NCBI RefSeq assembly: GCF_900129775.1
Contig: NZ_FQWV01000001.1
Location: 579,780-643,779, forward strand
From: Halobaculum gomorrense
Lineage (GTDB): Archaea; Halobacteriota; Halobacteria; Halobacteriales; Haloferacaceae
Direction of reading: 5' to 3'
DNA: 64,000 nt
The position numbers and the translations under genes were made by a program. Position 1 is the stretch's first letter; each line of letters opens with the position of its first letter. Shown here one piece after another: positions 1-64,000 of this stretch. The notes below the pieces were generated by a model that was given only the letters and a program-made list of their open reading frames with translations, made no database searches and was not told the DNA's origin.

Positions 1-1
1 C

Positions 2-211
2 GAGGTGGAGGTCGAGGTCGACAGCGACGAGCTGGAGGTCGAGGTCGACGACGCGACCGAGTACGAGGCGGAGTTGGAGACCGACGGGCTGGAGATCGAA
101 GTCGAGGTCGAGGTCGAACGCTACGGCGGCGACGCCGAGGAACGCGATCACGAGAGCCACGGGAAGCCGGACCCCGACGTGGGGGGACCGACACACGAGC
201 ACGACGAGTGA
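2..211 (+). CDS. C-terminal end of an acidic hypothetical protein (partial)
   Basis: The reading frame is open to the left edge, so only the last 69 residues of the protein are visible. They alternate Glu with Val (EVEVE, LEVEVD, IEVEVEVE), a pattern expected of amphipathic beta strands in a very acidic haloarchaeal protein. A polar tail rich in His, Asp and Pro follows (HESHGKPDPDVGG, HEHDE). A GTG at position 5 is in frame, but the true start is probably outside the window. No family is recognised. It ends 124 bases before the next gene on the same strand, which has its own TATA-like box, so the two are probably not co-transcribed. Confidence 0.6.
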   Translation, partial: EVEVEVDSDELEVEVDDATEYEAELETDGLEIEVEVEVERYGGDAEERDHESHGKPDPDVGGPTHEHDE

Positions 212-302
212 CGGCGGGCGACGGCGTCGGGATCGAGGGCGACGGCCGGACACGACCCCCGACCGGCAGTCCCGCGACCGCACCGCCGCCGGCGACGAAC
301 GC

Positions 303-312
303 GCTTTTTAAC
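303..312 (+). promoter_or_regulatory. TATA-like box for the gene at 336
   Basis: The T-rich box CTTTTTAACC stands out in GC-rich surroundings and is centred about 28 bases before the ATG at 336. That is the spacing of a leaderless haloarchaeal transcript. Inferred from sequence only. Confidence 0.5.
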
Positions 313-335
313 CCACGCGGCCGCCAACGGCGGGT

Positions 336-869
336 ATGAGCGAACCACGCGTCCCCGGCGGCGGGGACGACGACGTGGAGCTACCCTGCGGCGAGACGCG
401 GCCGCTGTCGGTGTTCGACCTGGGCATGCGCGAGTACGACTGCGCGTGCGGGGCGACCCACGGCGTCGTCACCGACGTGAACCCGCCCGAGCGCTTCCTC
501 CCGGAGTTCCTCGTGGCGACGCTGCGGGAGGCCGTCGAGACGACCAGCGAGGAGATGCCCGAGTTCGGCACGCCGCACCTGATGGGCATCGTGTTGGAGG
601 AGTTTCCCGAACGGGTGACGGCCGTCGACGCCAGCGAGAACCCCGACATGGGCTACTCGATGCTGTGGGTCACGGAGTTCGATTCGCGGCGCCTCCACGA
701 GATCATCGTCGAACTCGTGATCGAGTTGATGGAGCACGCGATCAGCCACGCTGACGACACCGCGGCGATGACGAACTTCGAGGAGCAGATGCTCGAGTTC
801 GACGTGGACGAGTTCGTCGAGCAGTACCGCGCCGAGCGGGACCTGGACGCCGACGACGTGTACATCTGA
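336..869 (+). CDS. Conserved haloarchaeal protein, probably DUF5815 family
   Basis: 177 residues, no signal peptide and no membrane segment, very acidic. The N-terminal third has a short Cys pair (YDCACGATHGVV) after a LPCGET stretch, suggesting a small metal site. The middle and C-terminal parts look helical (RRLHEIIVELVIELMEHAI; FEEQMLEFDVDEFVEQYR). From memory it matches the haloarchaeal family named DUF5815; this was not checked against a database. Function unknown. It lies upstream of carB on the same strand with a 192-base gap that holds a separate promoter and palindrome, so shared transcription is doubtful. The ATG at 336 is favoured because a TATA-like box sits the leaderless distance upstream. 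Confidence 0.85.
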   Translation: MSEPRVPGGGDDDVELPCGETRPLSVFDLGMREYDCACGATHGVVTDVNPPERFLPEFLVATLREAVETTSEEMPEFGTPHLMGIVLEEFPERVTAVDASENPDMGYSMLWVTEFDSRRLHEIIVELVIELMEHAISHADDTAAMTNFEEQMLEFDVDEFVEQYRAERDLDADDVYI

Positions 870-983
870 CCGCGCGGAGCGGTTTCCCCCGCGATTCCGA
901 TCGCACATCCGCCAGCCATAGCGACGGCAGCGCCGACGGCGACCGGCGCCGCGTCCCGGAGCGCAGTGTGGGACACCGTGCCA

Positions 984-998
984 TTACGAATTTCGTAA
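984..998. promoter_or_regulatory. 15-bp palindrome upstream of carB (candidate operator)
   Basis: TTACGAATTTCGTAA is a perfect palindrome with 7-base arms around a central T. A further TACGAA half-site lies at 1005-1010 and TTACGA recurs at 1035-1040 inside the presumed promoter. The sites are AT-rich in a GC-rich gap. Operator function is inferred. Confidence 0.45.
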
Positions 999-1030
999 AG
1001 TAGCTACGAAAATCGGCACAAGTCGTCGGC

Positions 1031-1037
1031 CTTATTA
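1031..1037 (+). promoter_or_regulatory. TATA-like box for carB
   Basis: CTTATTA is centred about 28 bases before the carB ATG at 1062, again predicting a leaderless or nearly leaderless mRNA. Confidence 0.5.
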
Positions 1038-1061
1038 CGATGAGCGCACTCGGAGACGGTA

Positions 1062-4000
1062 ATGAGTCAGGACACCGACGAGGAGGCCCGTACTATCCTC
1101 CTCATCGGCAGCGGGCCCATCCAGATCGGACAGGCGGCAGAGTTCGACTACTCCGGCGCGCAAGCGTGTCGCGCGCTGCAGGAGGAGGGCGCGCGAGTCG
1201 TCCTCGTCAACTCGAACCCGGCGACGATCATGACGGACCCGGAGATGGCGGATAAGGTGTACATCGAGCCGATCACGACCGAGGCGATCTCGGAGGTCAT
1301 CGCCACGGAGAACCCCGACGGCGTCATCGCCGGACTCGGTGGTCAGACGGGTCTCAACGTCACCGCCGAACTGGCCGAAGAGGGCGTGCTGGAGGAGCAC
1401 GACGTGGAGATCATGGGGACGCCGCTCGACACGATCTACGCGACCGAGGACCGCGACCTGTTCCGCCAGCGCATGGAGGAGTTGGGCCAGCCGGTCCCCG
1501 CCTCGATCACCATCTCGCTGGACGAGGGCGAGGAGGTGGCCCAGCTGACCGAGGCCGACCTGCGCGAACGCGTCGAGGACGCCGTCGACGCCGTCGGCGG
1601 CCTCCCGGTCATCGCGCGCACCACCTACACCCTCGGCGGGAGCGGGTCGGGCGTCGTCGACGAGATGGAAGAGCTGATCGACCGCGTGCGAAAGGGCCTG
1701 CGCCTCTCGCGTAACTCGGAGGTGCTCATCACCGAGTCCATCTCCGGGTGGGTCGAACTCGAGTACGAGGTGATGCGCGACGCGGACAACTCCTGTGTCA
1801 TCATCTGCAACATGGAGAACCTCGACCCGATGGGCATCCACACGGGCGAGTCCACCGTCGTCACGCCCTCGCAGGTCATCCCCGACGACGGCCACCAGGA
1901 GATGCGCGACGCGGCGCTCGAGGTGATCCGCGACCTCGGTATTCAGGGCGGCTGTAACATCCAGTTCGCGTGGCGCGACGACGGCACTCCCGGCGGCGAG
2001 TACCGCGTCGTCGAGGTGAACCCCCGCGTCTCGCGCTCGTCGGCGCTGGCCTCGAAGGCGACCGGCTACCCCATCGCTCGCGTCACCGCGAAGGTCGCGC
2101 TCGGCAAGCGCCTCCACGAGATCACCAACGAAATCACCGGCGAGACGACCGCGGCGTTCGAGCCCGCGATCGACTACGTCGTCACGAAGGTACCGCGCTG
2201 GCCCATCGACAAGTTCGACGAGACCGACTTCACGCTCTCGACGGCGATGAAGTCCACGGGAGAGGCGATGGCCATCGGCCGCACCTTCGAGGAGAGCCTG
2301 CTGAAGGCCCTGCGTAGCTCCGAGTACGACCCTGCGGTCGACTTCGGCGACCTGGAGGACGACGAGCTCACCGAGGAGTACCTCGTCCGCCCCAGCCCCG
2401 ACCGGCCGTACGCGATGTTCGAGGCGTTCGAGCGCGGCTTCTCGCTCGAGGAGGTCGTCGAGGCGACGGGCATCTACGAGTGGTACGTCGAGCGGTTCGC
2501 TCGCATCGTCGAGGCGAGCAAGGAGGTCGTCGACGGCGAGTTCACGCCCGCGGCGATCGCCGGCTTCACGAACGCGGAGATCTCGGCGCTCGCGGGCAAC
2601 GTCTTCGAGGACAGCAGCCTCACGTGGCTCCCCGAGACGCGCGGCGCCTGGCGCACCGCGGAGGCGACGGAGGCGGCCGCTGCCGGCGCCGCCGGCATCG
2701 AGACCACCGACGACGGCGTCCCCGTCTCGGCCGCCCGCGCGGGGGTCGGCGAGGTCGAGGCGAACGTCCCCGGCCGGACGTACAAGCAGGTCGACACCTG
2801 CGCCGGCGAGTTCGAGGCGTCGACGCCCTACTACTACTCCTCGCGCAAGCCCGAGTGGTTCTCCGGGCCGTTCGAGGGCGACGCCGCGGGCGGTGAACTC
2901 CGCGTCGACCGCGATGCCGAGTCGGTCGTCGTCGTGGGCGGCGGCCCGATCCGCATCGGGCAGGGCGTCGAGTTCGACTACTGTTCGGTCCACGCGGTGC
3001 GCGCGCTGCGCGAGCAGGGCGTCGAGGCCCACGTCGTCAACAACAACCCCGAGACCGTCTCGACCGACTACGACACCTCCGACGGTCTCTTCTTCGAACC
3101 CATCACGGCCGAAGAGGTCGCCGACGTGATCGAGGCGACCGCCGCCGACGGCGTGATGATCCAGTTCGGCGGGCAGACCTCCGTCGACATCGGCGAGCCG
3201 CTGCGCGACGAACTGGAGCGCCGCGGCGTCGAGTGCGACATCATGGGCACCTCGGTGGAGGCGATGGACCTGGCGGAGGACCGCGACCGCTTCAACCGCC
3301 TCATGGACGAGCGCGGTATCGCCCAGCCCGAGGGCGGCTCGGCGACTAGCGAGGCGGAGGCGCTCGAACTCGCGCGCGACATCGGCTACCCAGTGCTGGT
3401 CCGGCCGAGCTACGTCCTCGGCGGGCGCGCGATGCGGGTCGTCGACGACGACTCGGAGCTGCGGAAGTACATCGAGGAGGCCGTCCGCGTCTCCCCGGAC
3501 AAGCCGATCCTCGTCGACGAGTTCCTCGCCGACGCGGTCGAACTCGACGTGGACGCCGTCGCCGACGGCGAGGACGTGCTCATCGGCGGCGTGATGGAGC
3601 ACGTCGAGGCCGCGGGCGTCCACTCGGGCGACTCCGCGTGCGTCATCCCGCCGCGCTCGCTCGACGCCGAGACGATGACCCGCGTGCGCGAGGTGACCGA
3701 GGAGATCGCCGACGCCCTCGACACGGTCGGTCTGCTGAACGTCCAGCTCGCGGTCAGGGACGGCGAGGTGTACGTCCTCGAAGCTAATCCGCGTTCCTCG
3801 CGCACCGTCCCGTTCGTCTCGAAGGCGACGGGCGTCCCCATCGCGAAGCTCGCCGCCCGCGTGATGGCCGGCGAGTCGCTGGCGGACATCGCTGTCGAGG
3901 AGTCTGTCCCCGAACACTTCTCGGTGAAGGAGGTTGTCCTCCCGTTCGACCGCCTTCCCAACTCTGACCCCCGGCTCGGCCCCGAGATGAAGTCGACCGG

Positions 4001-4415
4001 CGAGGTGATGGGCACGGCGAGCGACTTCGGCGTCGCCTACGGGAAGGCGCTCGACGCCGCGGGACAGCGGCTCCCCGACAACGGCACGGTCGCCTTCGAG
4101 ATCGTCGGCGACAGCCTCCCACTGAAGAGCACCGAGGAGTACGAGCACCTCCGCGCGGGCCTGGAAGAGTACTACGAGATCGAGCTCGTCGGCGACGTGG
4201 AGGAGGCGCTGCGTCGCGGTGACATCGACCTCCTGATCTCCGACGAGGTCGACGCGCTGCGCGCGGCCGTCACCGAGGAGGTCGCGTACCTCTCGACGAC
4301 AGAATCCGTCGAGGCGTCGCTTTCGGCGCTCGCCTCCCGCGGCGAGGACCTGGACGTGCTCGCCGTGTCCGAGCGCCCGCGCCGCACGGAGGCGTGGGGT
4401 CGCGCCGACGACTGA
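1062..4415 (+). CDS. carB: Carbamoyl-phosphate synthase large subunit
   Basis: Makes carbamoyl phosphate from bicarbonate, ammonia (supplied by the CarA glutaminase) and two ATP, for arginine and pyrimidine synthesis in the cytoplasm. The 1117-residue protein shows the classic internal duplication. Each half starts with a Rossmann-like segment, GSGPIQIGQAAEFDYSG near residue 17 and GGGPIRIGQGVEFDY near 628. Each is followed by GGQT motifs and an ATP-grasp domain (YTLGGSGSG; YVLGGRAMR). It is about 45 residues longer than typical bacterial CarB; the extra length is mainly an Ala-rich acidic insertion near residues 525-600, at the end of the first half. carA is not in the window. A palindrome at 984-998 may be a control site. 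Confidence 0.98.
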   Translation: MSQDTDEEARTILLIGSGPIQIGQAAEFDYSGAQACRALQEEGARVVLVNSNPATIMTDPEMADKVYIEPITTEAISEVIATENPDGVIAGLGGQTGLNVTAELAEEGVLEEHDVEIMGTPLDTIYATEDRDLFRQRMEELGQPVPASITISLDEGEEVAQLTEADLRERVEDAVDAVGGLPVIARTTYTLGGSGSGVVDEMEELIDRVRKGLRLSRNSEVLITESISGWVELEYEVMRDADNSCVIICNMENLDPMGIHTGESTVVTPSQVIPDDGHQEMRDAALEVIRDLGIQGGCNIQFAWRDDGTPGGEYRVVEVNPRVSRSSALASKATGYPIARVTAKVALGKRLHEITNEITGETTAAFEPAIDYVVTKVPRWPIDKFDETDFTLSTAMKSTGEAMAIGRTFEESLLKALRSSEYDPAVDFGDLEDDELTEEYLVRPSPDRPYAMFEAFERGFSLEEVVEATGIYEWYVERFARIVEASKEVVDGEFTPAAIAGFTNAEISALAGNVFEDSSLTWLPETRGAWRTAEATEAAAAGAAGIETTDDGVPVSAARAGVGEVEANVPGRTYKQVDTCAGEFEASTPYYYSSRKPEWFSGPFEGDAAGGELRVDRDAESVVVVGGGPIRIGQGVEFDYCSVHAVRALREQGVEAHVVNNNPETVSTDYDTSDGLFFEPITAEEVADVIEATAADGVMIQFGGQTSVDIGEPLRDELERRGVECDIMGTSVEAMDLAEDRDRFNRLMDERGIAQPEGGSATSEAEALELARDIGYPVLVRPSYVLGGRAMRVVDDDSELRKYIEEAVRVSPDKPILVDEFLADAVELDVDAVADGEDVLIGGVMEHVEAAGVHSGDSACVIPPRSLDAETMTRVREVTEEIADALDTVGLLNVQLAVRDGEVYVLEANPRSSRTVPFVSKATGVPIAKLAARVMAGESLADIAVEESVPEHFSVKEVVLPFDRLPNSDPRLGPEMKSTGEVMGTASDFGVAYGKALDAAGQRLPDNGTVAFEIVGDSLPLKSTEEYEHLRAGLEEYYEIELVGDVEEALRRGDIDLLISDEVDALRAAVTEEVAYLSTTESVEASLSALASRGEDLDVLAVSERPRRTEAWGRADD

Positions 4416-4465
4416 GACACGCGACACGTGACTCGGTCCCCGGGTTCGACCGCCCCGTCGCCGCG

Positions 4466-5287
4466 CTACTGCAACTTTCCGAGCGCCTCGAAGAAGTCCG
4501 CGGAGGGCCCGGCGATCCGGACCGGGGGTTCGGTCGTCGCCACGGTCACCTCCGCGGGCACGTCGAGCGTGCGCTGGCCTCGCCCGTCGGTGATCACGAC
4601 CGCCTCGTCGGCGTCGGTGAGGGTGACGCTCACGGCGGCATCGGGTCCGACCAGCAGCGGGGGCATCCCGGCGTCGGCGCACATCTCGGTGACGACGAGC
4701 CCGTCGACGCGCGGGTGGACCAGCGGGCCGCCCTCCGAGAGGTTGTAGGCGGTCGAGCCGGTCGGCGTCGCCACGAGCACGCCGTCGGCGTGTCCGCTGG
4801 AGTACAGCGAGCCGCCGACGCGCACCTCGTAGCCGACGCCGCCGCCGCGCCCCCGACGGGTGCCCTGCACGACGACCTCGTTTGCGGCCGGCTCCGAGCG
4901 CCACCCGTCGCAGGCGGCCGCGAGGCGAGGCGCCTCGCGGACGCGCATTCCCTCCCCGCGGAAGGCGTCCACCTCCGCGAGCACGGCGTCGACGGCGTCG
5001 TCCGGCGAGACGGCGTTGAGAAAGCCCACCTCACCGAGGTTGACCCCGAGGATCGGCACGCCGCCGGCGCCGCGGGCGGCGAAGAGGAACGTCCCGTCGC
5101 CGCCGATCGAGACGACCAAGTCGACGCGGTCCATCGCCGAGACGGGGACGCCGTCGAGGTCGAGCGCGTCCGCGGTCGCCTCGTCGACGGCGACGGGCAC
5201 GTCGGCCTCGCGGAGCCTGTCGCGCAGGTCCTCCGCGAGGAACGCCGCGCGGTTGTTCCCTTTCTGGGCGACGATGCCGACTTCCAT
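4466..5287 (-). CDS. nadK: NAD(+)/NADH kinase
   Basis: Phosphorylates NAD(H) to NADP(H) with ATP. The 273-residue protein has the family signature GGDGT at residues 62-66 after a short N-terminal Rossmann-like part. The NE motif (AANEVVV) and the substrate-binding segment [20 protein letters not shown] follow in the expected order, and the length is normal for the family. The gene is convergent with carB, with a gap of only 50 bases. Its upstream side faces the KaiC-like gene, and the T-rich stretch at 5309-5318 could be its promoter. With nadM at 29574 it covers two steps of pyridine nucleotide synthesis within the window. Confidence 0.95.
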
Positions 5288-5531
5288 ACGCGGCTCTCGC
5301 CGTCCCCGGGCAAAAAGTCACCCGACCGCGGGCGACGGCGTCGACCCGCGGTCGGGAGGCGGACGCCCGCCTCGTCGCTGGGGAACATTCATGACCGCGG
5401 ACCGTCTCCGAGGTGACGATGAGCGAACGGTCGTCGGTGGCGACGGGTGCTCGACGGGCGCTCTCGCGCCGGCCGAGTTCCACAGCGCGCGATCCGTGTC
5501 CAGGTTGGCCGTGGTCCCGGGGGGGTCGGAC

Positions 5532-6908
5532 GTGAGCGACGAGGACGACTGGTTCGAGCGCGCGCTCCGCGAGGAAGATGACACGGACGAGGAGTCGGCG
5601 GGGAGCGCCGGCGCCGAAGCCGACGCTGACGCCGAAGCCGAAGCCGGGTCCGACGCGGCGGACGCGGTGGATACAGCGGACGCAGACGCCGCGCACTCCG
5701 GCGATCGCGACGCCGTGGAGTCGATCGAAGGCGATCTCAAGGGACCCGTCGACGGGTTCGACGACGCCGCGGATGCCGACGGGTTCGACGAGGCGTTCGC
5801 CGACGGGTTCGACGACGACCGCTCGGAGGGGGGCGGCGGTGCGGTCGAGGGCGAGGGCTTCGGCGGTCTCGACGGACACGGCGGTGTGGACGGAGGCGGC
5901 GAGGAATCGCCGCCACGCGCGGACCGAACGGACGACCCCGCCGACCTATTCGGTGGGGCAGGTCCCGGTTCGGGCGACGATACGGACGCCGGCGACGGCG
6001 CAGCGGAGCCTCCGGGCGCGGCGACCGACGAGGGTGACGGAGCCGACCCGTTCGGCGAGGACTTCGCGGCGGCGATGCAGGACGCGCCGGCCGGTCAGGG
6101 CGCGGGGGGCGGGGCGGGGTTCGACGCCCCCGGCGGGGGATTCGGAGGAGACTTCGAAGGGGGGTTCGGCGGCGACGCACCCGACTTCGACGAGGAGGAG
6201 TTCGACTCCGACATCGACCGCATCGACATCGGGATCGAGGGCCTCGACGAGATGATCCTCGGCGGCGTTCCGGAGCGGTCGCTGATGACCGTCATCGGCA
6301 GCGCCGGGACCGGCAAGACCACGTTCGGGCTGCAGTTCCTGAACGAGGCGCTGGAGAACGGCGGACATGCGGTGTACATCACTCTCGAGGAGTCGCAGGA
6401 GGCGATCATCTCGACGGCAGAAGAGAAAGGCTGGGAGTACCGCCGATACGAAGCGGAGGACCGCCTCGCGGTCATCTCGATGGATCCCATCGAAATGGCG
6501 AACTCGCTGGACTCGATCCGCGACGACATCTCGCGGCTCGTCTCCGAGTTCGGCGCGGACCGGCTCGTGCTCGACTCCGTCTCGCTGCTGGAGATGATGT
6601 ACGACCACCCGAGCAGGCGCCGCTCGGAGGTGTTCGACTTCGCACGGTCGCTCAAGGGGGCCGGCGTAACGACGATGCTGACGAGCGAGGCCAGCGAGGA
6701 GAACCCCTATGCCTCCCGACACGGCATCGTCGAGTACCTCACCGACGCCGTGTTTGTCCTCCAGTACGTACGTCCCTCGGACTTCCGCGAGACCCGCCTG
6801 GCCGTCGAGATCCAGAAGATCCGTGACGCGAACCACTCGCGGGAGACGAAGCCGTACGAGATCATGGGCGAAGGGCTCTCGGTGTACCGGCAGGCCAATA
6901 TCTTCTAA
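5532..6908 (+). CDS. KaiC-domain (RAD55-like) ATPase with long acidic Gly-rich N-terminal region
   Basis: A single RecA/KaiC-type ATPase domain occupies roughly residues 225-455 of 458. The Walker A motif is GSAGTGKTTFG. A conserved EE pair (TLEESQEA) and a Walker B-like strand (DRLVLDSVSLLEM) follow. The protein ends VYRQANIF, as in haloarchaeal proteins long annotated HTR-like or KaiC-like. The first ~220 residues are low-complexity Asp/Glu/Gly/Ala and presumably disordered. The GTG at 5532 is chosen because the protein then begins VSDEDDWFERAL, the usual start of this group. An in-frame ATG at 5391 would add 47 residues that do not look protein-like. Haloarchaeal homologues are suspected signal-transduction ATPases; the target is unknown. 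Confidence 0.85.
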   Translation: MSDEDDWFERALREEDDTDEESAGSAGAEADADAEAEAGSDAADAVDTADADAAHSGDRDAVESIEGDLKGPVDGFDDAADADGFDEAFADGFDDDRSEGGGGAVEGEGFGGLDGHGGVDGGGEESPPRADRTDDPADLFGGAGPGSGDDTDAGDGAAEPPGAATDEGDGADPFGEDFAAAMQDAPAGQGAGGGAGFDAPGGGFGGDFEGGFGGDAPDFDEEEFDSDIDRIDIGIEGLDEMILGGVPERSLMTVIGSAGTGKTTFGLQFLNEALENGGHAVYITLEESQEAIISTAEEKGWEYRRYEAEDRLAVISMDPIEMANSLDSIRDDISRLVSEFGADRLVLDSVSLLEMMYDHPSRRRSEVFDFARSLKGAGVTTMLTSEASEENPYASRHGIVEYLTDAVFVLQYVRPSDFRETRLAVEIQKIRDANHSRETKPYEIMGEGLSVYRQANIF

Positions 6909-7048
6909 CGGATCATGTTTCTGTCGGTGCGTTCCTCGGCAGCCTCCGGCGATCGAGGAACCCTGTGACGAAAAGCGGCCCGTCCGTCTCTATCGCGAGT
7001 ACCAATTCCACGAACCCGTCGGTCCTCAACGGACCCGAGACGAACTCG

Positions 7049-7591
7049 CTATCGCCGCCGGTACGCCATCCCGGTGACGACCGCGATCGACCCGAACAGC
7101 GCCGCGAGTGCGTACTCGGGAGCGTCGATGCTCCCTCCGAGCCCCTGGCGCTCGACGGTGACCTGCATCGGCTCGGAGGCGTCATACCGGTGGGCGTAGC
7201 CGTCGCCGTACACGATCGCCTGCATGGCGTGGGTGCCGGGCGTGCTCGCGTCGATCGACTGCGTGACGGTCAGCGTCTCGCCCGGCGCCAGCGACCGCTT
7301 GCGAAGCTCGTAGGAGTTCGTCTCGTTGTCGGGGCTGGCGACGTTCAACACCACGACCGCGGTCGCCCGCTCGTCGCCGACGTTCTCGACGGTCAGCGAC
7401 AGCTCCGTCGATTCTCCGGCGGTCACGGTGGTCGAACCGAGCGACGCGTCGGTGAGACACACCTGTTGATTCCCGTTCGCCTGACACGACGACGCCTGGG
7501 CGCCGGCCGTCCCCCCGACGGCCGGACCCACGAACAGGGCCGCGATGAACAGTACCACTGCGCCGCGAACGGCCGCGCTCCGCGCTCCCAT
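7049..7591 (-). CDS. Secreted or anchored CARDB-like surface protein
   Basis: The 180-residue protein starts with a Sec-type signal peptide (Arg, then AVVLFIAALFVGPAVG, with cleavage probably near AGAQA). A beta-rich domain of about 110 residues follows (LTVENVGDERATAVVVLNV, LAPGETLTVTQSID), resembling CARDB/DUF11-type adhesive modules. A C-terminal hydrophobic helix (YALAALFGSIAVVTGMAY) ends in three Arg, the layout of a tail-anchored surface protein. Two Cys (SSCQANGNQQVC) near the mature N-terminus could form a disulfide. There is no PGF motif before the helix. The domain name is from pattern recognition, and the function is unknown. Confidence 0.8.
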   Translation of the reverse strand: MGARSAAVRGAVVLFIAALFVGPAVGGTAGAQASSCQANGNQQVCLTDASLGSTTVTAGESTELSLTVENVGDERATAVVVLNVASPDNETNSYELRKRSLAPGETLTVTQSIDASTPGTHAMQAIVYGDGYAHRYDASEPMQVTVERQGLGGSIDAPEYALAALFGSIAVVTGMAYRRR

Positions 7592-7705
7592 ACCCGAACC
7601 GGATTCCGGATCGGACCTAAAGCCTCGCCCCCGGCTATCGAAGTTGAAACCCCGAGGACGAGAGCGGCCGCCGGGTCGCCGCGAGCGACGGCCTCGCCGA
7701 CGAGC

Positions 7706-8131
7706 TCACCTGACGACCGTCACGGGCACCGGAGAGTTGCGGACGACCGCTTCCGCGACGCTACCGAGCACGATCCGAGAGATCCCGCTCCGCCCGTGGC
7801 TCCCGACGATGATGTGGTCGACGTCGTGGTCGGCCGCGTACTCCACGATGGCGGCCGCGGGCTTGCCGACGGTCGTCGCCGTCTCGACGGCGCCGCCGAC
7901 CTCGAGTGAGTCGGCCGCCTCCGCGAGCAGCGCGTCGGCCTCGGATTTCCGGCGCTCGTACCACTGCTCTGCGCCGCTGGGAATGCCCGCGCTCGGCGCG
8001 TGGCCCGCCTCCGCGGGGTCGATCACCGTCAGCAGGACCAGATCGGCGTCGCTCCACTCGTCCGCGGCGAACGACAGCGCCTCGCGGGCCTGCGTCGAGT
8101 CGTCCACGCCGATGAGGATCCGGTCGGTCAT
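7706..8131 (-). CDS. Universal stress protein, UspA family
   Basis: A 141-residue single-domain Usp. The N-terminal strand has the conserved Asp pair (ILIGVDDS). The ATP-binding signature GSHGRSGISRIVLGSVAEAVV near the C-terminus keeps the G-2x-G-9x-G-S spacing of nucleotide-binding members, and the protein ends in the usual PVTVVR strand. Haloarchaea carry dozens of such genes; individual roles are mostly unknown. It is flanked by a secreted protein downstream and HerA upstream on the same strand, with gaps of about 95-115 bases, so an operon is possible but not shown. Confidence 0.93.
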   Translation of the reverse strand: MTDRILIGVDDSTQAREALSFAADEWSDADLVLLTVIDPAEAGHAPSAGIPSGAEQWYERRKSEADALLAEAADSLEVGGAVETATTVGKPAAAIVEYAADHDVDHIIVGSHGRSGISRIVLGSVAEAVVRNSPVPVTVVR

Positions 8132-8225
8132 GGCCGAACGATCCCCCCACGTCCAGAAAAAGGTCGGTTCCCGACGGCCCGCCGCGAGCGTCGCCCGCGG
8201 TGTCGTCGACCCGAGGGCCGGCGGT

Positions 8226-10115
8226 TCACTCCCCGTGGCGAGTCAGACAGATGGGCAGCCCCGTCACCTCGACGGGCTCGGAGTTGTCCGGCGAGTAGAC
8301 GACCTGCTGGCCCTTCTCCATGTACGGCACTTTCTTCGCGAGCGACGGCGGGATGTTGACCGACTTGATCGCCTCCTCGTCGCCGAGGTTGAGCACGAGT
8401 CGGGTGTTCACCTGTTTGAAGACGGGGTCGGCGATGTCCTGTGGGTCCTGCGTGATGAGGAACAGCCCGAGGCGTTCCTTTCGGCCCTGCTTGGCCGCCT
8501 CGGTGAACGTGTTGACCACCTGCCGCGCCTGCACGTTGTCCGCGCCCGAGAGGAAGTTGTGCGCCTCGTCCATGCCGAGCACGAGCGGCGTCTCGTCGAT
8601 GCGGGCGCTCCGGGGGGAGTTCGAGAGCTTGTCGTCGACGAGCATCGCGGACACCGCGAGCACGAACATCTCCTTGGCTCGCGCCGACGAGAGGTGGTAC
8701 GTGGGCACGACCGTCAGCCCGCCGGGGCGCACGAGGGTGGTGTCCAACTCCGTGATCGGCGTGGCGTCTTGGTCGAACACGCCCGAGGGGACGCCGCGCA
8801 CGCGCCGCTTCACCGCGTCGAAGGTGGCCTCGTGGACGCGCCCGGTCTCGTCGAGCTCCTCTTTCAGCGCCGGGTCGTCGAGGAAGCGCAGGAACTTCTG
8901 ATACGTCCCGTCCTCGTGGTTGCGGAAGAAGCGGTTGATGAGGGTGAGCAGCGCGGGGTACTGGTTCTCGTTGAGCGACGCGCCGGCGACGAGCCACGGC
9001 ATGTCGTACTCGTCGACGACGGAGAATGGGATCGTGAACTCGACCTGCTCGGCGCGGTGGCCCCGGCCCGGATACCGAACGCCGGCCTCCTTCGGCACGA
9101 GCGCGACGGTGTCGTCGTGGCCGCCGTACGCGACGTTCTCGCGTTCGAGCCGGCGCGCCCACTCGTCGTCGAGCGCGGGGTTGTCGTCGTGCATCTGCGC
9201 GTACTCGTCTTGCGGGTCGAACATCACGACCGCCGCGCGGGCGTCGCGCCCGTCGTCGGTCTCGTACGTGCGCCCGAGGTACTGCCGGAGGACGTTCTTT
9301 GCCCCGTGAGTCTTCCCGGAGCCGGTGCCGCCGGCGACGAGCGTGTGCCGGAACACGAGCGGGTCGCCGTCGGCGTAGTCGTCCTTCAGACGGTAGTCGA
9401 CCGTCGGCGGCTCGGCCGCCGTGCGCACCTTCTCCCCGCCGACCGAGAGGTGTCCGAGGAAGACGCCATCCTCGGGGATCGCGAGCCCCGTTTTGATCTG
9501 CTCGGCGTCGCCGGCCTGCTGGACGAGTGCGCCCGGCTTGGGCACGCGGTCGACCATCCGGCGCGTGAGATCGTCGCCCTGTAAAAAGAGCACCGCCACG
9601 GGCGACAGCTCGGCGATGTACTTGTAGTCGGCCTCGGTGAACTCGCCCCCCCCGGTCTGCATCCGGCGGCGCGCGGTCAGCTCGGTGGCGTCGTCGGTGC
9701 GGAACTCCTGGGCGTATTCGAGCGCCGTGATCCGACAGAACAGCTGCTCGCCGTCGGGGTACGGAACGATCAGGTACGTGCCGATACGCACGTCCTCGCG
9801 GTTGCCGACGGTGACGAATGCCTTGAGGCTCGTCTCGTCGTCGTCCTCCGCCACGCGAAGCCCCTGCGCGACCGAGACGGTACCGATGGCGTTGGCGGTC
9901 GCCGCCTCCGCGGCGTCCATCGCGTACTGCGCGAATCCGGACTCTGCGTCCGCGTCAGCGCCCGTTCCGGCGTCGGTTCCACTGGCGTCGTCGCGGACGG
10001 CGGTCTCGTCGGCGACGCCCTCCCCGTCGCCGCCGCCCGCCTCGCCGCCGCTCGCGTCGTCGAACTGGCCGGGCTCCTCGAAGTCGCCGAGGTTCGGCTC
10101 TCCGGCGTCGGTCAT
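8226..10115 (-). CDS. herA: HerA-type DNA-translocating ATPase (DUF87)
   Basis: A hexameric FtsK-like motor that works with the nuclease NurA in archaeal DNA end resection. The 629-residue protein has a ~60-residue acidic leader, a beta-barrel HAS-like region around 75-240, Walker A AGGTGSGKTH at about 261-270, and Walker B VLGMDEAH at about 512-518. A motif-III-like LFLITQDPQDIADP and a C-terminal arm end in VTGLPICLTRHGE. The ATG at 10113-10115 is chosen because residues upstream of it in the frame are Pro/Arg-rich and unlike the family. NurA is encoded 480 bases away on the same strand, separated by an opposite-strand gene. Several HerA paralogues exist in haloarchaea, so the exact orthology is inferred. 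Confidence 0.88.
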   Translation of the reverse strand: MTDAGEPNLGDFEEPGQFDDASGGEAGGGDGEGVADETAVRDDASGTDAGTGADADAESGFAQYAMDAAEAATANAIGTVSVAQGLRVAEDDDETSLKAFVTVGNREDVRIGTYLIVPYPDGEQLFCRITALEYAQEFRTDDATELTARRRMQTGGGEFTEADYKYIAELSPVAVLFLQGDDLTRRMVDRVPKPGALVQQAGDAEQIKTGLAIPEDGVFLGHLSVGGEKVRTAAEPPTVDYRLKDDYADGDPLVFRHTLVAGGTGSGKTHGAKNVLRQYLGRTYETDDGRDARAAVVMFDPQDEYAQMHDDNPALDDEWARRLERENVAYGGHDDTVALVPKEAGVRYPGRGHRAEQVEFTIPFSVVDEYDMPWLVAGASLNENQYPALLTLINRFFRNHEDGTYQKFLRFLDDPALKEELDETGRVHEATFDAVKRRVRGVPSGVFDQDATPITELDTTLVRPGGLTVVPTYHLSSARAKEMFVLAVSAMLVDDKLSNSPRSARIDETPLVLGMDEAHNFLSGADNVQARQVVNTFTEAAKQGRKERLGLFLITQDPQDIADPVFKQVNTRLVLNLGDEEAIKSVNIPPSLAKKVPYMEKGQQVVYSPDNSEPVEVTGLPICLTRHGE

Positions 10116-10221
10116 GTGACGCCCTGTGGGGCGCGGGGTGAAAACCGTATCCGTCGGCCGACGGGGCGGACCTCCGACCCCGATGCGACCGCTTTTCCGA
10201 CTCCGACGGGTAGCGTTCGCC

Positions 10222-10557
10222 ATGCTACTCGTCCGCGGACGCGGCGGCGGCACCGCGCTCACCGGCACCGTCTACGAGCGCGGCGAGCGCGCCCCGTCGT
10301 TCAAGGGCGCGCCAGACGAGGACGCGCCGTACGTGTGGGTCTGCGACGCCTTTTATCAGGTCGAGTCCGGCGGCTCGGAGCTCGTCGTCGACGGCGAGGC
10401 GATCCGGGTCGCCTTCGAGTCGCCGGCCCCCCGGGGCTTCGACACGCGCGAGCAGGCGCTCGCGGCCGCGAAAGACCACGTCCGAACGCAGTTCGCCCGC
10501 GTCGGCGTTCCCGAGGCCGACGTGGAAGTCGAGATCGAGAAGCGCGACCCCGAGTGA
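10222..10557 (+). CDS. Small conserved hypothetical protein between herA and nurA
   Basis: 111 residues from the ATG at 10222; longer in-frame starts give an Arg/Pro-rich leader and were not used. The protein is soluble and acidic, with a compact alpha/beta look (TGTVYERGERAP, YVWVCDAFYQVESGG, AIRVAFESPAPRGF, then a helix DTREQALAAAKDHVRTQFAR). No catalytic motif is evident. It is transcribed opposite to its neighbours, diverging from herA and converging on nurA. I recall similar short haloarchaeal proteins of unknown function but cannot name the family with confidence. Position alone hints at a link with DNA repair. Confidence 0.75.
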   Translation: MLLVRGRGGGTALTGTVYERGERAPSFKGAPDEDAPYVWVCDAFYQVESGGSELVVDGEAIRVAFESPAPRGFDTREQALAAAKDHVRTQFARVGVPEADVEVEIEKRDPE

Positions 10558-10596
10558 CCGGCAGCCGCGGCGTCGCCCCCGGTGTCGGCCCTGGCG

Positions 10597-11850
10597 TCAC
10601 TCCGTTTTTTCCCACCGCACGTCGTCGTACGTCCGTAGATGCTCGGCGCCGAACCGCTCCTCGAACTTCCCGCGCAGCGCCTCCTTCTCGCCGACGCCGA
10701 TCCGCGCGAGCTCGTCGGCCTTCGCCACGGGCGTCGGCGGGCCGGCCTCCGCGGCGACCTCCGAGATCACCTGTCGCGTGAGGCGGTCGCGCGTCTCCGG
10801 GTCGCTCGTGAACGCGGCGGGGGCCTCGACCTTGAACAGCACGTCCTCACGGGGCTCGTACAGGTGCATGTACGTCACCTCGTAGCCGGCCGGATCGAGG
10901 TCGCGGTCGACGCCGAGGGCGTCGCCGTCGCTCGCCAGCGGGGCGTCCGACCCGCCGCGCGAGCGCAGCCACGAGGTGAACGTGATCGCGTCATCGTCGC
11001 GCTCGCCGTCCGGGCGCCGCTCCAACAGCCGCGTGAACAGCGCGGCGTCGTCGGGCCACGGCGCCTCGACGCCCTTCCGATCGAGCGTCCGGGTGATGAA
11101 CCCCGAGGTGGGGTTCTTCACGAATCCGAGCACGGGTACGCCGCGCTCGATGCACGACTCCACGAGTCGGACGTACGTCCGAACCGCCTCCTGTACCGTC
11201 TCGCCGTGGGCGACCTCGCGGAGCTCCCGGTCGCGGGTCGCCCAGTTGAGCAGGCGCTTGGGGTACAGGGGGCCGTCGAGCACGAGCAGGTCTGACACCT
11301 CGCCCCGTTCGAGGTGCTTGCGAGCGTGGTGCGACTCCGCCAGCGACAGCGCCAGTTCGTGGACCATCTCGTCGGCGAATCGCCGGCTCCGGGGCACCTT
11401 CAGCACCCGGCGCTCGGAGTTGCCGTCGTCGTACGGCATCCAGCCGTCGGGCACGTCGGGGAAGAACACCGTCGCGTCGTTGGCGTGGACCGTGACGACG
11501 ATAGAGCGCGCGCGGTGGAGGTCCAGATCTGTCGGCTCGGCGCCCATCGCCGCCTGCGCCACGTCGAGGACGAGGCCGTTCTTGAACGACGTGGGGTTCA
11601 GCGTGCCGGAGTCGACGCCGCGGCTCGTCTCGAAGGGGCGCTCCGCCAGCGCGGCGTCCTCGACTGGCGTTTGCCGGAGCTCGTGGTCGCCGAGGCCCTC
11701 CAGCACGACCCGGCCGTCCTCGCGGAGCGGATCGAGCCACTCGCTCCACGCCGTTCCAGCGAGGTCGTCGTGGTCGGCGTCGTCGACCCCGTCGGCGATG
11801 GCCGAGGCGAGGTAGGCGATGGTGTCGACGTGTACGGGGTCCAGCGTCAC
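10597..11850 (-). CDS. nurA: NurA domain nuclease
   Basis: The 5'-3' nuclease partner of HerA in processing DNA ends with Mre11-Rad50. From the GTG at 11848-11850 the protein is 417 residues, in the family range. The RNase H-like nuclease core shows an acidic motif (SRGVDSGTLNPTSF) near residue 90. A second motif, LLVLDGPLYP, lies in the middle, followed by a long helix and the VLGFVKNP strand typical of NurA. The frame continues far upstream but only as a low-complexity shadow of the HAD gene. It converges with the small gene at 10222. Metal ligands are placed by eye. Confidence 0.88.
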   Translation of the reverse strand: MTLDPVHVDTIAYLASAIADGVDDADHDDLAGTAWSEWLDPLREDGRVVLEGLGDHELRQTPVEDAALAERPFETSRGVDSGTLNPTSFKNGLVLDVAQAAMGAEPTDLDLHRARSIVVTVHANDATVFFPDVPDGWMPYDDGNSERRVLKVPRSRRFADEMVHELALSLAESHHARKHLERGEVSDLLVLDGPLYPKRLLNWATRDRELREVAHGETVQEAVRTYVRLVESCIERGVPVLGFVKNPTSGFITRTLDRKGVEAPWPDDAALFTRLLERRPDGERDDDAITFTSWLRSRGGSDAPLASDGDALGVDRDLDPAGYEVTYMHLYEPREDVLFKVEAPAAFTSDPETRDRLTRQVISEVAAEAGPPTPVAKADELARIGVGEKEALRGKFEERFGAEHLRTYDDVRWEKTE

Positions 11851-11988
11851 GCCCGAACGCGGGCGCCGACGGCGCAAAAACGGTGCGGTCGGCGGCGTGG
11901 TCGGCGGCGGCGATCGGGCCCGTCGCCGCGCCGCAGCACCGCCCGGCGCGCCGCTGTCTTCATACCCCCGCGGGCTCTTCTTCCGGTC

Positions 11989-12654
11989 GTGATACGCGCG
12001 GTCGGGTTCGACCTCGACGACACGCTCGCCGTTCCGGAACGCTCGCGGACGCGCCTGCTCGCGGAGGCGCTCGACGCCGGCGGTGCCCCGGAACTGACCG
12101 ACGTCATCGACCGCGTGGCGTACCTCGACGCCCACGCCAACCACCGCACGGCCGACAGCAGGGTGCCCGTCTTCGCGGAGCTGCTCGGCCCGCACGACGC
12201 CGAGGCCGACCCGGCCGAGGTGGCCGCGGCGTACCGCGAGGCCGTGACGACCGCACTGGTGCCGGTACCCGACGCACCCGAGTTGGTCACCGCCCTTCGC
12301 GATGCGTACCGCGTCGGCCTGCTCACCAACGGGCCGGTGCGTGCGCAGTCGGCCAAGCTCGACTACCTCGACTGGTGGGACGCGTTCGACGCGGTCCGCA
12401 TCTCCGGCGACCTGCCCGCGGGCAAACCCGACGAGCGCGCCTTCGCGGCGCTGCTGGATGCGCTCGAGGCGGAGCCGAAGGAGACGGCGTTCGTCGGCGA
12501 CCATCCGGTCGAGGACGTGCGGGGCGCCGCGGCGGCGGGGCTGCGGACCGTCCACGTGCTCGGCGAGGGGGACGAACCGGCGCTGGAGGCGGACGCCTCT
12601 GTCGCGCGCGACCGTCTCGCGCGCGACCTTCCGGGGATCCTCCGCGAGCTGTGA
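11989..12654 (+). CDS. HAD-superfamily hydrolase
   Basis: 221 residues starting at GTG 11989, placing the catalytic motif I (GFDLDDTLAVP) directly at the N-terminus. Motif II is GLLTNGP, motif III the Lys of GDLPAGKPDERAF, and motif IV GDHPVEDVRGAAAAG. A helical cap of class C1 lies between motifs I and II, so the substrate is probably a small phosphomonoester; specificity cannot be read from sequence. The gene diverges from nurA with 138 bases between. A second HAD gene of similar build is at 20588. Confidence 0.9.
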   Translation: MIRAVGFDLDDTLAVPERSRTRLLAEALDAGGAPELTDVIDRVAYLDAHANHRTADSRVPVFAELLGPHDAEADPAEVAAAYREAVTTALVPVPDAPELVTALRDAYRVGLLTNGPVRAQSAKLDYLDWWDAFDAVRISGDLPAGKPDERAFAALLDALEAEPKETAFVGDHPVEDVRGAAAAGLRTVHVLGEGDEPALEADASVARDRLARDLPGILREL

Positions 12655-12696
12655 TACGCTGGCGCGGCGACGCCGACGCGCTACCGGCGGCCGGCC

Positions 12697-13119
12697 TCAC
12701 GCGGCGCCGGCGTTCACGACGGCCCGGAACGCCGACAGCGCTCGCTTCACTTGGGCGCCGTCCTCGACGAAGACGACCGTTCGCGGGGGGGTGACCGCCT
12801 TCGGACGCACGCGGAGCCCGGCCTCGCCGGCGGCCGCCGCCGCGGCGTCGGGGGCGGCGGCGAACTCGACGCGCGCGCGGTCCGGATGGACGAACACCTC
12901 GGCGAGCGGACGGGTCGCGTTCCCACCCCGGTCATCGTCGGCGTCGCCGGCGTCGCCGAGTAACACCCGGTACGCGAGCGTCCCCTGCGTCGTCGGCTCC
13001 GCGTCGGGATCGGCGTCGCGCACGCGGAGCGTGGCGAGGGCATCCCCGTCGCCGATGAGTTCCGACGCCAGCAGCTGCGCGATGCGGACGCCGTCGGTAG
13101 TCTGGTCGTCGACCATCAC
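12697..13119 (-). CDS. Hypothetical protein at the end of the PAN-DUF2240 cluster
   Basis: 140 residues, or 139 if the second Met is used, acidic and without signal peptide. It has short strand-like stretches (GTLAYRVLLGD, LAEVFVHPDRARVEFAAA, TVVFVEDGAQVKRALSAFRAVV) and an Ala-rich linker. No family is recognised. Its start overlaps the stop of the DUF2240 gene by 4 bases (ATGA), so the two are almost certainly translated from one mRNA, probably together with pan upstream. The C-terminal VVFVEDGAQVKRAL looks like a beta-alpha unit of a nucleic-acid- or nucleotide-binding fold, but that is speculation. Confidence 0.7.
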   Translation of the reverse strand: MMVDDQTTDGVRIAQLLASELIGDGDALATLRVRDADPDAEPTTQGTLAYRVLLGDAGDADDDRGGNATRPLAEVFVHPDRARVEFAAAPDAAAAAAGEAGLRVRPKAVTPPRTVVFVEDGAQVKRALSAFRAVVNAGAA

Positions 13120-13637
13120 GAGCCCCCCGTCGCGGCGTCGTCGCCGGCGGCGTCCGGGTCCCGCTCGTCGCCACCGTTCGCTCCGTCAGCCGCCGCGAGT
13201 ACCTCCTCGCGCGCCGCCTCGGCGACGGTCCCAACGTCGACGCCGCGCTCGCGCGCGACGAGCACTGCGGCCGTCTCCAGCGTCACTCCCGCTTCCCGCT
13301 GGCGCCTGTTGGCCGCGGCGACGGCGTCGCGCTTCTCCATCCCGTCGGCGACGATCGCGTCGATCGCCTGTTCGAACGTCGACTGCTCTCTCAGGATCGA
13401 CTCGTCCGGGACGAAGTCGGCCGGGACGTGCACCTCGGCGGGGTCGAACTGCGTCACGAGGTCGCCGTCCTCCTCGGCGAGCAGCCCTCGCCCGGTCGCG
13501 ATGTCGACGAGGCGCTTCGCCTGATCGGGCGAGAACCAGTCGCGGTCGAGCGAGAGCGCGACGACGAACTCTCCCTCGCCCATCCGGTCGGTGCCGGCGC
13601 CGCGGAACGGCGCGGCGACGGCGGCCTCCAGCGTCAT
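13116..13637 (-). CDS. DUF2240 family protein
   Basis: 173 residues from the ATG at 13635-13637. The N-terminal ~60 residues (FVVALSLDRDWFSPDQAKRL) resemble a winged-helix-like domain, and a second helical part follows (STFEQAIDAIVADGMEKRD). The tail is acidic and low-complexity. The match to the archaeal family DUF2240 is from recall of its conserved block EFVVALSLDRDWFSPDQAK. It lies 99 bases downstream of pan on the same strand and overlaps the next gene by 4 bases. Placement beside the proteasome ATPase suggests, but does not prove, a role in protein quality control or its regulation. Confidence 0.85.
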   Translation of the reverse strand: MTLEAAVAAPFRGAGTDRMGEGEFVVALSLDRDWFSPDQAKRLVDIATGRGLLAEEDGDLVTQFDPAEVHVPADFVPDESILREQSTFEQAIDAIVADGMEKRDAVAAANRRQREAGVTLETAAVLVARERGVDVGTVAEAAREEVLAAADGANGGDERDPDAAGDDAATGGS

Positions 13638-13736
13638 ACCGGTCGGTTCGCCGCCCGGAACAAAAGCCGCTCGTTGGGCGGCGCCCGTGTGGGCCGACCC
13701 CGCGGGTGCACAGTCGCGCGCACGCCAGCGAGTCAC

Positions 13737-14954
13737 CTACGCGAACGCCAGGGAGTCGTTGGCGTCGGATTCCTCTGCCTGGGAGGCCTTCTCCCAGGCG
13801 CTGCGGAAGTCCGCCATCGTGATCTCGGTGCGGTCCTCGCGGATAGCGAACATCCCGGCCTCGGTGCAGACGGCCTTCACGTCCGCGCCCGAGGCGCCCT
13901 CGGTGAGCTCGGCCAGCTCGGCGAAGTCCACGTCGTCGTCGACGTTCATGTCGCGGGTGTGGATCTCGAAGATGAGCTTGCGCCCCTCGGCCTCGGGCTT
14001 GGGAACCTCGATGAGGCGGTCGAAGCGGCCCGGGCGGAGGATAGCCGGATCGAGCATGTCGAAGCGGTTCGTCGCCGCGATGATCCGAATCTCGCCGCGT
14101 TCGTCGAAGCCGTCCATCTCGCTCAGGAGCTGCATCATCGTGCGCTGGACCTCGGCGTCGCCCGATGTCTTCGAGTCCGTGCGCTTGGAGGCGATGGCGT
14201 CGATCTCGTCGATGAAGATGACCGCCGGCTCGTTCTCGCGGGCGACCTCGAACAGGTCGCGAACGAGCTTGGCGCCCTCGCCGATGAACTTGTGGACCAG
14301 CTCGGAGCCGGCCATCTTGATGAACGTGGCGTCGGTCTGGTTGGCGACGGCCTTCGCGAGCATCGTCTTCCCCGTGCCCGGCGGGCCGTGCAGTAGGACA
14401 CCGCTGGGCGGCTGGATGCCCACCTCGGTGAACATCTCCGGGTTCTTCAGCGGCATCTCGACAGTCTCGCGCACCTCGTTCATCTGCTCGTCGAGCCCGC
14501 CGATGTCCGCGTACGTCACGTCCGGCGAGTGCTCGACCTGCATGACGCGGGCGCGCACGTCCGTCTCCTTCTCCAGCTTCTTCACGACCGACAGGGAGTT
14601 GTTGACGGCGACGCGGTCGTCGGGATCGAGGTCCTCGCGCATCTCGTCGGTGACCTCCGTCAGCGCCTCCTGATTGTTTCCGTGCTGTTTGATCACGACG
14701 CCGTCGTCGGTCAGTTCTTGGACCGTCGCGACGAACAGCGGCGACTGCTTGAGTTTCTTGTTCTCGTGCGTGAGCCGCTCGAGCTTCTGTTGGTACTTGT
14801 TGTTCTCGGCGTTCGCGTCCAGGAGCTTGTCGCGCATCTCCTCGTTTTGCCCCTCGAGAACCTCGAGGCGCTCCTGGAGGGCCTCGATCTTCTCCTGCTG
14901 CGACGCCGCCTCCTCCTCGTACGGGAGGTCAACGTCGTCAACGGTGTCAGTCAT
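13737..14954 (-). CDS. pan: Proteasome-activating nucleotidase (AAA+ ATPase PAN)
   Basis: A hexameric AAA+ unfoldase that feeds substrates to the 20S proteasome. The 405-residue protein has a coiled coil at about 15-72 and an OB domain to about 135. The AAA module has Walker A GPPGTGKT (190-197), Walker B VIFIDEID (245-252) and the second-region-of-homology motif ATNRFDMLDPAILRPGRFDR. Most archaeal PANs end in a hydrophobic-Tyr-X tail that opens the 20S gate; here the last residues are LAFA, with Phe in the Tyr position. Haloarchaea usually have two PAN genes and which one this is cannot be told. It is followed by DUF2240 and a hypothetical gene, probably in one operon. Confidence 0.97.
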   Translation of the reverse strand: MTDTVDDVDLPYEEEAASQQEKIEALQERLEVLEGQNEEMRDKLLDANAENNKYQQKLERLTHENKKLKQSPLFVATVQELTDDGVVIKQHGNNQEALTEVTDEMREDLDPDDRVAVNNSLSVVKKLEKETDVRARVMQVEHSPDVTYADIGGLDEQMNEVRETVEMPLKNPEMFTEVGIQPPSGVLLHGPPGTGKTMLAKAVANQTDATFIKMAGSELVHKFIGEGAKLVRDLFEVARENEPAVIFIDEIDAIASKRTDSKTSGDAEVQRTMMQLLSEMDGFDERGEIRIIAATNRFDMLDPAILRPGRFDRLIEVPKPEAEGRKLIFEIHTRDMNVDDDVDFAELAELTEGASGADVKAVCTEAGMFAIREDRTEITMADFRSAWEKASQAEESDANDSLAFA

Positions 14955-15080
14955 CGGCGAGGCTAGGGCGGTGAGTACTAAGAGACTTCGGGTAGGAGTG
15001 ATGGTGATGAGAATCTAATACACAGAAGTAATAGAAAATATGGAAAGTATTAACAGGCGGCATCGATACGTTCCCTATAC

Positions 15081-15347
15081 ATGAGCGCATCCGACGCCGA
15101 GGCAGTCAACGACGACCCGTCGATCGACCGGTGGGAACGCGTCCGCGACCTCCCGCCGAGCGCGAAGCTGGTCGCAAAAGTGCTGGAGTACGAGGAGACG
15201 CTGAGCCAGAGCGAACTCGCCGAGGAGACGCTGCTCCCGCCGCGAACCGTTCGGTACGCGCTGACCAGGCTGGAGGAGGCGGACGCCGTCGAGTCGCGCT
15301 TCTCGTTCACCGACGCGCGCAAGCGGCTGTACACCCTGGCACTGTAA
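15081..15347 (+). CDS. Small winged-helix transcription regulator (MarR/TrmB-like)
   Basis: 88 residues made almost entirely of one winged HTH. LSQSELAEETLLPPRTVRYALTRLEEADAV is the helix-turn-helix and SRFSFTDARKRLYTL is the wing. It is preceded by the unusual block LPPSAKLVAKVLE. A close paralogue at 37335 shares 45 of 67 aligned residues over the whole domain. The gene diverges from pan across a 126-base AT-rich gap, so it might regulate itself or pan; this is inference. There is no effector domain, so it is probably a dimeric DNA-binding protein. Confidence 0.88.
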   Translation: MSASDAEAVNDDPSIDRWERVRDLPPSAKLVAKVLEYEETLSQSELAEETLLPPRTVRYALTRLEEADAVESRFSFTDARKRLYTLAL

Positions 15348-15442
15348 CCGCTGGTACTGTAACCGGGGCCGTCCCACCCGCCGAGGCCACACCGCATATG
15401 GGGATCGTTAGTCGCCGAACGGCGCTCGCCCCGCACCGCCCG

Positions 15443-16216
15443 TCACTCCGACGCTTTCCCCGCCGCGTCGACGCCGTGGAGCAGTTCCGCGAGCGTTTCG
15501 ATCCCCTCGACGAGCCGGGGGCTCGGCTGGTTCAACAGCGAGTCGTCGAGCACGTGGACCGTCGGGTCGACCGCCCAGCCGCGGTCGGCGAGCGCCGTGT
15601 CTGCCGGCTCTTGGTCCGTGCCGCACCAGTGCAACACCGCGTGGTCGGGGTCCGCGCGCTCGACGGCCGCGGCGTCGACCTCGCGCGAGCGTTCGCCCGG
15701 GGGGACGAACGGACACCGACCTCCGGCCGCGGCGACGGCGTCGGGCACCCAGTTCCCGGCGGCCATCGGGGGATCGCCCCACTCCTCGGCGTAGACCACG
15801 GGTCGCTCGTCGGGGTCGTCGGGAACGGTCGCCCGAACGCGCTCGGCCCGGTCGCGCAGATCGGCCGCGAGCCGCTCACCGTCGGCGGGCCGTCCGATCG
15901 CCGCCCCGACGGCGGCGACGGACGAGAACACGTCCACGAGCCGCGTCGGCTCCGCGTGGGCGACGGCGACGCCACGGTCGCGCAGCGCGGCCGCCGTCCC
16001 CCGCTGGAGCGGATCGCACGTCAGCACGACCGATGGGTCCAGCCGCTCGACCGCGTCGAGGTCCGGGTTCGGCCAGCCGCCGACGGCCGGCGGTCGCGAC
16101 CCGTCGACCGGCCACTCGCAGGCGCGCGTGAGGCCCACGACCGTGTCGGCCGCGTCGAGCCTCGTGACCGTCGCCGTCGCGCTCGGTGCCAGCGAGACGA
16201 CGCGCTCGGTCACCAT
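15443..16216 (-). CDS. BtuF-like helical-backbone metal/cobalamin-binding protein, no signal peptide
   Basis: 257 residues from the ATG at 16214-16216. It begins directly with the Rossmann-like strand of type III substrate-binding proteins (VVSLAPSATATVTRL). DTVVGLTRACEWP and the long connecting helix (VFSSVAAVGAAIGRPADGE) follow, then a second lobe. It lacks a signal peptide, lipobox or Tat motif, so it probably stays in the cytoplasm, unlike transport partners of BtuCD. Short soluble homologues are common in archaea and are often annotated cobalamin-binding protein. No ABC transporter or cobalamin gene adjoins it. The ligand is unknown. Confidence 0.8.
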   Translation of the reverse strand: MVTERVVSLAPSATATVTRLDAADTVVGLTRACEWPVDGSRPPAVGGWPNPDLDAVERLDPSVVLTCDPLQRGTAAALRDRGVAVAHAEPTRLVDVFSSVAAVGAAIGRPADGERLAADLRDRAERVRATVPDDPDERPVVYAEEWGDPPMAAGNWVPDAVAAAGGRCPFVPPGERSREVDAAAVERADPDHAVLHWCGTDQEPADTALADRGWAVDPTVHVLDDSLLNQPSPRLVEGIETLAELLHGVDAAGKASE

Positions 16217-16326
16217 CGCGAGATCTTCACCATCGTTCGGCCGTGAGAGCCACTCACACAAATAGCTCTCGTCTTGCGGTTATCCAATCACGTGACGGCG
16301 TCGCACTGCCGTCGCGACACCGTTTG

Positions 16327-16337
16327 ATTTTTATATT
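16327..16337 (+). promoter_or_regulatory. TATA-like promoter element of tfb
   Basis: TTTTTATAT lies in a markedly AT-rich stretch about 80 bases before the TFB ATG. If transcription starts about 25 bases downstream, the mRNA has a leader of roughly 50 bases including a GGTTTTTTG tract. Most other genes here appear leaderless. Confidence 0.45.
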
Positions 16338-16413
16338 GATCACGCATCCTTTGAGCACAGAGTCACCCGGGGTTTTTTGTATCCCCTTTCGGGCTCACGC
16401 CCACTCAGACGCA

Positions 16414-17412
16414 ATGAGCGAGAACACACACACCCGACGCCGACCCGCCGGGCGCGACCGACGAACAGCACACGAACACGAAGACGAATCCGAACAGGAG
16501 AAGCAGTCCGGCGACGAGCTCGTCTGCCCCGAGTGCTCGGGCAACGTCATCCAGGACGAGGAACACGGCGAGACTGTCTGTGAGGAGTGCGGCCTCGTCG
16601 TCGAGGAGGACTCCGTGGACCGCGGCCCCGAGTGGCGCGCATTCGACGCCGCCGAGAAGGACCAGAAGTCCCGCGTCGGCGCCCCCACGACGAACACGAT
16701 GCACGACAAGGGGCTGTCGACCAACATCGACTGGCGCGACCAGGACGCCTACGGCCGCTCGCTGGGCGCCCGCCAGCGCCAGAAGATGCGCCGCTTGCGC
16801 AAGTGGAACGAACGCTTCCGCACGCGTGACTCCAAGGAGCGCAACCTCAAGCAGGCGCTCGGCGAGATCGACCGCATGGCCAGCGCGCTTGGCCTGCCTG
16901 ACAACGTCCGCGAGACCGCCTCGGTCATCTACCGCCGTGCACTGGACGAGGACCTCCTGCCGGGGCGCTCCATCGAGGGCGTCTCGACGGCCTGCGTGTA
17001 CGCCGCCGCCCGGATGGCCGGCGTCCCGCGGTCGCTCGACGAGATCTCGGACGTGTCGCGCGTCTCGAAAGACGAGGTCGCGCGGACGTACCGCTACGTC
17101 GTTCGCGAGCTGAAGCTGGAAGTGAAGCCCGCCGACCCCGAGCAGTACGTTCCGCGCTTCGCCTCCTCGCTGGAACTGTCCGAGGAGTCGGAGATGCGCG
17201 CCAAGCAGCTGCTGAAGAATGCCAAAGAGAAGGGCGTCCACTCGGGCAAGTCGCCGGTCGGCCTCGCGGCCGCGGCCGTCTACGCCGCCGCGCTGCTCAC
17301 CAACGAGAAGACGACGCAGGCGGCGGTCTCTGAGGTCGCTGACATCTCTGAGGTCACCATCCGCAACCGCTACCACGAGCTGCTCGAGGCCGAGGACGGC
17401 CTCGTCGCCTGA
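16414..17412 (+). CDS. tfb: Transcription initiation factor IIB (TFB)
   Basis: Archaeal TFIIB homologue that bridges TBP-promoter DNA and RNA polymerase. From ATG 16414 the protein has 332 residues. There is a charged leader, a zinc ribbon (Cys at about 38, 41, 56 and 59), a B-finger/linker region (GPEWRAFDAAEKDQKSRVGAP), and two cyclin-like repeats. The first repeat includes IEGVSTACVYAAARM and the second SPVGLAAAAVYAAALL. The protein ends in the DNA-reading helix region EVTIRNRYHELLEAEDG. Haloarchaea encode several TFBs that set promoter choice; which paralogue this is cannot be decided. Upstream starts in the frame fall within the promoter and were rejected. Confidence 0.97.
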   Translation: MSENTHTRRRPAGRDRRTAHEHEDESEQEKQSGDELVCPECSGNVIQDEEHGETVCEECGLVVEEDSVDRGPEWRAFDAAEKDQKSRVGAPTTNTMHDKGLSTNIDWRDQDAYGRSLGARQRQKMRRLRKWNERFRTRDSKERNLKQALGEIDRMASALGLPDNVRETASVIYRRALDEDLLPGRSIEGVSTACVYAAARMAGVPRSLDEISDVSRVSKDEVARTYRYVVRELKLEVKPADPEQYVPRFASSLELSEESEMRAKQLLKNAKEKGVHSGKSPVGLAAAAVYAAALLTNEKTTQAAVSEVADISEVTIRNRYHELLEAEDGLVA

Positions 17413-17465
17413 AGCGACTCGACCGACCACACCGCTTTTGACGTCTTCCGTCGTCACTCTCAGCG

Positions 17466-17849
17466 ATGCGACCGCGCTACGAACTCCTGCAAGGCGTCTT
17501 CCTGCTCGCGGTGACTGCGGGCATCTTCCTGCTGATCGGTGTTCCGCACGACCCGGTGCTGGCGACGGTGACGCTCTTGTTCGGCGTCGGCGGGGTGTTC
17601 GCCCTCCTCGCTGGCCTCCGCGTCGAACGAGATGCCGCAGGCCAGGCGGTCGACCACCTCACGCTTCGCGGCGCGGCCGGCTGTTCGCTCGGCCTCGCGA
17701 TGGGGCTGCTCGGGACGAGTCAGCTGCGAGGCGGCGAACTGCTGGGGCTGGCCATCGTGTTCGGCGGAGTGTTCGTCTTCGCCGTCGGCATCGCGACGAT
17801 CCAGCGTCGGCCGTCCGTCGTCGCCGCCGCCGAGCAGTACCCACCGTGA
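17466..17849 (+). CDS. Four-helix membrane protein, unknown function
   Basis: 127 residues with four hydrophobic helices: VFLLAVTAGIFLLIGV, ATVTLLFGVGGVFALLAGL, GAAGCSLGLAMGLLG, and LLGLAIVFGGVFVFAVGIATI. The two helical hairpins suggest an internal duplication. A short charged loop between the hairpins (RVERDAAGQAVDHLTLRG) is probably cytoplasmic. No family is recognised. It starts 53 bases after tfb on the same strand and is followed by aroD. The T-rich patch at 17433-17437 might serve as tfb terminator or as its own promoter. Confidence 0.75.
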   Translation: MRPRYELLQGVFLLAVTAGIFLLIGVPHDPVLATVTLLFGVGGVFALLAGLRVERDAAGQAVDHLTLRGAAGCSLGLAMGLLGTSQLRGGELLGLAIVFGGVFVFAVGIATIQRRPSVVAAAEQYPP

Positions 17850-17927
17850 GCGGGGGGACGCCAGCCTGCGACGGCAGGCGTGGCTCCCACGGATGGGCTT
17901 TTGCTTCCCCGACGCACACGAACGCAC

Positions 17928-18635
17928 GTGCCCACGGAATCGACGATCGACCTCGACTCGTTCTCGCTGTGTGCGAGCACCGGCGACCTGACCGAGGAAC
18001 CCGACGCCCGCGAGCACGCCGACCTCGTCGAGTTCCGGATGGATCTGGCGGCCGACCCGCTCGACGCGCTGGCGACGTACGACGGCGACCTCCCGCTGCT
18101 GGTGACGAACCGCCCGCGCTGGGAGGGCGGCGAGACGGCACCGTACGGTCGCCTCGACGCCCTCGCCGAGGCGGTCGAGCACGACGCGGTCGCCGCCGTG
18201 GACGTGGAACTGGCGACCCTCCGGGGACGACCCGCCGGGACGAACGATATCGACGCGAGGGGGCTGGTCGAGCACGCCCGCGATCACGGCGTAGTCGTCG
18301 TCGCGTCCGTTCACGACTTCGACGGGACGCCCGCCCCGGCGACGCTCGACCTGCTCCTCCGGGCGGCGGCTGTCGCCGGCGACGCTGGGAAGCTGGCGGT
18401 CACCGCCCGCACGAAGGGCGAGGCGCTGGCCTTGCTCGCGGCGACCCACCGGGCGACGACCCGCGGCGACCGCGTGGCGGCGATGGCGATGGGCGAGCAC
18501 GGGAGCCACACCCGCGCCGTCGCGCCGGTGTACGGCTCGCGGCTCGGCTATGCTCCCGTCGACGCCGCCGACGCGACCGCGCCGGGGCAGTACGACCTCG
18601 CGACGCTGCGCCGCCTCGTCGACGACCTCTCGTGA
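17928..18635 (+). CDS. aroD: 3-dehydroquinate dehydratase, type I
   Basis: Dehydrates 3-dehydroquinate to 3-dehydroshikimate through a Schiff-base lysine. The GTG at 17928 gives a 235-residue TIM-barrel protein. Signature strands are DLVEFRMD, LPLLVTNRPRWEGG, VVVVASVHDFDGTP (catalytic His) and GKLAVTARTKGEAL (catalytic Lys region), followed by AVAPVYGSRLGYAP. It acts just after the aroB' product encoded at 19190, so this neighbourhood supplies consecutive steps of the archaeal aromatic pathway. It is preceded by the membrane protein gene at 17466 with a 78-base gap. Confidence 0.92.
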   Translation: MPTESTIDLDSFSLCASTGDLTEEPDAREHADLVEFRMDLAADPLDALATYDGDLPLLVTNRPRWEGGETAPYGRLDALAEAVEHDAVAAVDVELATLRGRPAGTNDIDARGLVEHARDHGVVVVASVHDFDGTPAPATLDLLLRAAAVAGDAGKLAVTARTKGEALALLAATHRATTRGDRVAAMAMGEHGSHTRAVAPVYGSRLGYAPVDAADATAPGQYDLATLRRLVDDLS

Positions 18636-18772
18636 CGCGACCGAGGCGCCGCTCGGTTGCTCGCCCGCGGACGGCGCGCGCCCGACCCGCGGACGCGGGA
18701 CCGCCGCGAAGCGGACGAGCGTCTGACGGGCCGTGAGAACCTTCTTATCGGTCGCTGCGGTCTGTTGGGCGC

Positions 18773-19156
18773 ATGCAACGACGACCCGTCGTCGCGGCGG
18801 CGCTGGCGGTGGTGCCGGCGCTCGGACACGCGTACCTGCGTCGCTGGGGCCGCGGGCTCGCGTGGCTGTCGCTGCTCGCCGGCTCTGGGCTCGTGTTCGC
18901 CGGGCTGTTCGGCGTCGGGATCGGCGACGCCGCGACGCCGCAGTCCGGGACGGGGGCGGCGCCCGCGGTCGCGCAGTTCGCCGTTCCCGTCGCGGTCGTG
19001 CTCACGCTGTCGGCCGTGGATGCGTACGCGCTCGCCCGCCGCGACGCCCGGCGGGGCGTCCTCTCGTGTCCGCGATGCGGGCACGAGGTCGACCTCTCGC
19101 TGGAGTTCTGTTGGTACTGCTCGGTGGAGTTCGAGTACGTCCACCACGAGTCGTAG
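18773..19156 (+). CDS. Membrane protein with C-terminal zinc ribbon
   Basis: 127 residues. The first two-thirds carry hydrophobic helices (VVAAALAVVPALGHAYL, LAWLSLLAGSGLVFAGLFGVG, AQFAVPVAVVLTLSAVDAYAL). The C-terminus is a rubredoxin-like zinc ribbon with paired CPRCGH and CWYCSV motifs. The layout, a short membrane anchor plus zinc ribbon on the cytoplasmic side, is frequent in haloarchaea; the partner is unknown. A TATA-like CTTCTTATC lies about 30 bases before the ATG. It converges with aroB', with 33 bases between the stops. Confidence 0.82.
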   Translation: MQRRPVVAAALAVVPALGHAYLRRWGRGLAWLSLLAGSGLVFAGLFGVGIGDAATPQSGTGAAPAVAQFAVPVAVVLTLSAVDAYALARRDARRGVLSCPRCGHEVDLSLEFCWYCSVEFEYVHHES

Positions 19157-19189
19157 CCGACGCGGCGGGTCGCGGCGGCGACGCGCGGA

Positions 19190-20389
19190 CTACTTCTCGA
19201 TGATCGATTCTTCGACCGCCTCACCGAAGTGGCGGGCCACGTCCTCGTAGTAGACGAGCACCTCGTCGCCCTCCGCGAGATCGGTGACCGCCGTTCGGCC
19301 CTCGGTCGTCGCGACCTTCACCGTCTCGGCGTTCTGGATGAGCGTCTCGATGCGGTCGACATCGCCGTCGTCGGTCTCGATCTCCGCTTGCACGCGGAAC
19401 ATCGGGCGCTTCTCGATCTTTACGCGACCGACGACGGCCTCGCGTGTCTTCCCGTCGGTATCGAGCACCTGTACCTCGTCGCCCGAGCGGAGTTCGCTCA
19501 GGTACTTCGTGCCGCCGTCGGGCGTGCGGACGTACGCGTGGACCGCGCCGGCGTTGACGCGGAACGGCCGGGAGGCGACGTACGGCGAGTCGGCCGTCTC
19601 GGCGTGGACGAAGAACAGCCCCCGCGACATCGACCCCACGAGCATCCCCTCGTCGTGGTCCATCATCGTCCCGGTGTCGACGCAAACGCGGTCGGCAGAG
19701 CCGGTTCGTTCGACGGCCGTGACCGTCGCGGCGGTGAGATCCAGCGTCTCGCGGTCGGCCTCGTCTCTGACCTCCACGGTCTTGCGGATCTCGTCGGGGT
19801 CGTCCGTGTCGAGCAGGACGCCCTCGGCGCCGAGTTCGAGCGTCTCGAAGGCGGTGCGCGCCTCTTCGGCGGTCGTCGCGCCGGCCACGAGCATCGTGTC
19901 GTCGCCGATGCGGGCGATGAGGTTCTCCAGCGGGATGATCTGCCAGTTCTCGCTGGCGACGATCACGAACTCGGCGTCGCGGGCGGCCGCCTCCGCGAAC
20001 GACTCGTAGTCCTCGTCGAAGATGCGGATGAACGCGCCCTGCGCGCGGTTGTCGCCGCGGCGCAGCGTCGACAGGTCCGCGGAGCCTGAGAAGTCCGAGG
20101 GGAGCTCGACCGTCCCGTCGCCCTCGCCGTCCTTGCCGACGATGTAGGCGTCGGCAACCGCCTCCTCGCCGTCGTCGGACTCAGCGTCGCCGATCACGTC
20201 CACGTCGGCGTCCGAGCGGAACGCCGCGACGTTCACGTCGCCCAACTCGCGCACCTTCGCCACGTCGCGCTCGTCGACGAGCACCCAGTCGACGCCGGCC
20301 TCCAGGCCGGCGGTGATCCGTCGCCGTCGCGCGTCCCAGTCGCCGACGCCGTCGTCGGCGCGGATCCAGACGGACCGCGTTCGTGTCAT
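19190..20389 (-). CDS. aroB': 3-dehydroquinate synthase II (archaeal AroB')
   Basis: Converts 2-amino-3,7-dideoxy-D-threo-hept-6-ulosonate to 3-dehydroquinate with NAD. This is the second step of the DAHP-independent archaeal route. The ATG at 20387-20389 gives 399 residues beginning [11 protein letters not shown]. Recognisable family blocks are [62 protein letters not shown] and the ending [13 protein letters not shown]. Compared with methanogen enzymes it has an acidic insertion near residues 65-100. The upstream extension of the frame has no protein character. The partner aroA' lies at 21320 on the same strand, separated by a HAD gene on the opposite strand. Confidence 0.95.
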
Positions 20390-20587
20390 TACCGGACGCA
20401 CTCGCGGCCGGCGCTTTAATATGGCGGATACGGAGACGGCTGCGACGCTGTGACGGCGAGGCCGATATCGGGACCGCGACGCCGACGTGGGAAGCGGACC
20501 GCCGGTGTCGGACCCGCGATGCGTGACGCCGGGACGGATCCCGGCACGGGCGAAACGACGTTGTCCCCGGACGCACAGGCGCCGGTA

Positions 20588-21274
20588 ATGGCGATCCTGT
20601 TCGACCTCGACGACACCCTGTGTACGGACGACGGAGACCCGGCCGAGACGCTCGCGGCGGCGTTCGACCGCGCCGGCGTCGAGCGGTTCTGCGACGCCGA
20701 GACGTTCGTGTCGACGTGGACCGAGGTCGGCAACGTCGACAGCGACGTCGAGTTCTACCGCGAACAGCTCCGGATCGTCGCGGAGCGGACCGGCGGCGAC
20801 GCCGCCGCGCCCGACCCCGACTCGCCCGCGCTGGACGCCGTGGCGCGCGCCTACGACGAGGCGCGCGACCACACGGCGGTGTCGTTCGTCCCCGGCGCCG
20901 AGGCGGCCCTGGAGGCGGCGGTCGCATCCGGGCGGCCCGTCGGGCTGGTCACGAACGGGAGCCGGGAGACGCAGACGACGAAGCTTGAGGCGCTCGGCAT
21001 CCGCGACCGCTTCGACGCGTGCGTGTTCGGGGAGCCGGGACGTCCCGTGAAACCGGACCCGGAGCCGTTCGAGCGGGCGCTCGCGGCGCTGGACGCGGAC
21101 CCGACTGACGCGATCAAGGTGGGGGACCGCCTCGCCGTCGACGTCGCCGGCGCGAACGCGCTGGGTATCGAGAGCGTCTGGCGCCCGGCGACGGACGACG
21201 CGACGGTCGGGCCGGACGACCCGGAGCCCGACCACCGGATCGACTCGATGGCCGAGTTCGCGTCGCTGATCTGA
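20588..21274 (+). CDS. HAD-superfamily hydrolase
   Basis: 228 residues starting at ATG 20588, with motif I (FDLDDTLCTDDG) at the N-terminus. A helical cap follows, then motif II GLVTNGS, the Lys of motif III in PGRPVKPDPEPFERAL, and motif IV KVGDRLAVDVAGANALG. It resembles phosphoglycolate phosphatase- and haloacid-dehalogenase-like enzymes; the substrate is unknown. It sits between aroB' and aroA' but on the other strand, so it is not part of their operon. It is the second HAD enzyme in the window after the one at 11989. Confidence 0.9.
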   Translation: MAILFDLDDTLCTDDGDPAETLAAAFDRAGVERFCDAETFVSTWTEVGNVDSDVEFYREQLRIVAERTGGDAAAPDPDSPALDAVARAYDEARDHTAVSFVPGAEAALEAAVASGRPVGLVTNGSRETQTTKLEALGIRDRFDACVFGEPGRPVKPDPEPFERALAALDADPTDAIKVGDRLAVDVAGANALGIESVWRPATDDATVGPDDPEPDHRIDSMAEFASLI

Positions 21275-21319
21275 GACCGAGTCGCGGCCGGAACGGAAAC
21301 CCGGGGGACCGCCTCCCCC

Positions 21320-22117
21320 CTACAGTCCCGACGCGGAGAGCGCGTCCTCGGCGTCGGCATCGTCGTGGACCACGCCGGACACCGCCCGCGTCATGGCCTC
21401 GGGGTCGTCGTGCTGGAAGATGGTGCGGCCCATCGAGACGCCGGCGGCGCCGGCGTCCATCGCGCCGCGGACGTCGCGCAGCGTCTGGAGGTCGCCCGAG
21501 GGCGACCCGCCGGCGATGATCACCGGCAGGCGCGTCGACTCGCAGACGTGCTCGAAGCTGGCGGCGTCGCCGGAGTACGCCGTCTTCACCACGTCGGCGC
21601 CGCACTCCTCGGCCAGCCGGACCGCGTGGCCGAGGTACTCGGCGTCGTGTTCGGGGTCCTCGCCCTCCAGGTTGGCGCCGCGAGCGTACGCCATCGCGAG
21701 CACGGGGACGCCGTAGTCGCCGGCCTCCTCGCACAGCTCCGAGAGGAACGTCATCTGCCCTGGCTCGTAGTCGGAGCCGACGTTGATGTGCATCGAGACG
21801 GCGTCGGCGCCCGCGCGGATCGCGCCCTTCACCGTCCCGGTGGGCCGTTTGTCGTTGCTCTCGGGGCCGACGGAGGTGGAGGCGTTCAGGTGGACGACGT
21901 AGCCCGCGCCGTTGAGGTTGTCGTGGACGCGCGGGGCGATCCCCTTCTGGGTCAGCACCGCGTCGGCGCCCCCGCGGGTGACGGCGTCGATGGTCCCCTC
22001 GATGTCCTTGAGGCCCTTCACGGCGCCGAGCGTGATGCCGTGGTCCATCGGGACCATGAGGATTCGGTCGTCCGTGGAGATGCGATCCAGTCGTGCGGCG
22101 AGTCCGGCGTGTTCCAT
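21320..22117 (-). CDS. aroA': 2-amino-3,7-dideoxy-D-threo-hept-6-ulosonate synthase (AroA')
   Basis: A DhnA-type class I aldolase that forms ADH from L-aspartate semialdehyde and 6-deoxy-5-ketofructose 1-phosphate, the first step of the archaeal aromatic route. The ATG at 22115-22117 gives 265 residues. Family marks are MVPMDHGITLGAVKGL at the N-terminus, MHINVGSDYE, a Schiff-base Lys strand DVVKTAYSGD, and phosphate-binding VIIAGGSPSGD and GVSMGRTIFQ. The close relative is fructose-bisphosphate aldolase. Context with aroB' and trpCBA favours the ADH-synthase role. It is followed upstream by trpA with a 44-base gap, so it may be the last gene of a trpC-B-A-aroA' operon. Confidence 0.9.
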   Translation of the reverse strand: MEHAGLAARLDRISTDDRILMVPMDHGITLGAVKGLKDIEGTIDAVTRGGADAVLTQKGIAPRVHDNLNGAGYVVHLNASTSVGPESNDKRPTGTVKGAIRAGADAVSMHINVGSDYEPGQMTFLSELCEEAGDYGVPVLAMAYARGANLEGEDPEHDAEYLGHAVRLAEECGADVVKTAYSGDAASFEHVCESTRLPVIIAGGSPSGDLQTLRDVRGAMDAGAAGVSMGRTIFQHDDPEAMTRAVSGVVHDDADAEDALSASGL

Positions 22118-22161
22118 TGGTGTGGTATGGCGTGATCGGGGGTAAATGGCTTGCGAACGAC

Positions 22162-23022
22162 TCAGTCGGAAGTACCTTCGGGTGTCGGCGTCCGTCGCCC
22201 GTACCCCTCCAGGGCCCCCTCCTTCAGCTCGCGCGCCTTCGATTCGAGGCGATCGGCCGTCGCCTCCGTCGGTTCGTTCGACTCGTGTCCCTCGGCGACG
22301 ATGTCGACGAGCGCCGAGCCGACGATGACGCCGTCGGCGCCCGCCTCGACCACCGTCGCGGCCTGCTCGCCCGAGGAGATGCCGAAGCCGACCGCCTTGG
22401 GCAGGTCGACGCCCTCCAGGCGCGCCAGCGACTCGGTCGTCCGGTCGGACACCGACGACGACGCGCCGGTGACGCCCAGCCGCGCCTGGACGTAGATGTA
22501 GCCCGAGGAGACGGCCACGAGCTTCTCCAGGCGGTCCTCGCCGGTCGTCGGCGCGACGATGGAGACCAGGTCGAGCCCGAACTCGTCGCACGCCTCCCGG
22601 AGCGCCCCCGCCTCCTCGGCCGGGAGGTCGGGAACCACGAACCCGGAGATGCCGACCGAGGCCGCCCTCTCGACGAACGGGCGGGGTCCCTGCTCGGACC
22701 CGAACTGGTAGATGAGGTTGTAGTACGTCATGCACACCAGCGGCACGTCCACGTCGAGGTCCGCGACGAACTCGAAGAAGCGCGTCGGCGTCATGCCCGC
22801 CTCCAGCGCGCGCACGACGGCGTTCTGGATCGTCGGCCCCTCCGCGATGGGCTCGGAGAAGGGGAGGCCCAGTTCGATCACGTCGGCGCCGCCCTCGGCG
22901 AGCGCCTCGACGTACGCCAGCGACGACTCGTAGTCCGGATCGCCCACCGCGAGGTACGGGACGAACGCCGGCCCGTCGGCGAACGCGGCGGCGAGGGGAT
23001 CCGACCCGCCGGCGTCGCTCAT
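22162..23022 (-). CDS. trpA: Tryptophan synthase alpha chain
   Basis: Cleaves indole-3-glycerol phosphate to indole and glyceraldehyde 3-phosphate; the indole passes to TrpB. The 286-residue TIM barrel has the catalytic Glu in [11 protein letters not shown] and the catalytic Asp region near [12 protein letters not shown]. The phosphate loop is [10 protein letters not shown] followed by [12 protein letters not shown]. The start ATG at 23020-23022 overlaps the trpB stop by 4 bases (ATGA), indicating translational coupling. Order is trpC-trpB-trpA, the usual haloarchaeal half-operon; the remaining trp genes are elsewhere. Confidence 0.97.
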
Positions 23023-24320
23023 CGCAGTCCCCCGTTGAACATCGACATGTCCGGCGCGTTCGACACGTCGCGTTTGGCGGTCTCCTCGATGGCGGTGTCG
23101 AGGTCCTTGTCGCCGCGCCCGGAGACGTTGATCACCGTCACGTCGCCCAGTTCGTCGTGGTGTTCGTGGAGGTAGCCGAACGCGTGGGCCGTCTCCAGCG
23201 CGGGGATGATCCCCTCCTCCTGGGAGAGGCGGTGGAACCCCTCGATCGCGGCGTCGTCGTCGACGTTCACCGGCGTCACGCGATCCTCGTCGACGAGGTG
23301 CGCGAGCTCCGGTCCGACCCCGGCGTAGTCCAGCCCCGAGGAGACGGAGTGGCTCTCGACGATCTGGCCGTCGCCGTCCTGCAGGAGCTTCGTGCGCGCG
23401 CCGTGGAGCACGCCCTCCGTCCCGGTCGACAGCGACGCGGAGTTCGGGGCGACGCCCTCCGTCTCGTCGACCGCCAGCGAGGAACCGCCCGCCTCGACGG
23501 CCAGCAGCTCGACGGACTCGTCGTCGACGAAGTGGTGGAACGACCCCATCGTGTTCGAGCCGCCGCCGGCGCAGGCGACGACCGAGTCGGGCAGCCCGCC
23601 CGTCCGGTCGACGACCTGCTCGCGCGCCTCTTCGGATATCAGCGCCTGGAAGTCACGCACCATCTTCGGGAACGGGTGCGGGCCGACGACCGAGCCGATG
23701 ACGTAGTGGGTGTCCTCGACGTTCGTCGCCCAGTCGCGCATCGTCTCGGAGATCGCCTCCTTCAGCGTCCCCCGGCCCGTCGTCACCGGGGTGACCGCCG
23801 AGCCGTTGATCTTCATCCGGAAGACGTTCGGCCGCTGGCGGTTGATGTCGCGCTCGCCCATGTACACCTCGCAGGGCATGTCGAGGTGGGCGGCCGCCAT
23901 CGCCGTCGCGGTGCCGTGCTGACCGGCGCCGGTCTCGGCGATGATGCGCTCTTTGCCCATGTACGTCGCGAGCAGCACCTGTCCGAGCGCGTTGTTCAGC
24001 TTGTGTGCGCCGCCGTGGAGCAGGTCCTCGCGCTTGAGGTACACCTCGGTGTCGTAGCGCTCGGAGAGCCGGTCGGCGCGCTGGAGCGGCGTGGGGCGGC
24101 CGCCGAAGTCGCGGATGCGCCGACGGAACTCGTCCACGAAGCCGTCCTCGTTGTTGAGGACGTACCGCTCGTAGGCGTCGGTCAGTTCCTCGATAGCTGG
24201 CATCAGCGCCTCGGGGACGTACTGGCCGCCGTAGCGTCCGAACTTCCCGTCGCCGGCCGGGACCCACTCCCCGTCGCCGTCGCCCCCGCTCCGATCGCCG
24301 CTGGCAGCGTCACTGCTCAT
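23019..24320 (-). CDS. trpB: Tryptophan synthase beta chain
   Basis: PLP enzyme joining indole and L-serine to tryptophan. The ATG at 24318-24320 overlaps the trpC stop, and a strong purine-rich GGAGGAGGAGG tract directly before it (inside trpC) could help reinitiation. The 433-residue protein has the PLP-binding Lys in [12 protein letters not shown] and the phosphate-binding loop [10 protein letters not shown]. The indole/tunnel region ([23 protein letters not shown]) is also present. An acidic leader of about 20 residues precedes the [10 protein letters not shown] start typical of TrpB1. The long upstream extension of the frame is a shadow of trpC. Confidence 0.97.
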
Positions 24321-25123
24321 ACCTCCTCCTCCGTTTCCGCGGCCGTAAAGCGCCGGGTATTGGCAGAGACGTCGCCGCCGGTCCCGGCCGCGTCGTCGCC
24401 CTCGGCGTCCATGATCGCCGAGCCGATGAGCAGGGCGTCGGCGCCTGCCTCGCGCATCCGCCGCGCGTCCGCCGGCATCGCGATCCCCGACTCCGCGATC
24501 AGCGTCACCCGGTCGGGAACCTCGGGCGCGAGCGACTCGAACGTCGAGAGGTCGACCTCCAGTTTCCCCAGGTCGCGGTTGTTGACGCCGATCAGATCCG
24601 CGCCCGCAGCCAACGCCGCCGCGAGTTCCTCGCGCGTGTGGACCTCGACGAGCGGCTGGAACCCGCGGTCGCGGGCCGCCTCGACAAGCTCCGCGAGGTC
24701 GTCGTCGACGAAGCGCGCGATGAGCAGCACCACGTCGGCCTCGACGGCGTCGAGTTGGTCCTCGCGCACGAGGAAGTCCTTCCGGAGGACCGGCACGTCC
24801 ACTGCCTCGCGAACCCGCTCGAGGCTCTCCACGGAGCCGTCGAAGTGATCCGGTTCGGTCAGCACCGACAGCGCCGCGGCGCCGCCCTCGACCATCGACT
24901 CCGCCAGCGCGACGGGATCGTCGCGACGCGCGCCGTCGGTCGTCGGGCTCGTCGGCTTCACCTCCGCGATCACCGGGACGCGCCCGTCGGCCTCCGCGGC
25001 CGCGAACGCTTCTGGCAGCGACCGCGCCTCGACGGATACGCGCTCGTCGCCGCCGGACCGCTCGCTCGCGGCCTCGAGGATCGAGCGCACCGCCGGCGCG
25101 AGGTCCTTCGATCGTGTGTTCAT
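24317..25123 (-). CDS. trpC: Indole-3-glycerol-phosphate synthase
   Basis: Closes the indole ring from carboxyphenylaminodeoxyribulose phosphate. 268 residues. Blocks seen are [13 protein letters not shown] (catalytic Lys), [43 protein letters not shown] and [16 protein letters not shown], then [17 protein letters not shown] and [11 protein letters not shown]. It is the first gene of the trpC-B-A operon. Upstream (25124-25170) is a T-rich stretch with CTTTTGTACGAAAG in the transcribed direction that could be its promoter; no leader peptide was found. The C-terminal Glu-rich tail overlaps the trpB start. Confidence 0.96.
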
Positions 25124-25272
25124 CTATGTACATCGGTGGTCTCTTTCGTACAAAAGTGTTGCGTCGACCGGGCGTCCCCGGGACGACTGCCCCCGCCGAC
25201 GCCGCCAATCCGGGCCGCACGCGACGACCGCGACGGACGGGATTGAAGCGTCGTCGTCACGTCCGGTCGAGT

Positions 25273-25755
25273 ATGACGGCCACACTCGGCGGCGGCCCGG
25301 GCGACACCGGCGTGTTCGGACGCCGCTTCGACGCGATCGATCGGGCGGTCGAGCTCGGAACCGCGAGCGGGCGGCTCATCTCCGTCTCCTTCCCCGAGGC
25401 GCTTCCGTCGGACGCCGACGGCGAGCACGCGCTGTTGGACCGGCTCCACGAGTACCTCGGCGGGGCCGAGGACGACTTCGCGGACGTCGCGGTCGCGATC
25501 ACGGTCCCGACCGACCAGCGGTCGGTGTTGGAGTCCGTTCGAAACGTCCCGTACGGCGAGTCGGTCGACCTCGCGCGCGTGGCGAAGATGACGGCGGGAC
25601 TCGACCACGAGGACGAGAGCGATCTCCAGACGGCCCGGCAGGCGCTTCGTGCGAACCCGGTGCCGATCGTCGTTCCGGATCACCGCGTCCGGCGCGCGGA
25701 GGGAGCGACGCCGGAGCCGGTGGCCGGTCGACTCAGGGAGATCGAGTCGCTTTGA
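25273..25755 (+). CDS. Alkyltransferase-like (MGMT-fold) protein lacking the acceptor cysteine
   Basis: 160 residues from ATG 25273. The C-terminal half matches the O6-alkylguanine-DNA alkyltransferase DNA-binding domain: VRNVPYGESVDLARVAKM is the usual helix-entry block, and NPVPIVVPDHRV replaces the active-site PCHRV. The Cys is Asp, so the protein cannot accept alkyl groups. It belongs with alkyltransferase-like (ATL) proteins, which bind O6-alkylguanine and signal nucleotide excision repair in bacteria and yeast; the same role here is inference. It diverges from trpC with 149 bases between. A 22-bp tandem repeat follows its stop. Confidence 0.8.
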   Translation: MTATLGGGPGDTGVFGRRFDAIDRAVELGTASGRLISVSFPEALPSDADGEHALLDRLHEYLGGAEDDFADVAVAITVPTDQRSVLESVRNVPYGESVDLARVAKMTAGLDHEDESDLQTARQALRANPVPIVVPDHRVRRAEGATPEPVAGRLREIESL

Positions 25756-25778
25756 CTCCGCTGCGAACGGCGGCGCAG

Positions 25779-25844
25779 CGAGCCGGACGGCCGAGGGCAG
25801 CGAGCCGGACGGCCGAGGGCAGCGAGCCGGACGGCCGAGGGCAG
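25779..25844. repeat. Three perfect tandem copies of a 22-bp GC-rich unit
   Basis: The unit starts CGAGCCGGACGG and ends CCGAGGGCAG. Copies are at 25779-25800, 25801-25822 and 25823-25844, and partial matches continue at both edges. They lie in the 147-base gap between the convergent ATL and rhodanese genes. Confidence 0.9.
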
Positions 25845-25902
25845 CGGGCAGTCACGGGCGCCAGTGGAGCGGGGGGAATCGGGAGTCACGACCGACGCGC
25901 GC

Positions 25903-26376
25903 CTACCGCTCTGCGTAGTCGGGCTGTTCCACGTCGGCCTGCTCGTATCCCGCCTCCTGCCACGCGGTGAAGCCGCCCTCGAGGTGCGCGACGTTCGCGT
26001 AGCCCATCTCCTGTAGCGCCTTCGCGGCGAGCGCCGAGCGGCCGCCCTCGTTGCAGTACAGGACGAACCGGCGGTTCGTCTCGAAGTAGTCGCGGTAGTA
26101 CGCCGTCTCGGGGTCCGCCCAGAACTCCAGCATCCCGCGCGGGGCGTGCGTGTCGCCGGGGATCGCGCCCTCGATCCACCGCTCACGCACGTCGCGCACG
26201 TCGAGGAACTTCGTCTCCGCGGGGCCGTCGTGTCCGTCCTCGTCGGCTCCGGCGCCGTCGACGGCGTCGTTCTCCTGTGCGGCCCACTCCTCGCGAGCCT
26301 CCTCGACGGTCAGCACCGCCACGTCGGCTTCGGCCTCGGCGGCCATGTCCCACGCGTGCTTGGTAACGTCGCCCAT
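25903..26376 (-). CDS. Rhodanese-like sulfurtransferase
   Basis: 157 residues from the ATG at 26374-26376. One rhodanese domain with the active-site loop YCNEGGRSALAAKAL carrying the catalytic Cys. It is preceded by FLDVRDVRERWIEGAIPGDTHAPRG and followed by GYANVAHLEGGFTAWQEAGY, in the standard order. An acidic insertion (about residues 38-55) separates the N-terminal strand from the domain. Such single-domain proteins move sulfane sulfur in thiolation or detoxification; the partner is unknown. The tail EQADVEQPDYAER is haloarchaeal in style. The gene is 31 bases downstream of the CPBP protease gene on the same strand. Confidence 0.93.
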   Translation of the reverse strand: MGDVTKHAWDMAAEAEADVAVLTVEEAREEWAAQENDAVDGAGADEDGHDGPAETKFLDVRDVRERWIEGAIPGDTHAPRGMLEFWADPETAYYRDYFETNRRFVLYCNEGGRSALAAKALQEMGYANVAHLEGGFTAWQEAGYEQADVEQPDYAER

Positions 26377-26407
26377 GGGTCGAGGAGAGCGAGCGCGGGA
26401 CAAAGAG

Positions 26408-27286
26408 CTACCGGCGGGCGCCGAGGGCGTCGGCGTCGAACTCGTGGGCGACGAGCGTGAGCGCGTTCACGAGGTAGTGAGCGACGACCACCAGCAGGAA
26501 GCTCCCGGTGTGCACGAACGCGGCCGCGAGCACGAACCCGAGCGCGCCGGTGGCGACGACGCCCGCGCGTCCCTGCACGCCGTGCCCGAGCGCGAACGCG
26601 ACCGACGAGCCGGCCGCCAGCAGCCACGGAGAGACGGCGACCCCGGTCGCGGCCGCGCCCGCGGCGAAGGCGCCTACGAGGACGGCACGAAAGAGGAACT
26701 CCTCGAACAGCGCGACCGTCGGCAGCACGGCGACGAGCAGGATCGCCCACCCGCCGAGCGTGTCGGGCGCGAGCGCGCCGCGGAGCGCCTCATTCACTTC
26801 CACGCCGGCCCGCTCGGCGACTTGACCGCCTGCCTCGCTGGCGAGCCACAGTGCGACGCCGAGGCCGACGCCCGAGACCAGATCCAAGAGCGTCGCCACG
26901 GGGACGAGCCCGAGCGCCGCGGCCGGCACGTCGGCCCACACCGCGGCGGCGATGAGAGCCGCGCCGAAGACGCCCTGTGAGAGCGCCACGTTCGCCAGCA
27001 GCGCGCCCGCCGACAGCGACGCCTCTCGCTCGGCGGCGGCGACGGGACTCCGCTCGGGCGTCGAGAGCGACCGCTCGGCGTCGGGTTCGGTCGCCGGGTG
27101 GAACGGGAGCCTTGTCGCTGGCCCGGGGTCCTCCGGCGCGGGGGTTGAGCCGTCGCCGGAGTCGGTGCCGTCGCGGGTCGACGGCTCGCCGGTCGGTTCG
27201 AATCGGGCCTCGGAGAGTCGCGCGAGACCCAAGAGGAGAAGCAGAACGACGCTCGCCAGCCCCGCGAACGCCGTCCAGCGCGTCAC
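26408..27286 (-). CDS. CPBP-family intramembrane metalloprotease
   Basis: 292 residues. An N-terminal helix (FAGLASVVLLLLLGLARL) is followed by a ~70-residue acidic Pro-rich loop and then 6-7 membrane helices. The CPBP/Abi motifs are present: the glutamate pair in ALFEEFLFRAVLVG, the conserved His in FALGHGVQGRAG, and the Asn-containing final motif VVAHYLVNAL. Family members process prenylated or other membrane proteins, or act in bacteriocin immunity; no substrate is evident. It lies 9 bases downstream of lonB on the same strand, close enough for co-transcription of two membrane proteases. Confidence 0.9.
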   Translation of the reverse strand: MTRWTAFAGLASVVLLLLLGLARLSEARFEPTGEPSTRDGTDSGDGSTPAPEDPGPATRLPFHPATEPDAERSLSTPERSPVAAAEREASLSAGALLANVALSQGVFGAALIAAAVWADVPAAALGLVPVATLLDLVSGVGLGVALWLASEAGGQVAERAGVEVNEALRGALAPDTLGGWAILLVAVLPTVALFEEFLFRAVLVGAFAAGAAATGVAVSPWLLAAGSSVAFALGHGVQGRAGVVATGALGFVLAAAFVHTGSFLLVVVAHYLVNALTLVAHEFDADALGARR

Positions 27287-27295
27287 GCCGGGTCG

Positions 27296-29407
27296 CTACT
27301 GCGGGCTGGGGCTGGTCGGTCCGTGGCCGGCGCCCTCGCCGGTCTTCTCCAGCGCCGAGCCGGTGATGCTCTTGAGGCGGTCGACGAGCGAGTCCTTCTC
27401 GGGCTCGCCCTCCAGCGCGATGTCGAGCACCTCGGAGATGTGCTCGACGGGAATGATCTCCACCATCTCCTTGTACTCGTCTTCGATCATCACGTCCTGC
27501 TCGTTCGCCTTCGGGATGATGACCCGGTCGCAGCCGGACTTGGCGGCCGCCTCGATCTTGTGGGTGACGCCGCCGACCGGGAGCACGTCTCCCCGGACCG
27601 ACAGCGAGCCCGTCATCGCGAGGTTCTGGTCGACGCCGACGTTCTCCAGCGCGGAGATGACGGCGGTGGCGACCGTGATGGACGCCGAATCGCCGTCGAC
27701 GCCCTGCTGGCCCGTCTGGACGAACTGGATGTGAATGTCCTTCTCGGTGATGTCCTCGTCGGAGAACTTCTTGATGATCGCCGAGACGTTCTGGACGGCC
27801 TCCTCGGCCATCTCCTGCAGCTGCCCGGTGGCGATCACCTGGCCGGGCCCCTGCGAGGGCGTGACCTCGGCCATGACCGGAAGCATGATGCCCGAGTCCT
27901 CGCCCATGACGGCGAGCCCGTTCACGCGGCCGACCTGGTAGCCGTCGGCGACCTGCAGCTCGTAGTCCTTGCGGCGCTCGATGTAGTCGTCGGCGAGCTG
28001 CTGTTCGATCGAGCGGCTACGGCCCTTCGCCTGGAGCACGTGGTCGCGGGTGACGATGTCGGCGTCCTCGCCGCGGGCGATGTCGCCCGAGACGCGGACG
28101 AGCCCACCGAGGTTCCGTAGCTCAAGGGTGAGGTGGCCCTTCCGGCCGGCGCGACGGCGCGCGGTGAGGATGACCTCCTCGATGGCCTCCTCGCTGAACG
28201 CGGGCAGCCGCCCGTCCTTCGCGATCTCCTGGGCCACGAAGCGAGCGTACTTGCGGCGCATCTCGGGGGTGTCCTCGATGGTGTCGTCCATGTACACCTC
28301 ATAGCCGTACCCCTTGATGCGCGAGCGCAGCGCAGGGTGCATGTTCTCCATCGCGTCGAGGTTCCCCGCTGCGATCATGATGAAGTCCGTCGGCACCGGC
28401 TCCGTCTGGACCATCGCGCCCGAGGAGCGCTCGGACTGGCCGGTGATGGAGAACTCGCCTTCCTGGATCGCGGTCATCAGCTTCTGCTGAGAGCGGATGT
28501 CGAGGGTGTTGATCTCGTCGACGAAGAGGACGCCCTTGTTCGCCTTGTGGATGGCGCCGGCCTCGACACGGTCGTGGCTCGGCGTCTCCATCCCGCCGGA
28601 CTGGAACGGGTCGTGGCGTACGTCGCCCAGCAGCGCGCCTGCGTGGGCGCCGGTGGCGTCCTCGAAGGGCGCCGACTTCTCGTCGGCGTTGTTGACGAGG
28701 AGGTTCGGGATCATCGAGTCGGAGCCCCGCGAGCCGTAGCGGAACGCGAGGTAGATGATCCCGGCCGCGAGGATACCCAGCAGCACGTTGCTCACGACGA
28801 GCAGCGAGTAGCCGAGCACCACCGCGATGATGATCCACATGAGGAACGAGCGCATCTGGTTGCGCTTCCTGGCCTCCTCCTTGTGGGCCTCGACGATCTG
28901 CTCGCCCTTGCCTGCCGGCACCGTCCGGACTTTGGGGTTGTTGCCGTCGTCGGGGTTGTGGTAGACGAGCACGTCCTGCAGCTCCTCTTTCGGGAGCAGC
29001 TCGGACATCGCCTTCGCGAGCATCGACTTACCCGTGCCGGGCGAGCCGATCATCATCACGTGGCGACGCTGCTTGGCCGCCTTCATCACTACGTCGCGGG
29101 CATGCTCCTGTCCGATCACCTGGTCGACGAGTCGGTCGGGGACCTCGATGTCGTCGGTCGAGTCGATCTTGAGGCCGCCGAGCAAGTGGTCCTCGGCGAT
29201 CTCCTCGTCGATCTCGGCGTCGATCTCGACGTCGCTCCCGAGGTCGTCGATGTCGGCCTCCTGATCGGAGGGATCGTTGGAGGCGCCAACCGACCGGCCG
29301 CCGGTCGTACCGCCGACCCCGCCGGAACCGGGATCGTCGCCCGCGGGGGCGTCGTCCGGATCCAGGACATCGCCGCCGTCTCGGCTGTCGTTTCGGTCGT
29401 TGCTCAT
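27296..29407 (-). CDS. lonB: Archaeal membrane-anchored Lon protease (LonB)
   Basis: An ATP-dependent protease of the archaeal membrane-bound type, essential in studied haloarchaea and a regulator of carotenoid and membrane protein turnover. From ATG 29405-29407 the protein has 703 residues: an acidic leader of ~75 residues, Walker A GSPGTGKS near 123, and two adjacent membrane helices (about residues 190-225). Walker B is GVLFVDEINTLD. The C-terminal S16 protease domain carries the catalytic Ser in DGDSASITVATA and Lys in GGVTHKIEAAAKSG. An alternative start 13 codons upstream is possible. The downstream gene is a CPBP membrane protease. Confidence 0.97.
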   Translation of the reverse strand: MSNDRNDSRDGGDVLDPDDAPAGDDPGSGGVGGTTGGRSVGASNDPSDQEADIDDLGSDVEIDAEIDEEIAEDHLLGGLKIDSTDDIEVPDRLVDQVIGQEHARDVVMKAAKQRRHVMMIGSPGTGKSMLAKAMSELLPKEELQDVLVYHNPDDGNNPKVRTVPAGKGEQIVEAHKEEARKRNQMRSFLMWIIIAVVLGYSLLVVSNVLLGILAAGIIYLAFRYGSRGSDSMIPNLLVNNADEKSAPFEDATGAHAGALLGDVRHDPFQSGGMETPSHDRVEAGAIHKANKGVLFVDEINTLDIRSQQKLMTAIQEGEFSITGQSERSSGAMVQTEPVPTDFIMIAAGNLDAMENMHPALRSRIKGYGYEVYMDDTIEDTPEMRRKYARFVAQEIAKDGRLPAFSEEAIEEVILTARRRAGRKGHLTLELRNLGGLVRVSGDIARGEDADIVTRDHVLQAKGRSRSIEQQLADDYIERRKDYELQVADGYQVGRVNGLAVMGEDSGIMLPVMAEVTPSQGPGQVIATGQLQEMAEEAVQNVSAIIKKFSDEDITEKDIHIQFVQTGQQGVDGDSASITVATAVISALENVGVDQNLAMTGSLSVRGDVLPVGGVTHKIEAAAKSGCDRVIIPKANEQDVMIEDEYKEMVEIIPVEHISEVLDIALEGEPEKDSLVDRLKSITGSALEKTGEGAGHGPTSPSPQ

Positions 29408-29542
29408 AGAATCGTCGCTACTGAAACGGAGGGTCTGTCGATTCATATACTTTCTCCCCCCGTGAGTCATCCGTGCCAGAGCGAGAACTGTCGGGAGCGC
29501 TCGCGAGGCATCGGTTTGGGTACCTCCGGGGGACTCGCCGGG

Positions 29543-29550
29543 CTTATAAA
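29543..29550 (+). promoter_or_regulatory. TATA box of nadM
   Basis: CTTATAAA lies about 27 bases before the nadM ATG at 29574 and is the clearest TATA box in the window; it predicts a leaderless mRNA covering nadM and the two genes after it. Confidence 0.65.
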
Positions 29551-29573
29551 CTCGCCGCGAATTACGTGCACGT

Positions 29574-30176
29574 ATGCGGGGGTTCTACATCGGGCGGTTC
29601 CAGCCTTACCACAACGGCCACCACCACATGGTCGAGGAGATAGCCGACGAGGTCGACGAGCTCGTCCTCGGTATCGGGTCGGCGGGCGACTCCCACACCC
29701 GGCGAAATCCCTTCACCGCCGGCGAGCGTGTCATGATGGTGACGAAGGCGCTGGCAGACCTGGACCTGACCACCTACGTCGTCCCCATCGAAGACCTGGA
29801 GCGCAACTCCGTGTGGGTGAGCCACGTGCAGTCGATGTCTCCGAAGTTCGACGTGGCTTACTCCAACAACCCGCTCGTCGTCCGCCTGTTCGAGGAGGCG
29901 GGCGTCGAGGTTCGCTCGTCGCCGATGTTCCGCCGCGAGGTGCTCGAAGGGAGCGAGCTCCGCCAGCGGATGATCCGCGGCGACGGCTGGAAGCGCCTCG
30001 TCCCCGACGAGGTCGCCGAGACCATCACTGAGATCGACGGCGTCAGCCGCATCCGACAGGTGGCGTCCTCCGACGCCAACGGCGCCGACCGCGGCGTCGA
30101 CGGCGACGACGCCACCGAAACGGAGAGCGCCCTTCCCGAGAGCGGCCCCGACGGCTCAACCGTCGACCGGGCGTGA
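29574..30176 (+). CDS. nadM: Nicotinamide-nucleotide adenylyltransferase
   Basis: Transfers AMP to nicotinamide mononucleotide, giving NAD. The 200-residue protein begins MRGFYIGRFQPYHNGH, which contains the HxGH nucleotidyltransferase motif. The C-terminal signature corresponding to ISSTxxR is the modified SGSELRQRM-like region around EGSELRQRM. GIGSAGDSHTRRNPFTAGER is the NMN-binding block. A ~35-residue acidic tail follows the catalytic domain. It is the first gene of an apparent operon, with 7 bases to the SAM hydrolase gene and then a 1-base overlap to the membrane gene. Confidence 0.95.
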   Translation: MRGFYIGRFQPYHNGHHHMVEEIADEVDELVLGIGSAGDSHTRRNPFTAGERVMMVTKALADLDLTTYVVPIEDLERNSVWVSHVQSMSPKFDVAYSNNPLVVRLFEEAGVEVRSSPMFRREVLEGSELRQRMIRGDGWKRLVPDEVAETITEIDGVSRIRQVASSDANGADRGVDGDDATETESALPESGPDGSTVDRA

Positions 30177-30183
30177 TCCGCCG

Positions 30184-31017
30184 ATGTTGACCCTCGCCTC
30201 CGACTTCGGCTCGCCGTACCCCGCCGCGATGAAGGGCGTGCTCCGCTCGCACGGCGTCGTCGACCTGGTCGATGTTGCCCACGACCTGCCGCGAAACGAC
30301 CCCCGCGCGGCAGCCTTCTGGCTCCGGTTCGTCCTCCCCGAGTTCCCGCCCGGCGTCCACCTCGTCGTCGTCGACCCCGGCGTCGGCACCGACCGCGCGG
30401 CGATCTGCGTCCGTGCCGGCGATCACGCGCTCGTCGGCCCCGACAACGGCTGTCTCCTCCCGCCCGCTCGCGCGCTGGCGGCGAGCGGCGAGGAAGACGA
30501 CGGCGGCGACGCCGCCGATATCGAGGTGTTCGCCGTCGACGACGCCGACCCCCGGTCCAGTACGTTCCACGGTCGGGACGTGTTCGCGCCCGCGGCCGCC
30601 CGCGTCCACGAGGCCGGCGTCGACGCGATCGAGTCGCTCGACGGCTTCGCCCGCGTCGACGGCTACGACGACTACGAGATCCCGAGCGCGTGGGTCGAAG
30701 CGGAGACGGCCGCCGGCGAGGTGCTCGTCGTCGACGACTTCGGCAACGCGGTCACGAACGTCCCGGGAAGCTTCCTCGACGGGCGCGTCGGCGAGACGAT
30801 CGCCGTCGAGACGGCCGCCGGCGTCCGTCAGGTGCCCGTCGTCGAGACGTTCGCGGACGTGGCGAAACACGATCCGCTGGTCACCGTCGGCAGTCACGGC
30901 TACATCGAGTGCGACGTGAACCAGGGTCGCGGCGACGAGGCGTTTGAGCTGGCGCCCGGGCGGGCGGTGACGCTCTCGTTCGAGGAGGCAGTCGCGGCCG
31001 CGGTGCCGACCGCCTGA
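30184..31017 (+). CDS. S-adenosyl-L-methionine hydrolase (DUF62/SAM hydroxide adenosyltransferase)
   Basis: 277 residues of the DUF62 family. In archaea and bacteria its members split SAM with water into adenosine and methionine; the same fold includes fluorinase and chlorinase. Seen here: TLASDFGSPYPAAMKGV at the N-terminus, DVAHDLPRNDPRAAAFWL, VVDPGVGTDRAA, and GPDNGCL. Then come TFHGRDVFAPAAARV and VVDDFGNAVTNVPG, the SAM-contacting set of motifs. The catalytic Asp-Arg-His triad of hydrolases fits Asp in DFGSP, Arg in GTDRAA and His in FHGRD. It sits in the nadM operon. Why a SAM hydrolase is next to NAD synthesis is not known. Confidence 0.92.
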   Translation: MLTLASDFGSPYPAAMKGVLRSHGVVDLVDVAHDLPRNDPRAAAFWLRFVLPEFPPGVHLVVVDPGVGTDRAAICVRAGDHALVGPDNGCLLPPARALAASGEEDDGGDAADIEVFAVDDADPRSSTFHGRDVFAPAAARVHEAGVDAIESLDGFARVDGYDDYEIPSAWVEAETAAGEVLVVDDFGNAVTNVPGSFLDGRVGETIAVETAAGVRQVPVVETFADVAKHDPLVTVGSHGYIECDVNQGRGDEAFELAPGRAVTLSFEEAVAAAVPTA

Positions 31018-31679
31018 TGGCCGGACCGACCGCGGCCGTGGCGACCGGTCTGGTCGTCTCTGCGGCCGCCGCCGTCGCCGCGATGAACCTCGTCGGCCTG
31101 CTCGCGTTCGCCGTCGCCGGCGCGCTCAAGGGCGCCGACGCCGGGCTGGACTCCTTTGGCGTCGCGACGCTCGGCGTGCTGACGGCGCTCGGCGGCGGAA
31201 CGATCCGCGACGTGCTGGTCGGGCGCGTGCCCGCCGCGCTGCGCTCGACCGGGGACGTGCTGGTGGTGCTTGCGGGCGTCGGCGTCGGCCTCGCGGTCGC
31301 GGCGGCGCTGTCGGACGCGGCGGGTCGCGTCCGCGACCACCCCGCCTTCCTCGCGGCCGACGCGGTCGGTCTCGCCGCCTTCGCCGCCTCCGGCGCCGCC
31401 GTCGGCACGGAGGCGGGACTGTCGGCGTTCGGCGTCGTCGTCACGGCGACGCTCACCGGGGTGGGCGGCGGGAGCCTCTCGGACCTGCTGCTCGCGCGGA
31501 TCCCGGTCGTGCTCCGGGAGGACTTCTACGCGACGCCCGCCCTCGCGGGCGGCGTCGCCCACGTCGCCGCCGGGGCGGCCGGCGTGCGGGGAGCGACCGC
31601 GACGCTCGGGGTCGCACTCGGCGTGTTCCTCCTCCGGGCGCTCGCGGTGGGGCGCGGGTGGTCGCTGCCGAACGTCTGA
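31017..31679 (+). CDS. TRIC-like (UPF0126/YadS) membrane protein, probable cation channel
   Basis: 220 residues with about seven hydrophobic helices forming two homologous halves, each with the family's glycine triplet. The first is FGVATLGVLTALGGGTIRDVLVGRVP and the second FGVVVTATLTGVGGGSLSDLLLARIPVVLRED. These match prokaryotic TRIC-type cation channels (UPF0126), also proposed to transport amino acids. The start overlaps the stop of the SAM hydrolase gene by one base (TGATG), so translation is coupled. The substrate is unknown. Confidence 0.9.
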   Translation: MAGPTAAVATGLVVSAAAAVAAMNLVGLLAFAVAGALKGADAGLDSFGVATLGVLTALGGGTIRDVLVGRVPAALRSTGDVLVVLAGVGVGLAVAAALSDAAGRVRDHPAFLAADAVGLAAFAASGAAVGTEAGLSAFGVVVTATLTGVGGGSLSDLLLARIPVVLREDFYATPALAGGVAHVAAGAAGVRGATATLGVALGVFLLRALAVGRGWSLPNV

Positions 31680-31729
31680 CCCGGCGATCGAGGCCAGGCG
31701 GGCGGTCGCTCCAGACGGGCGGCCCGCCG

Positions 31730-32161
31730 TCACTCGCGTTCGGCCGCGACCCGTCCGAGCAAGTCCTCGGTGGTGAGCAGGAGGTTGTAGCTCACGGTGA
31801 CGGCGACGCCGGCGGCGAACAGCGCGGGCGGCTCGGGCAGCCGGCCGTCAACGACGGTCACCACCGCGTGGACCACCAGCACTGTGCCGGTCGTGGCGAG
31901 CACGTGGACCGTCGAGACGATCGCGAGGGACCGATCGCCCCGCTCGGTCTCGACGAACAGCCCCTCGAACGCGACCGCCGCGAGGAGCGCGAACCCCGCG
32001 ACTGCGCCGCCGACGAACGCGCTCGCGCCGACGACGCCGGGGACGCCGACGGCGTGAACGACGACCGCGCCGCTCCCCCACGTCGCCAGCGAGAAGCCGT
32101 ACGCCTCCGACTCGGCGGCGAGGTTGCGCGCGAGCCGCGAGGACGGGCCGTCGGGGGTCAT
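31730..32161 (-). CDS. Small membrane protein coupled to the APC permease
   Basis: 143 residues from the ATG at 32159-32161, overlapping the permease stop by 4 bases. It has four hydrophobic helices: WGSGAVVVHAVGVPGVVGAS, FVGGAVAGFALLAAVAFEGLF, AIVSTVHVLATTGTVLVVHAVV, and LFAAGVAVTVSYNLLLTTEDLL. It has charged ends (SSRLARNLAAESEAYGF; LGRVAAERE). No family is recognised. Tight coupling with the transporter suggests an accessory subunit or regulator of that permease. Similar gene pairs would be the test. Confidence 0.78.
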   Translation of the reverse strand: MTPDGPSSRLARNLAAESEAYGFSLATWGSGAVVVHAVGVPGVVGASAFVGGAVAGFALLAAVAFEGLFVETERGDRSLAIVSTVHVLATTGTVLVVHAVVTVVDGRLPEPPALFAAGVAVTVSYNLLLTTEDLLGRVAAERE

Positions 32162-33513
32162 CCGGCCGCGTCGTCGAGGATCTCCTCGACCGGTTCGACC
32201 TCCTCCACAAGTGCCTCCCGCTCGAAGTACAGCAGTTCGACGCCGACGACGAAGGCCGCCAGCGCGACGACGGTGTAGAAGGTGCCCGGCTGCGTCGTGT
32301 AGAGGTGCCACGTCATGAGCGGGAGGAAGGCTCCGGCGCCGACGGCTCCGACCGCCGGCGGGACGGGATGGACGGCGTCGGCGTCGCGGTGGCGGAACGC
32401 GAGCGTGCTCATCGCGGCGAAGACGACGATGAACGCGATCGACGCGAAGTTCGTGATCGCGCCGAGCGTTCCGACCGCAGTCAGGACGGCCGTGATCGCG
32501 CCCAGTGCAAGCAGCGTCCGCTCGGGGACGCCGTCGGCGTCAGCGTCGCCGACGCGGTCGGGAAGCAGGTCCTTCGAGAGCAGGCCCTTCGCGAAGTGGC
32601 CCGTCGAGAACAGCGTCGCGTTGACCGCGCTCCCGGTCGAGAACAGCGCCGACAGCGACATGACAACCGCCCCGACCCCGGCGAGCCCGACGACGCCCGC
32701 GATCTTCGCAGCGGCGTCCGTCAGGGCGGTGTGCGGATGGTTCTGGAGGGCGACCGGAGCGAGGTTGTACGTGGCGACGGCGACGATCACGTAGACGAAC
32801 ACCGCGACGGGGATCGAGACCAGAACGGCCGTCCGGGTCGTCTCGATGGGGTCGCGCATGTTCCCCTGGTCGTAAAAGAGGAGCTGCCACCCCTGAAACG
32901 CGACGAACGAGACGCCGGCGGCCATCACCGGCCCGAACGACGTGATCCCGGCGATCCCGTACCGGGCGGGGTCGGGCGAGACGAGGTAGACGTAGGCGAT
33001 CCCGCCGAGGCCGAAGGCGACCAGGATCGCGACCTTCGCGGCGACGAGGGCGTTCTCTGCCTGACCGGTCACGCGCGACCCGAGCAGGATCAGCCCCGTG
33101 AACCCCGCCACCGCGAGCATGGACACGACCGGGCGAAGCGGCAGTCCGACCGCGGACTCGGGGACCACCGGGAGCGCGACCGCGAACTCGCCGAAGGCGA
33201 ACGCGTACATCGCCATCGAGCCGATGTAGCCGAACAACAGCGTCCAGCCGGTCATTCCCGCGAGCGTCGTGTTGCCGGTGAAACACTGGACGAACGTCAC
33301 CGACCCGCCGTTCTGGTCGGCGATCGAGTTGAGGACCGTATAGGAGTAGCCCGCACACAGGGCGACGACCCCCGCGAGGAGGAACGCGGCCCACGTCGTC
33401 GCCCCCGCGATCGTCGTCACGACCCCGAGGACGGCGTAGATCCCGCCCCCGATCATGCCGCCTAGTGCCATCGAGACGCCCTCAACGACGCCGAACGATC
33501 TGTCGTCGGTCAC
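32158..33513 (-). CDS. APC-superfamily amino acid permease
   Basis: 451 residues with about 12 membrane helices. The first helix has the APC signature MALGGMIGGGIYAVLGVV, the unwound TM1 substrate site. TM6 has SFVAFQGWQLLFYDQGNMRDP, where the Phe-x-Gly region and the charged end fit amino acid permeases of the APC family. A C-terminal acidic tail (EALVEEVEPVEEILDD) is cytoplasmic. The substrate cannot be determined. The gene is followed by a small membrane protein in a 4-base overlap. The 133-base upstream gap holds a short direct repeat rather than an obvious regulatory palindrome. Confidence 0.92.
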   Translation of the reverse strand: MTDDRSFGVVEGVSMALGGMIGGGIYAVLGVVTTIAGATTWAAFLLAGVVALCAGYSYTVLNSIADQNGGSVTFVQCFTGNTTLAGMTGWTLLFGYIGSMAMYAFAFGEFAVALPVVPESAVGLPLRPVVSMLAVAGFTGLILLGSRVTGQAENALVAAKVAILVAFGLGGIAYVYLVSPDPARYGIAGITSFGPVMAAGVSFVAFQGWQLLFYDQGNMRDPIETTRTAVLVSIPVAVFVYVIVAVATYNLAPVALQNHPHTALTDAAAKIAGVVGLAGVGAVVMSLSALFSTGSAVNATLFSTGHFAKGLLSKDLLPDRVGDADADGVPERTLLALGAITAVLTAVGTLGAITNFASIAFIVVFAAMSTLAFRHRDADAVHPVPPAVGAVGAGAFLPLMTWHLYTTQPGTFYTVVALAAFVVGVELLYFEREALVEEVEPVEEILDDAAG

Positions 33514-33583
33514 GGCGGACAGTGTTCGGTTCGAGCACTAAACTCACACGGCCGCCCCCGCGGGCGTCCCCGGTCTGAGTCGC

Positions 33584-33625
33584 CCGGCCGGCGACGAACC
33601 GACTCGTCCGGCCGGCGACGAACCG
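33584..33625. repeat. 18-bp direct repeat (two copies, 24-bp period)
   Basis: CCGGCCGGCGACGAACCG occurs at 33584-33601 and 33608-33625, in the gap between the APC permease start and the thermosome stop. Confidence 0.8.
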
Positions 33626-33646
33626 CCCGCCCGTCGATCGCGTCGC

Positions 33647-35218
33647 TCAGTTCGCCGCGATCACGTCGTCGATCCGGAGGATCATCGTCGCCGCCTCGGT
33701 GGCCGACTCCAGCGCCTCGCGCTTGACCGCCACGGGATCGACGACGTGCTCGTCACGGGGGTCGGTGATCGCGACTGACGGACCGTCGATCACGATGCCG
33801 GCGACGCCCTCGCTGTCGTGGTGCGCGCGGAGGTCGACCAGTGCGTCGATGGGGTCGAGCCCGGCGTTCTCCGCGAGGGTGCGCGGAACGGCGTCGACCG
33901 CGTCGGCGAACGCCTCGACCGCGAGCGCCTTGCGGCCGGTGACCGCGTTTGCGCCCGAGCGGAGCCGGTCGGCGATCGCGACCTCGACGGCGCCGGCGCC
34001 CGGAACGATCTCGCCGTCCTCGTGGGCGGCGACCACGACGCCGAGGGCGTCGTCGACGGCGCGCTCGGTCTCGTCGACCACGTGGTCGGTTGAGCCGCGC
34101 ACGTACAGCGTCACGGTCCGGGAGTCGTCGTTCCCCTCGACGAAGGTCACGTCGTCGCCGGCGTGCTTCTCGACGCGGATCGAGGCGGCGGTGCCGAGGT
34201 CGCTCGCCTCGATGTCGTCGATGGTCCCGAGGCGACGCGCGCCGGTCGAGCGGGCGAACGCGCGCGCCTCCGACGCCTTCACGTTCGAGAACGCGAGGAT
34301 GCCCGCGTCCGCGAGGTACGCGGCGACGGGGTCGGATATCTTCTTCGAGCAGAACACCACGTCGACGCCGGCTGCCGAGAGCGTCTCGGCGATGGTGCGG
34401 CGTTCGGCGTCCTCCGCCGAGAGCGCGGCGTCGAGCTGGTCGACGGAGGTGATCGTGTACTCGGTGTCGACCTCGCCCGAGCGGACGTCGAGTTTCGTGT
34501 CCAACACCGCGACGGTCGCCTCCTCGACGCTTCGGGGCATGTTGTCGTTGGCGGGCTCCTCCTCGAAGACGACGCCGCGGACGAGCTCCGCCGCGGCCGC
34601 GGAGGCGCCGGTGCGGGTGAACACCCGGATGTCGTCGCGGTTGACGCGGCGGTCGTCGTCGTCGGCCACCTGGAGGACCGCGTCGACGACGATGCCCGCG
34701 AGGACGCCGGTCGCGATGTCGCCGGTCCCCTTCCCGGTCATCGCGGACTCCGCGACCGTCAAGAGCGCCTCGCGGTCGACTTCGCCTCCGACCAGCATAC
34801 CGTCGACGGCGTCGAGCGCGAGCCGGAGCGCCTCGTGGTAGCCCTCGACCACGGCGGTCGCGTGCACGTCGTCGTCGAGGAGGTCCTCGGCGCGCGCGAG
34901 CAGCTCGCCCGCCAGCACCGCCGCCGTCGTCGTACCGTCGCCCACCTCGGCCTCCTGGGACTCGGCGACCTCGACGAGCATCTGCGCGGCGGGGTGCTCG
35001 ATGTCCATCTCCTTCAGGATGGTCGCGCCGTCGTTCGTGACGACGACCCCGCCCGAGGAGTCGACGAGCATCTTGTCCATGCCGCGCGGCCCGAGCGTCG
35101 TTCGGACCGCGTTGGCGACCGCGCGGCCGGCGGCGACGTTGGAGCGTCTGGCGTCGGCGCCGCTTGTTCGCTGGGTCGACTCGGCGAGAACGTAGAGGGG
35201 TTGCTGCATGTAGCTCAT
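33647..35218 (-). CDS. Thermosome (group II chaperonin) subunit, short type
   Basis: An ATP-driven protein-folding ring subunit. The 523 residues have the equatorial ATP motifs [27 protein letters not shown] and [16 protein letters not shown], and the apical/intermediate domains. The second ATP site is [20 protein letters not shown], ending [10 protein letters not shown]. It is shorter than the main haloarchaeal subunits (~560) and stops without the Gly-Gly-Met-rich tail, which resembles the third, non-essential subunit (CCT3-type, ~524) of Haloferax. The usual GDVxA insertion area has [23 protein letters not shown]-like box stands about 35 bases upstream. Confidence 0.95.
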
Positions 35219-35250
35219 GGAGTGATCACCCAGTAGGATGGTTGCGGTTC

Positions 35251-35258
35251 TTTATGAA
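35251..35258 (-). promoter_or_regulatory. TATA-like box of the thermosome gene
   Basis: Read on the minus strand, TTCATAAA lies about 35 bases before the ATG at 35218, so the leader is about 10 bases. The gap to the next divergent gene is AT-rich compared with its surroundings. Confidence 0.5.
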
Positions 35259-35441
35259 CATATCGTAGTGGGTCGGTGTGGAAACTACTGTAATTCGCCG
35301 GGAGAGTACCTCTCACGGCTGTCGACGGCTGCGGCAGCGTCCGTTTTCATTCCGGCGCGGCATGCCGCCCGTTCGACGCCGCCGCGGCCGGCGCGCGGAG
35401 ACTGCAACACTCAAGTTGAGAGCGTCGTTGGGGGAGGATAG

Positions 35442-36275
35442 ATGCTGGAACTGGAGCACGGGTTCCGCGTGGTCGACGTGCACGCCCGCCTCGACCCTGA
35501 CGACGGGGCGGTCGTCGCCTCCCGCGGGCGCGACATCTCACCCGAGCGGCTCCAGCGCGAGATGCACCAGGCGGGCGTCGTGCAGTCGGCGGTCGCGCCG
35601 GGGCCGCGGCCGGCGGGCGAGGGGTACCTCCGCGCGAACAACGCCGTCGCGCGCCTCTCGGTCGACCGCCCGTTCCGCGCGATGGCCCGCCTGGACGGTC
35701 CCCGCGATCCGCGCGACACCGCCGTCGCTCGGCTGCGCAACTTCGCGGCGGCCCCGGACGACCACCACACCGACCCGGGCGACGTGGAGCAGTACGCCTA
35801 CGACAGCCGGCTCCACGGCTTCGTGCTCGACCCGGTGCACGACGGCCTGCCGACGGAGGCCACGCTCGACCAGATCGCGGCCGCCGGCGAGCCCGTCCTC
35901 GTCCACGCCGGACGCGGCTATCCTCCGGCTGCCGTCGCCGAGACGGTGCTGTCGGACGACTTCCCGGTCATCCTCTCGTCGTTCGGCGGCTACCCCCTCG
36001 ACCGGGCGCTGATGGACGAGGCGCTGGAGCTGCTGGACTCCTACGACGACCTGTACCTCGACACCGCGTTCGTGCGCTTTCGCGACGTGCTCGAACGGGG
36101 GCTGCTGGAACACCCCGACCGCGTGCTGTTCGGCTCGGGTGCGCCGGATACGCACCCGGACGTGGGCGTGATGGAGGTGCTCACTCTCGACGTGCCGGAA
36201 GATCTGCTCGATCGCGCGCTCTCGAAGAACGCTGCGCGTGTCATCGAGGCGCTGGCGCCCGGGGAACACGCCTGA
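35442..36275 (+). CDS. Amidohydrolase/TatD-fold protein with altered metal ligands
   Basis: 277 residues with a TIM-barrel hydrolase pattern: an N-terminal VVDVHARLD, a central PVLVHAGRGYP, strand VILSSFGGYPLDRALMDEALELLDSYDDLYLDTAFVRF, and C-terminal RVLFGSGAPDTHPDVGVMEV. This is the layout of amidohydrolase-2/TatD proteins. The expected HxH at the first strand reads HAR, and the catalytic Asp of the usual FGTDAP or FGSDYP motif is Gly (FGSGAP). The enzyme may thus be inactive on the classic chemistry or use other ligands. It diverges from the thermosome gene across 223 bases. Confidence 0.78.
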   Translation: MLELEHGFRVVDVHARLDPDDGAVVASRGRDISPERLQREMHQAGVVQSAVAPGPRPAGEGYLRANNAVARLSVDRPFRAMARLDGPRDPRDTAVARLRNFAAAPDDHHTDPGDVEQYAYDSRLHGFVLDPVHDGLPTEATLDQIAAAGEPVLVHAGRGYPPAAVAETVLSDDFPVILSSFGGYPLDRALMDEALELLDSYDDLYLDTAFVRFRDVLERGLLEHPDRVLFGSGAPDTHPDVGVMEVLTLDVPEDLLDRALSKNAARVIEALAPGEHA

Positions 36276-36311
36276 ATCGGAACCGCCGGATCCGCGCCGC
36301 CCCGCCGCTCG

Positions 36312-37223
36312 CTACGTCCGTCGGTCGTACCGCGCGACCGCGCGGTCGGCCCGGGCGGAGATGCCGTTGGGATTCCGCTTCGGCGACCGATCTCTGGTGC
36401 GCGCGACGAGCCCATCCGAAGCGCCGCTGGCGATCCCCGTGAGCACGTCGCGGCCGTTGCGGGTCCACGTCGTCGGCGTCGCGTCGCCCCCGAGCACGTC
36501 GCGGAAGGCGCCCGCGGCGTCGCCGGCGGCGTGGCGGAGCGTCCGCCGGGCCACCGACGGCCGGACTCCGTAGTTTTTCGCAAGCCGGTAGGCCAGCGCG
36601 CGGTACTTCCAGCCCAGGTCGCGGCTCTCGATCCCCCCGTCGGTCGCCTCCGACCGCCGCCGTGCGGCTGCGTCCGCGCGCCACGACACGTCGACGCCCA
36701 TCCCGGCGAGCCGGTGGGCGGCGTCGCGGGCGCCGCCCGTGCGGAGGTACTCGTCGAACCCGTCCAGGTCCTCCAGTACGGCTCGCGCGAAAACGACGTT
36801 GCGACCGTTGAAGTACGACACCTCGCGGTCGACGATGCGCCGGCGCTCCAGCCCGTCGCTGGTCGCGCCGCCGCGCACCGTCCGTCGCAGCGGGCCGGTG
36901 ACGACCGACGCGCCCTCCGCGAACGCGTCCTCGACCGCCTCGCGCCAGCCGGGCTCCAACTCGTGGTCGTAGCCGACGAAGGCGACCGCGTCGCCATCGG
37001 CGACCTCGATGCCCGCGTTGCGAGCGACGTTCACGTTGCGCGCCGCGATCTCGACGAGAACGTCCACGTCGTCGCGGTCGCGCACCATCCCAGTCGTCCC
37101 GTCGGCGGAGGGGCCGTTCACGACGAGTACCTCCGCGTCCGGCGCGGCGACCGCCAGCGCATCGAGGCTGGCCGCCAGCCGGTCCCGCCCGTTCAGGGTC
37201 GGGACGACCACCGAGAGCTCCAT
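36312..37223 (-). CDS. Family 2 glycosyltransferase
   Basis: 303 residues starting MELSVVVPTLNGRDRL, the nucleotide-sugar-binding start of GT2 enzymes. VLVVNGPSADGT, ARNVNVARNAGIEVADGDAVAFVGYDHELEPGW and SYFNGRNVVFARAVLEDLDGFDEYLRTGGARDAAHRL follow. The usual DxD metal motif is represented by GYDHE, a weak form. No membrane helices are obvious, so it probably acts at the cytoplasmic face on surface glycans. The C-terminal third is Arg-rich. It stands alone between the amidohydrolase-fold gene (convergent) and the winged-helix gene. Confidence 0.9.
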   Translation of the reverse strand: MELSVVVPTLNGRDRLAASLDALAVAAPDAEVLVVNGPSADGTTGMVRDRDDVDVLVEIAARNVNVARNAGIEVADGDAVAFVGYDHELEPGWREAVEDAFAEGASVVTGPLRRTVRGGATSDGLERRRIVDREVSYFNGRNVVFARAVLEDLDGFDEYLRTGGARDAAHRLAGMGVDVSWRADAAARRRSEATDGGIESRDLGWKYRALAYRLAKNYGVRPSVARRTLRHAAGDAAGAFRDVLGGDATPTTWTRNGRDVLTGIASGASDGLVARTRDRSPKRNPNGISARADRAVARYDRRT

Positions 37224-37334
37224 ACCCCAGGGTAGGAAGTCTGTGACTTAAAAGGGGGGATTCCGATCGGAAACGGGTCGAGACCGGGTCGTCGCCAGCG
37301 ATCGCGGCTGACGACCGGCTCAGGTAGCAGCTGC

Positions 37335-37607
37335 CTACCGATTCAGGTAGTAGACCTGCTTGCGCGCGTCCTTGAACGAGTAGCGCGAGCCCACGAGCCC
37401 CTGGTCCTCCAAGCGATTGAGGGCGTAGCGGACGGTGCGGTCGGGAAGCAGCGACTCCTCGGCCAGCTGGCCCTGCGAGAGCGGGGCGTCGCTCTCGAGA
37501 ACCTTGGCCACGAGCTTCGCGCTCGGAGGCAGGTCGCTCAGGAGGTCGCGATATTCGGTGTCGGTGAGCGCGTCTGCGGCATCGGGGTCCGCGGTACTGG
37601 TGCTCAT
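37335..37607 (-). CDS. Small winged-helix transcription regulator, paralogue of the gene at 15081
   Basis: 90 residues: an acidic leader of ~25, then the same domain as the gene at 15081. It has LPPSAKLVAKVLE, the HTH LSQGQLAEESLLPDRTVRYALNRLEDQG, and the wing SRYSFKDARKQVYYLN. 45 of 67 aligned residues are identical. It has an AT-rich upstream region (37650-37700) shared with the divergent oxidoreductase gene at 37809, which is a candidate target besides autoregulation. There is no ligand-binding domain. Confidence 0.88.
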   Translation of the reverse strand: MSTSTADPDAADALTDTEYRDLLSDLPPSAKLVAKVLESDAPLSQGQLAEESLLPDRTVRYALNRLEDQGLVGSRYSFKDARKQVYYLNR

Positions 37608-37808
37608 ACCTCTCTGGAGCCCGAGGGTGCTGGTAAAGGTTGCCTCAATACAAGTCCAACCCCTGCATATCCCTTATACGTATTATATTACTCGGCGACC
37701 TCCGTCGATCTCGGCGGTCCTCGGGTGGTCTGTCGGGCGATCCGGGACGCCGAAGCCGTTCTTCGGGCCGGGCGAACGACCAAGTGACCGGCGGGCGAGG
37801 AGTCCCTC

Positions 37809-38201
37809 GTGATACCCGAGTCCCACCGCGACATCTTCGAGTCGGAAGCGTTCGCACACCTCTCGACGGTGATGCCCGACGGAACGCCGCAGGTCACCCC
37901 GGTGTGGGTGGACCACGAGAACGGCGAGTACGTGCTCGTGAACACCGCCCGCGGGCGGCGCAAGGAGCGCAACATCCGGCGGAATCCGAAGGTCGGCCTC
38001 TCGGTCACCGACCCCGACGACCCGTACCGCTACGTGTCGGTCATGGGGGAGGCCGAACTCGACGAGGAGGGGGCCGTCGAGCACATCGACAAGCTGGCGC
38101 GGCGCTACTTCGACGCCGACGAGTACCCCCACCACGGCGAGGAGTCCGGGGCGCGCGTCATCGTCCGGATCCCCACCGAGAAGATCGTCACCAGCGGGTG
38201 A
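37809..38201 (+). CDS. PPOX-class F420/FMN-dependent oxidoreductase
   Basis: 130 residues of the pyridoxamine-5'-phosphate-oxidase split-barrel fold. It has FAHLSTVMPDGTPQVTPVWVDHENGEYVLVNTARGRRKERNIRRNPKV in order, then GLSVTDPDDPYRYVSVMGEAEL and a C-terminal VRIPTEKIVTSG. Members of this small class in archaea and actinobacteria use cofactor F420 (some FMN). The RGRRKERN stretch fits phosphate contacts. Haloarchaea make F420. The substrate is unknown. It is divergent from the winged-helix gene at 37335 with a 201-base AT-rich region between. Confidence 0.92.
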   Translation: MIPESHRDIFESEAFAHLSTVMPDGTPQVTPVWVDHENGEYVLVNTARGRRKERNIRRNPKVGLSVTDPDDPYRYVSVMGEAELDEEGAVEHIDKLARRYFDADEYPHHGEESGARVIVRIPTEKIVTSG

Positions 38202-38277
38202 GCAACCCGGGCGACGGCGTGCCCGCCGCCGGGCTATCAGTATCGTTTTACCGCTCGCCCGAGCAGTCGGGGGTAGT

Positions 38278-38982
38278 GTGAAGGGCCAGGAGTGGTACCA
38301 GGCCGACTCGGTCGCGGAGGAGTACGACGACAAGCGGTTCTCGAAGGGCGGCCGACTCATCGACCGCCGCGAGAAGCGTGCCGTGCTCGAAGCGCTCGCG
38401 CCGGTCGAGGACGAGCGCGTGCTCGAGATCGCCTGCGGCACCGGACGGTTCACCGTGATGCTCGCCGAGCGGGGCGCCGACATCGTCGGCCTCGACATCT
38501 CCGACGCGATGCTCGCGCAGGGGCGCGAAAAGGCCCGGCGGGCGGGGCTGGCGTCGACCGTCGAGTTCATGCGCGGCGACGCCGCGCGCCTGCCGTTCCC
38601 GGACGACCACTTCGACGCCGTGTTCGCGATGCGCTTTTTCCACCTCGCGGACACGCCCGCGAAGTTCCTCGCGGAAATGGCCCGGGTCTCGAAGGATGTC
38701 GTCTTCTTCGACACCTTCCGCGGCTCCTCGATGCGGGTGCTATACAACTGGGCGCTCCCGATGGGCTCTCGGCTGTACGCCCGCACCGAGGTCGAGCGGC
38801 TTATCGACGGCGCCGGCCTGCGCCTGCGCAGCGACGATCACGACTTCGTGTTCCCGTACGGCTTCTACCGCGAGGTCCCCAACAGCGTCGCCGACCCGTT
38901 CTGGTCGCTCGATCAGGCGATCGGCTCGAACGTGGTCGGCGAGAAGCTCTCGTCGGTCTCTTACTGGACGGCCGAGGTCTGA
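38278..38982 (+). CDS. Class I SAM-dependent methyltransferase
   Basis: 234 residues starting at GTG 38278. SAM-binding motif I is VLEIACGTGRFTVML and motif II is VGLDISDAML. MRGDAARLPFPDDHFDAVFAMRFFH is the Methyltransf_11-type post-II/motif IV block. The C-terminal part (RTEVERLIDGAGLRLRSDDHDFVFPYGFYREVPN) is typical of small-molecule or lipid-like methyltransferases. The substrate is unknown. It is 76 bases downstream of the oxidoreductase gene on the same strand. A hydrophobic reading frame on the other strand overlaps its last codons. Confidence 0.92.
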   Translation: MKGQEWYQADSVAEEYDDKRFSKGGRLIDRREKRAVLEALAPVEDERVLEIACGTGRFTVMLAERGADIVGLDISDAMLAQGREKARRAGLASTVEFMRGDAARLPFPDDHFDAVFAMRFFHLADTPAKFLAEMARVSKDVVFFDTFRGSSMRVLYNWALPMGSRLYARTEVERLIDGAGLRLRSDDHDFVFPYGFYREVPNSVADPFWSLDQAIGSNVVGEKLSSVSYWTAEV

Positions 38983-39124
38983 GACTCGGACGGTCGAAGG
39001 CGCTGTCGCCAGCGCCCGAGTAACACAGCGATCGCCGAGACGGTGACGGCGGCAGCGATCAACCACGACCAAGACGGCGACGCCGTCGCTCGTCGATCTT
39101 CTCGAAAAACGGGGTAATGCGCCG

Positions 39125-39535
39125 TCAGACGTCGTCGTCGATGACCTCGCCGACGGCGAAGTTGGACTTCACTTCGCTGATCTCGATTTTCACGCGTTCG
39201 CCGACCTCAGTGTCGGGGACGATGATCACGTACCCGCGTTCGACGCGGGCGATCCCGTCGCCCTGTTTCCCGAGGTCCTCGATCTCGACGTATCGGATCT
39301 CGCCGCGCTCGACCGGCGGCTGCGGGCCGTCGGTGGTCGCGGTCGATCCGGTTGCGGCGGCACCGGACCCCTCCTTATCGACCGCGTCGCGCTCGATGAG
39401 CGCGACGCGGTACACGTCGCCGAGGTCGATCGATCCGGCGTCGACCTCGCGCTTCGGAATCTCGATCGTGTAACGGTCGCCGTCCTCGCGGACTTCGGCA
39501 CTGAACAGACAGATGAGTTCGTCGGAGATTTCCAC
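39125..39535 (-). CDS. TRAM-domain RNA-binding protein
   Basis: 136 residues. The C-terminal ~65 residues form a TRAM domain: GEIRYVEIEDLGKQGDGIARVERGYVIIVPDTEVGERVKIEISEVKSNFAVGEVID. An N-terminal part (EISDELICLFSAEVREDGDRYTIEIPKREVDAG) probably adds another small beta domain, joined by a Gly/Thr/Ala linker. Small TRAM proteins bind tRNA or act as RNA chaperones in archaea. No methyltransferase domain is attached. An AT-rich stretch just upstream (39536-39580) is consistent with a promoter. Confidence 0.92.
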   Translation of the reverse strand: MEISDELICLFSAEVREDGDRYTIEIPKREVDAGSIDLGDVYRVALIERDAVDKEGSGAAATGSTATTDGPQPPVERGEIRYVEIEDLGKQGDGIARVERGYVIIVPDTEVGERVKIEISEVKSNFAVGEVIDDDV

Positions 39536-39614
39536 GGAGATATCCCTCCACCGGCACGTTCGGGCGATGTGACATATACCTACCGCCGCACGGGGTCGAC
39601 CCGCGCCGCTCCCG

Positions 39615-40457
39615 TCACGCGGGGGGATCGTCGTCGGGGGCGCCGGTCTGCTCGACTCGACCGTCGATCCGGTTGCCGTCGGGGCGCTTGGCGCCTTCGG
39701 AGTCGTGAACGACGACTTCGCCTGGCCCCGTCGGCGTCGGCTCGTAGGCGTCGCGGACGCCGATTGCCTCCTCCAGCTCGCGAACCGCGCGCCTCTTCAG
39801 TGCGGCCGCCAGCGACTCAGCGTCCGCGCGGTCGATGTTGCGACCGAGCCCCTCGCACTCGTGGGCGCGCACCGCGCCCTCGGGGTCGCCGGGATCATCG
39901 GCGCTCGATGGGCCCTTCAGCCCGATGCTGTCGACCACCTCCCCCATCGGCTGACTCGTGCCGTCGAGGTCGACCGAGAACGGGTACGTCTCGCAGATGA
40001 GCGGTCGGTCCTCGTGGACGGCGCACGCGCCGAGTCCGTCCTCGCCCTCCTCGTAGAACACGCAGTCGCCGCAGGCGTCGGTCTGTAGCGCCCACTCGAA
40101 CGTCTCGCCCTCCGGTCCGTCCTCGCCCTCGGTCAGCCCGTAGGGCACCGGACGCGCCATATCGCGCCAGTCGCGGGCGTCGGCGTCTCCGGAACCGCCC
40201 GTCTCCGGGCGGTCGCCGCCGTCTCTCCCGTCGCTGCCGTCGCCGCCGTTGCCCCCGTCGGCGTCGCCCGCCGCGGACGCCGCCCGAAGCCGGCGCACCT
40301 CGTCGGGGAAGACGGTCGCGGTGTGGGGGTCGTCGGCCTCGCTCTTGCAGCAGGCGCCACAGCGGGTGCACTCGAAGCCGATCGCCTCGACGGCGTCGGC
40401 CAACTCTCTCACGTCGAGCGCGCGGGCGCGCTCCAGTTCGGCTTCGAGTGACTGCAC
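39615..40457 (-). CDS. YkgJ-family cysteine cluster protein
   Basis: 280 residues from the GTG at 40455-40457. The Cys cluster is spread over ECTRCGACCKSE near residue 35 and CGDCVFYEEGEDGLGACAVHEDRPLICETYPFS near residue 145. This is the CxxCxxCC ... C ... CxxxP pattern of the Zn/Fe-S YkgJ family. A low-complexity Gly/Asp insertion separates the two parts. Homologues are suspected Fe-S or zinc proteins involved in RNA or flagellar modification; the function here is unknown. The start is chosen to begin just before the conserved helix LEAELERARALDVRELADAV. Confidence 0.88.
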   Translation of the reverse strand: MQSLEAELERARALDVRELADAVEAIGFECTRCGACCKSEADDPHTATVFPDEVRRLRAASAAGDADGGNGGDGSDGRDGGDRPETGGSGDADARDWRDMARPVPYGLTEGEDGPEGETFEWALQTDACGDCVFYEEGEDGLGACAVHEDRPLICETYPFSVDLDGTSQPMGEVVDSIGLKGPSSADDPGDPEGAVRAHECEGLGRNIDRADAESLAAALKRRAVRELEEAIGVRDAYEPTPTGPGEVVVHDSEGAKRPDGNRIDGRVEQTGAPDDDPPA

Positions 40458-40605
40458 GGGCGGGCGTGGGTGCCTCACGCACAAAACGGCGTCGGGGCCG
40501 CCTCGGACGTGCGCGGCGCTCCGACGGAGCGGAACTCTCGATCGGTCCCCGGAGTTCCGGTCCCCTCCGGAGGCCTCTGGATCGGTCGCGACGGGTCTTA
40601 GCGAC

Positions 40606-40612
40606 ATTTATG
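40606..40612 (+). promoter_or_regulatory. TATA-like box for the gene at 40637
   Basis: ATTTATG is centred about 28 bases before the ATG at 40637, the leaderless spacing. Confidence 0.45.
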
Positions 40613-40636
40613 TGTTTTCCTCGCGTTGACACGACC

Positions 40637-40849
40637 ATGTCGGCCGCATCCGACCGGTCACCCGAGGACGTGCGCACGCCCGACCCACGCTTTGCCGCCC
40701 CCTCCGGCCTCCGAGCCGCGGTGGTTCGCCACGACGGCGAGCCGGATCGCTGCACGCTGTACCCCGACGACGCCGCCGACGCCGACCTCGTGACGACGTG
40801 GCTCTCGGTCAACGCCGACTGCCTGGTGGAACTCCACGACGTCCGCTGA
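40637..40849 (+). CDS. Small haloarchaeal protein, probably DUF7511
   Basis: 70 residues. The conserved block is RAAVVRHDGEPDRCTLYPDDAADADLVTTWLSVNADCLVELHDVR: a short beta-rich domain ending on a hydroxyl/acid-Arg tail. I recall a haloarchaeal family, DUF7511, with RHD...CTLYP...LLTTW and a similar end; this was not verified. No catalytic residues are evident. The leaderless TATA box supports the start. Longer in-frame starts run into the divergent Cys-cluster gene and were rejected. Confidence 0.78.
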   Translation: MSAASDRSPEDVRTPDPRFAAPSGLRAAVVRHDGEPDRCTLYPDDAADADLVTTWLSVNADCLVELHDVR

Positions 40850-40920
40850 CGGCGTGCCGTGGATCCGGCATGGGGATGAGGTGCCTCCCGGCAGCCCTCG
40901 CCGACGGGCCCCGAGCCGGG

Positions 40921-41742
40921 TCACCGGTCGGTGACGCCAACCGACCCGTCCGTCGGGTCCCAGTGCACGCGACCCGCTCGGGCCAGTTTCTCGACGTGCG
41001 CCCGAACCGTCGCGCGCGCCAGATCCCACACCCCCGTGAGGTCCTTCTCGTAGGCGCGGTCGAGTATCGCGTCGAGGTCGTCGGCGCCCGCCTCGACCGC
41101 CGCGAGAACCGTCCGTTCGCGGTCGAGGCGGTGGTCGACCAGCCGGGCGGACACCGCTTTGGGATCGTCAATCCGGGGGCCGTGTCCAGGGAACAGCGCC
41201 GGCGGATCGCGCGCGTGGAGCCGGCGGAGCGTCGTCAGGTACGCGCGCATGTCGCCCTCGGGCGCCGCGACGACGACGCTCCCCTCGGCGACGGCCACGT
41301 CGCCGCAGACGACGCCGTTGCCGGTCTCGAAGCCGACGCCGTCGGGGGCGTGGCCGGGGAGGTCGAGGACGGTCGCGGGGCCGACGCGGTCGCCGGGTCC
41401 GAAGCTTCGGTCGGGCTCGACGCCGGTCGCGTCGGCGAACCGGTCCTCGTACCCCCGGCGCGCCCACACGGCCGCGCCCGTCTCGGCGGCGTAGTCAGCG
41501 ACCGCGCCGACGTGGTCCGGGTGCGCGTGCGTGACGGCGACGTGGTCGGCCACCTTCTCGCGGACGACGGTGTCCAGCGTGTCGGTTCTGGCCGCCGGGT
41601 CGACGAGCAGCGTCTCGTCGGTCCCGACGACGTAGGCGTTCGTCGTCCCGCCGGGCGCGCGGGTGTCGACGGGGACCGAGAAGCGGTCGACGTGGGTGTC
41701 GGCGTCGGGCGCGCGGTCGCCGCCGTCGGCCGAACCTCGCAT
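40921..41742 (-). CDS. Metallo-beta-lactamase-fold hydrolase
   Basis: 273 residues from the ATG at 41740-41742. Motifs: TNAYVVGTDETLLVDPAA, the zinc-binding THAHPDHVGAV (HxHxDH), LPGHAPDGVGFETG, CGDVAVAEG, and FPGHGPRIDDP. The C-terminal helical region (VWDLARATVRAHVEKLARAGRVHWDP) resembles the winged-helix tail of LACTB2-type hydrolases, which are glyoxalase II- or nuclease-like. The start overlaps the stop of the radical SAM gene by one base, so the two are translationally coupled. The substrate is unknown. Confidence 0.9.
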   Translation of the reverse strand: MRGSADGGDRAPDADTHVDRFSVPVDTRAPGGTTNAYVVGTDETLLVDPAARTDTLDTVVREKVADHVAVTHAHPDHVGAVADYAAETGAAVWARRGYEDRFADATGVEPDRSFGPGDRVGPATVLDLPGHAPDGVGFETGNGVVCGDVAVAEGSVVVAAPEGDMRAYLTTLRRLHARDPPALFPGHGPRIDDPKAVSARLVDHRLDRERTVLAAVEAGADDLDAILDRAYEKDLTGVWDLARATVRAHVEKLARAGRVHWDPTDGSVGVTDR

Positions 41743-43523
41743 CAGTCGGCGCTCCGCGGCGCCGGCGCGCCGGGGTACTCCGCGTCGGCGTCGACGCCGG
41801 GGACGCCGGCGTCGGCGAAGCGCGTCAGGTCGACGCTCGCTCCCGCCACGTCGGCGGCCTCGGCGGCGCTCGCGTACGGACGGTTCACCACCAGGTCGCC
41901 CGCGGTCCCCGTCCCGATACCGGGGATGGCCGTCAGCTCGTCCATCGAGGCGCCGTTGAGGTCCAGCGGGTACGGGACGCCCGTCACCGAGCGGTACCCC
42001 CAGTCGACGACCGCAATGTCGATCGCGCGGCCGAGGTCGTGCTCGCCGGGGACCCCGACGAGGATCGGGTAGGTACCGAGCTGTCGGCCGAAGGTGGTGC
42101 CGTCCTCGTGGTACTCCAGGTACACGTCCGGAAGGACGGTCCCGGTCGGCATCACGCGCTCCAGCATCGGGCGGTCGACCGTCTCGCGGACCTCCCGCTT
42201 GTACCGCTGGAACTCCTTTTTGTGCTCGCGCGCGAGTTCGGCGCCCGTCTCGGCCATCTCGGTGCCCTCGAACGCCATCACTTGTCTGACGTTCACCCGG
42301 CGCAGCATGAGCCCCTCGTCCATCACCGAGTCGAGGAACGCCTTGTTGTGCTCGAACGTCTCGCTGGTCTCGCCCTCCAGCCCGTGGACGAGGTTGATAC
42401 CGGGCAGGAGCTTCGGGAGCCGCCGCGGGGCCGAGTCGCCGAAGCTGGGGGAGTCCGCGGGGTCCTCGCCGGGGCGCCAGCCCGCGGCCTCGTTGACGAC
42501 GCGTACGGCCTCCAGGCACTCCTCGGCGCTGACGAGGAGGTTGTTTTTTTCTCTGACCTCGGGGTCGGCCGATTCGAGCCCGAACGCCGCCGTGTCGCCG
42601 GGCGTGTTGTGCCGGGCGATCACCTCGATGGCCTCCCGCGACGCCTCCGGGTAGTCGGTGATCGTCACGGGGTTCATGTTGTCGAGGTGGAGCGTGCGCA
42701 GATCAGGAGCCACCTCGCGGATGCCGCCGTACAGCTGCCGGAGCGCGTCGGGGTTCGGCGCCTCGCCGTCGCCGCCGAACGCGAGGATGTCGGCCTGCCG
42801 GCCGAGCCGGAAGTGCCGGACGCCGTGGTCCGAGAGGGCGTCGACCTCCGAGACCACGTCGGGCGCGGTCCGGAAGTCGGGGTCGCCGTACAGCGGCTCC
42901 GTGCAGAACGAACACCGGTACGCGCACCCGCGCGAGGTCTCCAGTTCGGCGATAAGGTAGTCGGGGTGGTTCGGGTGCTGCTCGACGACGAACGCGCCCA
43001 TGCTCGACCACCGGGACACCTCGTCGTAGTCGCGGATGCGGTTGCCGAAGCCCTCCAGCCCGCTCTCGACGATGTCGAAGGCGGCCGCCTCCACGTCGCC
43101 CATGGCGACGAAGTCGTAGTCGAGGTCGTCGCGCTCCATCTCTTGGGCGCCCGCGTTCTCCTCGCCGACGCCGAAGCGGACCGGCCCGCCCAGCAGGGTG
43201 ACGCCGTCGGCCGTCCACGCGAGTTCGCGCACCTCGTCGGGCTCGGCCGGGGTGCCGCCGACGTACTTGCCGGGGACGGTCATCCCGCCGACGTAGATCA
43301 TGAGGTCGGCGTCGGCCACGTCGCCCCACTTGCGTCGGTCGTCGCGGAGCTCGTCGATGGTGTGGTAGGTGACGTTGGACTCGGGGACGCCCGCGTCGAC
43401 GAGCGCGCCCGCGGTGAAGCGGGGGTACGTCGAGATGTACGGTGGGACGCCGAAGTGCGCCGGCTCGTCCACGTAGCCGTCGACGATGGTGACGGAGCAG
43501 TCGGTCGGGTCCGGCGCGGTCAT
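41742..43523 (-). CDS. Radical SAM protein with C-terminal helix-hairpin-helix
   Basis: 593 residues. The N-terminal ~170 residues form a Rossmann-like part in the place of a B12-binding-type domain (SVTIVDGYVDEP, LMIYVGGMTVPGKYVGG). The radical SAM motif is TSRGCAYRCSFCTEP near residue 200. The TIM-barrel segment includes LHLDNMNPVTI, AAFGLESADPEVREKNNLL and a TRAM-like region (MPTGTVLPDVYLEY). The C-terminus is a helix-hairpin-helix (MDELTAIPGIGTGTAGDLVVNRPYASAAEAADVAG), suggesting nucleic-acid or DNA contact. The reaction is unknown. It overlaps the metallo-beta-lactamase gene by one base. Confidence 0.92.
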   Translation of the reverse strand: MTAPDPTDCSVTIVDGYVDEPAHFGVPPYISTYPRFTAGALVDAGVPESNVTYHTIDELRDDRRKWGDVADADLMIYVGGMTVPGKYVGGTPAEPDEVRELAWTADGVTLLGGPVRFGVGEENAGAQEMERDDLDYDFVAMGDVEAAAFDIVESGLEGFGNRIRDYDEVSRWSSMGAFVVEQHPNHPDYLIAELETSRGCAYRCSFCTEPLYGDPDFRTAPDVVSEVDALSDHGVRHFRLGRQADILAFGGDGEAPNPDALRQLYGGIREVAPDLRTLHLDNMNPVTITDYPEASREAIEVIARHNTPGDTAAFGLESADPEVREKNNLLVSAEECLEAVRVVNEAAGWRPGEDPADSPSFGDSAPRRLPKLLPGINLVHGLEGETSETFEHNKAFLDSVMDEGLMLRRVNVRQVMAFEGTEMAETGAELAREHKKEFQRYKREVRETVDRPMLERVMPTGTVLPDVYLEYHEDGTTFGRQLGTYPILVGVPGEHDLGRAIDIAVVDWGYRSVTGVPYPLDLNGASMDELTAIPGIGTGTAGDLVVNRPYASAAEAADVAGASVDLTRFADAGVPGVDADAEYPGAPAPRSAD

Positions 43524-43653
43524 ACCAGTCGATGGCGGGCCGAGCGACTAAACGCGTGCGGTCCGGAACCGGACGCTCGCGCGCGCCCCGGAGTCCGGGG
43601 TCGTCGCGTTCGCTCGCGGGGCGGTCACCGGCTCACGTCACCGCCGGCGCGGC

Positions 43654-43908
43654 TCACCAGCCGCCGCGCGTCGGCGTCGCGTGGTCGCCGCGGTCGCGCT
43701 CGTCGCTCCCGGCGGCCACCTCTTCGATGCCGCCAACGAGCGCCGCCTCCTCGTAGGTGAGGCCGTCCCCGCCCTCGAGTATGTCGAGGAGGTCGTCGGC
43801 CGTCTTGGGCGGCTCTGCGACGGTCGCCGCGGTCTCGCGGCGCTCGGTTCGGTCGGCCTCCCGTCGGGCCTCCTGTTCCCGCTCGTGCTCCCGCCGTCTC
43901 GTGCGCAT
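43654..43908 (-). CDS. Small charged hypothetical protein
   Basis: 84 residues from the ATG at 43906-43908; a start three codons upstream is also possible. The N-terminal half is a highly charged helix (RRREHEREQEARREADRTER). The C-terminal half has KTADDLLDILEGGDGLTYEEAALVGGIEEVA, a plausible short folded region. The alternation of basic helix and acidic segment is not typical of a random shadow frame, and nothing overlaps it on the other strand. No family is recognised. Confidence 0.5.
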   Translation of the reverse strand: MRTRRREHEREQEARREADRTERRETAATVAEPPKTADDLLDILEGGDGLTYEEAALVGGIEEVAAGSDERDRGDHATPTRGGW

Positions 43909-43989
43909 TGTGTGCACCTCACAAGGAATCGAGTGGCCGAGCTATTCAGTGTTGCGACAGATCGGGCTCTCGAACCGTTTACGCGGCTT

Positions 43990-44871
43990 TCAGGCGTATA
44001 TCCGCGCCTCGCGCCGATCGCGGTCGTCCGCCGCGTCGTACGGACCGAGCGCAGCCCGGTAGTTCCGCGCGGCGGCGGCGGCGGCCGCGACCGCGTCGAG
44101 CGCGTCGTCGGTCGCGACGGCGCAGTCGCGGGCGGTCTCGTCGCGAAAGCGAACCCCGGCGTCCGTGAGCGCTGCGACGTTCTGACGGCGCGCCTCGACG
44201 TGCCGACGCTGGTCGCTCTTGTAGCCAGTCCGGACCGCGCCGTCGAGTCGGTCGAATACCGACGCGGGGTACGTCTCCAACACGGCGAGCCGAGGCTGTG
44301 AATCGCCGGCGCCGGCGGACGCCGGCAGCGCGGGCGGAACGCACACGTCGTCACGGTCGATCAGTCGCCGGAGGAGCACCGAGATGCCGTAGTAGGTCTG
44401 CGTTTTGATCCGGAACCCCGCGGGGTCCTGTCCGCCGTGATCATCGTCGGTTGCCCGCCGGATCGACCTGCCCGCGTCGGCGTCGGCGCCGTCGCGAACC
44501 GCCTCGTACAGGTCGCTCGGGTCGTCGACGCCGTCGAGTACGCCCCATCGGTCGGGCGTCGCCTCGACGAACTCGCGCCAGGTACGGTCGCCCAACACCC
44601 ACGCGGGGAGGCTGAACGGCGCGTCGATCCCCGCGACGGCGGGCCCCTCGACGCCGCCGAGGCGGTCGGCCAACGCCGGTAGCACGTCGTCGCGGGCGGT
44701 CGAGTCGAGGTCCAGGAACTCCGAGGCAGAGGCCAACTCGGCGACGACGAGTCCGTCGTCCGCGCCCTCGTCGACGACGCAACGGGCGACCCAGGTGTCG
44801 GTGCCCGCGCTCGCGGCCGCGGCGCTGAGGTCGACGCCGTACGCCGAGTCCGGACGGGTGGGCCGAGACAC
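43990..44871 (-). CDS. DUF429 family protein (RNase H-like fold, predicted nuclease)
   Basis: 293 residues from the GTG at 44869-44871. DUF429 marks: AYGVDLSAA near the N-terminus, AVAGIDAPFSLP, a basic/aromatic block GFRIKTQTYYGISVLLRRLID, LAVLETYPASVFDRL, and a C-terminal DDALDAVAAAAAARNY helix. The Asp of GVDLSA, Asp of GIDAP and Glu of ETYP could form an RNase H-like acidic site; the family is predicted to be nuclease-like but is uncharacterised. It diverges from the zinc-ribbon gene at 45026 with 154 bases between. Confidence 0.88.
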   Translation of the reverse strand: MSRPTRPDSAYGVDLSAAAASAGTDTWVARCVVDEGADDGLVVAELASASEFLDLDSTARDDVLPALADRLGGVEGPAVAGIDAPFSLPAWVLGDRTWREFVEATPDRWGVLDGVDDPSDLYEAVRDGADADAGRSIRRATDDDHGGQDPAGFRIKTQTYYGISVLLRRLIDRDDVCVPPALPASAGAGDSQPRLAVLETYPASVFDRLDGAVRTGYKSDQRRHVEARRQNVAALTDAGVRFRDETARDCAVATDDALDAVAAAAAAARNYRAALGPYDAADDRDRREARIYA

Positions 44872-45025
44872 AGATCTCGGGAGGAGCGCGACGCGCAAAA
44901 CCGCGGCGGCTCCGGCCGCCCCGAGCGGGCGCGAACCGGGCGGCGCTCGGAGGGGCGAGGGAGCGATACCGGAAGCTCCGGCCAGCCCCACGTCGTTTAT
45001 GCCGCGCGCGGTCCAAGCCGAGCGT

Positions 45026-45181
45026 ATGCCCGCTACGAAGGAGGTCAAGTGCGTCAGCGACGACTGCGAACTCGACATGTTCGAGAACCACTACACCTAC
45101 GACATCGCGGACGACCACACCGTCGCCGACCTGTCGTGCCCGCTGTGCGGCGGCAGCGACCTGGAGGAGATCGAGCTGTAA
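45026..45181 (+). CDS. 51-residue zinc-ribbon protein
   Basis: A complete small protein: CVSDDCELDMFENHYTYDI, then VADLSCPLCGGSDLEEIEL. Two Cys pairs (CVSDDC and CPLC) can bind one zinc. Haloarchaea have many such tiny zinc-finger proteins, and several affect stress or motility when deleted. A TATA-like CGTTTAT at 44994-45000 is the leaderless distance from the ATG. The next gene (Hsp20) starts 2 bases after its stop, so the two are co-transcribed; the purine-rich GGAGGAG near the end of this gene can serve as ribosome-binding site for Hsp20. Confidence 0.85.
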   Translation: MPATKEVKCVSDDCELDMFENHYTYDIADDHTVADLSCPLCGGSDLEEIEL

Positions 45182-45183
45182 CC

Positions 45184-45792
45184 ATGCCGGAACCCGACCA
45201 GTTCGCCGAGGGCGCCAACCGGATCAGGGAAGTGAGCGAGTCCGCCGTGAACACGGTGCTCGACCGCGTCGGCCGCGGCGTCGCGACGGTACAGGAGAAG
45301 TCGCCGCTCGCGTACGACCTGCTGGAGTCCGAGGACGCCTACCTCGTCGTCTTCGATGCTCCCGGTGCCGAGCGCAGCGACGTGCAGGTGCGGTTCAACG
45401 AGGGCGCCGTCGAGGTGCGGATCGACCGATTCCGCGACTTCCGCGAGGGCTTCGAGATGCGCTTCCCCGGCCGCGGGCTCGCGCTCGACGGCCGCGCGGA
45501 GCTGCCCCCGGGCGCCGCTGTCGAGCCCGAGGACGCCACCTCGACGCTCACCGAGCACGGAACGCTCCGCGTCCGGGTTCCCAAGGCCGAAGGGGGTGCC
45601 GTCGCCGTCGAGGAGGGCGAGGCGGACGCCGAAGCCGACGACGCCAACGGCGGGGACGACAAGCCGGGACAGTTGGACAGCGAAGAAGACGACGCAGAAC
45701 CGACGGAGGCGGCCGGCGAAGCCGACGCCGCCGGTTCGGACGAGGGGACCGACGACTCGGACGCCGAGGCCGACGCCGACGACGAACGGTAA
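45184..45792 (+). CDS. Hsp20/alpha-crystallin-type small heat-shock protein with acidic tail
   Basis: 202 residues. A helical N-terminus (NRIREVSESAVNTVLDRVGRGVATVQEKSP) is followed by the alpha-crystallin domain (about 45-125): SEDAYLVVFDAPGAERSDVQVRFNEGAVEVRIDRF ... LPPGAAVEPEDATSTLTEHGTLRVRVPKAE. The last ~75 residues are Asp/Glu/Ala low complexity and lack a clear C-terminal IxI motif. The protein also resembles gas-vesicle GvpH-like Hsp20 proteins, but no gvp genes are present. It is coupled to the zinc-ribbon gene upstream. Confidence 0.88.
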   Translation: MPEPDQFAEGANRIREVSESAVNTVLDRVGRGVATVQEKSPLAYDLLESEDAYLVVFDAPGAERSDVQVRFNEGAVEVRIDRFRDFREGFEMRFPGRGLALDGRAELPPGAAVEPEDATSTLTEHGTLRVRVPKAEGGAVAVEEGEADAEADDANGGDDKPGQLDSEEDDAEPTEAAGEADAAGSDEGTDDSDAEADADDER

Positions 45793-45808
45793 CTGTTCTC
45801 GTTCGCGA

Positions 45809-47035
45809 TCAGTTTCGGGTTTCGGTTCGGTCGTCGGTGCCGGCATCGGTGTCGGACTCTGTGTCGACGGCCATCCCCTCGCTGATCTCGAACGCCTCGT
45901 CGCCGTCGAAGCGGGTCGGGTCGAACTGGGGGGTCCCGTCGGACTCGCCGAGTACCTGCCTCGCGACCGCCTCCCCGGTCGCTGGCGCGCGCATGAACCC
46001 GTGCCCCTGCCAGCCGGCGGCGACGAAGACGCCGTCGGCGACCGCGCCGAGCAGCGGATCGCCGTCGGGCGTCGCCGTGCACAGGCCGGCCCACGCGCGG
46101 TCGACCTCGGGGTCGTGCCCCGCGCGCTCGCGCAGCGTCCCGCCCACGTCCTCGACGAACCAGTCGTCGGCGTCGCGGTCCCACTCGTCGGGGTCGGCCT
46201 CGACCGGGACGGTGCCGTCGCCGGCGAGCAGGCCCGCCGGGTGGGGGCGGGCGTACGCGCCCGCCGAGGCGTCGTACCACATCGGCCCCCCGTACTCGCG
46301 CGACGAAACGAGCGCCTGCACGCGGTAGGGCTTCAGCGGGACCGCGATCCCGGCGTCCGCGAGCACCTGCTTCGTGTGCGCGCCCGCGGCGACGACGACC
46401 GCGTCGAAGCGCCGCGTCACGGGCGCCTCGCTCGCGACGGCCACGCCCGGGGGCGCCGTCGACACCGCGACGGGGCTGTCGGTTCGGATCTCGACGCCCG
46501 CCGACTCGGCGAGGTCGGCGACCGCAGCGACGTAGCTCCCCGGATCGGCCCAGCCGGCGTTGCGGGCGACGGCCGCGACCGTCACGTCGTCGACGCGGAG
46601 GCTCGGGAAGCGCCCCCGGAGTTCCTCGCCCCCGAGCGTCTCCACGTCGCGGCCGTGGACGCGCATGCGCTCGGCGGCGCCCTCGATCGCCTCCGCGAGG
46701 TCGCCGTCGCCATCGCGCGCCAGCAGCACGTACGGACAGTCGGTGAACGAGAACTCGCCCGTTCCGGAGAGTCGTCGGAAGCGCTCCAGCGCGCGGGCGC
46801 CCACTTCGGCGTCGATGTCCTCGGCGTAGGCGTCGTACAGGACGCCCGCGGCGCGGCCGGACGCCCCGGACGCGAGGTCGCCCCGCTCGAACAGCGTTAC
46901 GTCCGCGCCGGCGCGCGCCAGGTCGTGAGCGGCGGTGACGCCGACGGCGCCGCCGCCGACGACCGCGACGCGCAGTCCGTCGCCCGCGGCGCCGGCCGCC
47001 GAGCCGGTTCCGGCGTCCGGGTCGGTGCCGCCCAT
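45809..47035 (-). CDS. FAD-dependent oxidoreductase (D-amino-acid-oxidase family)
   Basis: 408 residues. The FAD dinucleotide-binding motif is RVAVVGGGAVGVTAAHDLARAGADVTLFERGDLASGASGRAAGVLYD near the N-terminus. NAGWADPGSYVAAVADLAESAGVEI is the DAO mid-region, and LCTATPDGDPLLGAVADGVFVAAGWQGHGFMRAPATGEAVARQVL is the C-terminal FAD/substrate block. This fits glycine/sarcosine/D-amino-acid oxidases and dehydrogenases; the amine substrate is unknown. It follows the creatininase-family gene with a 1-base overlap, which hints at a linked pathway for guanidino or methylamino compounds. Confidence 0.9.
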   Translation of the reverse strand: MGGTDPDAGTGSAAGAAGDGLRVAVVGGGAVGVTAAHDLARAGADVTLFERGDLASGASGRAAGVLYDAYAEDIDAEVGARALERFRRLSGTGEFSFTDCPYVLLARDGDGDLAEAIEGAAERMRVHGRDVETLGGEELRGRFPSLRVDDVTVAAVARNAGWADPGSYVAAVADLAESAGVEIRTDSPVAVSTAPPGVAVASEAPVTRRFDAVVVAAGAHTKQVLADAGIAVPLKPYRVQALVSSREYGGPMWYDASAGAYARPHPAGLLAGDGTVPVEADPDEWDRDADDWFVEDVGGTLRERAGHDPEVDRAWAGLCTATPDGDPLLGAVADGVFVAAGWQGHGFMRAPATGEAVARQVLGESDGTPQFDPTRFDGDEAFEISEGMAVDTESDTDAGTDDRTETRN

Positions 47036-47802
47036 CAGCGGTGCGGCTCCGGCGCGAGCGCGTCGAATGGCTGTTCAGCCAGCCAGCCGACGAGCGCGTC
47101 GAGTTCGCTCGTCGCCTGCTCGTACAGCTTCCGGCCTTTCTCGGCGGTCCCCTCGGTCGGTGTCCCGACCGCGCCCGACTCCGAGAAGTCGGCGGTGTCG
47201 AAGCCGACGGCGGCGCCGTGAATGGTCTTCCCCCACGAGTCGGCCGCGCCGGCCTCCGCCTCCGAGAGCAGCGCCTCGCGGACGAGGTCGTCCGCGAGGT
47301 GCGCGACCATGCTCGTCTCCATCGCGTCGGCGTGGCCGATGCCCGACTGGTCGAACAGCTCCTCGTCGAGGCCGCCGAGGCTCGACCACCAGTTCCACGG
47401 CGCCGCGTAGGCGATCTGGTCCCCGCGGAGCCGGCGGGCCGCCCGCCGGAGGGCGTCGCCGTTGCCGCCGTGGCCGTTGCAGAACACGAGCTTGCGGACG
47501 CCGTGGCTGGCGACGGACGCCGCGATCTCGCCGACGTAGTCCTCGAAGGTCTCGGGCTCGGCCCACAGCGTGCCGTCGAACTGGCGGTGGTGCGCGGAGA
47601 CGCCGACCGGCACCGTCGGCAACACGACGGCGTCGTCGCGGTCGATCCCGCGCGCGACGGCCTCCGCCGCGAGGAAGTCCGTGCCCAGCGGGAGCGCCGG
47701 GCCGTGCTGTTCGACCGAGCCGGTCGGCAGGATCGCCACCTCGACGCCGTCGTCGAACGCCTCGCCCGCGCTCGCCGCCGTCTCCTCGTGCAGCAGTCGC
47801 AT
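47035..47802 (-). CDS. Creatininase-family amidohydrolase
   Basis: 255 residues. Motifs: ILPTGSVEQHGPALPLGTDFLAAEAVA (metal-binding Glu, His, Asp), VLPTVPVGVSAHHRQFDGTL, KLVFCNGHGGNGDALRRAARRL and GHADAMETSMVAHLADDLV. The family includes creatinine amidohydrolase and the archaeal formamide hydrolase ArfB used in riboflavin and F420 synthesis. Haloarchaea make F420, so ArfB-type activity is a real alternative. Coupling to an amine oxidase (1-base overlap) would fit creatinine/sarcosine-like catabolism instead. Neither can be decided here. Confidence 0.9.
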   Translation of the reverse strand: MRLLHEETAASAGEAFDDGVEVAILPTGSVEQHGPALPLGTDFLAAEAVARGIDRDDAVVLPTVPVGVSAHHRQFDGTLWAEPETFEDYVGEIAASVASHGVRKLVFCNGHGGNGDALRRAARRLRGDQIAYAAPWNWWSSLGGLDEELFDQSGIGHADAMETSMVAHLADDLVREALLSEAEAGAADSWGKTIHGAAVGFDTADFSESGAVGTPTEGTAEKGRKLYEQATSELDALVGWLAEQPFDALAPEPHR

Positions 47803-47925
47803 ACCGGCCGGTCCGCGTGAGAGACCGTAGGCGTTCGGGTGGCTGGCGCGTCGACGGCGACTCGGCGACGGCAGGGGGTCGCGGGGTAACGGAGTCGCCG
47901 GGTCGCGTGGCGACGTGGTCGCGAC

Positions 47926-48732
47926 CTACCGCAGCGCCTCGACGCCGGTCGCCGGGTAGCCGACGACGTGGTCGACGCCGACCGACTTCAGGTCGCGCAC
48001 GCGCTCGCCGACCGTCTCGGGGTCGCCCACGAGCGCGTAGTCGCGAACCGCCGCCGAGAGCACTTCCCGGGCGCGCCCCGTCGCCCCGGAGTCGGTCTCG
48101 GCGCCCTCGGGGAGCGCCTCGCGGACGGGCTTTCGACGCGCCGCATACGCGCCGACCGCGTCGAGGACGGCGTCCTCGTCGTCGGTCGGGACGACGGGCG
48201 CGTACAGGGCGACCTCGCCCTCGAAGCCGGCCGCGCGAAGCGCGCGCACGTCGCGCTCGGTCGACCGCGAGAGCAGGTCATACTGGACGCCGCCCGCGGC
48301 GAGCGCGATGCGCTCGACGCCCTCGGTGCCGACCCACGGGACGCCGCCAGCCTCGCGGACGGCAGCGGCGGCGTCGCCGAGGCGGGGCGCGACCGCGCGG
48401 CCGCGCTCCGTCTCCGAGAGGTACGCGCCGTGGCCCGCCACGAGCACGCGCTCGGTGGCGTCGGGAAGCGTCGCGACCAGCGAGTCGTCGCCGCGGGGAT
48501 CGAACCCGTCGGCGCGAACCGGCGTCGTCACCCGCAGGTCGACCTCCGCCGCGAGGTCCGCGAGCGTCCCGGCGTCCGGCAGCGCCTCACGTCCCTCGTA
48601 GTCGAGACATACGAGATCGACCGGGAGGTCGACAGCGACAAACACGTCGCACTCGGTCGGCTTGAGCGCGATCCCGTCGAGTCCTGTTCGCGCGGCGACG
48701 CTGTCGGCGGTTTCGGATGCGGTGAGTGTCAT
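47926..48732 (-). CDS. Haloarchaeal hypothetical protein with luciferase-like C-terminus
   Basis: 268 residues, soluble and acidic. Repeating strand-helix units (DVFVAVDLPVDLVCLDYEG, AEVDLRVTTPVRADGFD, ERVLVAGHGAYLSETERG, GEVALYAPVVP) suggest a TIM barrel. The ending YALVGDPETVGERVRDLKSVGVDHVVGYPATGVEALR closely resembles the C-terminal block of luciferase-like, F420-dependent oxidoreductases. The N-terminal FMN/F420-binding parts of that family are not clear, so it may be a divergent or shortened relative. No operon partner; it is followed by the creatininase gene 123 bases downstream. Confidence 0.75.
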   Translation of the reverse strand: MTLTASETADSVAARTGLDGIALKPTECDVFVAVDLPVDLVCLDYEGREALPDAGTLADLAAEVDLRVTTPVRADGFDPRGDDSLVATLPDATERVLVAGHGAYLSETERGRAVAPRLGDAAAAVREAGGVPWVGTEGVERIALAAGGVQYDLLSRSTERDVRALRAAGFEGEVALYAPVVPTDDEDAVLDAVGAYAARRKPVREALPEGAETDSGATGRAREVLSAAVRDYALVGDPETVGERVRDLKSVGVDHVVGYPATGVEALR

Positions 48733-48995
48733 TGGTAGGAGCGGTGAGGCCGGTCGGTCGGAGTCGAGTCGGGCGACTGCAGTCGTGTGAAACGAACGGT
48801 TCCGGGGGTCGCTGACGCCGTCGGGAAAGAACTAGGACCGTCGCGGAACGCGATCCATCGCCTGTGCGGCCATACCTCTCGTGAGCACGCTCGTGGGAAT
48901 AAGCGTGGTGTTCTCGTCAGAATCGGCGACCGGATCGCGGGGGATCGGCGCTCGAGGGCCGAGGATTCTTGCCCTCGGACCGACGCAGGTGGGGT
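48733..48995. other. 263-base intergenic gap
   Basis: Between divergent genes. It holds no convincing small gene (a 13-codon minus-strand frame at about 48830-48870 was the only start-stop pair checked) and no strong palindrome. The right part GATTCTTG near 48963 may be the promoter region for the small gene at 48996. Confidence 0.4.
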
Positions 48996-49160
48996 ATGTC
49001 AGACGCCGGCGGCGCCGACCGCGGCCCGATCGTCACGAGCGGAGAGCGCTCGATCACCGACCGGTTCGGGAGCGCCGACGGGTGGGTGACGGCCGCGCTG
49101 GTCCTCGGGGGGTTCCTCGCGCTGTTCTTCCTCGCGCTCGTCGTCATCAGCTACGCGTAG
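48996..49160 (+). CDS. 54-residue single-span membrane protein
   Basis: A short soluble N-terminus (SDAGGADRGPIVTSGERSITDRFGSADGW) is followed by one membrane helix (VTAALVLGGFLALFFLALVVISYA) that ends the protein, the arrangement of a tail-anchored peptide. The ATG at 48996 is preferred over an upstream start that adds a basic PSDRRRWG leader. Small tail-anchored proteins of this kind are common and uncharacterised in haloarchaea. It converges with the NUDIX gene 28 bases away. Confidence 0.7.
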   Translation: MSDAGGADRGPIVTSGERSITDRFGSADGWVTAALVLGGFLALFFLALVVISYA

Positions 49161-49188
49161 GCGCCCGCCGGCGCGGGTCGCGTCGGGA

Positions 49189-49788
49189 TCAGACGGGGAG
49201 ATCGGCGTCGGGGTCGACGACGCGGTCGACCTCTGCCGGCATCTCCCAGTCGGTGAGCAGTTCGAGCAGCTGCACGAGCATCCGTCCGGTCGCCCCCCAG
49301 ACAGTGTAGCCGTCGACGTGGAAGAAGTGGAGGCGGATCTCCCCGTAGTGTGGGTGGTCGCGGCGCTCGGACTCGTAGTTCGCGCGGGCGGTGAGCTCCG
49401 AGACGGGGAGAATCGCGATCTCGGCGACCTCGTCGTCGCTGGGCACGTACTCGCGGTCCGGGGCGGTGCCGACGAACGGCGACACGGCGTACTCCGAGAC
49501 GGTCCGGATGTCGTCGAGTCGCCCGACGACGTCGACCTCCTCCGACCGCAGGCCGATCTCCTCGCGCGCCTCGCGGAGGGCCGTCGTGGTCAGGTCCGCG
49601 TCGCCCGACTCGACGCCGCCGCCGGGGAAGCTCATCTGGCCGGGGTGGCTCCCCAGGTGGTCGGCGCGCTTGGTGAACAGCACGTGCGGCGCGCCGCCGC
49701 GGTCGACTATCGGGGCCAACACCGCCGCGCGCCGTTCGGCGTCCGTCACCTCGACGGGATCGTGCCGACGAACGCGCTCGAAGTCCAT
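49189..49788 (-). CDS. NUDIX hydrolase, CoA-pyrophosphatase type
   Basis: 199 residues from the ATG at 49786-49788. It has the full Nudix box GGGVESGDADLTTTALREAREEIGL. Directly before it is the CoA-pyrophosphatase signature VLFTKRADHLGSHPGQMSFPGG (UPF0035 pattern), which points to hydrolysis of CoA or its derivatives into phosphopantetheine and 3',5'-ADP. The C-terminal part WGATGRMLVQLLELLTDW matches family members. An in-frame GTG five codons upstream is an alternative start. It lies downstream of the GpgS-like gene on the same strand. Confidence 0.92.
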   Translation of the reverse strand: MDFERVRRHDPVEVTDAERRAAVLAPIVDRGGAPHVLFTKRADHLGSHPGQMSFPGGGVESGDADLTTTALREAREEIGLRSEEVDVVGRLDDIRTVSEYAVSPFVGTAPDREYVPSDDEVAEIAILPVSELTARANYESERRDHPHYGEIRLHFFHVDGYTVWGATGRMLVQLLELLTDWEMPAEVDRVVDPDADLPV

Positions 49789-49864
49789 ACCCGCTATGCT
49801 CACCGGTCCGGCTTCAACCGTGCGGTCGTGTCGAGGGCGACTGCGCCGGGGACGCCGAACACGT

Positions 49865-50983
49865 TCACTCGTCCCCGGCAACCTCGCCGTTCGCCGCGTC
49901 GCGCGCGTCCGCCCGGGCGGCATCGGCGACGGCCGCGGGCGACAGGTCCGCCTCGCTCCACGGGGGCAAGCGGGTGTCCGCTCCCGGCGGGGCGATCGAC
50001 GCCGCGTAGGTGTCCACCTGCTCGCGCTCGCCGCTCCGGTCGTACGAGAGTCCGTTGAACTCGGCGTCGACGGCGTAGCGGTCGACGTACGACTCGGCGA
50101 CCGCGCGGTAGGTGTCCGGGAGGCTCTCGTACTCCGGGTCGACGCCGTGCTCGCCGGCCGCGCGCAATAGCGCCGCGCCGACCGAGCGGCTCATGTCCGA
50201 GAGCCCGGTCGGCCCGGAGACCGCGCGGTGGTCGTGCTCGTAGCTCCCGAGGTCGACCTGCGCGGCGCCGTCGACGCCGACGGCGTCGTAGGCGGCCGCG
50301 AGCGTCCCCACTTCCAATCCCCAGGTGCGCTGGACCGGGAACGAGGCGACCACGTCGCTCGCGGCGGCGAACTCGCCGGCGAGCGCGTAGCGGAACGCCG
50401 CCATGTACTCGAGGAACTCCGACTCGGGGTGGCCGTCGCGCAGCGCGCGCACCAGCGGCGCGTAGAACAGTCGGAAGAGGCGCCCATACAGCTGTCCGTT
50501 CTCGACGCGGGCGTAGTACCCTTTCGAGAAGTCGAAGCCGTTCGCCAGCGGGAACAGCAGCCGGCGGACGTACTCCCGGGAGTACGACTTCGTGTCCGCG
50601 TCGTGGACGACGACGTACTCCTCCTCCAGCGCGCGCCCCAGCGCGAGCCACACGTCCCGGCCCTTGCCGCGCTCGCCGTCGAGCCCCGCGTCCGCGAGCA
50701 GGTCCGCCACGCGGGGCCCGTCGCACCACACCGTCTCCAGCGGCAGCTCGAAGCCGTCGAGCCACTCCCGGAAGGCGCCGACGCGGTCGGCCGGCGCCCG
50801 CAGCGGGACGACCACCCGGGCGGGATCGAGCGCCTCCAGCTCCGAGAGGACGCGCTCGGCCGCCAGTCCGGCGTACTCGCGCTCGGTCATCGGCACGACG
50901 ACCGCCGCGCGGTCGGTCGGGGCGTCGGGCGACCCGTCGCCGAACGCGTGGAGCGTGGCGACGCGCTCCTGGACGTACTCCAT
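49865..50983 (-). CDS. Glucosyl-3-phosphoglycerate synthase-like glycosyltransferase (GT81)
   Basis: 372 residues from the ATG at 50981-50983. GT81-type features: VVVPMTEREYAGLAAERVLSELEALDPARVVVPLRAP at the N-terminus, GKGRDVWLALGRAL (substrate phosphate binding), and the metal motif VVHDADTKSYSREYVRRLLFP. KGYYARVENGQLYGRLFRLFYAPL is the acceptor loop of GpgS/MpgS enzymes. GpgS makes glucosyl-3-phosphoglycerate, the precursor of the compatible solute glucosylglycerate. No phosphatase for the second step adjoins, so the product may go elsewhere. The last ~45 residues are haloarchaeal acidic tail. The upstream frame extension is not used. Confidence 0.88.
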   Translation of the reverse strand: MEYVQERVATLHAFGDGSPDAPTDRAAVVVPMTEREYAGLAAERVLSELEALDPARVVVPLRAPADRVGAFREWLDGFELPLETVWCDGPRVADLLADAGLDGERGKGRDVWLALGRALEEEYVVVHDADTKSYSREYVRRLLFPLANGFDFSKGYYARVENGQLYGRLFRLFYAPLVRALRDGHPESEFLEYMAAFRYALAGEFAAASDVVASFPVQRTWGLEVGTLAAAYDAVGVDGAAQVDLGSYEHDHRAVSGPTGLSDMSRSVGAALLRAAGEHGVDPEYESLPDTYRAVAESYVDRYAVDAEFNGLSYDRSGEREQVDTYAASIAPPGADTRLPPWSEADLSPAAVADAARADARDAANGEVAGDE

Positions 50984-51120
50984 CGACGGATCCCAGGGCC
51001 GGACGGCGAATAAAGCCGGGTGATTGCGGGGGCGACGAGGCCGCCGGGGACGGGTCCGCGGGGCCGCTCTCGCCGCCGACCGCGGACGAGTGAAGGTACA
51101 CGGCGTCGCGATCTCCACAA

Positions 51121-51186
51121 CGAAGAAATATTCTCTTCGAAATTGCGATCGAAGAGACGAATCGACAACATTCATGGTTCATGAAC
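51121..51186. promoter_or_regulatory. Palindromic promoter region of the DUF3311-symporter operon
   Basis: Three nested symmetrical sites. CGAAGA/TCTTCG arms lie at 51121-51126 and 51134-51139. CTCTTCGA (51133-51140) is repeated inverted as TCGAAGAG (51149-51156). GTTCATGAAC (51177-51186) is a 10-bp palindrome covering the DUF3311 ATG at 51181. The AAATATTC around 51126-51133 could be the TATA element. Operator function is inferred. Confidence 0.45.
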
Positions 51187-51429
51187 GACTACCACCGCGT
51201 GATGATTCGAACACGAACAGACGCGGTGTGGATCGCGGCGTTCGCGTTGCTCGTCGCGTTCGCCGTGCCGTGGTTCCTCTGGCGGAACGCGACGGTCGTC
51301 GCTGGGCTGCCGCTGTGGCTGTGGTGGCACATCGGGTGGATGGTCCTGGCGAGCGCGACGTTCTACGCGTTCGCCCGCGGAGGCGCGTGGGAACGCGGCG
51401 TCGACGCCGGGGTGATCCGCCGTGGCTGA
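51181..51429 (+). CDS. DUF3311 small membrane subunit of a sodium:solute symporter
   Basis: 82 residues with two membrane helices (VWIAAFALLVAFAVPWFLW and GLPLWLWWHIGWMVLASATFYAFA) and the DUF3311 feature of Pro-Trp and Trp-rich turns. These short proteins are found beside SSS-family symporters and are thought to be partner subunits (as in YhdT-PanF). Its stop lies inside the start of the symporter gene (8-base overlap), so the pair is translationally coupled. The start falls within a GTTCATGAAC palindrome; a later Met eight codons in is also possible. Confidence 0.88.
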   Translation: MNDYHRVMIRTRTDAVWIAAFALLVAFAVPWFLWRNATVVAGLPLWLWWHIGWMVLASATFYAFARGGAWERGVDAGVIRRG

Positions 51430-52900
51430 TCTCGGCATCTCGCTGGGCGTCGTCGTCGGCTACCTGGTGGTCGCGCTCGCGATCGGCCTGGTCGCGTACC
51501 GGCTCACCGACCGCTCGGCGGAGGACTACTACCTGGCGTCGCGGTCGGTGGGAACGGTCGTCCTGCTGTTCACGACGTTCGCGACGCTGCTGTCGGCGTT
51601 CACGTTCTTCGGCGGGCCGAACCTCGCGTTCGCGGCGGGGCCGGAGTGGATCCTCGTGATGGGGCTGATGGACGGCATCCTGTTCGCGCTGCTGTGGTAC
51701 GCGATCGGCTACAAGCAGTGGCTGGTCGGGAAGGCCAACGGCTACGTGACGCTCGGAGAGATGCTCGGCGACCGCTTCGACTCGACGGCGCTGCGCGGAC
51801 TCGTCGCCGGCGTGAGCCTCCTGTGGCTGTTCCCGTACGTGATGCTCCAGCAGATCGGCGCCGGGCAGGCGCTCGTGGGGCTCACCGACGGCGCCGTGCC
51901 GTACTGGGCGGGCGCGGCGCTGATCACGGTGTTCATGGTCGCGTACGTGGGGCTGTCGGGGCTGCGCGGCGTCGCCTGGACGGACACGCTCCAGGGCGTG
52001 TTCATGCTCGGCGTGATCTGGCTGGCCGTCGGGTGGATCGCGACCGTCGGAGGCGGCGTCTCGGCGCTGACCGCCGGAATGACCGACGCCGCGCCGGGGT
52101 TCGCCGCCCTCGGCGGGGGCCTGTACTCCCCGCAGTGGATGATCGGCACCGCGGTCGTCATCGCCTTCGGCGTCGCGGCGTTCCCGCAGGTGAACCAGCG
52201 ATTCTTCATGGCCGACCGCGTCGAGACGCTCAAGCGCTCGTTCGCGCTGTGGCCCGTCCTCGTCCTCCTGCTGTTCGTCCCCGCGTTCCTGCTCGGCTCG
52301 TGGGCGGTCGGCCTCGGGATCGAGGTGCCCGACGGGAGCAACGTCCTCCCGGTCCTGCTGACCGAGTACACGCCCGCGTGGTTCGCGGCGCTGGTGATCG
52401 CCGGCGCGCTGGCGGCGATGATGTCCTCCTCGGACTCGATGCTGCTGTCGGGGTCGTCGTACTTCACGCGCGACCTGTACCGGCCGTTCGTGGCCCCCGA
52501 CGCGAGCGACGCCCGCGAGGGGTGGGTCGCCCGCGTCGGCGTCGCCGTCTTCGCCGGCTCGACGTTCCTCGCGTCGCTGTTCGTCGGCAGCGGCGGCGGC
52601 CTCGATACGCTCGTGACGCTGGGCGACACGGCCTTCGGCGGCTACGCGCAGCTCACGATCCCGTTGCTCCTCGCGCTGTACTGGGGGGGCACGACCGAGT
52701 GGGGGATGATCGCCGGCGTCGGCTCGGCGGAGGCGGTCTACCTCGCGCACGTGTTCCTCCCGATGCCGACGACGTACCTGACCTGGGACTTCGCGCTGTG
52801 GTGCATGCTGCTGTCGCTGGTCGTGACCGTCGCGGTGTCGACGGTGACCGCGAGCGCGCCCGCCGAGAACGCCGAGAAGTTCGGCGTCGGCGCCGACTGA
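51422..52900 (+). CDS. Sodium:solute symporter (SSS family)
   Basis: 492 residues starting at GTG 51422, with about 13 membrane helices. SSS marks: YRLTDRSAEDYYLASRSVGTVVLLFTTFATLLSAFTFFGGP (TM1-TM2 sodium site), WLVGKANGYVTLGEMLGDRFDS, and QIGAGQALVGLTDG. GLRGVAWTDTLQGVFML is the conserved TM6-7 signature, with QVNQRFFMAD and LAAMMSSSDSMLLSGSSYFTRDLYRP at TM8-9 (Na2 site Ser pair). Substrates of relatives include pantothenate, proline and short carboxylates; not decidable here. It is the last gene of the GC-rich core before the AT-richer accessory segment. Confidence 0.93.
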   Translation: MADLGISLGVVVGYLVVALAIGLVAYRLTDRSAEDYYLASRSVGTVVLLFTTFATLLSAFTFFGGPNLAFAAGPEWILVMGLMDGILFALLWYAIGYKQWLVGKANGYVTLGEMLGDRFDSTALRGLVAGVSLLWLFPYVMLQQIGAGQALVGLTDGAVPYWAGAALITVFMVAYVGLSGLRGVAWTDTLQGVFMLGVIWLAVGWIATVGGGVSALTAGMTDAAPGFAALGGGLYSPQWMIGTAVVIAFGVAAFPQVNQRFFMADRVETLKRSFALWPVLVLLLFVPAFLLGSWAVGLGIEVPDGSNVLPVLLTEYTPAWFAALVIAGALAAMMSSSDSMLLSGSSYFTRDLYRPFVAPDASDAREGWVARVGVAVFAGSTFLASLFVGSGGGLDTLVTLGDTAFGGYAQLTIPLLLALYWGGTTEWGMIAGVGSAEAVYLAHVFLPMPTTYLTWDFALWCMLLSLVVTVAVSTVTASAPAENAEKFGVGAD

Positions 52901-53326
52901 CCCGCGCCACGGCACGCGTTTCCCGCCGCCCGCTCACCACCCGGGCACGCAGACGTACGTCCTCACAGTCGGCTTCGAACGCGAGCGACTCGCTTTCACA
53001 GAGTGCCGAACGAGTAGAGACAGTACAAAAGGAGTCATGGATCTTTTTTCGGCTCTGTAATTTCGCCAGACCGCGGTCGAATCTGGCTATTTCGCCAAGG
53101 TACGTCTACCGATTTTGCGTGATCGTTATCGTTGTCAGGCAGATCTTCCGCCCGCTCGGATTTCGAGACAACGAAGAGACAGCGGTCGATTCGGAGCAGC
53201 TAGACAGTCGGGGATGTCGTAGAAGAGTTCTCAAGAATTCATTTCAGATGCTCAAATCTAAATCAGCAGTTACGATTCTGTCGCGATCAGACCGTTCACT
53301 TACCGACCGATCAAAGTCATATATTT
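52901..53326. other. Gene-free transition into AT-richer accessory DNA
   Basis: After the symporter stop the base composition drops: the first ~100 bases are still GC-rich and then T-runs and AT-rich words appear (ATCTTTTTTCGG at 53041, TCATATATTTGG before 53330). Frames here have no protein character. The word GGCTCTGTAATTTCGCCAG near 53052 and TTTCGCCAAGG near 53091 look like insertion-sequence debris but no full end could be defined. Confidence 0.5.
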
Positions 53327-53888
53327 GGCTCTGTTGAAATCCTTAGTGAGTTACAGGTTCAGTCGGTAGTTTGAGAAGATGCAGACCCTCCCGAAGTCTC
53401 GGTTGCTCCGATTTGTCCAGGACGCATTTCAGTTAGCGCACCGTGCCGTAGGTCGATACTCCTCGAAGTTCTCGAAGCAACGCTACACGCTCCATCAGCA
53501 CATCGTTCTCCTCTGTCTCAAAGTTCGAAAGGACACAACGTATCGAACACTCCTCGACGAACTCATCGAAATACCTCGTATTCGGAACGCGATCAACCTC
53601 ACTGAGCTGCCTGCCCCATCAACTCTCACCAGCGCTTCGAAGACGCTCCACAACCAGTTCGATCTGACTCACCGCCATCAGACGAGATTGCGCGGCTGTC
53701 GATGTGATCGACTGATCTTCCTTCCACGGTCGCTGTATGTGTCGGCGGCCTCAAAATGGCCCTTATATCTGCGTAGTACATTGTCCGCACAGTTCACAAG
53801 GCGGTCTTCTAGGTCTGTGTTGAGGCCCCCACAGTCTCAGCGGTCACTGGAACCCCTTCCCATACTCAGCTTTCAGACGCTGCTTTGA
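53327..53888 (+). mobile_element. Remnant of an IS5-type insertion sequence (5' end)
   Basis: GGCTCTGTTGAAATCCTTA at 53327-53345 is a plausible terminal repeat, placed just before the transposase start at 53379. Residues ~1-85 of the frame (SRLLRFVQDAFQLAHRAVGRYSSKF, YTLHQHIVLLCLKVRKDTTYRTLLDELIE, IPRIRNAINLTELPAPSTL) match haloarchaeal IS5-type transposases as I recall them. After that the frame loses the family's DDE core: no GIDASGF-type motif follows in any frame and the rest is unrelated Arg/Ser-rich sequence ending at 53888. A matching right terminal repeat was not found downstream. The element is truncated and dead. Confidence 0.7.
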
Positions 53889-54208
53889 CATTGCAGTACC
53901 CCACGTTCTTTCGTCGGCGCTGCCTCGTCGAGCGTGTCTGGTGCAGACTCGGCCTTTCGGCCAGCGGCCTCATATTCTTCGCGTGATATGTCCCGATCGA
54001 CTGCTTCGTCGTCGATCGGCTCTCGTGTCGTCGAACGGACCCGGCCGGGAAGCGACTGCATGAAGTCCATTGGGAGGTCGTGATGGTTTCTGGGGACGTG
54101 GTCACCGGTCCGGGCCTTCTCAGCGACGTAGTTGTGCACCATGATCTCCATGCGGATCCACATGCATATCGGACTGAGTGCCACGGTACTTGACCCGAGA
54201 CGGTTCAC
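53873..54208 (-). CDS. Hypothetical protein in the insertion debris (uncertain)
   Basis: 111 residues if the first Met is used, 89 from the internal Met at 54142, where the sequence becomes more protein-like (VHNYVAEKARTGDHVPRNHHDLPMDFMQSLPGR, then REPIDDEAVDRDISREEYEAAGRKAES). The N-terminal 22 residues are odd (PICMWIRMEIM). It overlaps the tail of the IS5 remnant on the other strand. GTTCAC repeats lie just upstream (54203-54218). It could be a real small orphan gene or a fragment of a lost one; no family is recognised. Confidence 0.35.
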   Translation of the reverse strand: MNRLGSSTVALSPICMWIRMEIMVHNYVAEKARTGDHVPRNHHDLPMDFMQSLPGRVRSTTREPIDDEAVDRDISREEYEAAGRKAESAPDTLDEAAPTKERGVLQCQSSV

Positions 54209-54234
54209 AAAAGTTCACGGAGGAAGTCCACGGC

Positions 54235-54332
54235 TTTAGCTGAATTGAGGCGCTAAGCCCCCTTCCTCAGCGAGCGCCGACCGACCCGAAGATGCGAGCA
54301 GGAAAGAGATACAGCGCCTCAATTCAGCTAAA
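54235..54332. mobile_element. 98-bp MITE-like element with 20-bp perfect inverted repeats
   Basis: TTTAGCTGAATTGAGGCGCT at 54235-54254 is repeated in perfect inverse at 54313-54332. The 58-bp centre has no coding capacity. Short size, no gene and perfect terminal repeats are the definition of a MITE. No clear target duplication was found. The left flank GGAAGTCCACGGC directly abutting the repeat resembles the left half of the right-end hairpin of haloarchaeal TnpB elements, so it may sit in or next to older debris. Confidence 0.6.
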
Positions 54333-54444
54333 TGGGGCCCTCGACCAGCTACCTATTTAACCACTGACGAGTGATAGCTGCGTGATTGACACATAACCGA
54401 ACGCGCGTGATGGGTTACGCTACCGGTCGACCCTGCCGAAGCGC

Positions 54445-56649
54445 ATGGACATGGTAAGTAGCGCTGCTCTCGCGCACGTCGGCCTGCTCACCTTCTCGGC
54501 AGCGACAACGACCGTGTTAGCGGTCTATGCCTTCCGTCACCGACAGGAACCCGGTGCCACCTGGTTCGGCATGTTGATGCTGTCGTTGACTGTCTGGTCC
54601 GGCTGTTACGGCGTTGGCATCGTCACGTCCGATCCAACCTGGCGTGTGTTCTGGGCGCGCGTGCAGTGGTTCGGCGTCGCGACCATCTACGTCTGGTTGT
54701 TCCTGTTCGCGCTGTCCTACACCGGTCACGACAAGTTTGTCACTCGATGGAACGTCGTCGGGTTCTGTCTCGTTCCGATGCTGGCTATCATCGGCGCGTG
54801 GACGAATCCGTTCCACCACCTCCTCTGGCGTACCGCTCAGGTGAGGGTTGTGGACGGCATCTCGCTGATCGATTTCACCTACGGACCGATTTTTTGGGTG
54901 GACATCATCTACGGTTACGCGTTGATCGCCATCGCAACGGCTCTCTTGCTCCGCCTGGTCTTCCAGTCTGACTATCTCTACACAGACCAGTCGGCGCTCC
55001 TGCTCGTAGGCATCGCCGCTCCGTTCCTCGGGAACGTCGCGGAAAACTTCTTCTGGACGTCCCAACTCGTCATCGACCCGACGCCCCACGCGTTCACGGT
55101 GACCGGCATCACGTTCGGGTACGCGCTCTTCCGGCGACAGCTGTTCGATCTCGTTCCCGCAACCAGACAGCTCGGCCGCAACGCCGCTATCAGTCAACTC
55201 GACACCGGAGTCGTGATCGTGGACAACGCCCGCCGCGTCGTCTACTGCAACTCGGCCGCTGTCAACGTGATCGACAGTGACCCTGCTGACGCGCTCGGTC
55301 GAGAGATCCGGTCGCTCGTTGACAGCGACGTGATCGACTTCGAGGCCGAGGACGCCCTCGCGGAACTCGAAATCGACGAGAGCGTCTACGAGGTCAGAAC
55401 CTCGCCGATCACCGACCAGCACGACCGCCAGATAGGCCACACCCTCGTCATCCACGACGTCACCACCCGAAAGCGGCGCGAACGGGGACTCGCTGCCCAA
55501 CGTGATGAGCTCGCCACCGTCAACGAACTGAACGCGGTCATTCGAGGCGTCAACCAGGCGCTCGTTTCGGCGACCAGCCAGGAAGCCGTCGAACGCGCCG
55601 TCTGTGAGCGTCTCGCCGACTCCGACCTCTACCGGACCGCCTGTGTAGCCGATGTCACCACGTGGACCGGCGACGCCGATCGATGGCTCGTAGCGGGCGA
55701 CCAGGTCGAGTCTACTCCACCCGCACTCGATGACGACGGCATCGAAAGCAGGGCGCTCGAACGTAGCGAGGAGGCGAGAACTCAAACTATCGCACCCGAA
55801 CCGACGACTGGCGACGGTACCTGGGCCATCGTTCCGGTCGTCTACGGTCGTACTGTTCACGGCGTACTCGGCCTCTACACCGACCGCGAGGAGATCAGCG
55901 ACCGCGAGCGAGCGGTCCTTGGCGAACTCGGCGAGATCGTCGGCCACGCCGTCAATGCTGTCGGAATGCGTCAGCTCCTCTCAGCCGAGGCGGTCACCGA
56001 GGTCGAACTCGAGAGCACCGACGACAGCGACTCGCTGGTCGCCGCGTCGGTCTTCACAGAGTGCGACCTCGAACTCGCAGGCCTCGTTCCAGGGGGCAAA
56101 GCGGGTCACGTCGCATACGTCCGCCTCGAAGATGGCGACGTCTCAGCAGTTGCCGACGAACTCGAGTCGTCAGGCGAGGTTCGGTTGATCAGCGATGGCG
56201 AGACTGGCGGTCTGCTCGAATGGCAGGTCACCGGCGATGCGCTCCTCGGGATGCTCGTCGACTTCGGGGCGAACGTCCAGCACGCCACGGTCGAGGATGG
56301 CCGTGCCAGTTACACTCTCGAGATCGCTGCCGGATCGAGCGTCAGGGCACTGATCGACGCGGTCGAACAGCAGTTTCCCGACACGCGGCTGGTTTCGAAA
56401 CGCCAGCGCCCCCGCGCCGTCGAACGTGCCGACACACTTACCGAGCACAGCCTAGCGGATCTCACCGAGCGCCAGGCGGAAGCTTTGGAGGCGGCCTATC
56501 GAGCCGGCTACTTCAGGTGGCCCCGGGACTCCACTGCAGAGGACGTCGCCGCGGTCCTCGACATCTCGGCCCCGACCCTCCACGGTCATCTCAGGAAAGC
56601 CGAGGAACAGATCCTCACCGACCTGTTCGATCCAGAGACGACCGAATGA
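54445..56649 (+). CDS. Membrane-bound 7TM-PAS-GAF-Bat/HTH-10 regulator
   Basis: 734 residues. Residues ~5-225 form seven membrane helices of the histidine-kinase N-terminal 7TM type (GLLTFSAATTTVLAVYAFRH ... HAFTVTGITFGYALFRRQ). A PAS domain (~240-345: LDTGVVIVDNARRVVYCNSAAVNVI ... HTLVIHDVTTRK) and a GAF domain (~365-515) follow. Next is the bacterioopsin-activator domain (~520-665) and a HTH-10 DNA-binding end (LTERQAEALEAAYRAGYFRWPRDSTAEDVAAVLDISAPTLHGHLRKAEEQIL). There is no kinase domain. It would be a one-component, membrane-anchored transcription factor. TATTTAACC at 54352-54360 is a possible promoter. The start is either of two ATGs two codons apart. Confidence 0.9.
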   Translation: MDMVSSAALAHVGLLTFSAATTTVLAVYAFRHRQEPGATWFGMLMLSLTVWSGCYGVGIVTSDPTWRVFWARVQWFGVATIYVWLFLFALSYTGHDKFVTRWNVVGFCLVPMLAIIGAWTNPFHHLLWRTAQVRVVDGISLIDFTYGPIFWVDIIYGYALIAIATALLLRLVFQSDYLYTDQSALLLVGIAAPFLGNVAENFFWTSQLVIDPTPHAFTVTGITFGYALFRRQLFDLVPATRQLGRNAAISQLDTGVVIVDNARRVVYCNSAAVNVIDSDPADALGREIRSLVDSDVIDFEAEDALAELEIDESVYEVRTSPITDQHDRQIGHTLVIHDVTTRKRRERGLAAQRDELATVNELNAVIRGVNQALVSATSQEAVERAVCERLADSDLYRTACVADVTTWTGDADRWLVAGDQVESTPPALDDDGIESRALERSEEARTQTIAPEPTTGDGTWAIVPVVYGRTVHGVLGLYTDREEISDRERAVLGELGEIVGHAVNAVGMRQLLSAEAVTEVELESTDDSDSLVAASVFTECDLELAGLVPGGKAGHVAYVRLEDGDVSAVADELESSGEVRLISDGETGGLLEWQVTGDALLGMLVDFGANVQHATVEDGRASYTLEIAAGSSVRALIDAVEQQFPDTRLVSKRQRPRAVERADTLTEHSLADLTERQAEALEAAYRAGYFRWPRDSTAEDVAAVLDISAPTLHGHLRKAEEQILTDLFDPETTE

Positions 56650-56756
56650 GCCACCCACCGCGTACATCAGTGGCGTACTCAGCACCACCGCAGATCCGAA
56701 TTAGACATGAAACTGGACGCTCTCTGGTCTCTCACCGGTAGCACACCGGTCGAGTG

Positions 56757-58679
56757 CTACTCCCCCTTGACGACTGTGTTGTACTCCTGATAGGTACTCC
56801 CGAGGCCGCCGAACGGGTCGACGGTGACGTCATCGTATGCGAACCGCTCGTCGATCGGGTGATACAGCGGTAAGAGCGCGACGTCCTCCCAGTTCGCCTC
56901 CTCCATCGTGACGTAGGCCGCCTCACGGTTCTGGCGCGCTCGCTCTGTCGGTTCCAGGGAGGATTCGACGCGTTGCCAGGCCCGCGCAGCGGTTTGACTC
57001 GCCGCAGTGCCGCCCCAGTTGAGGTAGAACCCCTCGGGAGACCCGTCGGTCTCGGTCGCCGGCGGGTTGAGGTTCTCGAGGAAGTTATCCGGATTGGGAT
57101 AATCGGGAACCCAGCCAAGGAAGTAGGCGTCGACGTTGCCCTTGTACCCTCGATTGATCAGGGAACTGAAATGCGTCTCCTCGTACCGCAAGTCGATGTG
57201 GGCGGCAGCGAGTGTGTCCTGCAGCCGCTGGCCGATTTTCTTGTTGACCGATGAACTGTAGGACGTCAGCGTGAACTGGTACCGATTGCTCGGACCGTAG
57301 CCCGCATCTTCCATCACACGACGGGCCGCTTGCAGCTCTGCTGCATCGTAGCTGTACGGATATTCACTGTCCGCGTGCGACTGGTAGCCGCCGTGCGGAT
57401 AGATCGGGGGTGGTGTGAGGTGGGCCGCGGGTGTGGCGCGCGTATTCAGGGCTCGATTGACGGCCCACTGCTGATTCAGCCCGTAGGCCATGGCCACGCG
57501 TACGGGCTTGTGGACCCTGTTCGTGTTGAACCCGATGTAGAACGTTTGCGCCAACGGCGCAGAGAGGTACGAGACCGTCTCGCCGTTCTCCATCGGGCCG
57601 TACTCGCCGAACCGACGGCCGCTATCGTCCGTTTGCGCGATGCGAACCCGCCGCGGGTCGTACTCCGCGTCCGGCACGGTGACGAAGTCCGCGTTCCGGT
57701 TCTGCCCGTAGTTGTACGCGGCTGTCGAGTCTGTGAGGACCCGCCATCGGATGCCGTCGAGGTCCGGGGCGGTCCCGTGGTAGTCGTCGTACCGCGTGAC
57801 TGTGACCTCTTCGGTCTTGTTCCAGTGCTCGAAGACGAACGGGCCGCTCCCGATTGGACTTTCCGCGAAGCTCTGATAGGACATCCGGCCGACGTAGCCA
57901 TCGATGTCCCCGACGATGCCTTCTGGAACGATTGCGAACGCCGGATGCGCGAGTAGCTCGAGCGCCGCAAAGTTCGGTTTGGCCAGCCTGAAGCGAAGTG
58001 TGGTATCGTCGACCGCTCGCACGGCCATCGAGCCCGGAACGTACCCTCCACCGGTGAAGCCGTGCGCTACGTTGAGATACTCAAGAAGGTAGTACGCCCT
58101 GCGGGAGTTGTCGGATGCCGCGAGCCGCTCCCACGAGTAGACGACGTCCGAGGCGGTAACCTGCGAGCCGTCGTGGAACGTGGCCCCTTCCCGGAGCGAT
58201 ATCGTGTAGGTTCGTCCGTCAGCCGAGATGGTAACATCTGTCGCGAGTTGGAGCTCCGCTGTGGTCTCCCCGTTCGGGAACGTCGTCAGTCCGTCGAAGA
58301 GATTCTCGAGGACTGCCATCGAGGATGAGTCAGTCGCAGCGATGGGATCGAGCATCGTGAGCGTCCCGCTCGTCAACTGGAGTGTTCCCCCCATCCGTTG
58401 TTGGGGCTTCGAGGTCGGTGTCGCGGCAGCCGATGTCGTGGTATTCGACGGTGCGTTCGAAGGCGCGGGCGTGTCGTCCCGTGTCGTCGTCTGCATCGGC
58501 ATGCCGGTCGTCTCCACCGCCGGTGAATCGCCGTCGTCGTTTTCGAAGTCGACTTCGACCCCGTCCTCGGTCGTTCTGACGGTACATCCTGCGAGCCCTG
58601 TCGCGACCGCGGACGCACCGATCACCGACAGGAAGTGGCGTCTCCCCACCGAAGACCGGGACCGGTCATCAGCAGGCAT
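56757..58679 (-). CDS. Tat lipoprotein: peptide/nickel-type ABC substrate-binding protein (SBP_bac_5)
   Basis: 640 residues. The N-terminus has twin Arg and a lipobox: GRRHFLSVIGASAVATGLAGC. A Thr/Ser-rich linker (~30-95) leads to an SBP_bac_5 domain: LDPIAATDSSSMAVLENLFDGLTTFPNGETTAELQLATDVTISADGRTYTISLREGATFHDGSQVTASDVVYSWERL is the family's hallmark opening. PYPxNFLENL-like DYPNPDNFLENLNPP and the ending MEEANWEDVALLPLYHP also fit. Family members bind oligopeptides, Ni or opines. No permease or ATPase gene is near, so it is an orphan. A GGAGGT lies 7 bases before the ATG. Convergent with the Bat-type regulator. Confidence 0.93.
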   Translation of the reverse strand: MPADDRSRSSVGRRHFLSVIGASAVATGLAGCTVRTTEDGVEVDFENDDGDSPAVETTGMPMQTTTRDDTPAPSNAPSNTTTSAAATPTSKPQQRMGGTLQLTSGTLTMLDPIAATDSSSMAVLENLFDGLTTFPNGETTAELQLATDVTISADGRTYTISLREGATFHDGSQVTASDVVYSWERLAASDNSRRAYYLLEYLNVAHGFTGGGYVPGSMAVRAVDDTTLRFRLAKPNFAALELLAHPAFAIVPEGIVGDIDGYVGRMSYQSFAESPIGSGPFVFEHWNKTEEVTVTRYDDYHGTAPDLDGIRWRVLTDSTAAYNYGQNRNADFVTVPDAEYDPRRVRIAQTDDSGRRFGEYGPMENGETVSYLSAPLAQTFYIGFNTNRVHKPVRVAMAYGLNQQWAVNRALNTRATPAAHLTPPPIYPHGGYQSHADSEYPYSYDAAELQAARRVMEDAGYGPSNRYQFTLTSYSSSVNKKIGQRLQDTLAAAHIDLRYEETHFSSLINRGYKGNVDAYFLGWVPDYPNPDNFLENLNPPATETDGSPEGFYLNWGGTAASQTAARAWQRVESSLEPTERARQNREAAYVTMEEANWEDVALLPLYHPIDERFAYDDVTVDPFGGLGSTYQEYNTVVKGE

Positions 58680-58686
58680 CGAGCGT

Positions 58687-58692
58687 ACCTCC
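58687..58692 (-). promoter_or_regulatory. Shine-Dalgarno site deciding the start of the SBP gene
   Basis: Read on the minus strand, GGAGGT is followed by 7 bases and the ATG at 58677-58679. It supports this start over the 88 codons of open frame upstream and implies a leadered mRNA, unlike most genes in the window. Confidence 0.7.
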
Positions 58693-58858
58693 AGTCGTGA
58701 TGTATCGCTCGGGATCGGTCGCTCGCCAAACACACTCGTTGACAGTCGTTCGAACGGGTCGGTCAGTCGACGCCCGGAGCGTCGAACGTTGCGAAGTAGT
58801 AGTTGACATCTAACGTGTCCCTCGCCATCACGTGGTGACAGGTATCGCTTGGTACACC

Positions 58859-58950
58859 ACGCTACGTGGTTAGTGTCGCAACTGCCGAGCACAGCTCGAC
58901 CACGTTCGGGAGTCGGCTCGAATAGTAGCAAGATACTAACCACGTAGCGT
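58859..58950. promoter_or_regulatory. 16-bp perfect inverted repeat between two divergent lipoprotein genes
   Basis: ACGCTACGTGGTTAGT at 58859-58874 is repeated in inverse as ACTAACCACGTAGCGT at 58935-58950, 60 bases apart. A third related word, ATCACGTGGTGAC, lies at about 58838-58850. All share the ACGTGGT core. The right arm is about 36 bases before the start at 58986, where a promoter should be. The 306-base gap 58680-58985 contains no gene. Operator function for both divergent genes is inferred. Confidence 0.5.
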
Positions 58951-58985
58951 CAATATTCAACCCGACCCCTGAACGCTTGTTTGAC

Positions 58986-60512
58986 GTGTTCAACCCAGGC
59001 GAATTCCGCAGACGCGACTTCCTTTCTGGCCTGTCGGTCCTCGGAGCGACATCGCTTGCCGGCTGCTCAGACGTGACGAACCAGCGATTCGAATCGACTC
59101 CAGTCGAGTTACCGCGTTCCGATCAGGACGGGCTGCTACTGAGTGAAATCGCGAGTGACTCCAGGAGTGTTTCTCGAACTGGCCCGAACGGTGACCTCGA
59201 AATCACCGTCACCAGTCACTTCGCGTCCTACAGCAGAGCGGAGGGAGTCGCTGACAACGGCACGGTACGAACGGCGGTCGGGCAGTACGTGGCGGACCTG
59301 AACGGCGGGCGACTCGGGGCCGGAGCGACGCTCACGTCCGCGACCGACCTCGTCTCGAAGAGTCAACCTCTCCCCGTCTTCGGATCCGACGTCGAGATCG
59401 ACCCCGAAGCGATCGCCCTGTTCGCACCCGCAGGATTGCGCACCGACGCGACCGGGGACCCCATTTCGGTGTTCAGTGGGGCCGCTATCGAGCGAGAGAC
59501 GATCCGACTCGGCGAGCTGGGAGGTGTGAGCGCGTACGTCGTCCCGGGGCGAAACTTCTTGCCGGGGAGTATGTGGACGACGGACGAGGAACTGTATCCG
59601 GGGAGCATGTGGTATCCGGGGAGCATGTGGTATCCGGGGAGCATGTGGATCGCAGAGACTGGCTGGTATCCGGGGCGGACCTGGGTCCCCCCCACCCAGA
59701 ACGCGGGTGCTGAAACGGACGCCGGGACGTCCTCCCAGCAGGAATCGGTCCCGGCTCCGGCGCTCGTATTCTTACCGGAGGGTCGGTCGTTCGCCGAGGT
59801 CTTCGGTGTGGACCTCGCCTCGGTCGGCGGGCGTTCCGTCGAGCCCGGAGAAACGTTCGACGTGCAAACTCTGACCGTCGCGAGCGTCGGGAATGCGCTC
59901 TTCAGTTGGGAATTCCCCGACGAGTACGGAGTGCTGTTCAGAGACGGCCGGCCAGCCGCGCTCGCGGGTGCCGTATTCGACTTGGCCGTCCTCTCCACCC
60001 CGTCGGCGTCGATCGCGGGTGTCGAAGCAAACCCGATCGTGTCGATGGATTCGGAAACGCTGTTGACCGCTGACACCACTCGACGGCTCCTCCGAAATGC
60101 GGGAGTTTCTGACGCGGACGACGTTCGATGGGTCGACGGACCGAAACGACTCTCCCCGGAGGGCTATCTCTCGCTCGATGCGGAGATTGCCGACAACGTA
60201 CCTGAATCGCTGACGGGATTGGAGCCGACGATCTTCGACGAGACGACGACTATCGAGACGTACGCGGGCGTGCTCAGCGGCCGGAGTGGACAGTGGGCCG
60301 TCGGCATTCATATCGCACGCGCGACCCCGGGCGATCACGTGATGGCTATCGGTACGCAACGGGCACCGCTGGAATCTGCCGGTGGGGTCACCGACGGAGA
60401 AGAAACGGAACCGCCGATACCGTTCCCGATCATCTCCTGGAAAAATTGGTATCTCGATGCCCGAGCGATGATGCAGGTCGTCGTGCCTCGCCTCACCGAG
60501 CGACGGGATTGA
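58986..60512 (+). CDS. Tat lipoprotein with tandem YPGSMW repeats (possibly DUF6517-like)
   Basis: 508 residues from GTG 58986; a TTG at 58977 is the alternative start. The N-terminus has RRRDFLSGLSVLGATSLAGC, a Tat signal with lipobox. Around residues 192-233 is a Trp-rich repeat: five copies of a six-residue unit (consensus YPGSMW), three of them perfect at DNA level. The flanking domain starts VSAYVVPGRNF and resumes with APALVFLPEGRSFAEVFGV. The C-terminal half (FDLAVLSTPSASIAGVEANP, WAVGIHIARATPGDHVMAIG) resembles lipoproteins I recall as DUF6517; unverified. It is divergent from the SBP lipoprotein and followed by a membrane protein gene. Confidence 0.85.
   Translation: MFNPGEFRRRDFLSGLSVLGATSLAGCSDVTNQRFESTPVELPRSDQDGLLLSEIASDSRSVSRTGPNGDLEITVTSHFASYSRAEGVADNGTVRTAVGQYVADLNGGRLGAGATLTSATDLVSKSQPLPVFGSDVEIDPEAIALFAPAGLRTDATGDPISVFSGAAIERETIRLGELGGVSAYVVPGRNFLPGSMWTTDEELYPGSMWYPGSMWYPGSMWIAETGWYPGRTWVPPTQNAGAETDAGTSSQQESVPAPALVFLPEGRSFAEVFGVDLASVGGRSVEPGETFDVQTLTVASVGNALFSWEFPDEYGVLFRDGRPAALAGAVFDLAVLSTPSASIAGVEANPIVSMDSETLLTADTTRRLLRNAGVSDADDVRWVDGPKRLSPEGYLSLDAEIADNVPESLTGLEPTIFDETTTIETYAGVLSGRSGQWAVGIHIARATPGDHVMAIGTQRAPLESAGGVTDGEETEPPIPFPIISWKNWYLDARAMMQVVVPRLTERRD
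59559..59684 (+). repeat. 18-bp coding repeat array in the YPGSMW lipoprotein gene
   Basis: Perfect tandem copies of TATCCGGGGAGCATGTGG at 59595-59612, 59613-59630 and 59631-59648. Diverged copies are at 59559-59576 (LPGSMW) and 59667-59684 (YPGRTW). Each unit encodes six residues. Confidence 0.92.
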
Positions 60513-60607
60513 GAACGGATGAACGGACTACCATTCCCGTTGATGGACGCTGTGCCCGGTCGCGAACGGACGGGACCCGACGGCACTGTCGTGGAGCGTG
60601 GGCTCTG

Positions 60608-60955
60608 ATGCCGCGAAGCTGGCAGGTCGTGTTTCTGGGGTTCCTCGCCCAGTTAGCGGTCGGTGGTGTGATGCTCGGTTCGGAGATGACCGGCACGCCG
60701 GAGAACGCGAGCACCATCGTGCGCCTCGTTCTCGGCGGAGGCATCCTCGTCGTGACCGCGGCAGCGTTCCTCGTGACACTCCCCGCGATCTATCTGTTGT
60801 ATCGCGGATCGTACCGGCTCGTTGCGACTACTATCGTAACCATTGTTGGGGCGGTGTTCCTCGTCGGCAGTATCGCATCCCCGGTTGTCGCGGTTCTACC
60901 CGCGTTTCTGTTCATCGGCATAGTACTGTCGTGGCGTGAACGGACAAGCTCCTGA
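60608..60955 (+). CDS. Small membrane protein downstream of the repeat lipoprotein
   Basis: 115 residues from ATG 60608 with four hydrophobic stretches: VVFLGFLAQLAVGGVMLG, IVRLVLGGGILVVTAAAFLVTLPAIYLLY, LVATTIVTIVGAVFLVGSIA, and PVVAVLPAFLFIGIVLSW. The tail is short and charged (RERTSS). No family is recognised. It is 95 bases after the lipoprotein stop on the same strand and may be co-transcribed. A GTG five codons upstream is an alternative start. Confidence 0.72.
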   Translation: MPRSWQVVFLGFLAQLAVGGVMLGSEMTGTPENASTIVRLVLGGGILVVTAAAFLVTLPAIYLLYRGSYRLVATTIVTIVGAVFLVGSIASPVVAVLPAFLFIGIVLSWRERTSS

Positions 60956-61067
60956 TCTCCGTCTGTCTCCGTTAGTTACCCTGCTTCCGGAGGCAGCCCA
61001 GCGTCTTGCGGAGTTGGCGGCTCTCGATCCGCCAGGCGGTCCCCACCGTAGACGACCACCAACACGG

Positions 61068-61128
61068 TGACATCCTCCTCGCGGTACACGGCGAGGCTTC
61101 CCGTCCCGCAGGTGGGGTATTTGCTGGT
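61068..61128 (-). ncRNA. Probable right end of the TnpB element with reRNA-type hairpin
   Basis: On the minus strand, just after the TnpB stop, GGGAAGCCTCGC...GCGAGGAGGATGTCA forms a 6-bp stem (CCTCGC/GCGAGG at 61077-61096) followed by GGATGTCA. This matches the hairpin plus GAGGATGTCA end that I recall for haloarchaeal IS200/IS605-type elements, where the 3' region becomes the TnpB guide (omega/reRNA) scaffold. The guide would start at about 61067 and read leftward. Likely non-functional with a dead TnpB. Confidence 0.5.
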
Positions 61129-61920
61129 CTACGAAACGACCTGTTCTCTCGTTTTGAACGTCCCGCTCTCGTGGTCGAACAAGTGTGTCGATGGCTGTGC
61201 CACACAGGCGTTACTCTATCCTCGCCGTGAGGACTCGGAGTTATCTTCTGCCTCATATTCTCCGCCCCGTTGCAATCCGCGTTCCCGACCAACCCACACG
61301 ACTGGCAGACGTACAACCCACGCTCAACACGGTTCGCTTTCGTGTCGTCGCCACACTGTGAACACGTCTTCGAGGTGTTTTCCACTCGTTGTCTTTCAGT
61401 ACCTCGACACCACGAATCTCACCCTTGTATTCGAGGTACTGGTAGATGCGGTCGAAGGCCCACGTATGGAGTTTCTTATTGCCTGTCTTTCCCCAGTCGG
61501 ACTCTCGCACGTCTTCGGGCCAACTCACCGCGAGTGTGCCCACACCGCGTTCGACACACTCTGTGATGATGGTGTCTGAGAGGGCGTGGTAGAAGTGGGT
61601 CTCACGGTCTGCGAGTTTCTGACGCGCCCACATCGACCTCTCAGACGGGCCGTTCTCACCTTCCGTGTCGTACTCAGCACGCTTGAAGTAGTGCTTGTCC
61701 TGCTTGAGCGAGTTACCGGGGTAGAGAACGTATTCGTCTGGGAACACGACCGTAGCGAATTTGTGATCCCGAGGTCAATACCGGCCACTTCGTCACCTAC
61801 TGAGTCGTTTGTTTCGAGTTCGACTTTACAGACGAAGTGGCTCTGTTGGAATCCTTCAGAGTTGACATTGGGAACAGCTACTCTCCCCACCGGTTTTCGT
61901 CGGTACGGTTGGAAACTAGC
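61129..61920 (-). pseudogene. tnpB: TnpB of an IS200/IS605 (IS1341-type) element, truncated and frameshifted
   Basis: Four in-order pieces in changing frames. Piece 1 (61920 to ~61765): FQPYRRKPVGRVAVPNV ... DEVAGIDLGIT, with the first RuvC Asp. Piece 2 (~61765 to ~61385): ATVVFPDEYVLYPGNSLKQ ... VERGVGTLAVSW ... NKKLHTWAFDRIYQYLEY. Piece 3 (61385 to ~61215): SKTCSQCG ... YVCQSCGLVGNADCNGAEN, the zinc finger and last RuvC Asp. Piece 4: NACVAQPSTHLFDHESGTF ending KTREQVVS at 61129. At least three frameshifts separate them, and the N-terminal half of TnpB is missing; a stop lies in frame just upstream of 61920. The order and conservation imply recent decay. No TnpA gene is present. Confidence 0.88.
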
Positions 61921-61971
61921 CTCTCAGCAAATCGCAAGACGTGAAGAGGATTTCGACAGATCCATATATCC

Positions 61972-62145
61972 CTATTCCCGGTTACTCAGTCCAGATCCGA
62001 TCGCAGCACCAATTGCCACTCCGATCACGAGCCACAGACCGAGATCATCCGTAGCAGAACCGATAGCGACGCCGATTGCAAGTCCAATCGCTATCCCTGC
62101 CCCAGTGTCTTTCCCGCTCGACTCTGTCTCGCTTGCCTCGCTCAT
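61972..62145 (-). CDS. 57-residue glycine-zipper membrane protein
   Basis: ATG at 62143-62145, stop TAG at 61972-61974. The sequence is an acidic leader (SEASETESSGKDTG), a first helix AGIAIGLAIGVAIGSA, a short DDLGLW turn, and a second helix LVIGVAIGAAIGSGL ending SNRE. Both helices repeat Ala-Ile-Gly with Gly every four residues, the pattern of glycine-zipper oligomerising membrane segments. Similar tiny proteins exist in haloarchaea, mostly unannotated. It lies just beyond the truncated TnpB and upstream of nothing else on its strand. It is too short to be picked by usual cut-offs. Confidence 0.75.
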   Translation of the reverse strand: MSEASETESSGKDTGAGIAIGLAIGVAIGSATDDLGLWLVIGVAIGAAIGSGLSNRE

Positions 62146-62329
62146 GTACCATCAGGAAACTGTAGCAGGTGATAAGCCAACGGTCTGTCGCGACCAATTC
62201 GAAGCTCACGAGACGGGGAGTACCGACTGTTCTGTGACTTCCTCGTCCTCAGTACGTTCTCACATCCGTCGCCCCGGAAAGAGTCAATATAACAATCTGT
62301 GCCGAAAATGCTTCCGTTGCGTTTCGTTC

Positions 62330-64000
62330 TCAACTCCTCCGTGTCGCGAGTACAGCCACGCTCAGCAACGCAAGCACGGCCCCGACCACTCCGAATCCAG
62401 GTCCGGCTGTCGATGTCTCACTCCGACCTGACTCGGACGAAGTCGTGCGTGTGTCCGTTTCGGACTGAGCCGTGCTGGGTCGTTCTGTTGGTGTCTCCGA
62501 AGGCGATGGGGACTCTGTGGGCGTTGCATTTGTCGTTGTAGCCTCTGGCGTAGCAGTCGACCTCGGTGTCTCAGGCGTAACGGTTGCGGTCACCGCACTC
62601 CGATTCTCTGTGATTGATTTCGACGAGGTATTGGTAGATGAGCTCGGCGCTGTGTCACTCGGCGATCCAGATGTGTCGGAGTCATCACTCTCACTCGGCG
62701 ATCCAGATGTGTCGGAGTCATTACTCGAGTCTGTATTCGATGATGAACTATCGGTATTCACGTCGTCGCCCGTGTTCGGCGACGTATCCGATGGACCGCT
62801 ACTGTCGGTCGTCTCATTCTCACTCGTTCCGGATACAGCGGGCTGGATAGACACGGTTCCCGCGGAGTAGTGGATCGGTATCTCGACCACTATCCCACCG
62901 CTTTCGTTCTGTGCCGAGATACTGGTTGAGTTCCCAGCGTATGCTGCTGTCAGCGCCCCCGGATCGGTGACGCCCCACGAGGACAGTAGCGAACCTGGCA
63001 GAAAGGCCTCATAATACCCCTCATTGACTGTTTCACCATCCGGTTTGAAGTGCGGGCCAGCCACGAGCAAGGACAGCTTTGGCTCCGTTAAGGCACCACC
63101 CGATTGGTACTCAAGTTGGCCGAAGGTCTGTGCGTCAGTCATGATGATCGTCCCGTTGAACCGCTCGCGTGGCTCCGTCGACGTGGCGTACTGATCCATC
63201 GGATCGAACGCGAGGTCAACGGTTGCGTTTCGGTGGAAGGTCGCTGTGTCATCGGCGCCGGTCGGCCACGCACCGAGGCGCGCACCCTCAACCAGATCGA
63301 ACTCCGACGCGGTCACCTTCACGACGTGCCGCGTGTGGGTACTGTTGATCGTCGTCCGATTCCACGTCGCGTTGTGCCCTGTCCCGATCAGCACCGGTGC
63401 CGAGAAGTTCTGTGTCACGAGCTCGACACGGAACCGAGTCTGTGTGGTTGCGTTCGTCGTATCAAGGCTGCTCCCAGCCTGCGTTTTCAGGCTTCCTTGG
63501 AGCATGTTTGCATCAAGCCCCAGGTCTGCGACGATCTCGGACTCGGGACACGGACCGGCGATACAGGTCACGTTCGAGGACGCCACAACCGGTTCACGAA
63601 CAGTCAGATTCGCCGTTCGGTCGCCAAGCATCACTGTCCCCGCATCAACTCGTTCGGGGAACTGCACGAGCCAACCCACGGATTTCTGTTCGGTCGAATT
63701 CACGGTCCGGTTCCAGCTCCCGAGGACAGTCCCGTTCCAGACGACCGTCTGGTTTGCAAATCCCTTCGCATCTCCGAGATTGTGAGCCGTCGCAGCGAGG
63801 AACGTCTCCTCACCGACGACTGCAGTCACGTTGGTGCCCACATTGGTCAGGGCGATGTGTGTCCCATCGGCGAGGGCGAACCCGGTCGTCCGTGTTCCAT
63901 CTGGGAGCAACAGGTCGAAGCGGTTCGGGTTCGGCGCGGTAACATTGAGTTGGACCGTCTTCACCGTGTCTCCCGGAACAGTGACGGTCGTACTGTTGGA
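62330..64000 (-). CDS. PGF-CTERM surface glycoprotein (partial, N-terminus beyond window)
   Basis: 556 residues visible; the frame runs off the right edge. The ectodomain is beta-rich and packed with N-glycosylation sequons (NVT, NQT, NGT, NRT, NST, NAT, NLT, NFS) and has one Cys pair (VTCIAGPCPES). A Thr/Ser/Asp/Pro-rich stalk of about 150 residues follows, with a 12-residue repeat SDTSGSPS. The end is AGPGFGVVGAVLALLSVAVLATRRS: the PGF motif, membrane helix and basic tail of archaeosortase A (ArtA) substrates. The mature protein would be cleaved, lipid-anchored and probably O-glycosylated on the stalk. Ligand or role unknown. Confidence 0.9.
   Translation of the reverse strand, partial: SNSTTVTVPGDTVKTVQLNVTAPNPNRFDLLLPDGTRTTGFALADGTHIALTNVGTNVTAVVGEETFLAATAHNLGDAKGFANQTVVWNGTVLGSWNRTVNSTEQKSVGWLVQFPERVDAGTVMLGDRTANLTVREPVVASSNVTCIAGPCPESEIVADLGLDANMLQGSLKTQAGSSLDTTNATTQTRFRVELVTQNFSAPVLIGTGHNATWNRTTINSTHTRHVVKVTASEFDLVEGARLGAWPTGADDTATFHRNATVDLAFDPMDQYATSTEPRERFNGTIIMTDAQTFGQLEYQSGGALTEPKLSLLVAGPHFKPDGETVNEGYYEAFLPGSLLSSWGVTDPGALTAAYAGNSTSISAQNESGGIVVEIPIHYSAGTVSIQPAVSGTSENETTDSSGPSDTSPNTGDDVNTDSSSSNTDSSNDSDTSGSPSESDDSDTSGSPSDTAPSSSTNTSSKSITENRSAVTATVTPETPRSTATPEATTTNATPTESPSPSETPTERPSTAQSETDTRTTSSESGRSETSTAGPGFGVVGAVLALLSVAVLATRRS
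62655..62721. repeat. Two 31-bp direct repeats in the stalk of the PGF-CTERM gene
   Basis: Identical 31-bp words (TCACTCGGCGATCCAGATGT then GTCGGAGTCAT) at 62655-62685 and 62691-62721, period 36 bp or 12 codons. They encode the repeated SDTSGSPS stalk unit. Confidence 0.9.

What the first reader, a model, noticed from the sequence alone, without database searches (positions are those of the whole stretch)
58986..60512. Tat lipoprotein with tandem Trp-rich YPGSMW hexapeptide repeats
Five copies of a six-residue unit (consensus Y-P-G-S-M-W), three with identical 18-bp DNA, sit in the middle of an exported lipoprotein between two otherwise ordinary domains. Trp and Met are rare in haloarchaeal proteins, so a Trp-Met array exposed on the cell surface is unusual. 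Identical DNA units mean recent expansion by slippage or recombination, i.e. copy number may vary between strains. Possible roles are a carbohydrate- or aromatic-ligand binding ladder, or a protein-protein docking strip.
Basis: partly seen in the sequence, partly recalled or inferred. Interest (0 to 1): 0.62.

Follow-up and report, generated by a model that had tools for sequence, protein, structure and literature searches.

The report
Archaeal lipoprotein with conserved peptide arrays
A surface lipoprotein of salt-loving archaea carries a short tandem peptide (YPGSMW) in a flexible loop inserted into a known but unstudied domain; relatives carry arrays of different peptides, often with the peptide kept while synonymous codons vary, which points to selection on the peptide itself, probably as a multi-copy binding site.

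Summary
The array is real: LPGSMW-TTDEEL-(YPGSMW)3-IAETGW-YPGRTW, window 59559-59684, in a Tat lipoprotein gene (GTG start 58986). The two flanks are not separate ordinary domains. They are the halves of one DUF6517 domain (predicted LpqN/PsbP/Mog1-like fold), split by a ~235-residue insert that carries the array.

Four orthologs (71-80% identical; G043, two Haloferax, a Halomicroarcula) keep the array with 4-6 units. In most, the units encode the same peptide with scrambled synonymous codons, so the peptide is selected and old. Only the window gene and G043 look clearly homogenised at the DNA level.

Distant relatives carry other arrays in the same insert or in other loops: FPGETY, IPGSTW, FPGDSF, FPDGYF, TGNNPF, DRHGPMR. 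For TGNNPF, 14 units in four genomes give pS 0.80, pN 0. Among 392 haloarchaeal genomes, the two array types searched by pattern occur only in this gene family, apart from singletons at control level.

A 115-aa membrane protein follows the gene in all five loci; a 7TM-PAS-GAF-BAT-HTH10 regulator is adjacent in four loci. Most likely role, inferred and untested: an extracytoplasmic adaptor whose loop is a multivalent docking strip for its membrane or signalling partners.

The parts
58986..60512 (+). CDS of the array lipoprotein, 508 aa, GTG start (mechanical ORF starts at TTG 58977)
   Evidence: start codon aligned with GTG/ATG in four orthologs
59007..59066 (+). Tat signal (RRRDFL) and lipobox LAGC
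   Evidence: direct reading of the translation
59067..59237 (+). N-terminal part of the DUF6517 core (approximate end)
   Evidence: profile A2 positions 6-95 match the N part of ~220-280 aa DUF6517 proteins
59238..59945 (+). insert of about 235 residues inside the DUF6517 domain (approximate ends)
   Evidence: short DUF6517 proteins run from N part to C part directly; Pfam matches L020 contiguously, the window protein only from profile position 71
59559..59684 (+). hexapeptide array LPGSMW-TTDEEL-YPGSMW-YPGSMW-YPGSMW-IAETGW-YPGRTW
59946..60509 (+). C-terminal part of the DUF6517 core (VLSTPxASxAG..NP motif)
   Evidence: Pfam PF20127 E 3.2e-7
60384..60440 (+). second low-confidence loop, where homologs carry other repeats (TGNNPF in L007, KGDTTL in L006)
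60608..60955 (+). 115-aa predicted membrane protein, directly downstream also in the four orthologs (81-87% identical)
56757..58943 (-). divergent SBP_bac_5 (oligopeptide-type) lipoprotein; probable start near 58680 before its own Tat signal; also beside the two Haloferax orthologs
54397..56646 (+). 7TM-PAS-GAF-BAT-HTH_10 membrane regulator
   Evidence: Pfam; adjacency; co-occurrence
58862..58947 (.). inverted repeat CTACGTGGTTAGT (58862-58874) / ACTAACCACGTAG (58935-58947), conserved upstream in the window and three of four orthologs

Best explanation
The gene encodes a Tat-exported, lipid-anchored extracytoplasmic adaptor. Its DUF6517 core is interrupted by an insert with an exposed loop. 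Within the loop, one conserved FPxxxW element has been amplified into tandem identical peptides that act as a multivalent docking strip for a partner, most plausibly the membrane or signalling proteins encoded beside it (the 115-aa membrane protein and the 7TM regulator). Shown: array, insert, orthologs, peptide conservation despite synonymous change, neighbours. Inferred: lipid anchoring, loop exposure, binding, the partner, multivalency.
For: Array peptide kept in the window gene and four orthologs, in genera of two families. Units of one array, pS/pN: H. profundi 0.85/0.05, Halomicroarcula 0.93/0.07; TGNNPF in four genomes 0.80/0.00. FPxxxW position (P196, W200 of P0001) conserved also in relatives without an array. 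Array and C-terminal loop low-confidence in a model whose core is mostly above 70. Tandem PG[ST]xW and TGNNPF arrays restricted to this family in 392 genomes, apart from singletons at control level. Membrane protein downstream in 5 of 5 loci; regulator adjacent in the window, G043, G346 and distant G286; regulator homolog in 7 of 24 family genomes against 0 of 20 congeneric controls, Fisher P 0.011.
Against: No binding partner was tested. Without the four linked loci, regulator co-occurrence is 3/20 against 0/20 (P 0.23). G391 (H. profundi) and G321 (Halomicroarcula) hold orthologs of the array gene but no regulator match at E 1e-100. Low pLDDT does not prove disorder. Strong constraint could be structural rather than for binding. 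Relatives without arrays (G212, G185, G223, G328) are intact, so arrays are dispensable to the core.
Confidence: 0.42

Rival explanations
1. Structural solenoid: each unit is a rung or turn of a small stacked element in the insert domain, and peptide identity is kept because the units pack against each other.
For: Strict period of six, aromatic residue at the last and usually the first position and P-G/P-D turns in array types of both main clades; FPxxxW ancestral; copy number fixed at ten in G100/G300.
Against: Array modelled at pLDDT 27-43 in the window protein and unresolved in the long form; copy number varies 4-6 between orthologs; period-seven TGNNPF arrays occur in the same family.
Confidence: 0.27
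2. Recent slippage or unequal recombination with little function: the array is a neutral, unstable minisatellite in a tolerant loop.
For: Three identical 18-mers; codon identity in the window gene and G043 above expectation (P<0.001 and 0.003); copy number 4-6.
Against: pN well below pS in most arrays, synonymous scrambling in most orthologs, one-to-one units between species.
Confidence: 0.08
3. Precursor of short peptides: the array is cut by an extracellular protease into identical hexapeptides that act as signals, taken up or sensed by the neighbouring oligopeptide-type SBP and 7TM regulator.
For: Tandem identical peptides that differ between lineages resemble multi-copy pheromone precursors (general knowledge); SBP_bac_5 and the 7TM regulator are neighbours.
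Against: No conserved cleavage spacer between units; array embedded inside a folded domain; SBP adjacent in three of five close loci only; no processing enzyme recognised nearby.
Confidence: 0.1
4. Ligand ladder: the stacked Trp/Tyr residues bind carbohydrate, aromatic compounds or (Met/Trp) copper.
For: High Trp and Met content of this version.
Against: Met is absent from most other array types, and TGNNPF and DRHGPMR lack Trp; no carbohydrate or metal genes among the few neighbours examined.
Confidence: 0.08

Closest known systems
DUF6517 (Pfam PF20127)
   Same: C-terminal part matches above the curated cut-off in the window protein; N part recognisable by profile; Tat lipoprotein architecture
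   Different: canonical members are about 220-280 aa without the ~235-residue insert and array; no paper on it in the library searched
LpqN / MTC28 / PsbP / DcrB / Mog1-like fold
   Same: models of two distant family members give the same top PDB matches (LpqN E 0.022 and 1.4e-3)
   Different: no sequence similarity found; weak TM-scores; none of these carries a tandem peptide array to my knowledge
Left-handed beta-helix hexapeptide repeats (from general knowledge)
   Same: period of six residues
   Different: consensus [LIV]-[GAED]-x2-[STAV]-x against aromatic-P-G-x-x-aromatic; no helix predicted; not a member

Membership tests
DUF6517 (PF20127) | match above Pfam gathering score | tested here: met
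   31.0 bits against 23.9, C-terminal part only
DUF6517 (PF20127) | contiguous domain over the profile | tested here: not met
   domain interrupted near profile position 70 by the insert; L020 lacks the insert and matches 3-163
LpqN/PsbP/Mog1-like fold | fold similarity of the core | tested here: inconclusive
   best E 0.022 for the window protein and 1.4e-3 for a homolog; probability 0.93-0.99, TM-score low
Tat lipoprotein | twin-arginine motif followed by lipobox cysteine | tested here: met
   RRRDFL...LAGC by reading; processing not tested
Left-handed beta-helix hexapeptide | [LIV]-[GAED]-x2-[STAV]-x repeat | tested here: not met
   unit is YPGSMW by direct comparison; Pfam lists no hexapeptide repeat
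Peptide pheromone precursor | proteolytic release of the repeated peptide | not testable with these tools
   needs mass spectrometry

The most novel reading that the evidence does not exclude
A haloarchaeal lipoprotein family uses lineage-specific short peptides, repeated in one or several loops of the same protein and held constant while codons drift, as a recognition code matched to a partner that co-evolves with it. The same peptide can sit at different positions in different homologs (TGNNPF in the middle of G259/G293/G273, at the C-terminus of G286).
Probability: 0.2. Interest if true: 0.78.

Novelty: new variant of a known kind. Interest (0 to 1): 0.5.

Why it matters
DUF6517 has no known role that I could find and no paper in the library searched. 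The arrays give it a handle: the conserved peptide can be used as bait, and the neighbours name candidate partners. If the peptides are recognition sites, the family would be a natural series of swapped peptide vocabularies on one scaffold, useful for studying how archaeal surface proteins and their sensors co-evolve.

Tried and rejected
General recent slippage: rejected by codon and one-to-one tests. General selection for codon scrambling: arrays of G100/G300 have fewer identical codons than expected (P 0.015, 0.045) and GC3 of about 0.44 against about 0.75, but the two are close relatives and most other genomes do not show it, so it is not claimed. Programmed frameshift in the split homologs: direction differs (+1 in L006/L008, -1 in L011-L013), so coupled ORFs are preferred. 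Phage or plasmid carriage of the gene: no match in phages, plasmids or viral contigs (the viral scan used only two array peptides as patterns). Sequence relatives among solved structures: none convincing (E 0.067). Long-form structure: insert not resolved. Literature: nothing on DUF6517 or such repeats.

Full report
Observation. The window encodes, at 58986-60512 on the + strand, a 508-residue protein with a Tat motif (RRRDFL) and lipobox (LAGC). The mechanical ORF begins at TTG 58977, but GTG 58986 aligns with GTG or ATG in four orthologs. Between 59559 and 59684 lie seven hexapeptides, five of them of the PG..W type and three with identical DNA. The protein has 13 repeated 4-mers against a shuffle mean of 3.2 and maximum of 11.

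Architecture. Pfam places DUF6517 on the C-terminal part only (E 3.2e-7). A profile of 15 homologs (A2) shows that ordinary DUF6517 proteins of about 220-280 aa match its positions 6-95 and then 307-436 with little between. G363, at the same syntenic locus as three long homologs, has no insert and matches Pfam contiguously. So the array lies in an insert of about 235 residues that splits one domain. AlphaFold2 with 15 sequences gives mean pLDDT 71; the array (198-258 in P0001 numbering) and a C-terminal loop (470-488) are below 50. Foldseek on this model and on a second model of a distant homolog gives the same top families, LpqN, MTC28, PsbP, EagT6/SciW, DcrB and Mog1. E-values are weak (0.022 and 1.4e-3), so this is a lead rather than a membership. 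No ladder was predicted; the long form was not resolved.

Orthologs and selection. Orthologs at 71-80% identity occur in G043, Haloferax profundi, H. elongans and Halomicroarcula SYNS111, and in no other of the 11 species of the window's genus examined; 3 of 170 genomes of the family, the window's own included, have this version. The array has 4-6 units. Nei-Gojobori counts between units give pS 0.55-0.93 and pN 0.05-0.15 in the four orthologs, and 0.29/0.12 in the window. A simulation from each gene's own codon usage shows that units are homogenised in the window gene (29/32 identical-codon pairs against 11.6, P<0.001) and G043 (35/55 against 20.1, P 0.003), weakly in H. elongans and G115 (P about 0.04), and not in H. 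profundi or Halomicroarcula. Thus the peptide is old and constrained, with some recent DNA turnover in individual genes. These tests treat units as comparable columns and do not correct for shared ancestry, and the unit patterns were written by eye after seeing the sequences.

Other arrays in the family. Distant homologs (about 27-32% identical) carry FPGETY, IPGSTW, FPGDSF/FPGDAF, FPDGYF, TGNNPF, DRHGPMR, KGDTTL or MWSDAPT repeats in the same insert or other loops. TGNNPF: 14 units, four genomes, pS 0.80, pN 0; the pattern itself fixed the six residues, but a whole-genome search with that pattern found it in no other gene of these genomes. In G100 and G300 ten units correspond one to one (0.5 nucleotide differences per unit against 4.1-4.5 between units). 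Four relatives have no array. The position FPxxxW is conserved also there, which suggests amplification of a pre-existing element. A tree of the C-terminal part gives two main clades with PG/PD-type arrays in both; TGNNPF carriers do not form one resolved group. In 392 genomes, tandem PG[ST]xW matches occur in seven family genomes plus six singletons in other places, similar to the reversed-pattern control; tandem TGNNPF occurs in three genomes, all in this gene.

Neighbourhood. A 115-aa membrane protein follows the gene in all five loci (81-87% identical to the window's). The 7TM-PAS-GAF-BAT-HTH_10 regulator is adjacent, or one gene away with the SBP between, in the window, G043 (79-80%), G346 (about 40%) and G286 (58%), the last carrying TGNNPF repeats. 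Homologs at E 1e-100 occur in 7 of 24 family genomes and 0 of 20 congeneric controls (P 0.011); without the linked loci P is 0.23. The controls were chosen by hand from the same genera. An SBP_bac_5 lipoprotein is divergent in the window and both Haloferax. A perfect 13-bp inverted repeat lies between the divergent genes and is conserved upstream in the window and three of four orthologs. GC falls from about 0.70 to 0.49-0.66 after 53000, consistent with an acquired block.

Interpretation. The best-supported reading is an extracytoplasmic adaptor whose loop offers several copies of one peptide to a partner. What is shown is constraint on the peptide, its placement in an inserted loop, and the linked genes. 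Binding and its partner are inferred. A structural solenoid is the main rival. Membership in DUF6517 is met by score but with an interrupted domain; hence a new variant of a known family.

Noticed in passing
L006, L008, L011, L012, L013 at the start of the insert: In five homologs the N part and the insert plus C part are separate ORFs with stop and ATG overlapping or 1 nt apart (TGATG, TAAGATG, TGAGATG), at the insert boundary; the second ORF has no signal peptide, so it may be exported with the first by Tat or be read by recoding.
   Followed up: partly
L021 and L018 arrays (G100, G300): IPGSTW array codons have GC3 of about 0.44 against about 0.75 in the rest of the gene, with fewer identical codons than expected; unexplained.
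   Followed up: partly
L076: A DUF6517 domain at the N-terminus of a long ORF (1120 aa) that contains HEVQH, a possible HExxH metalloprotease motif.
   Followed up: no
window 60972-61890: Apparently broken TnpB (OrfB_IS605 and Cas12f1-like TNB matches in different frames) next to the array cassette.
   Followed up: no
window 62655-62726: 36-bp tandem repeat, 97% matching, in the Ser/Asp-rich stalk of a PGF-CTERM surface protein.
   Followed up: no
window 25775-25846: 22-bp unit, 3.3 copies, 100% identical.
   Followed up: no
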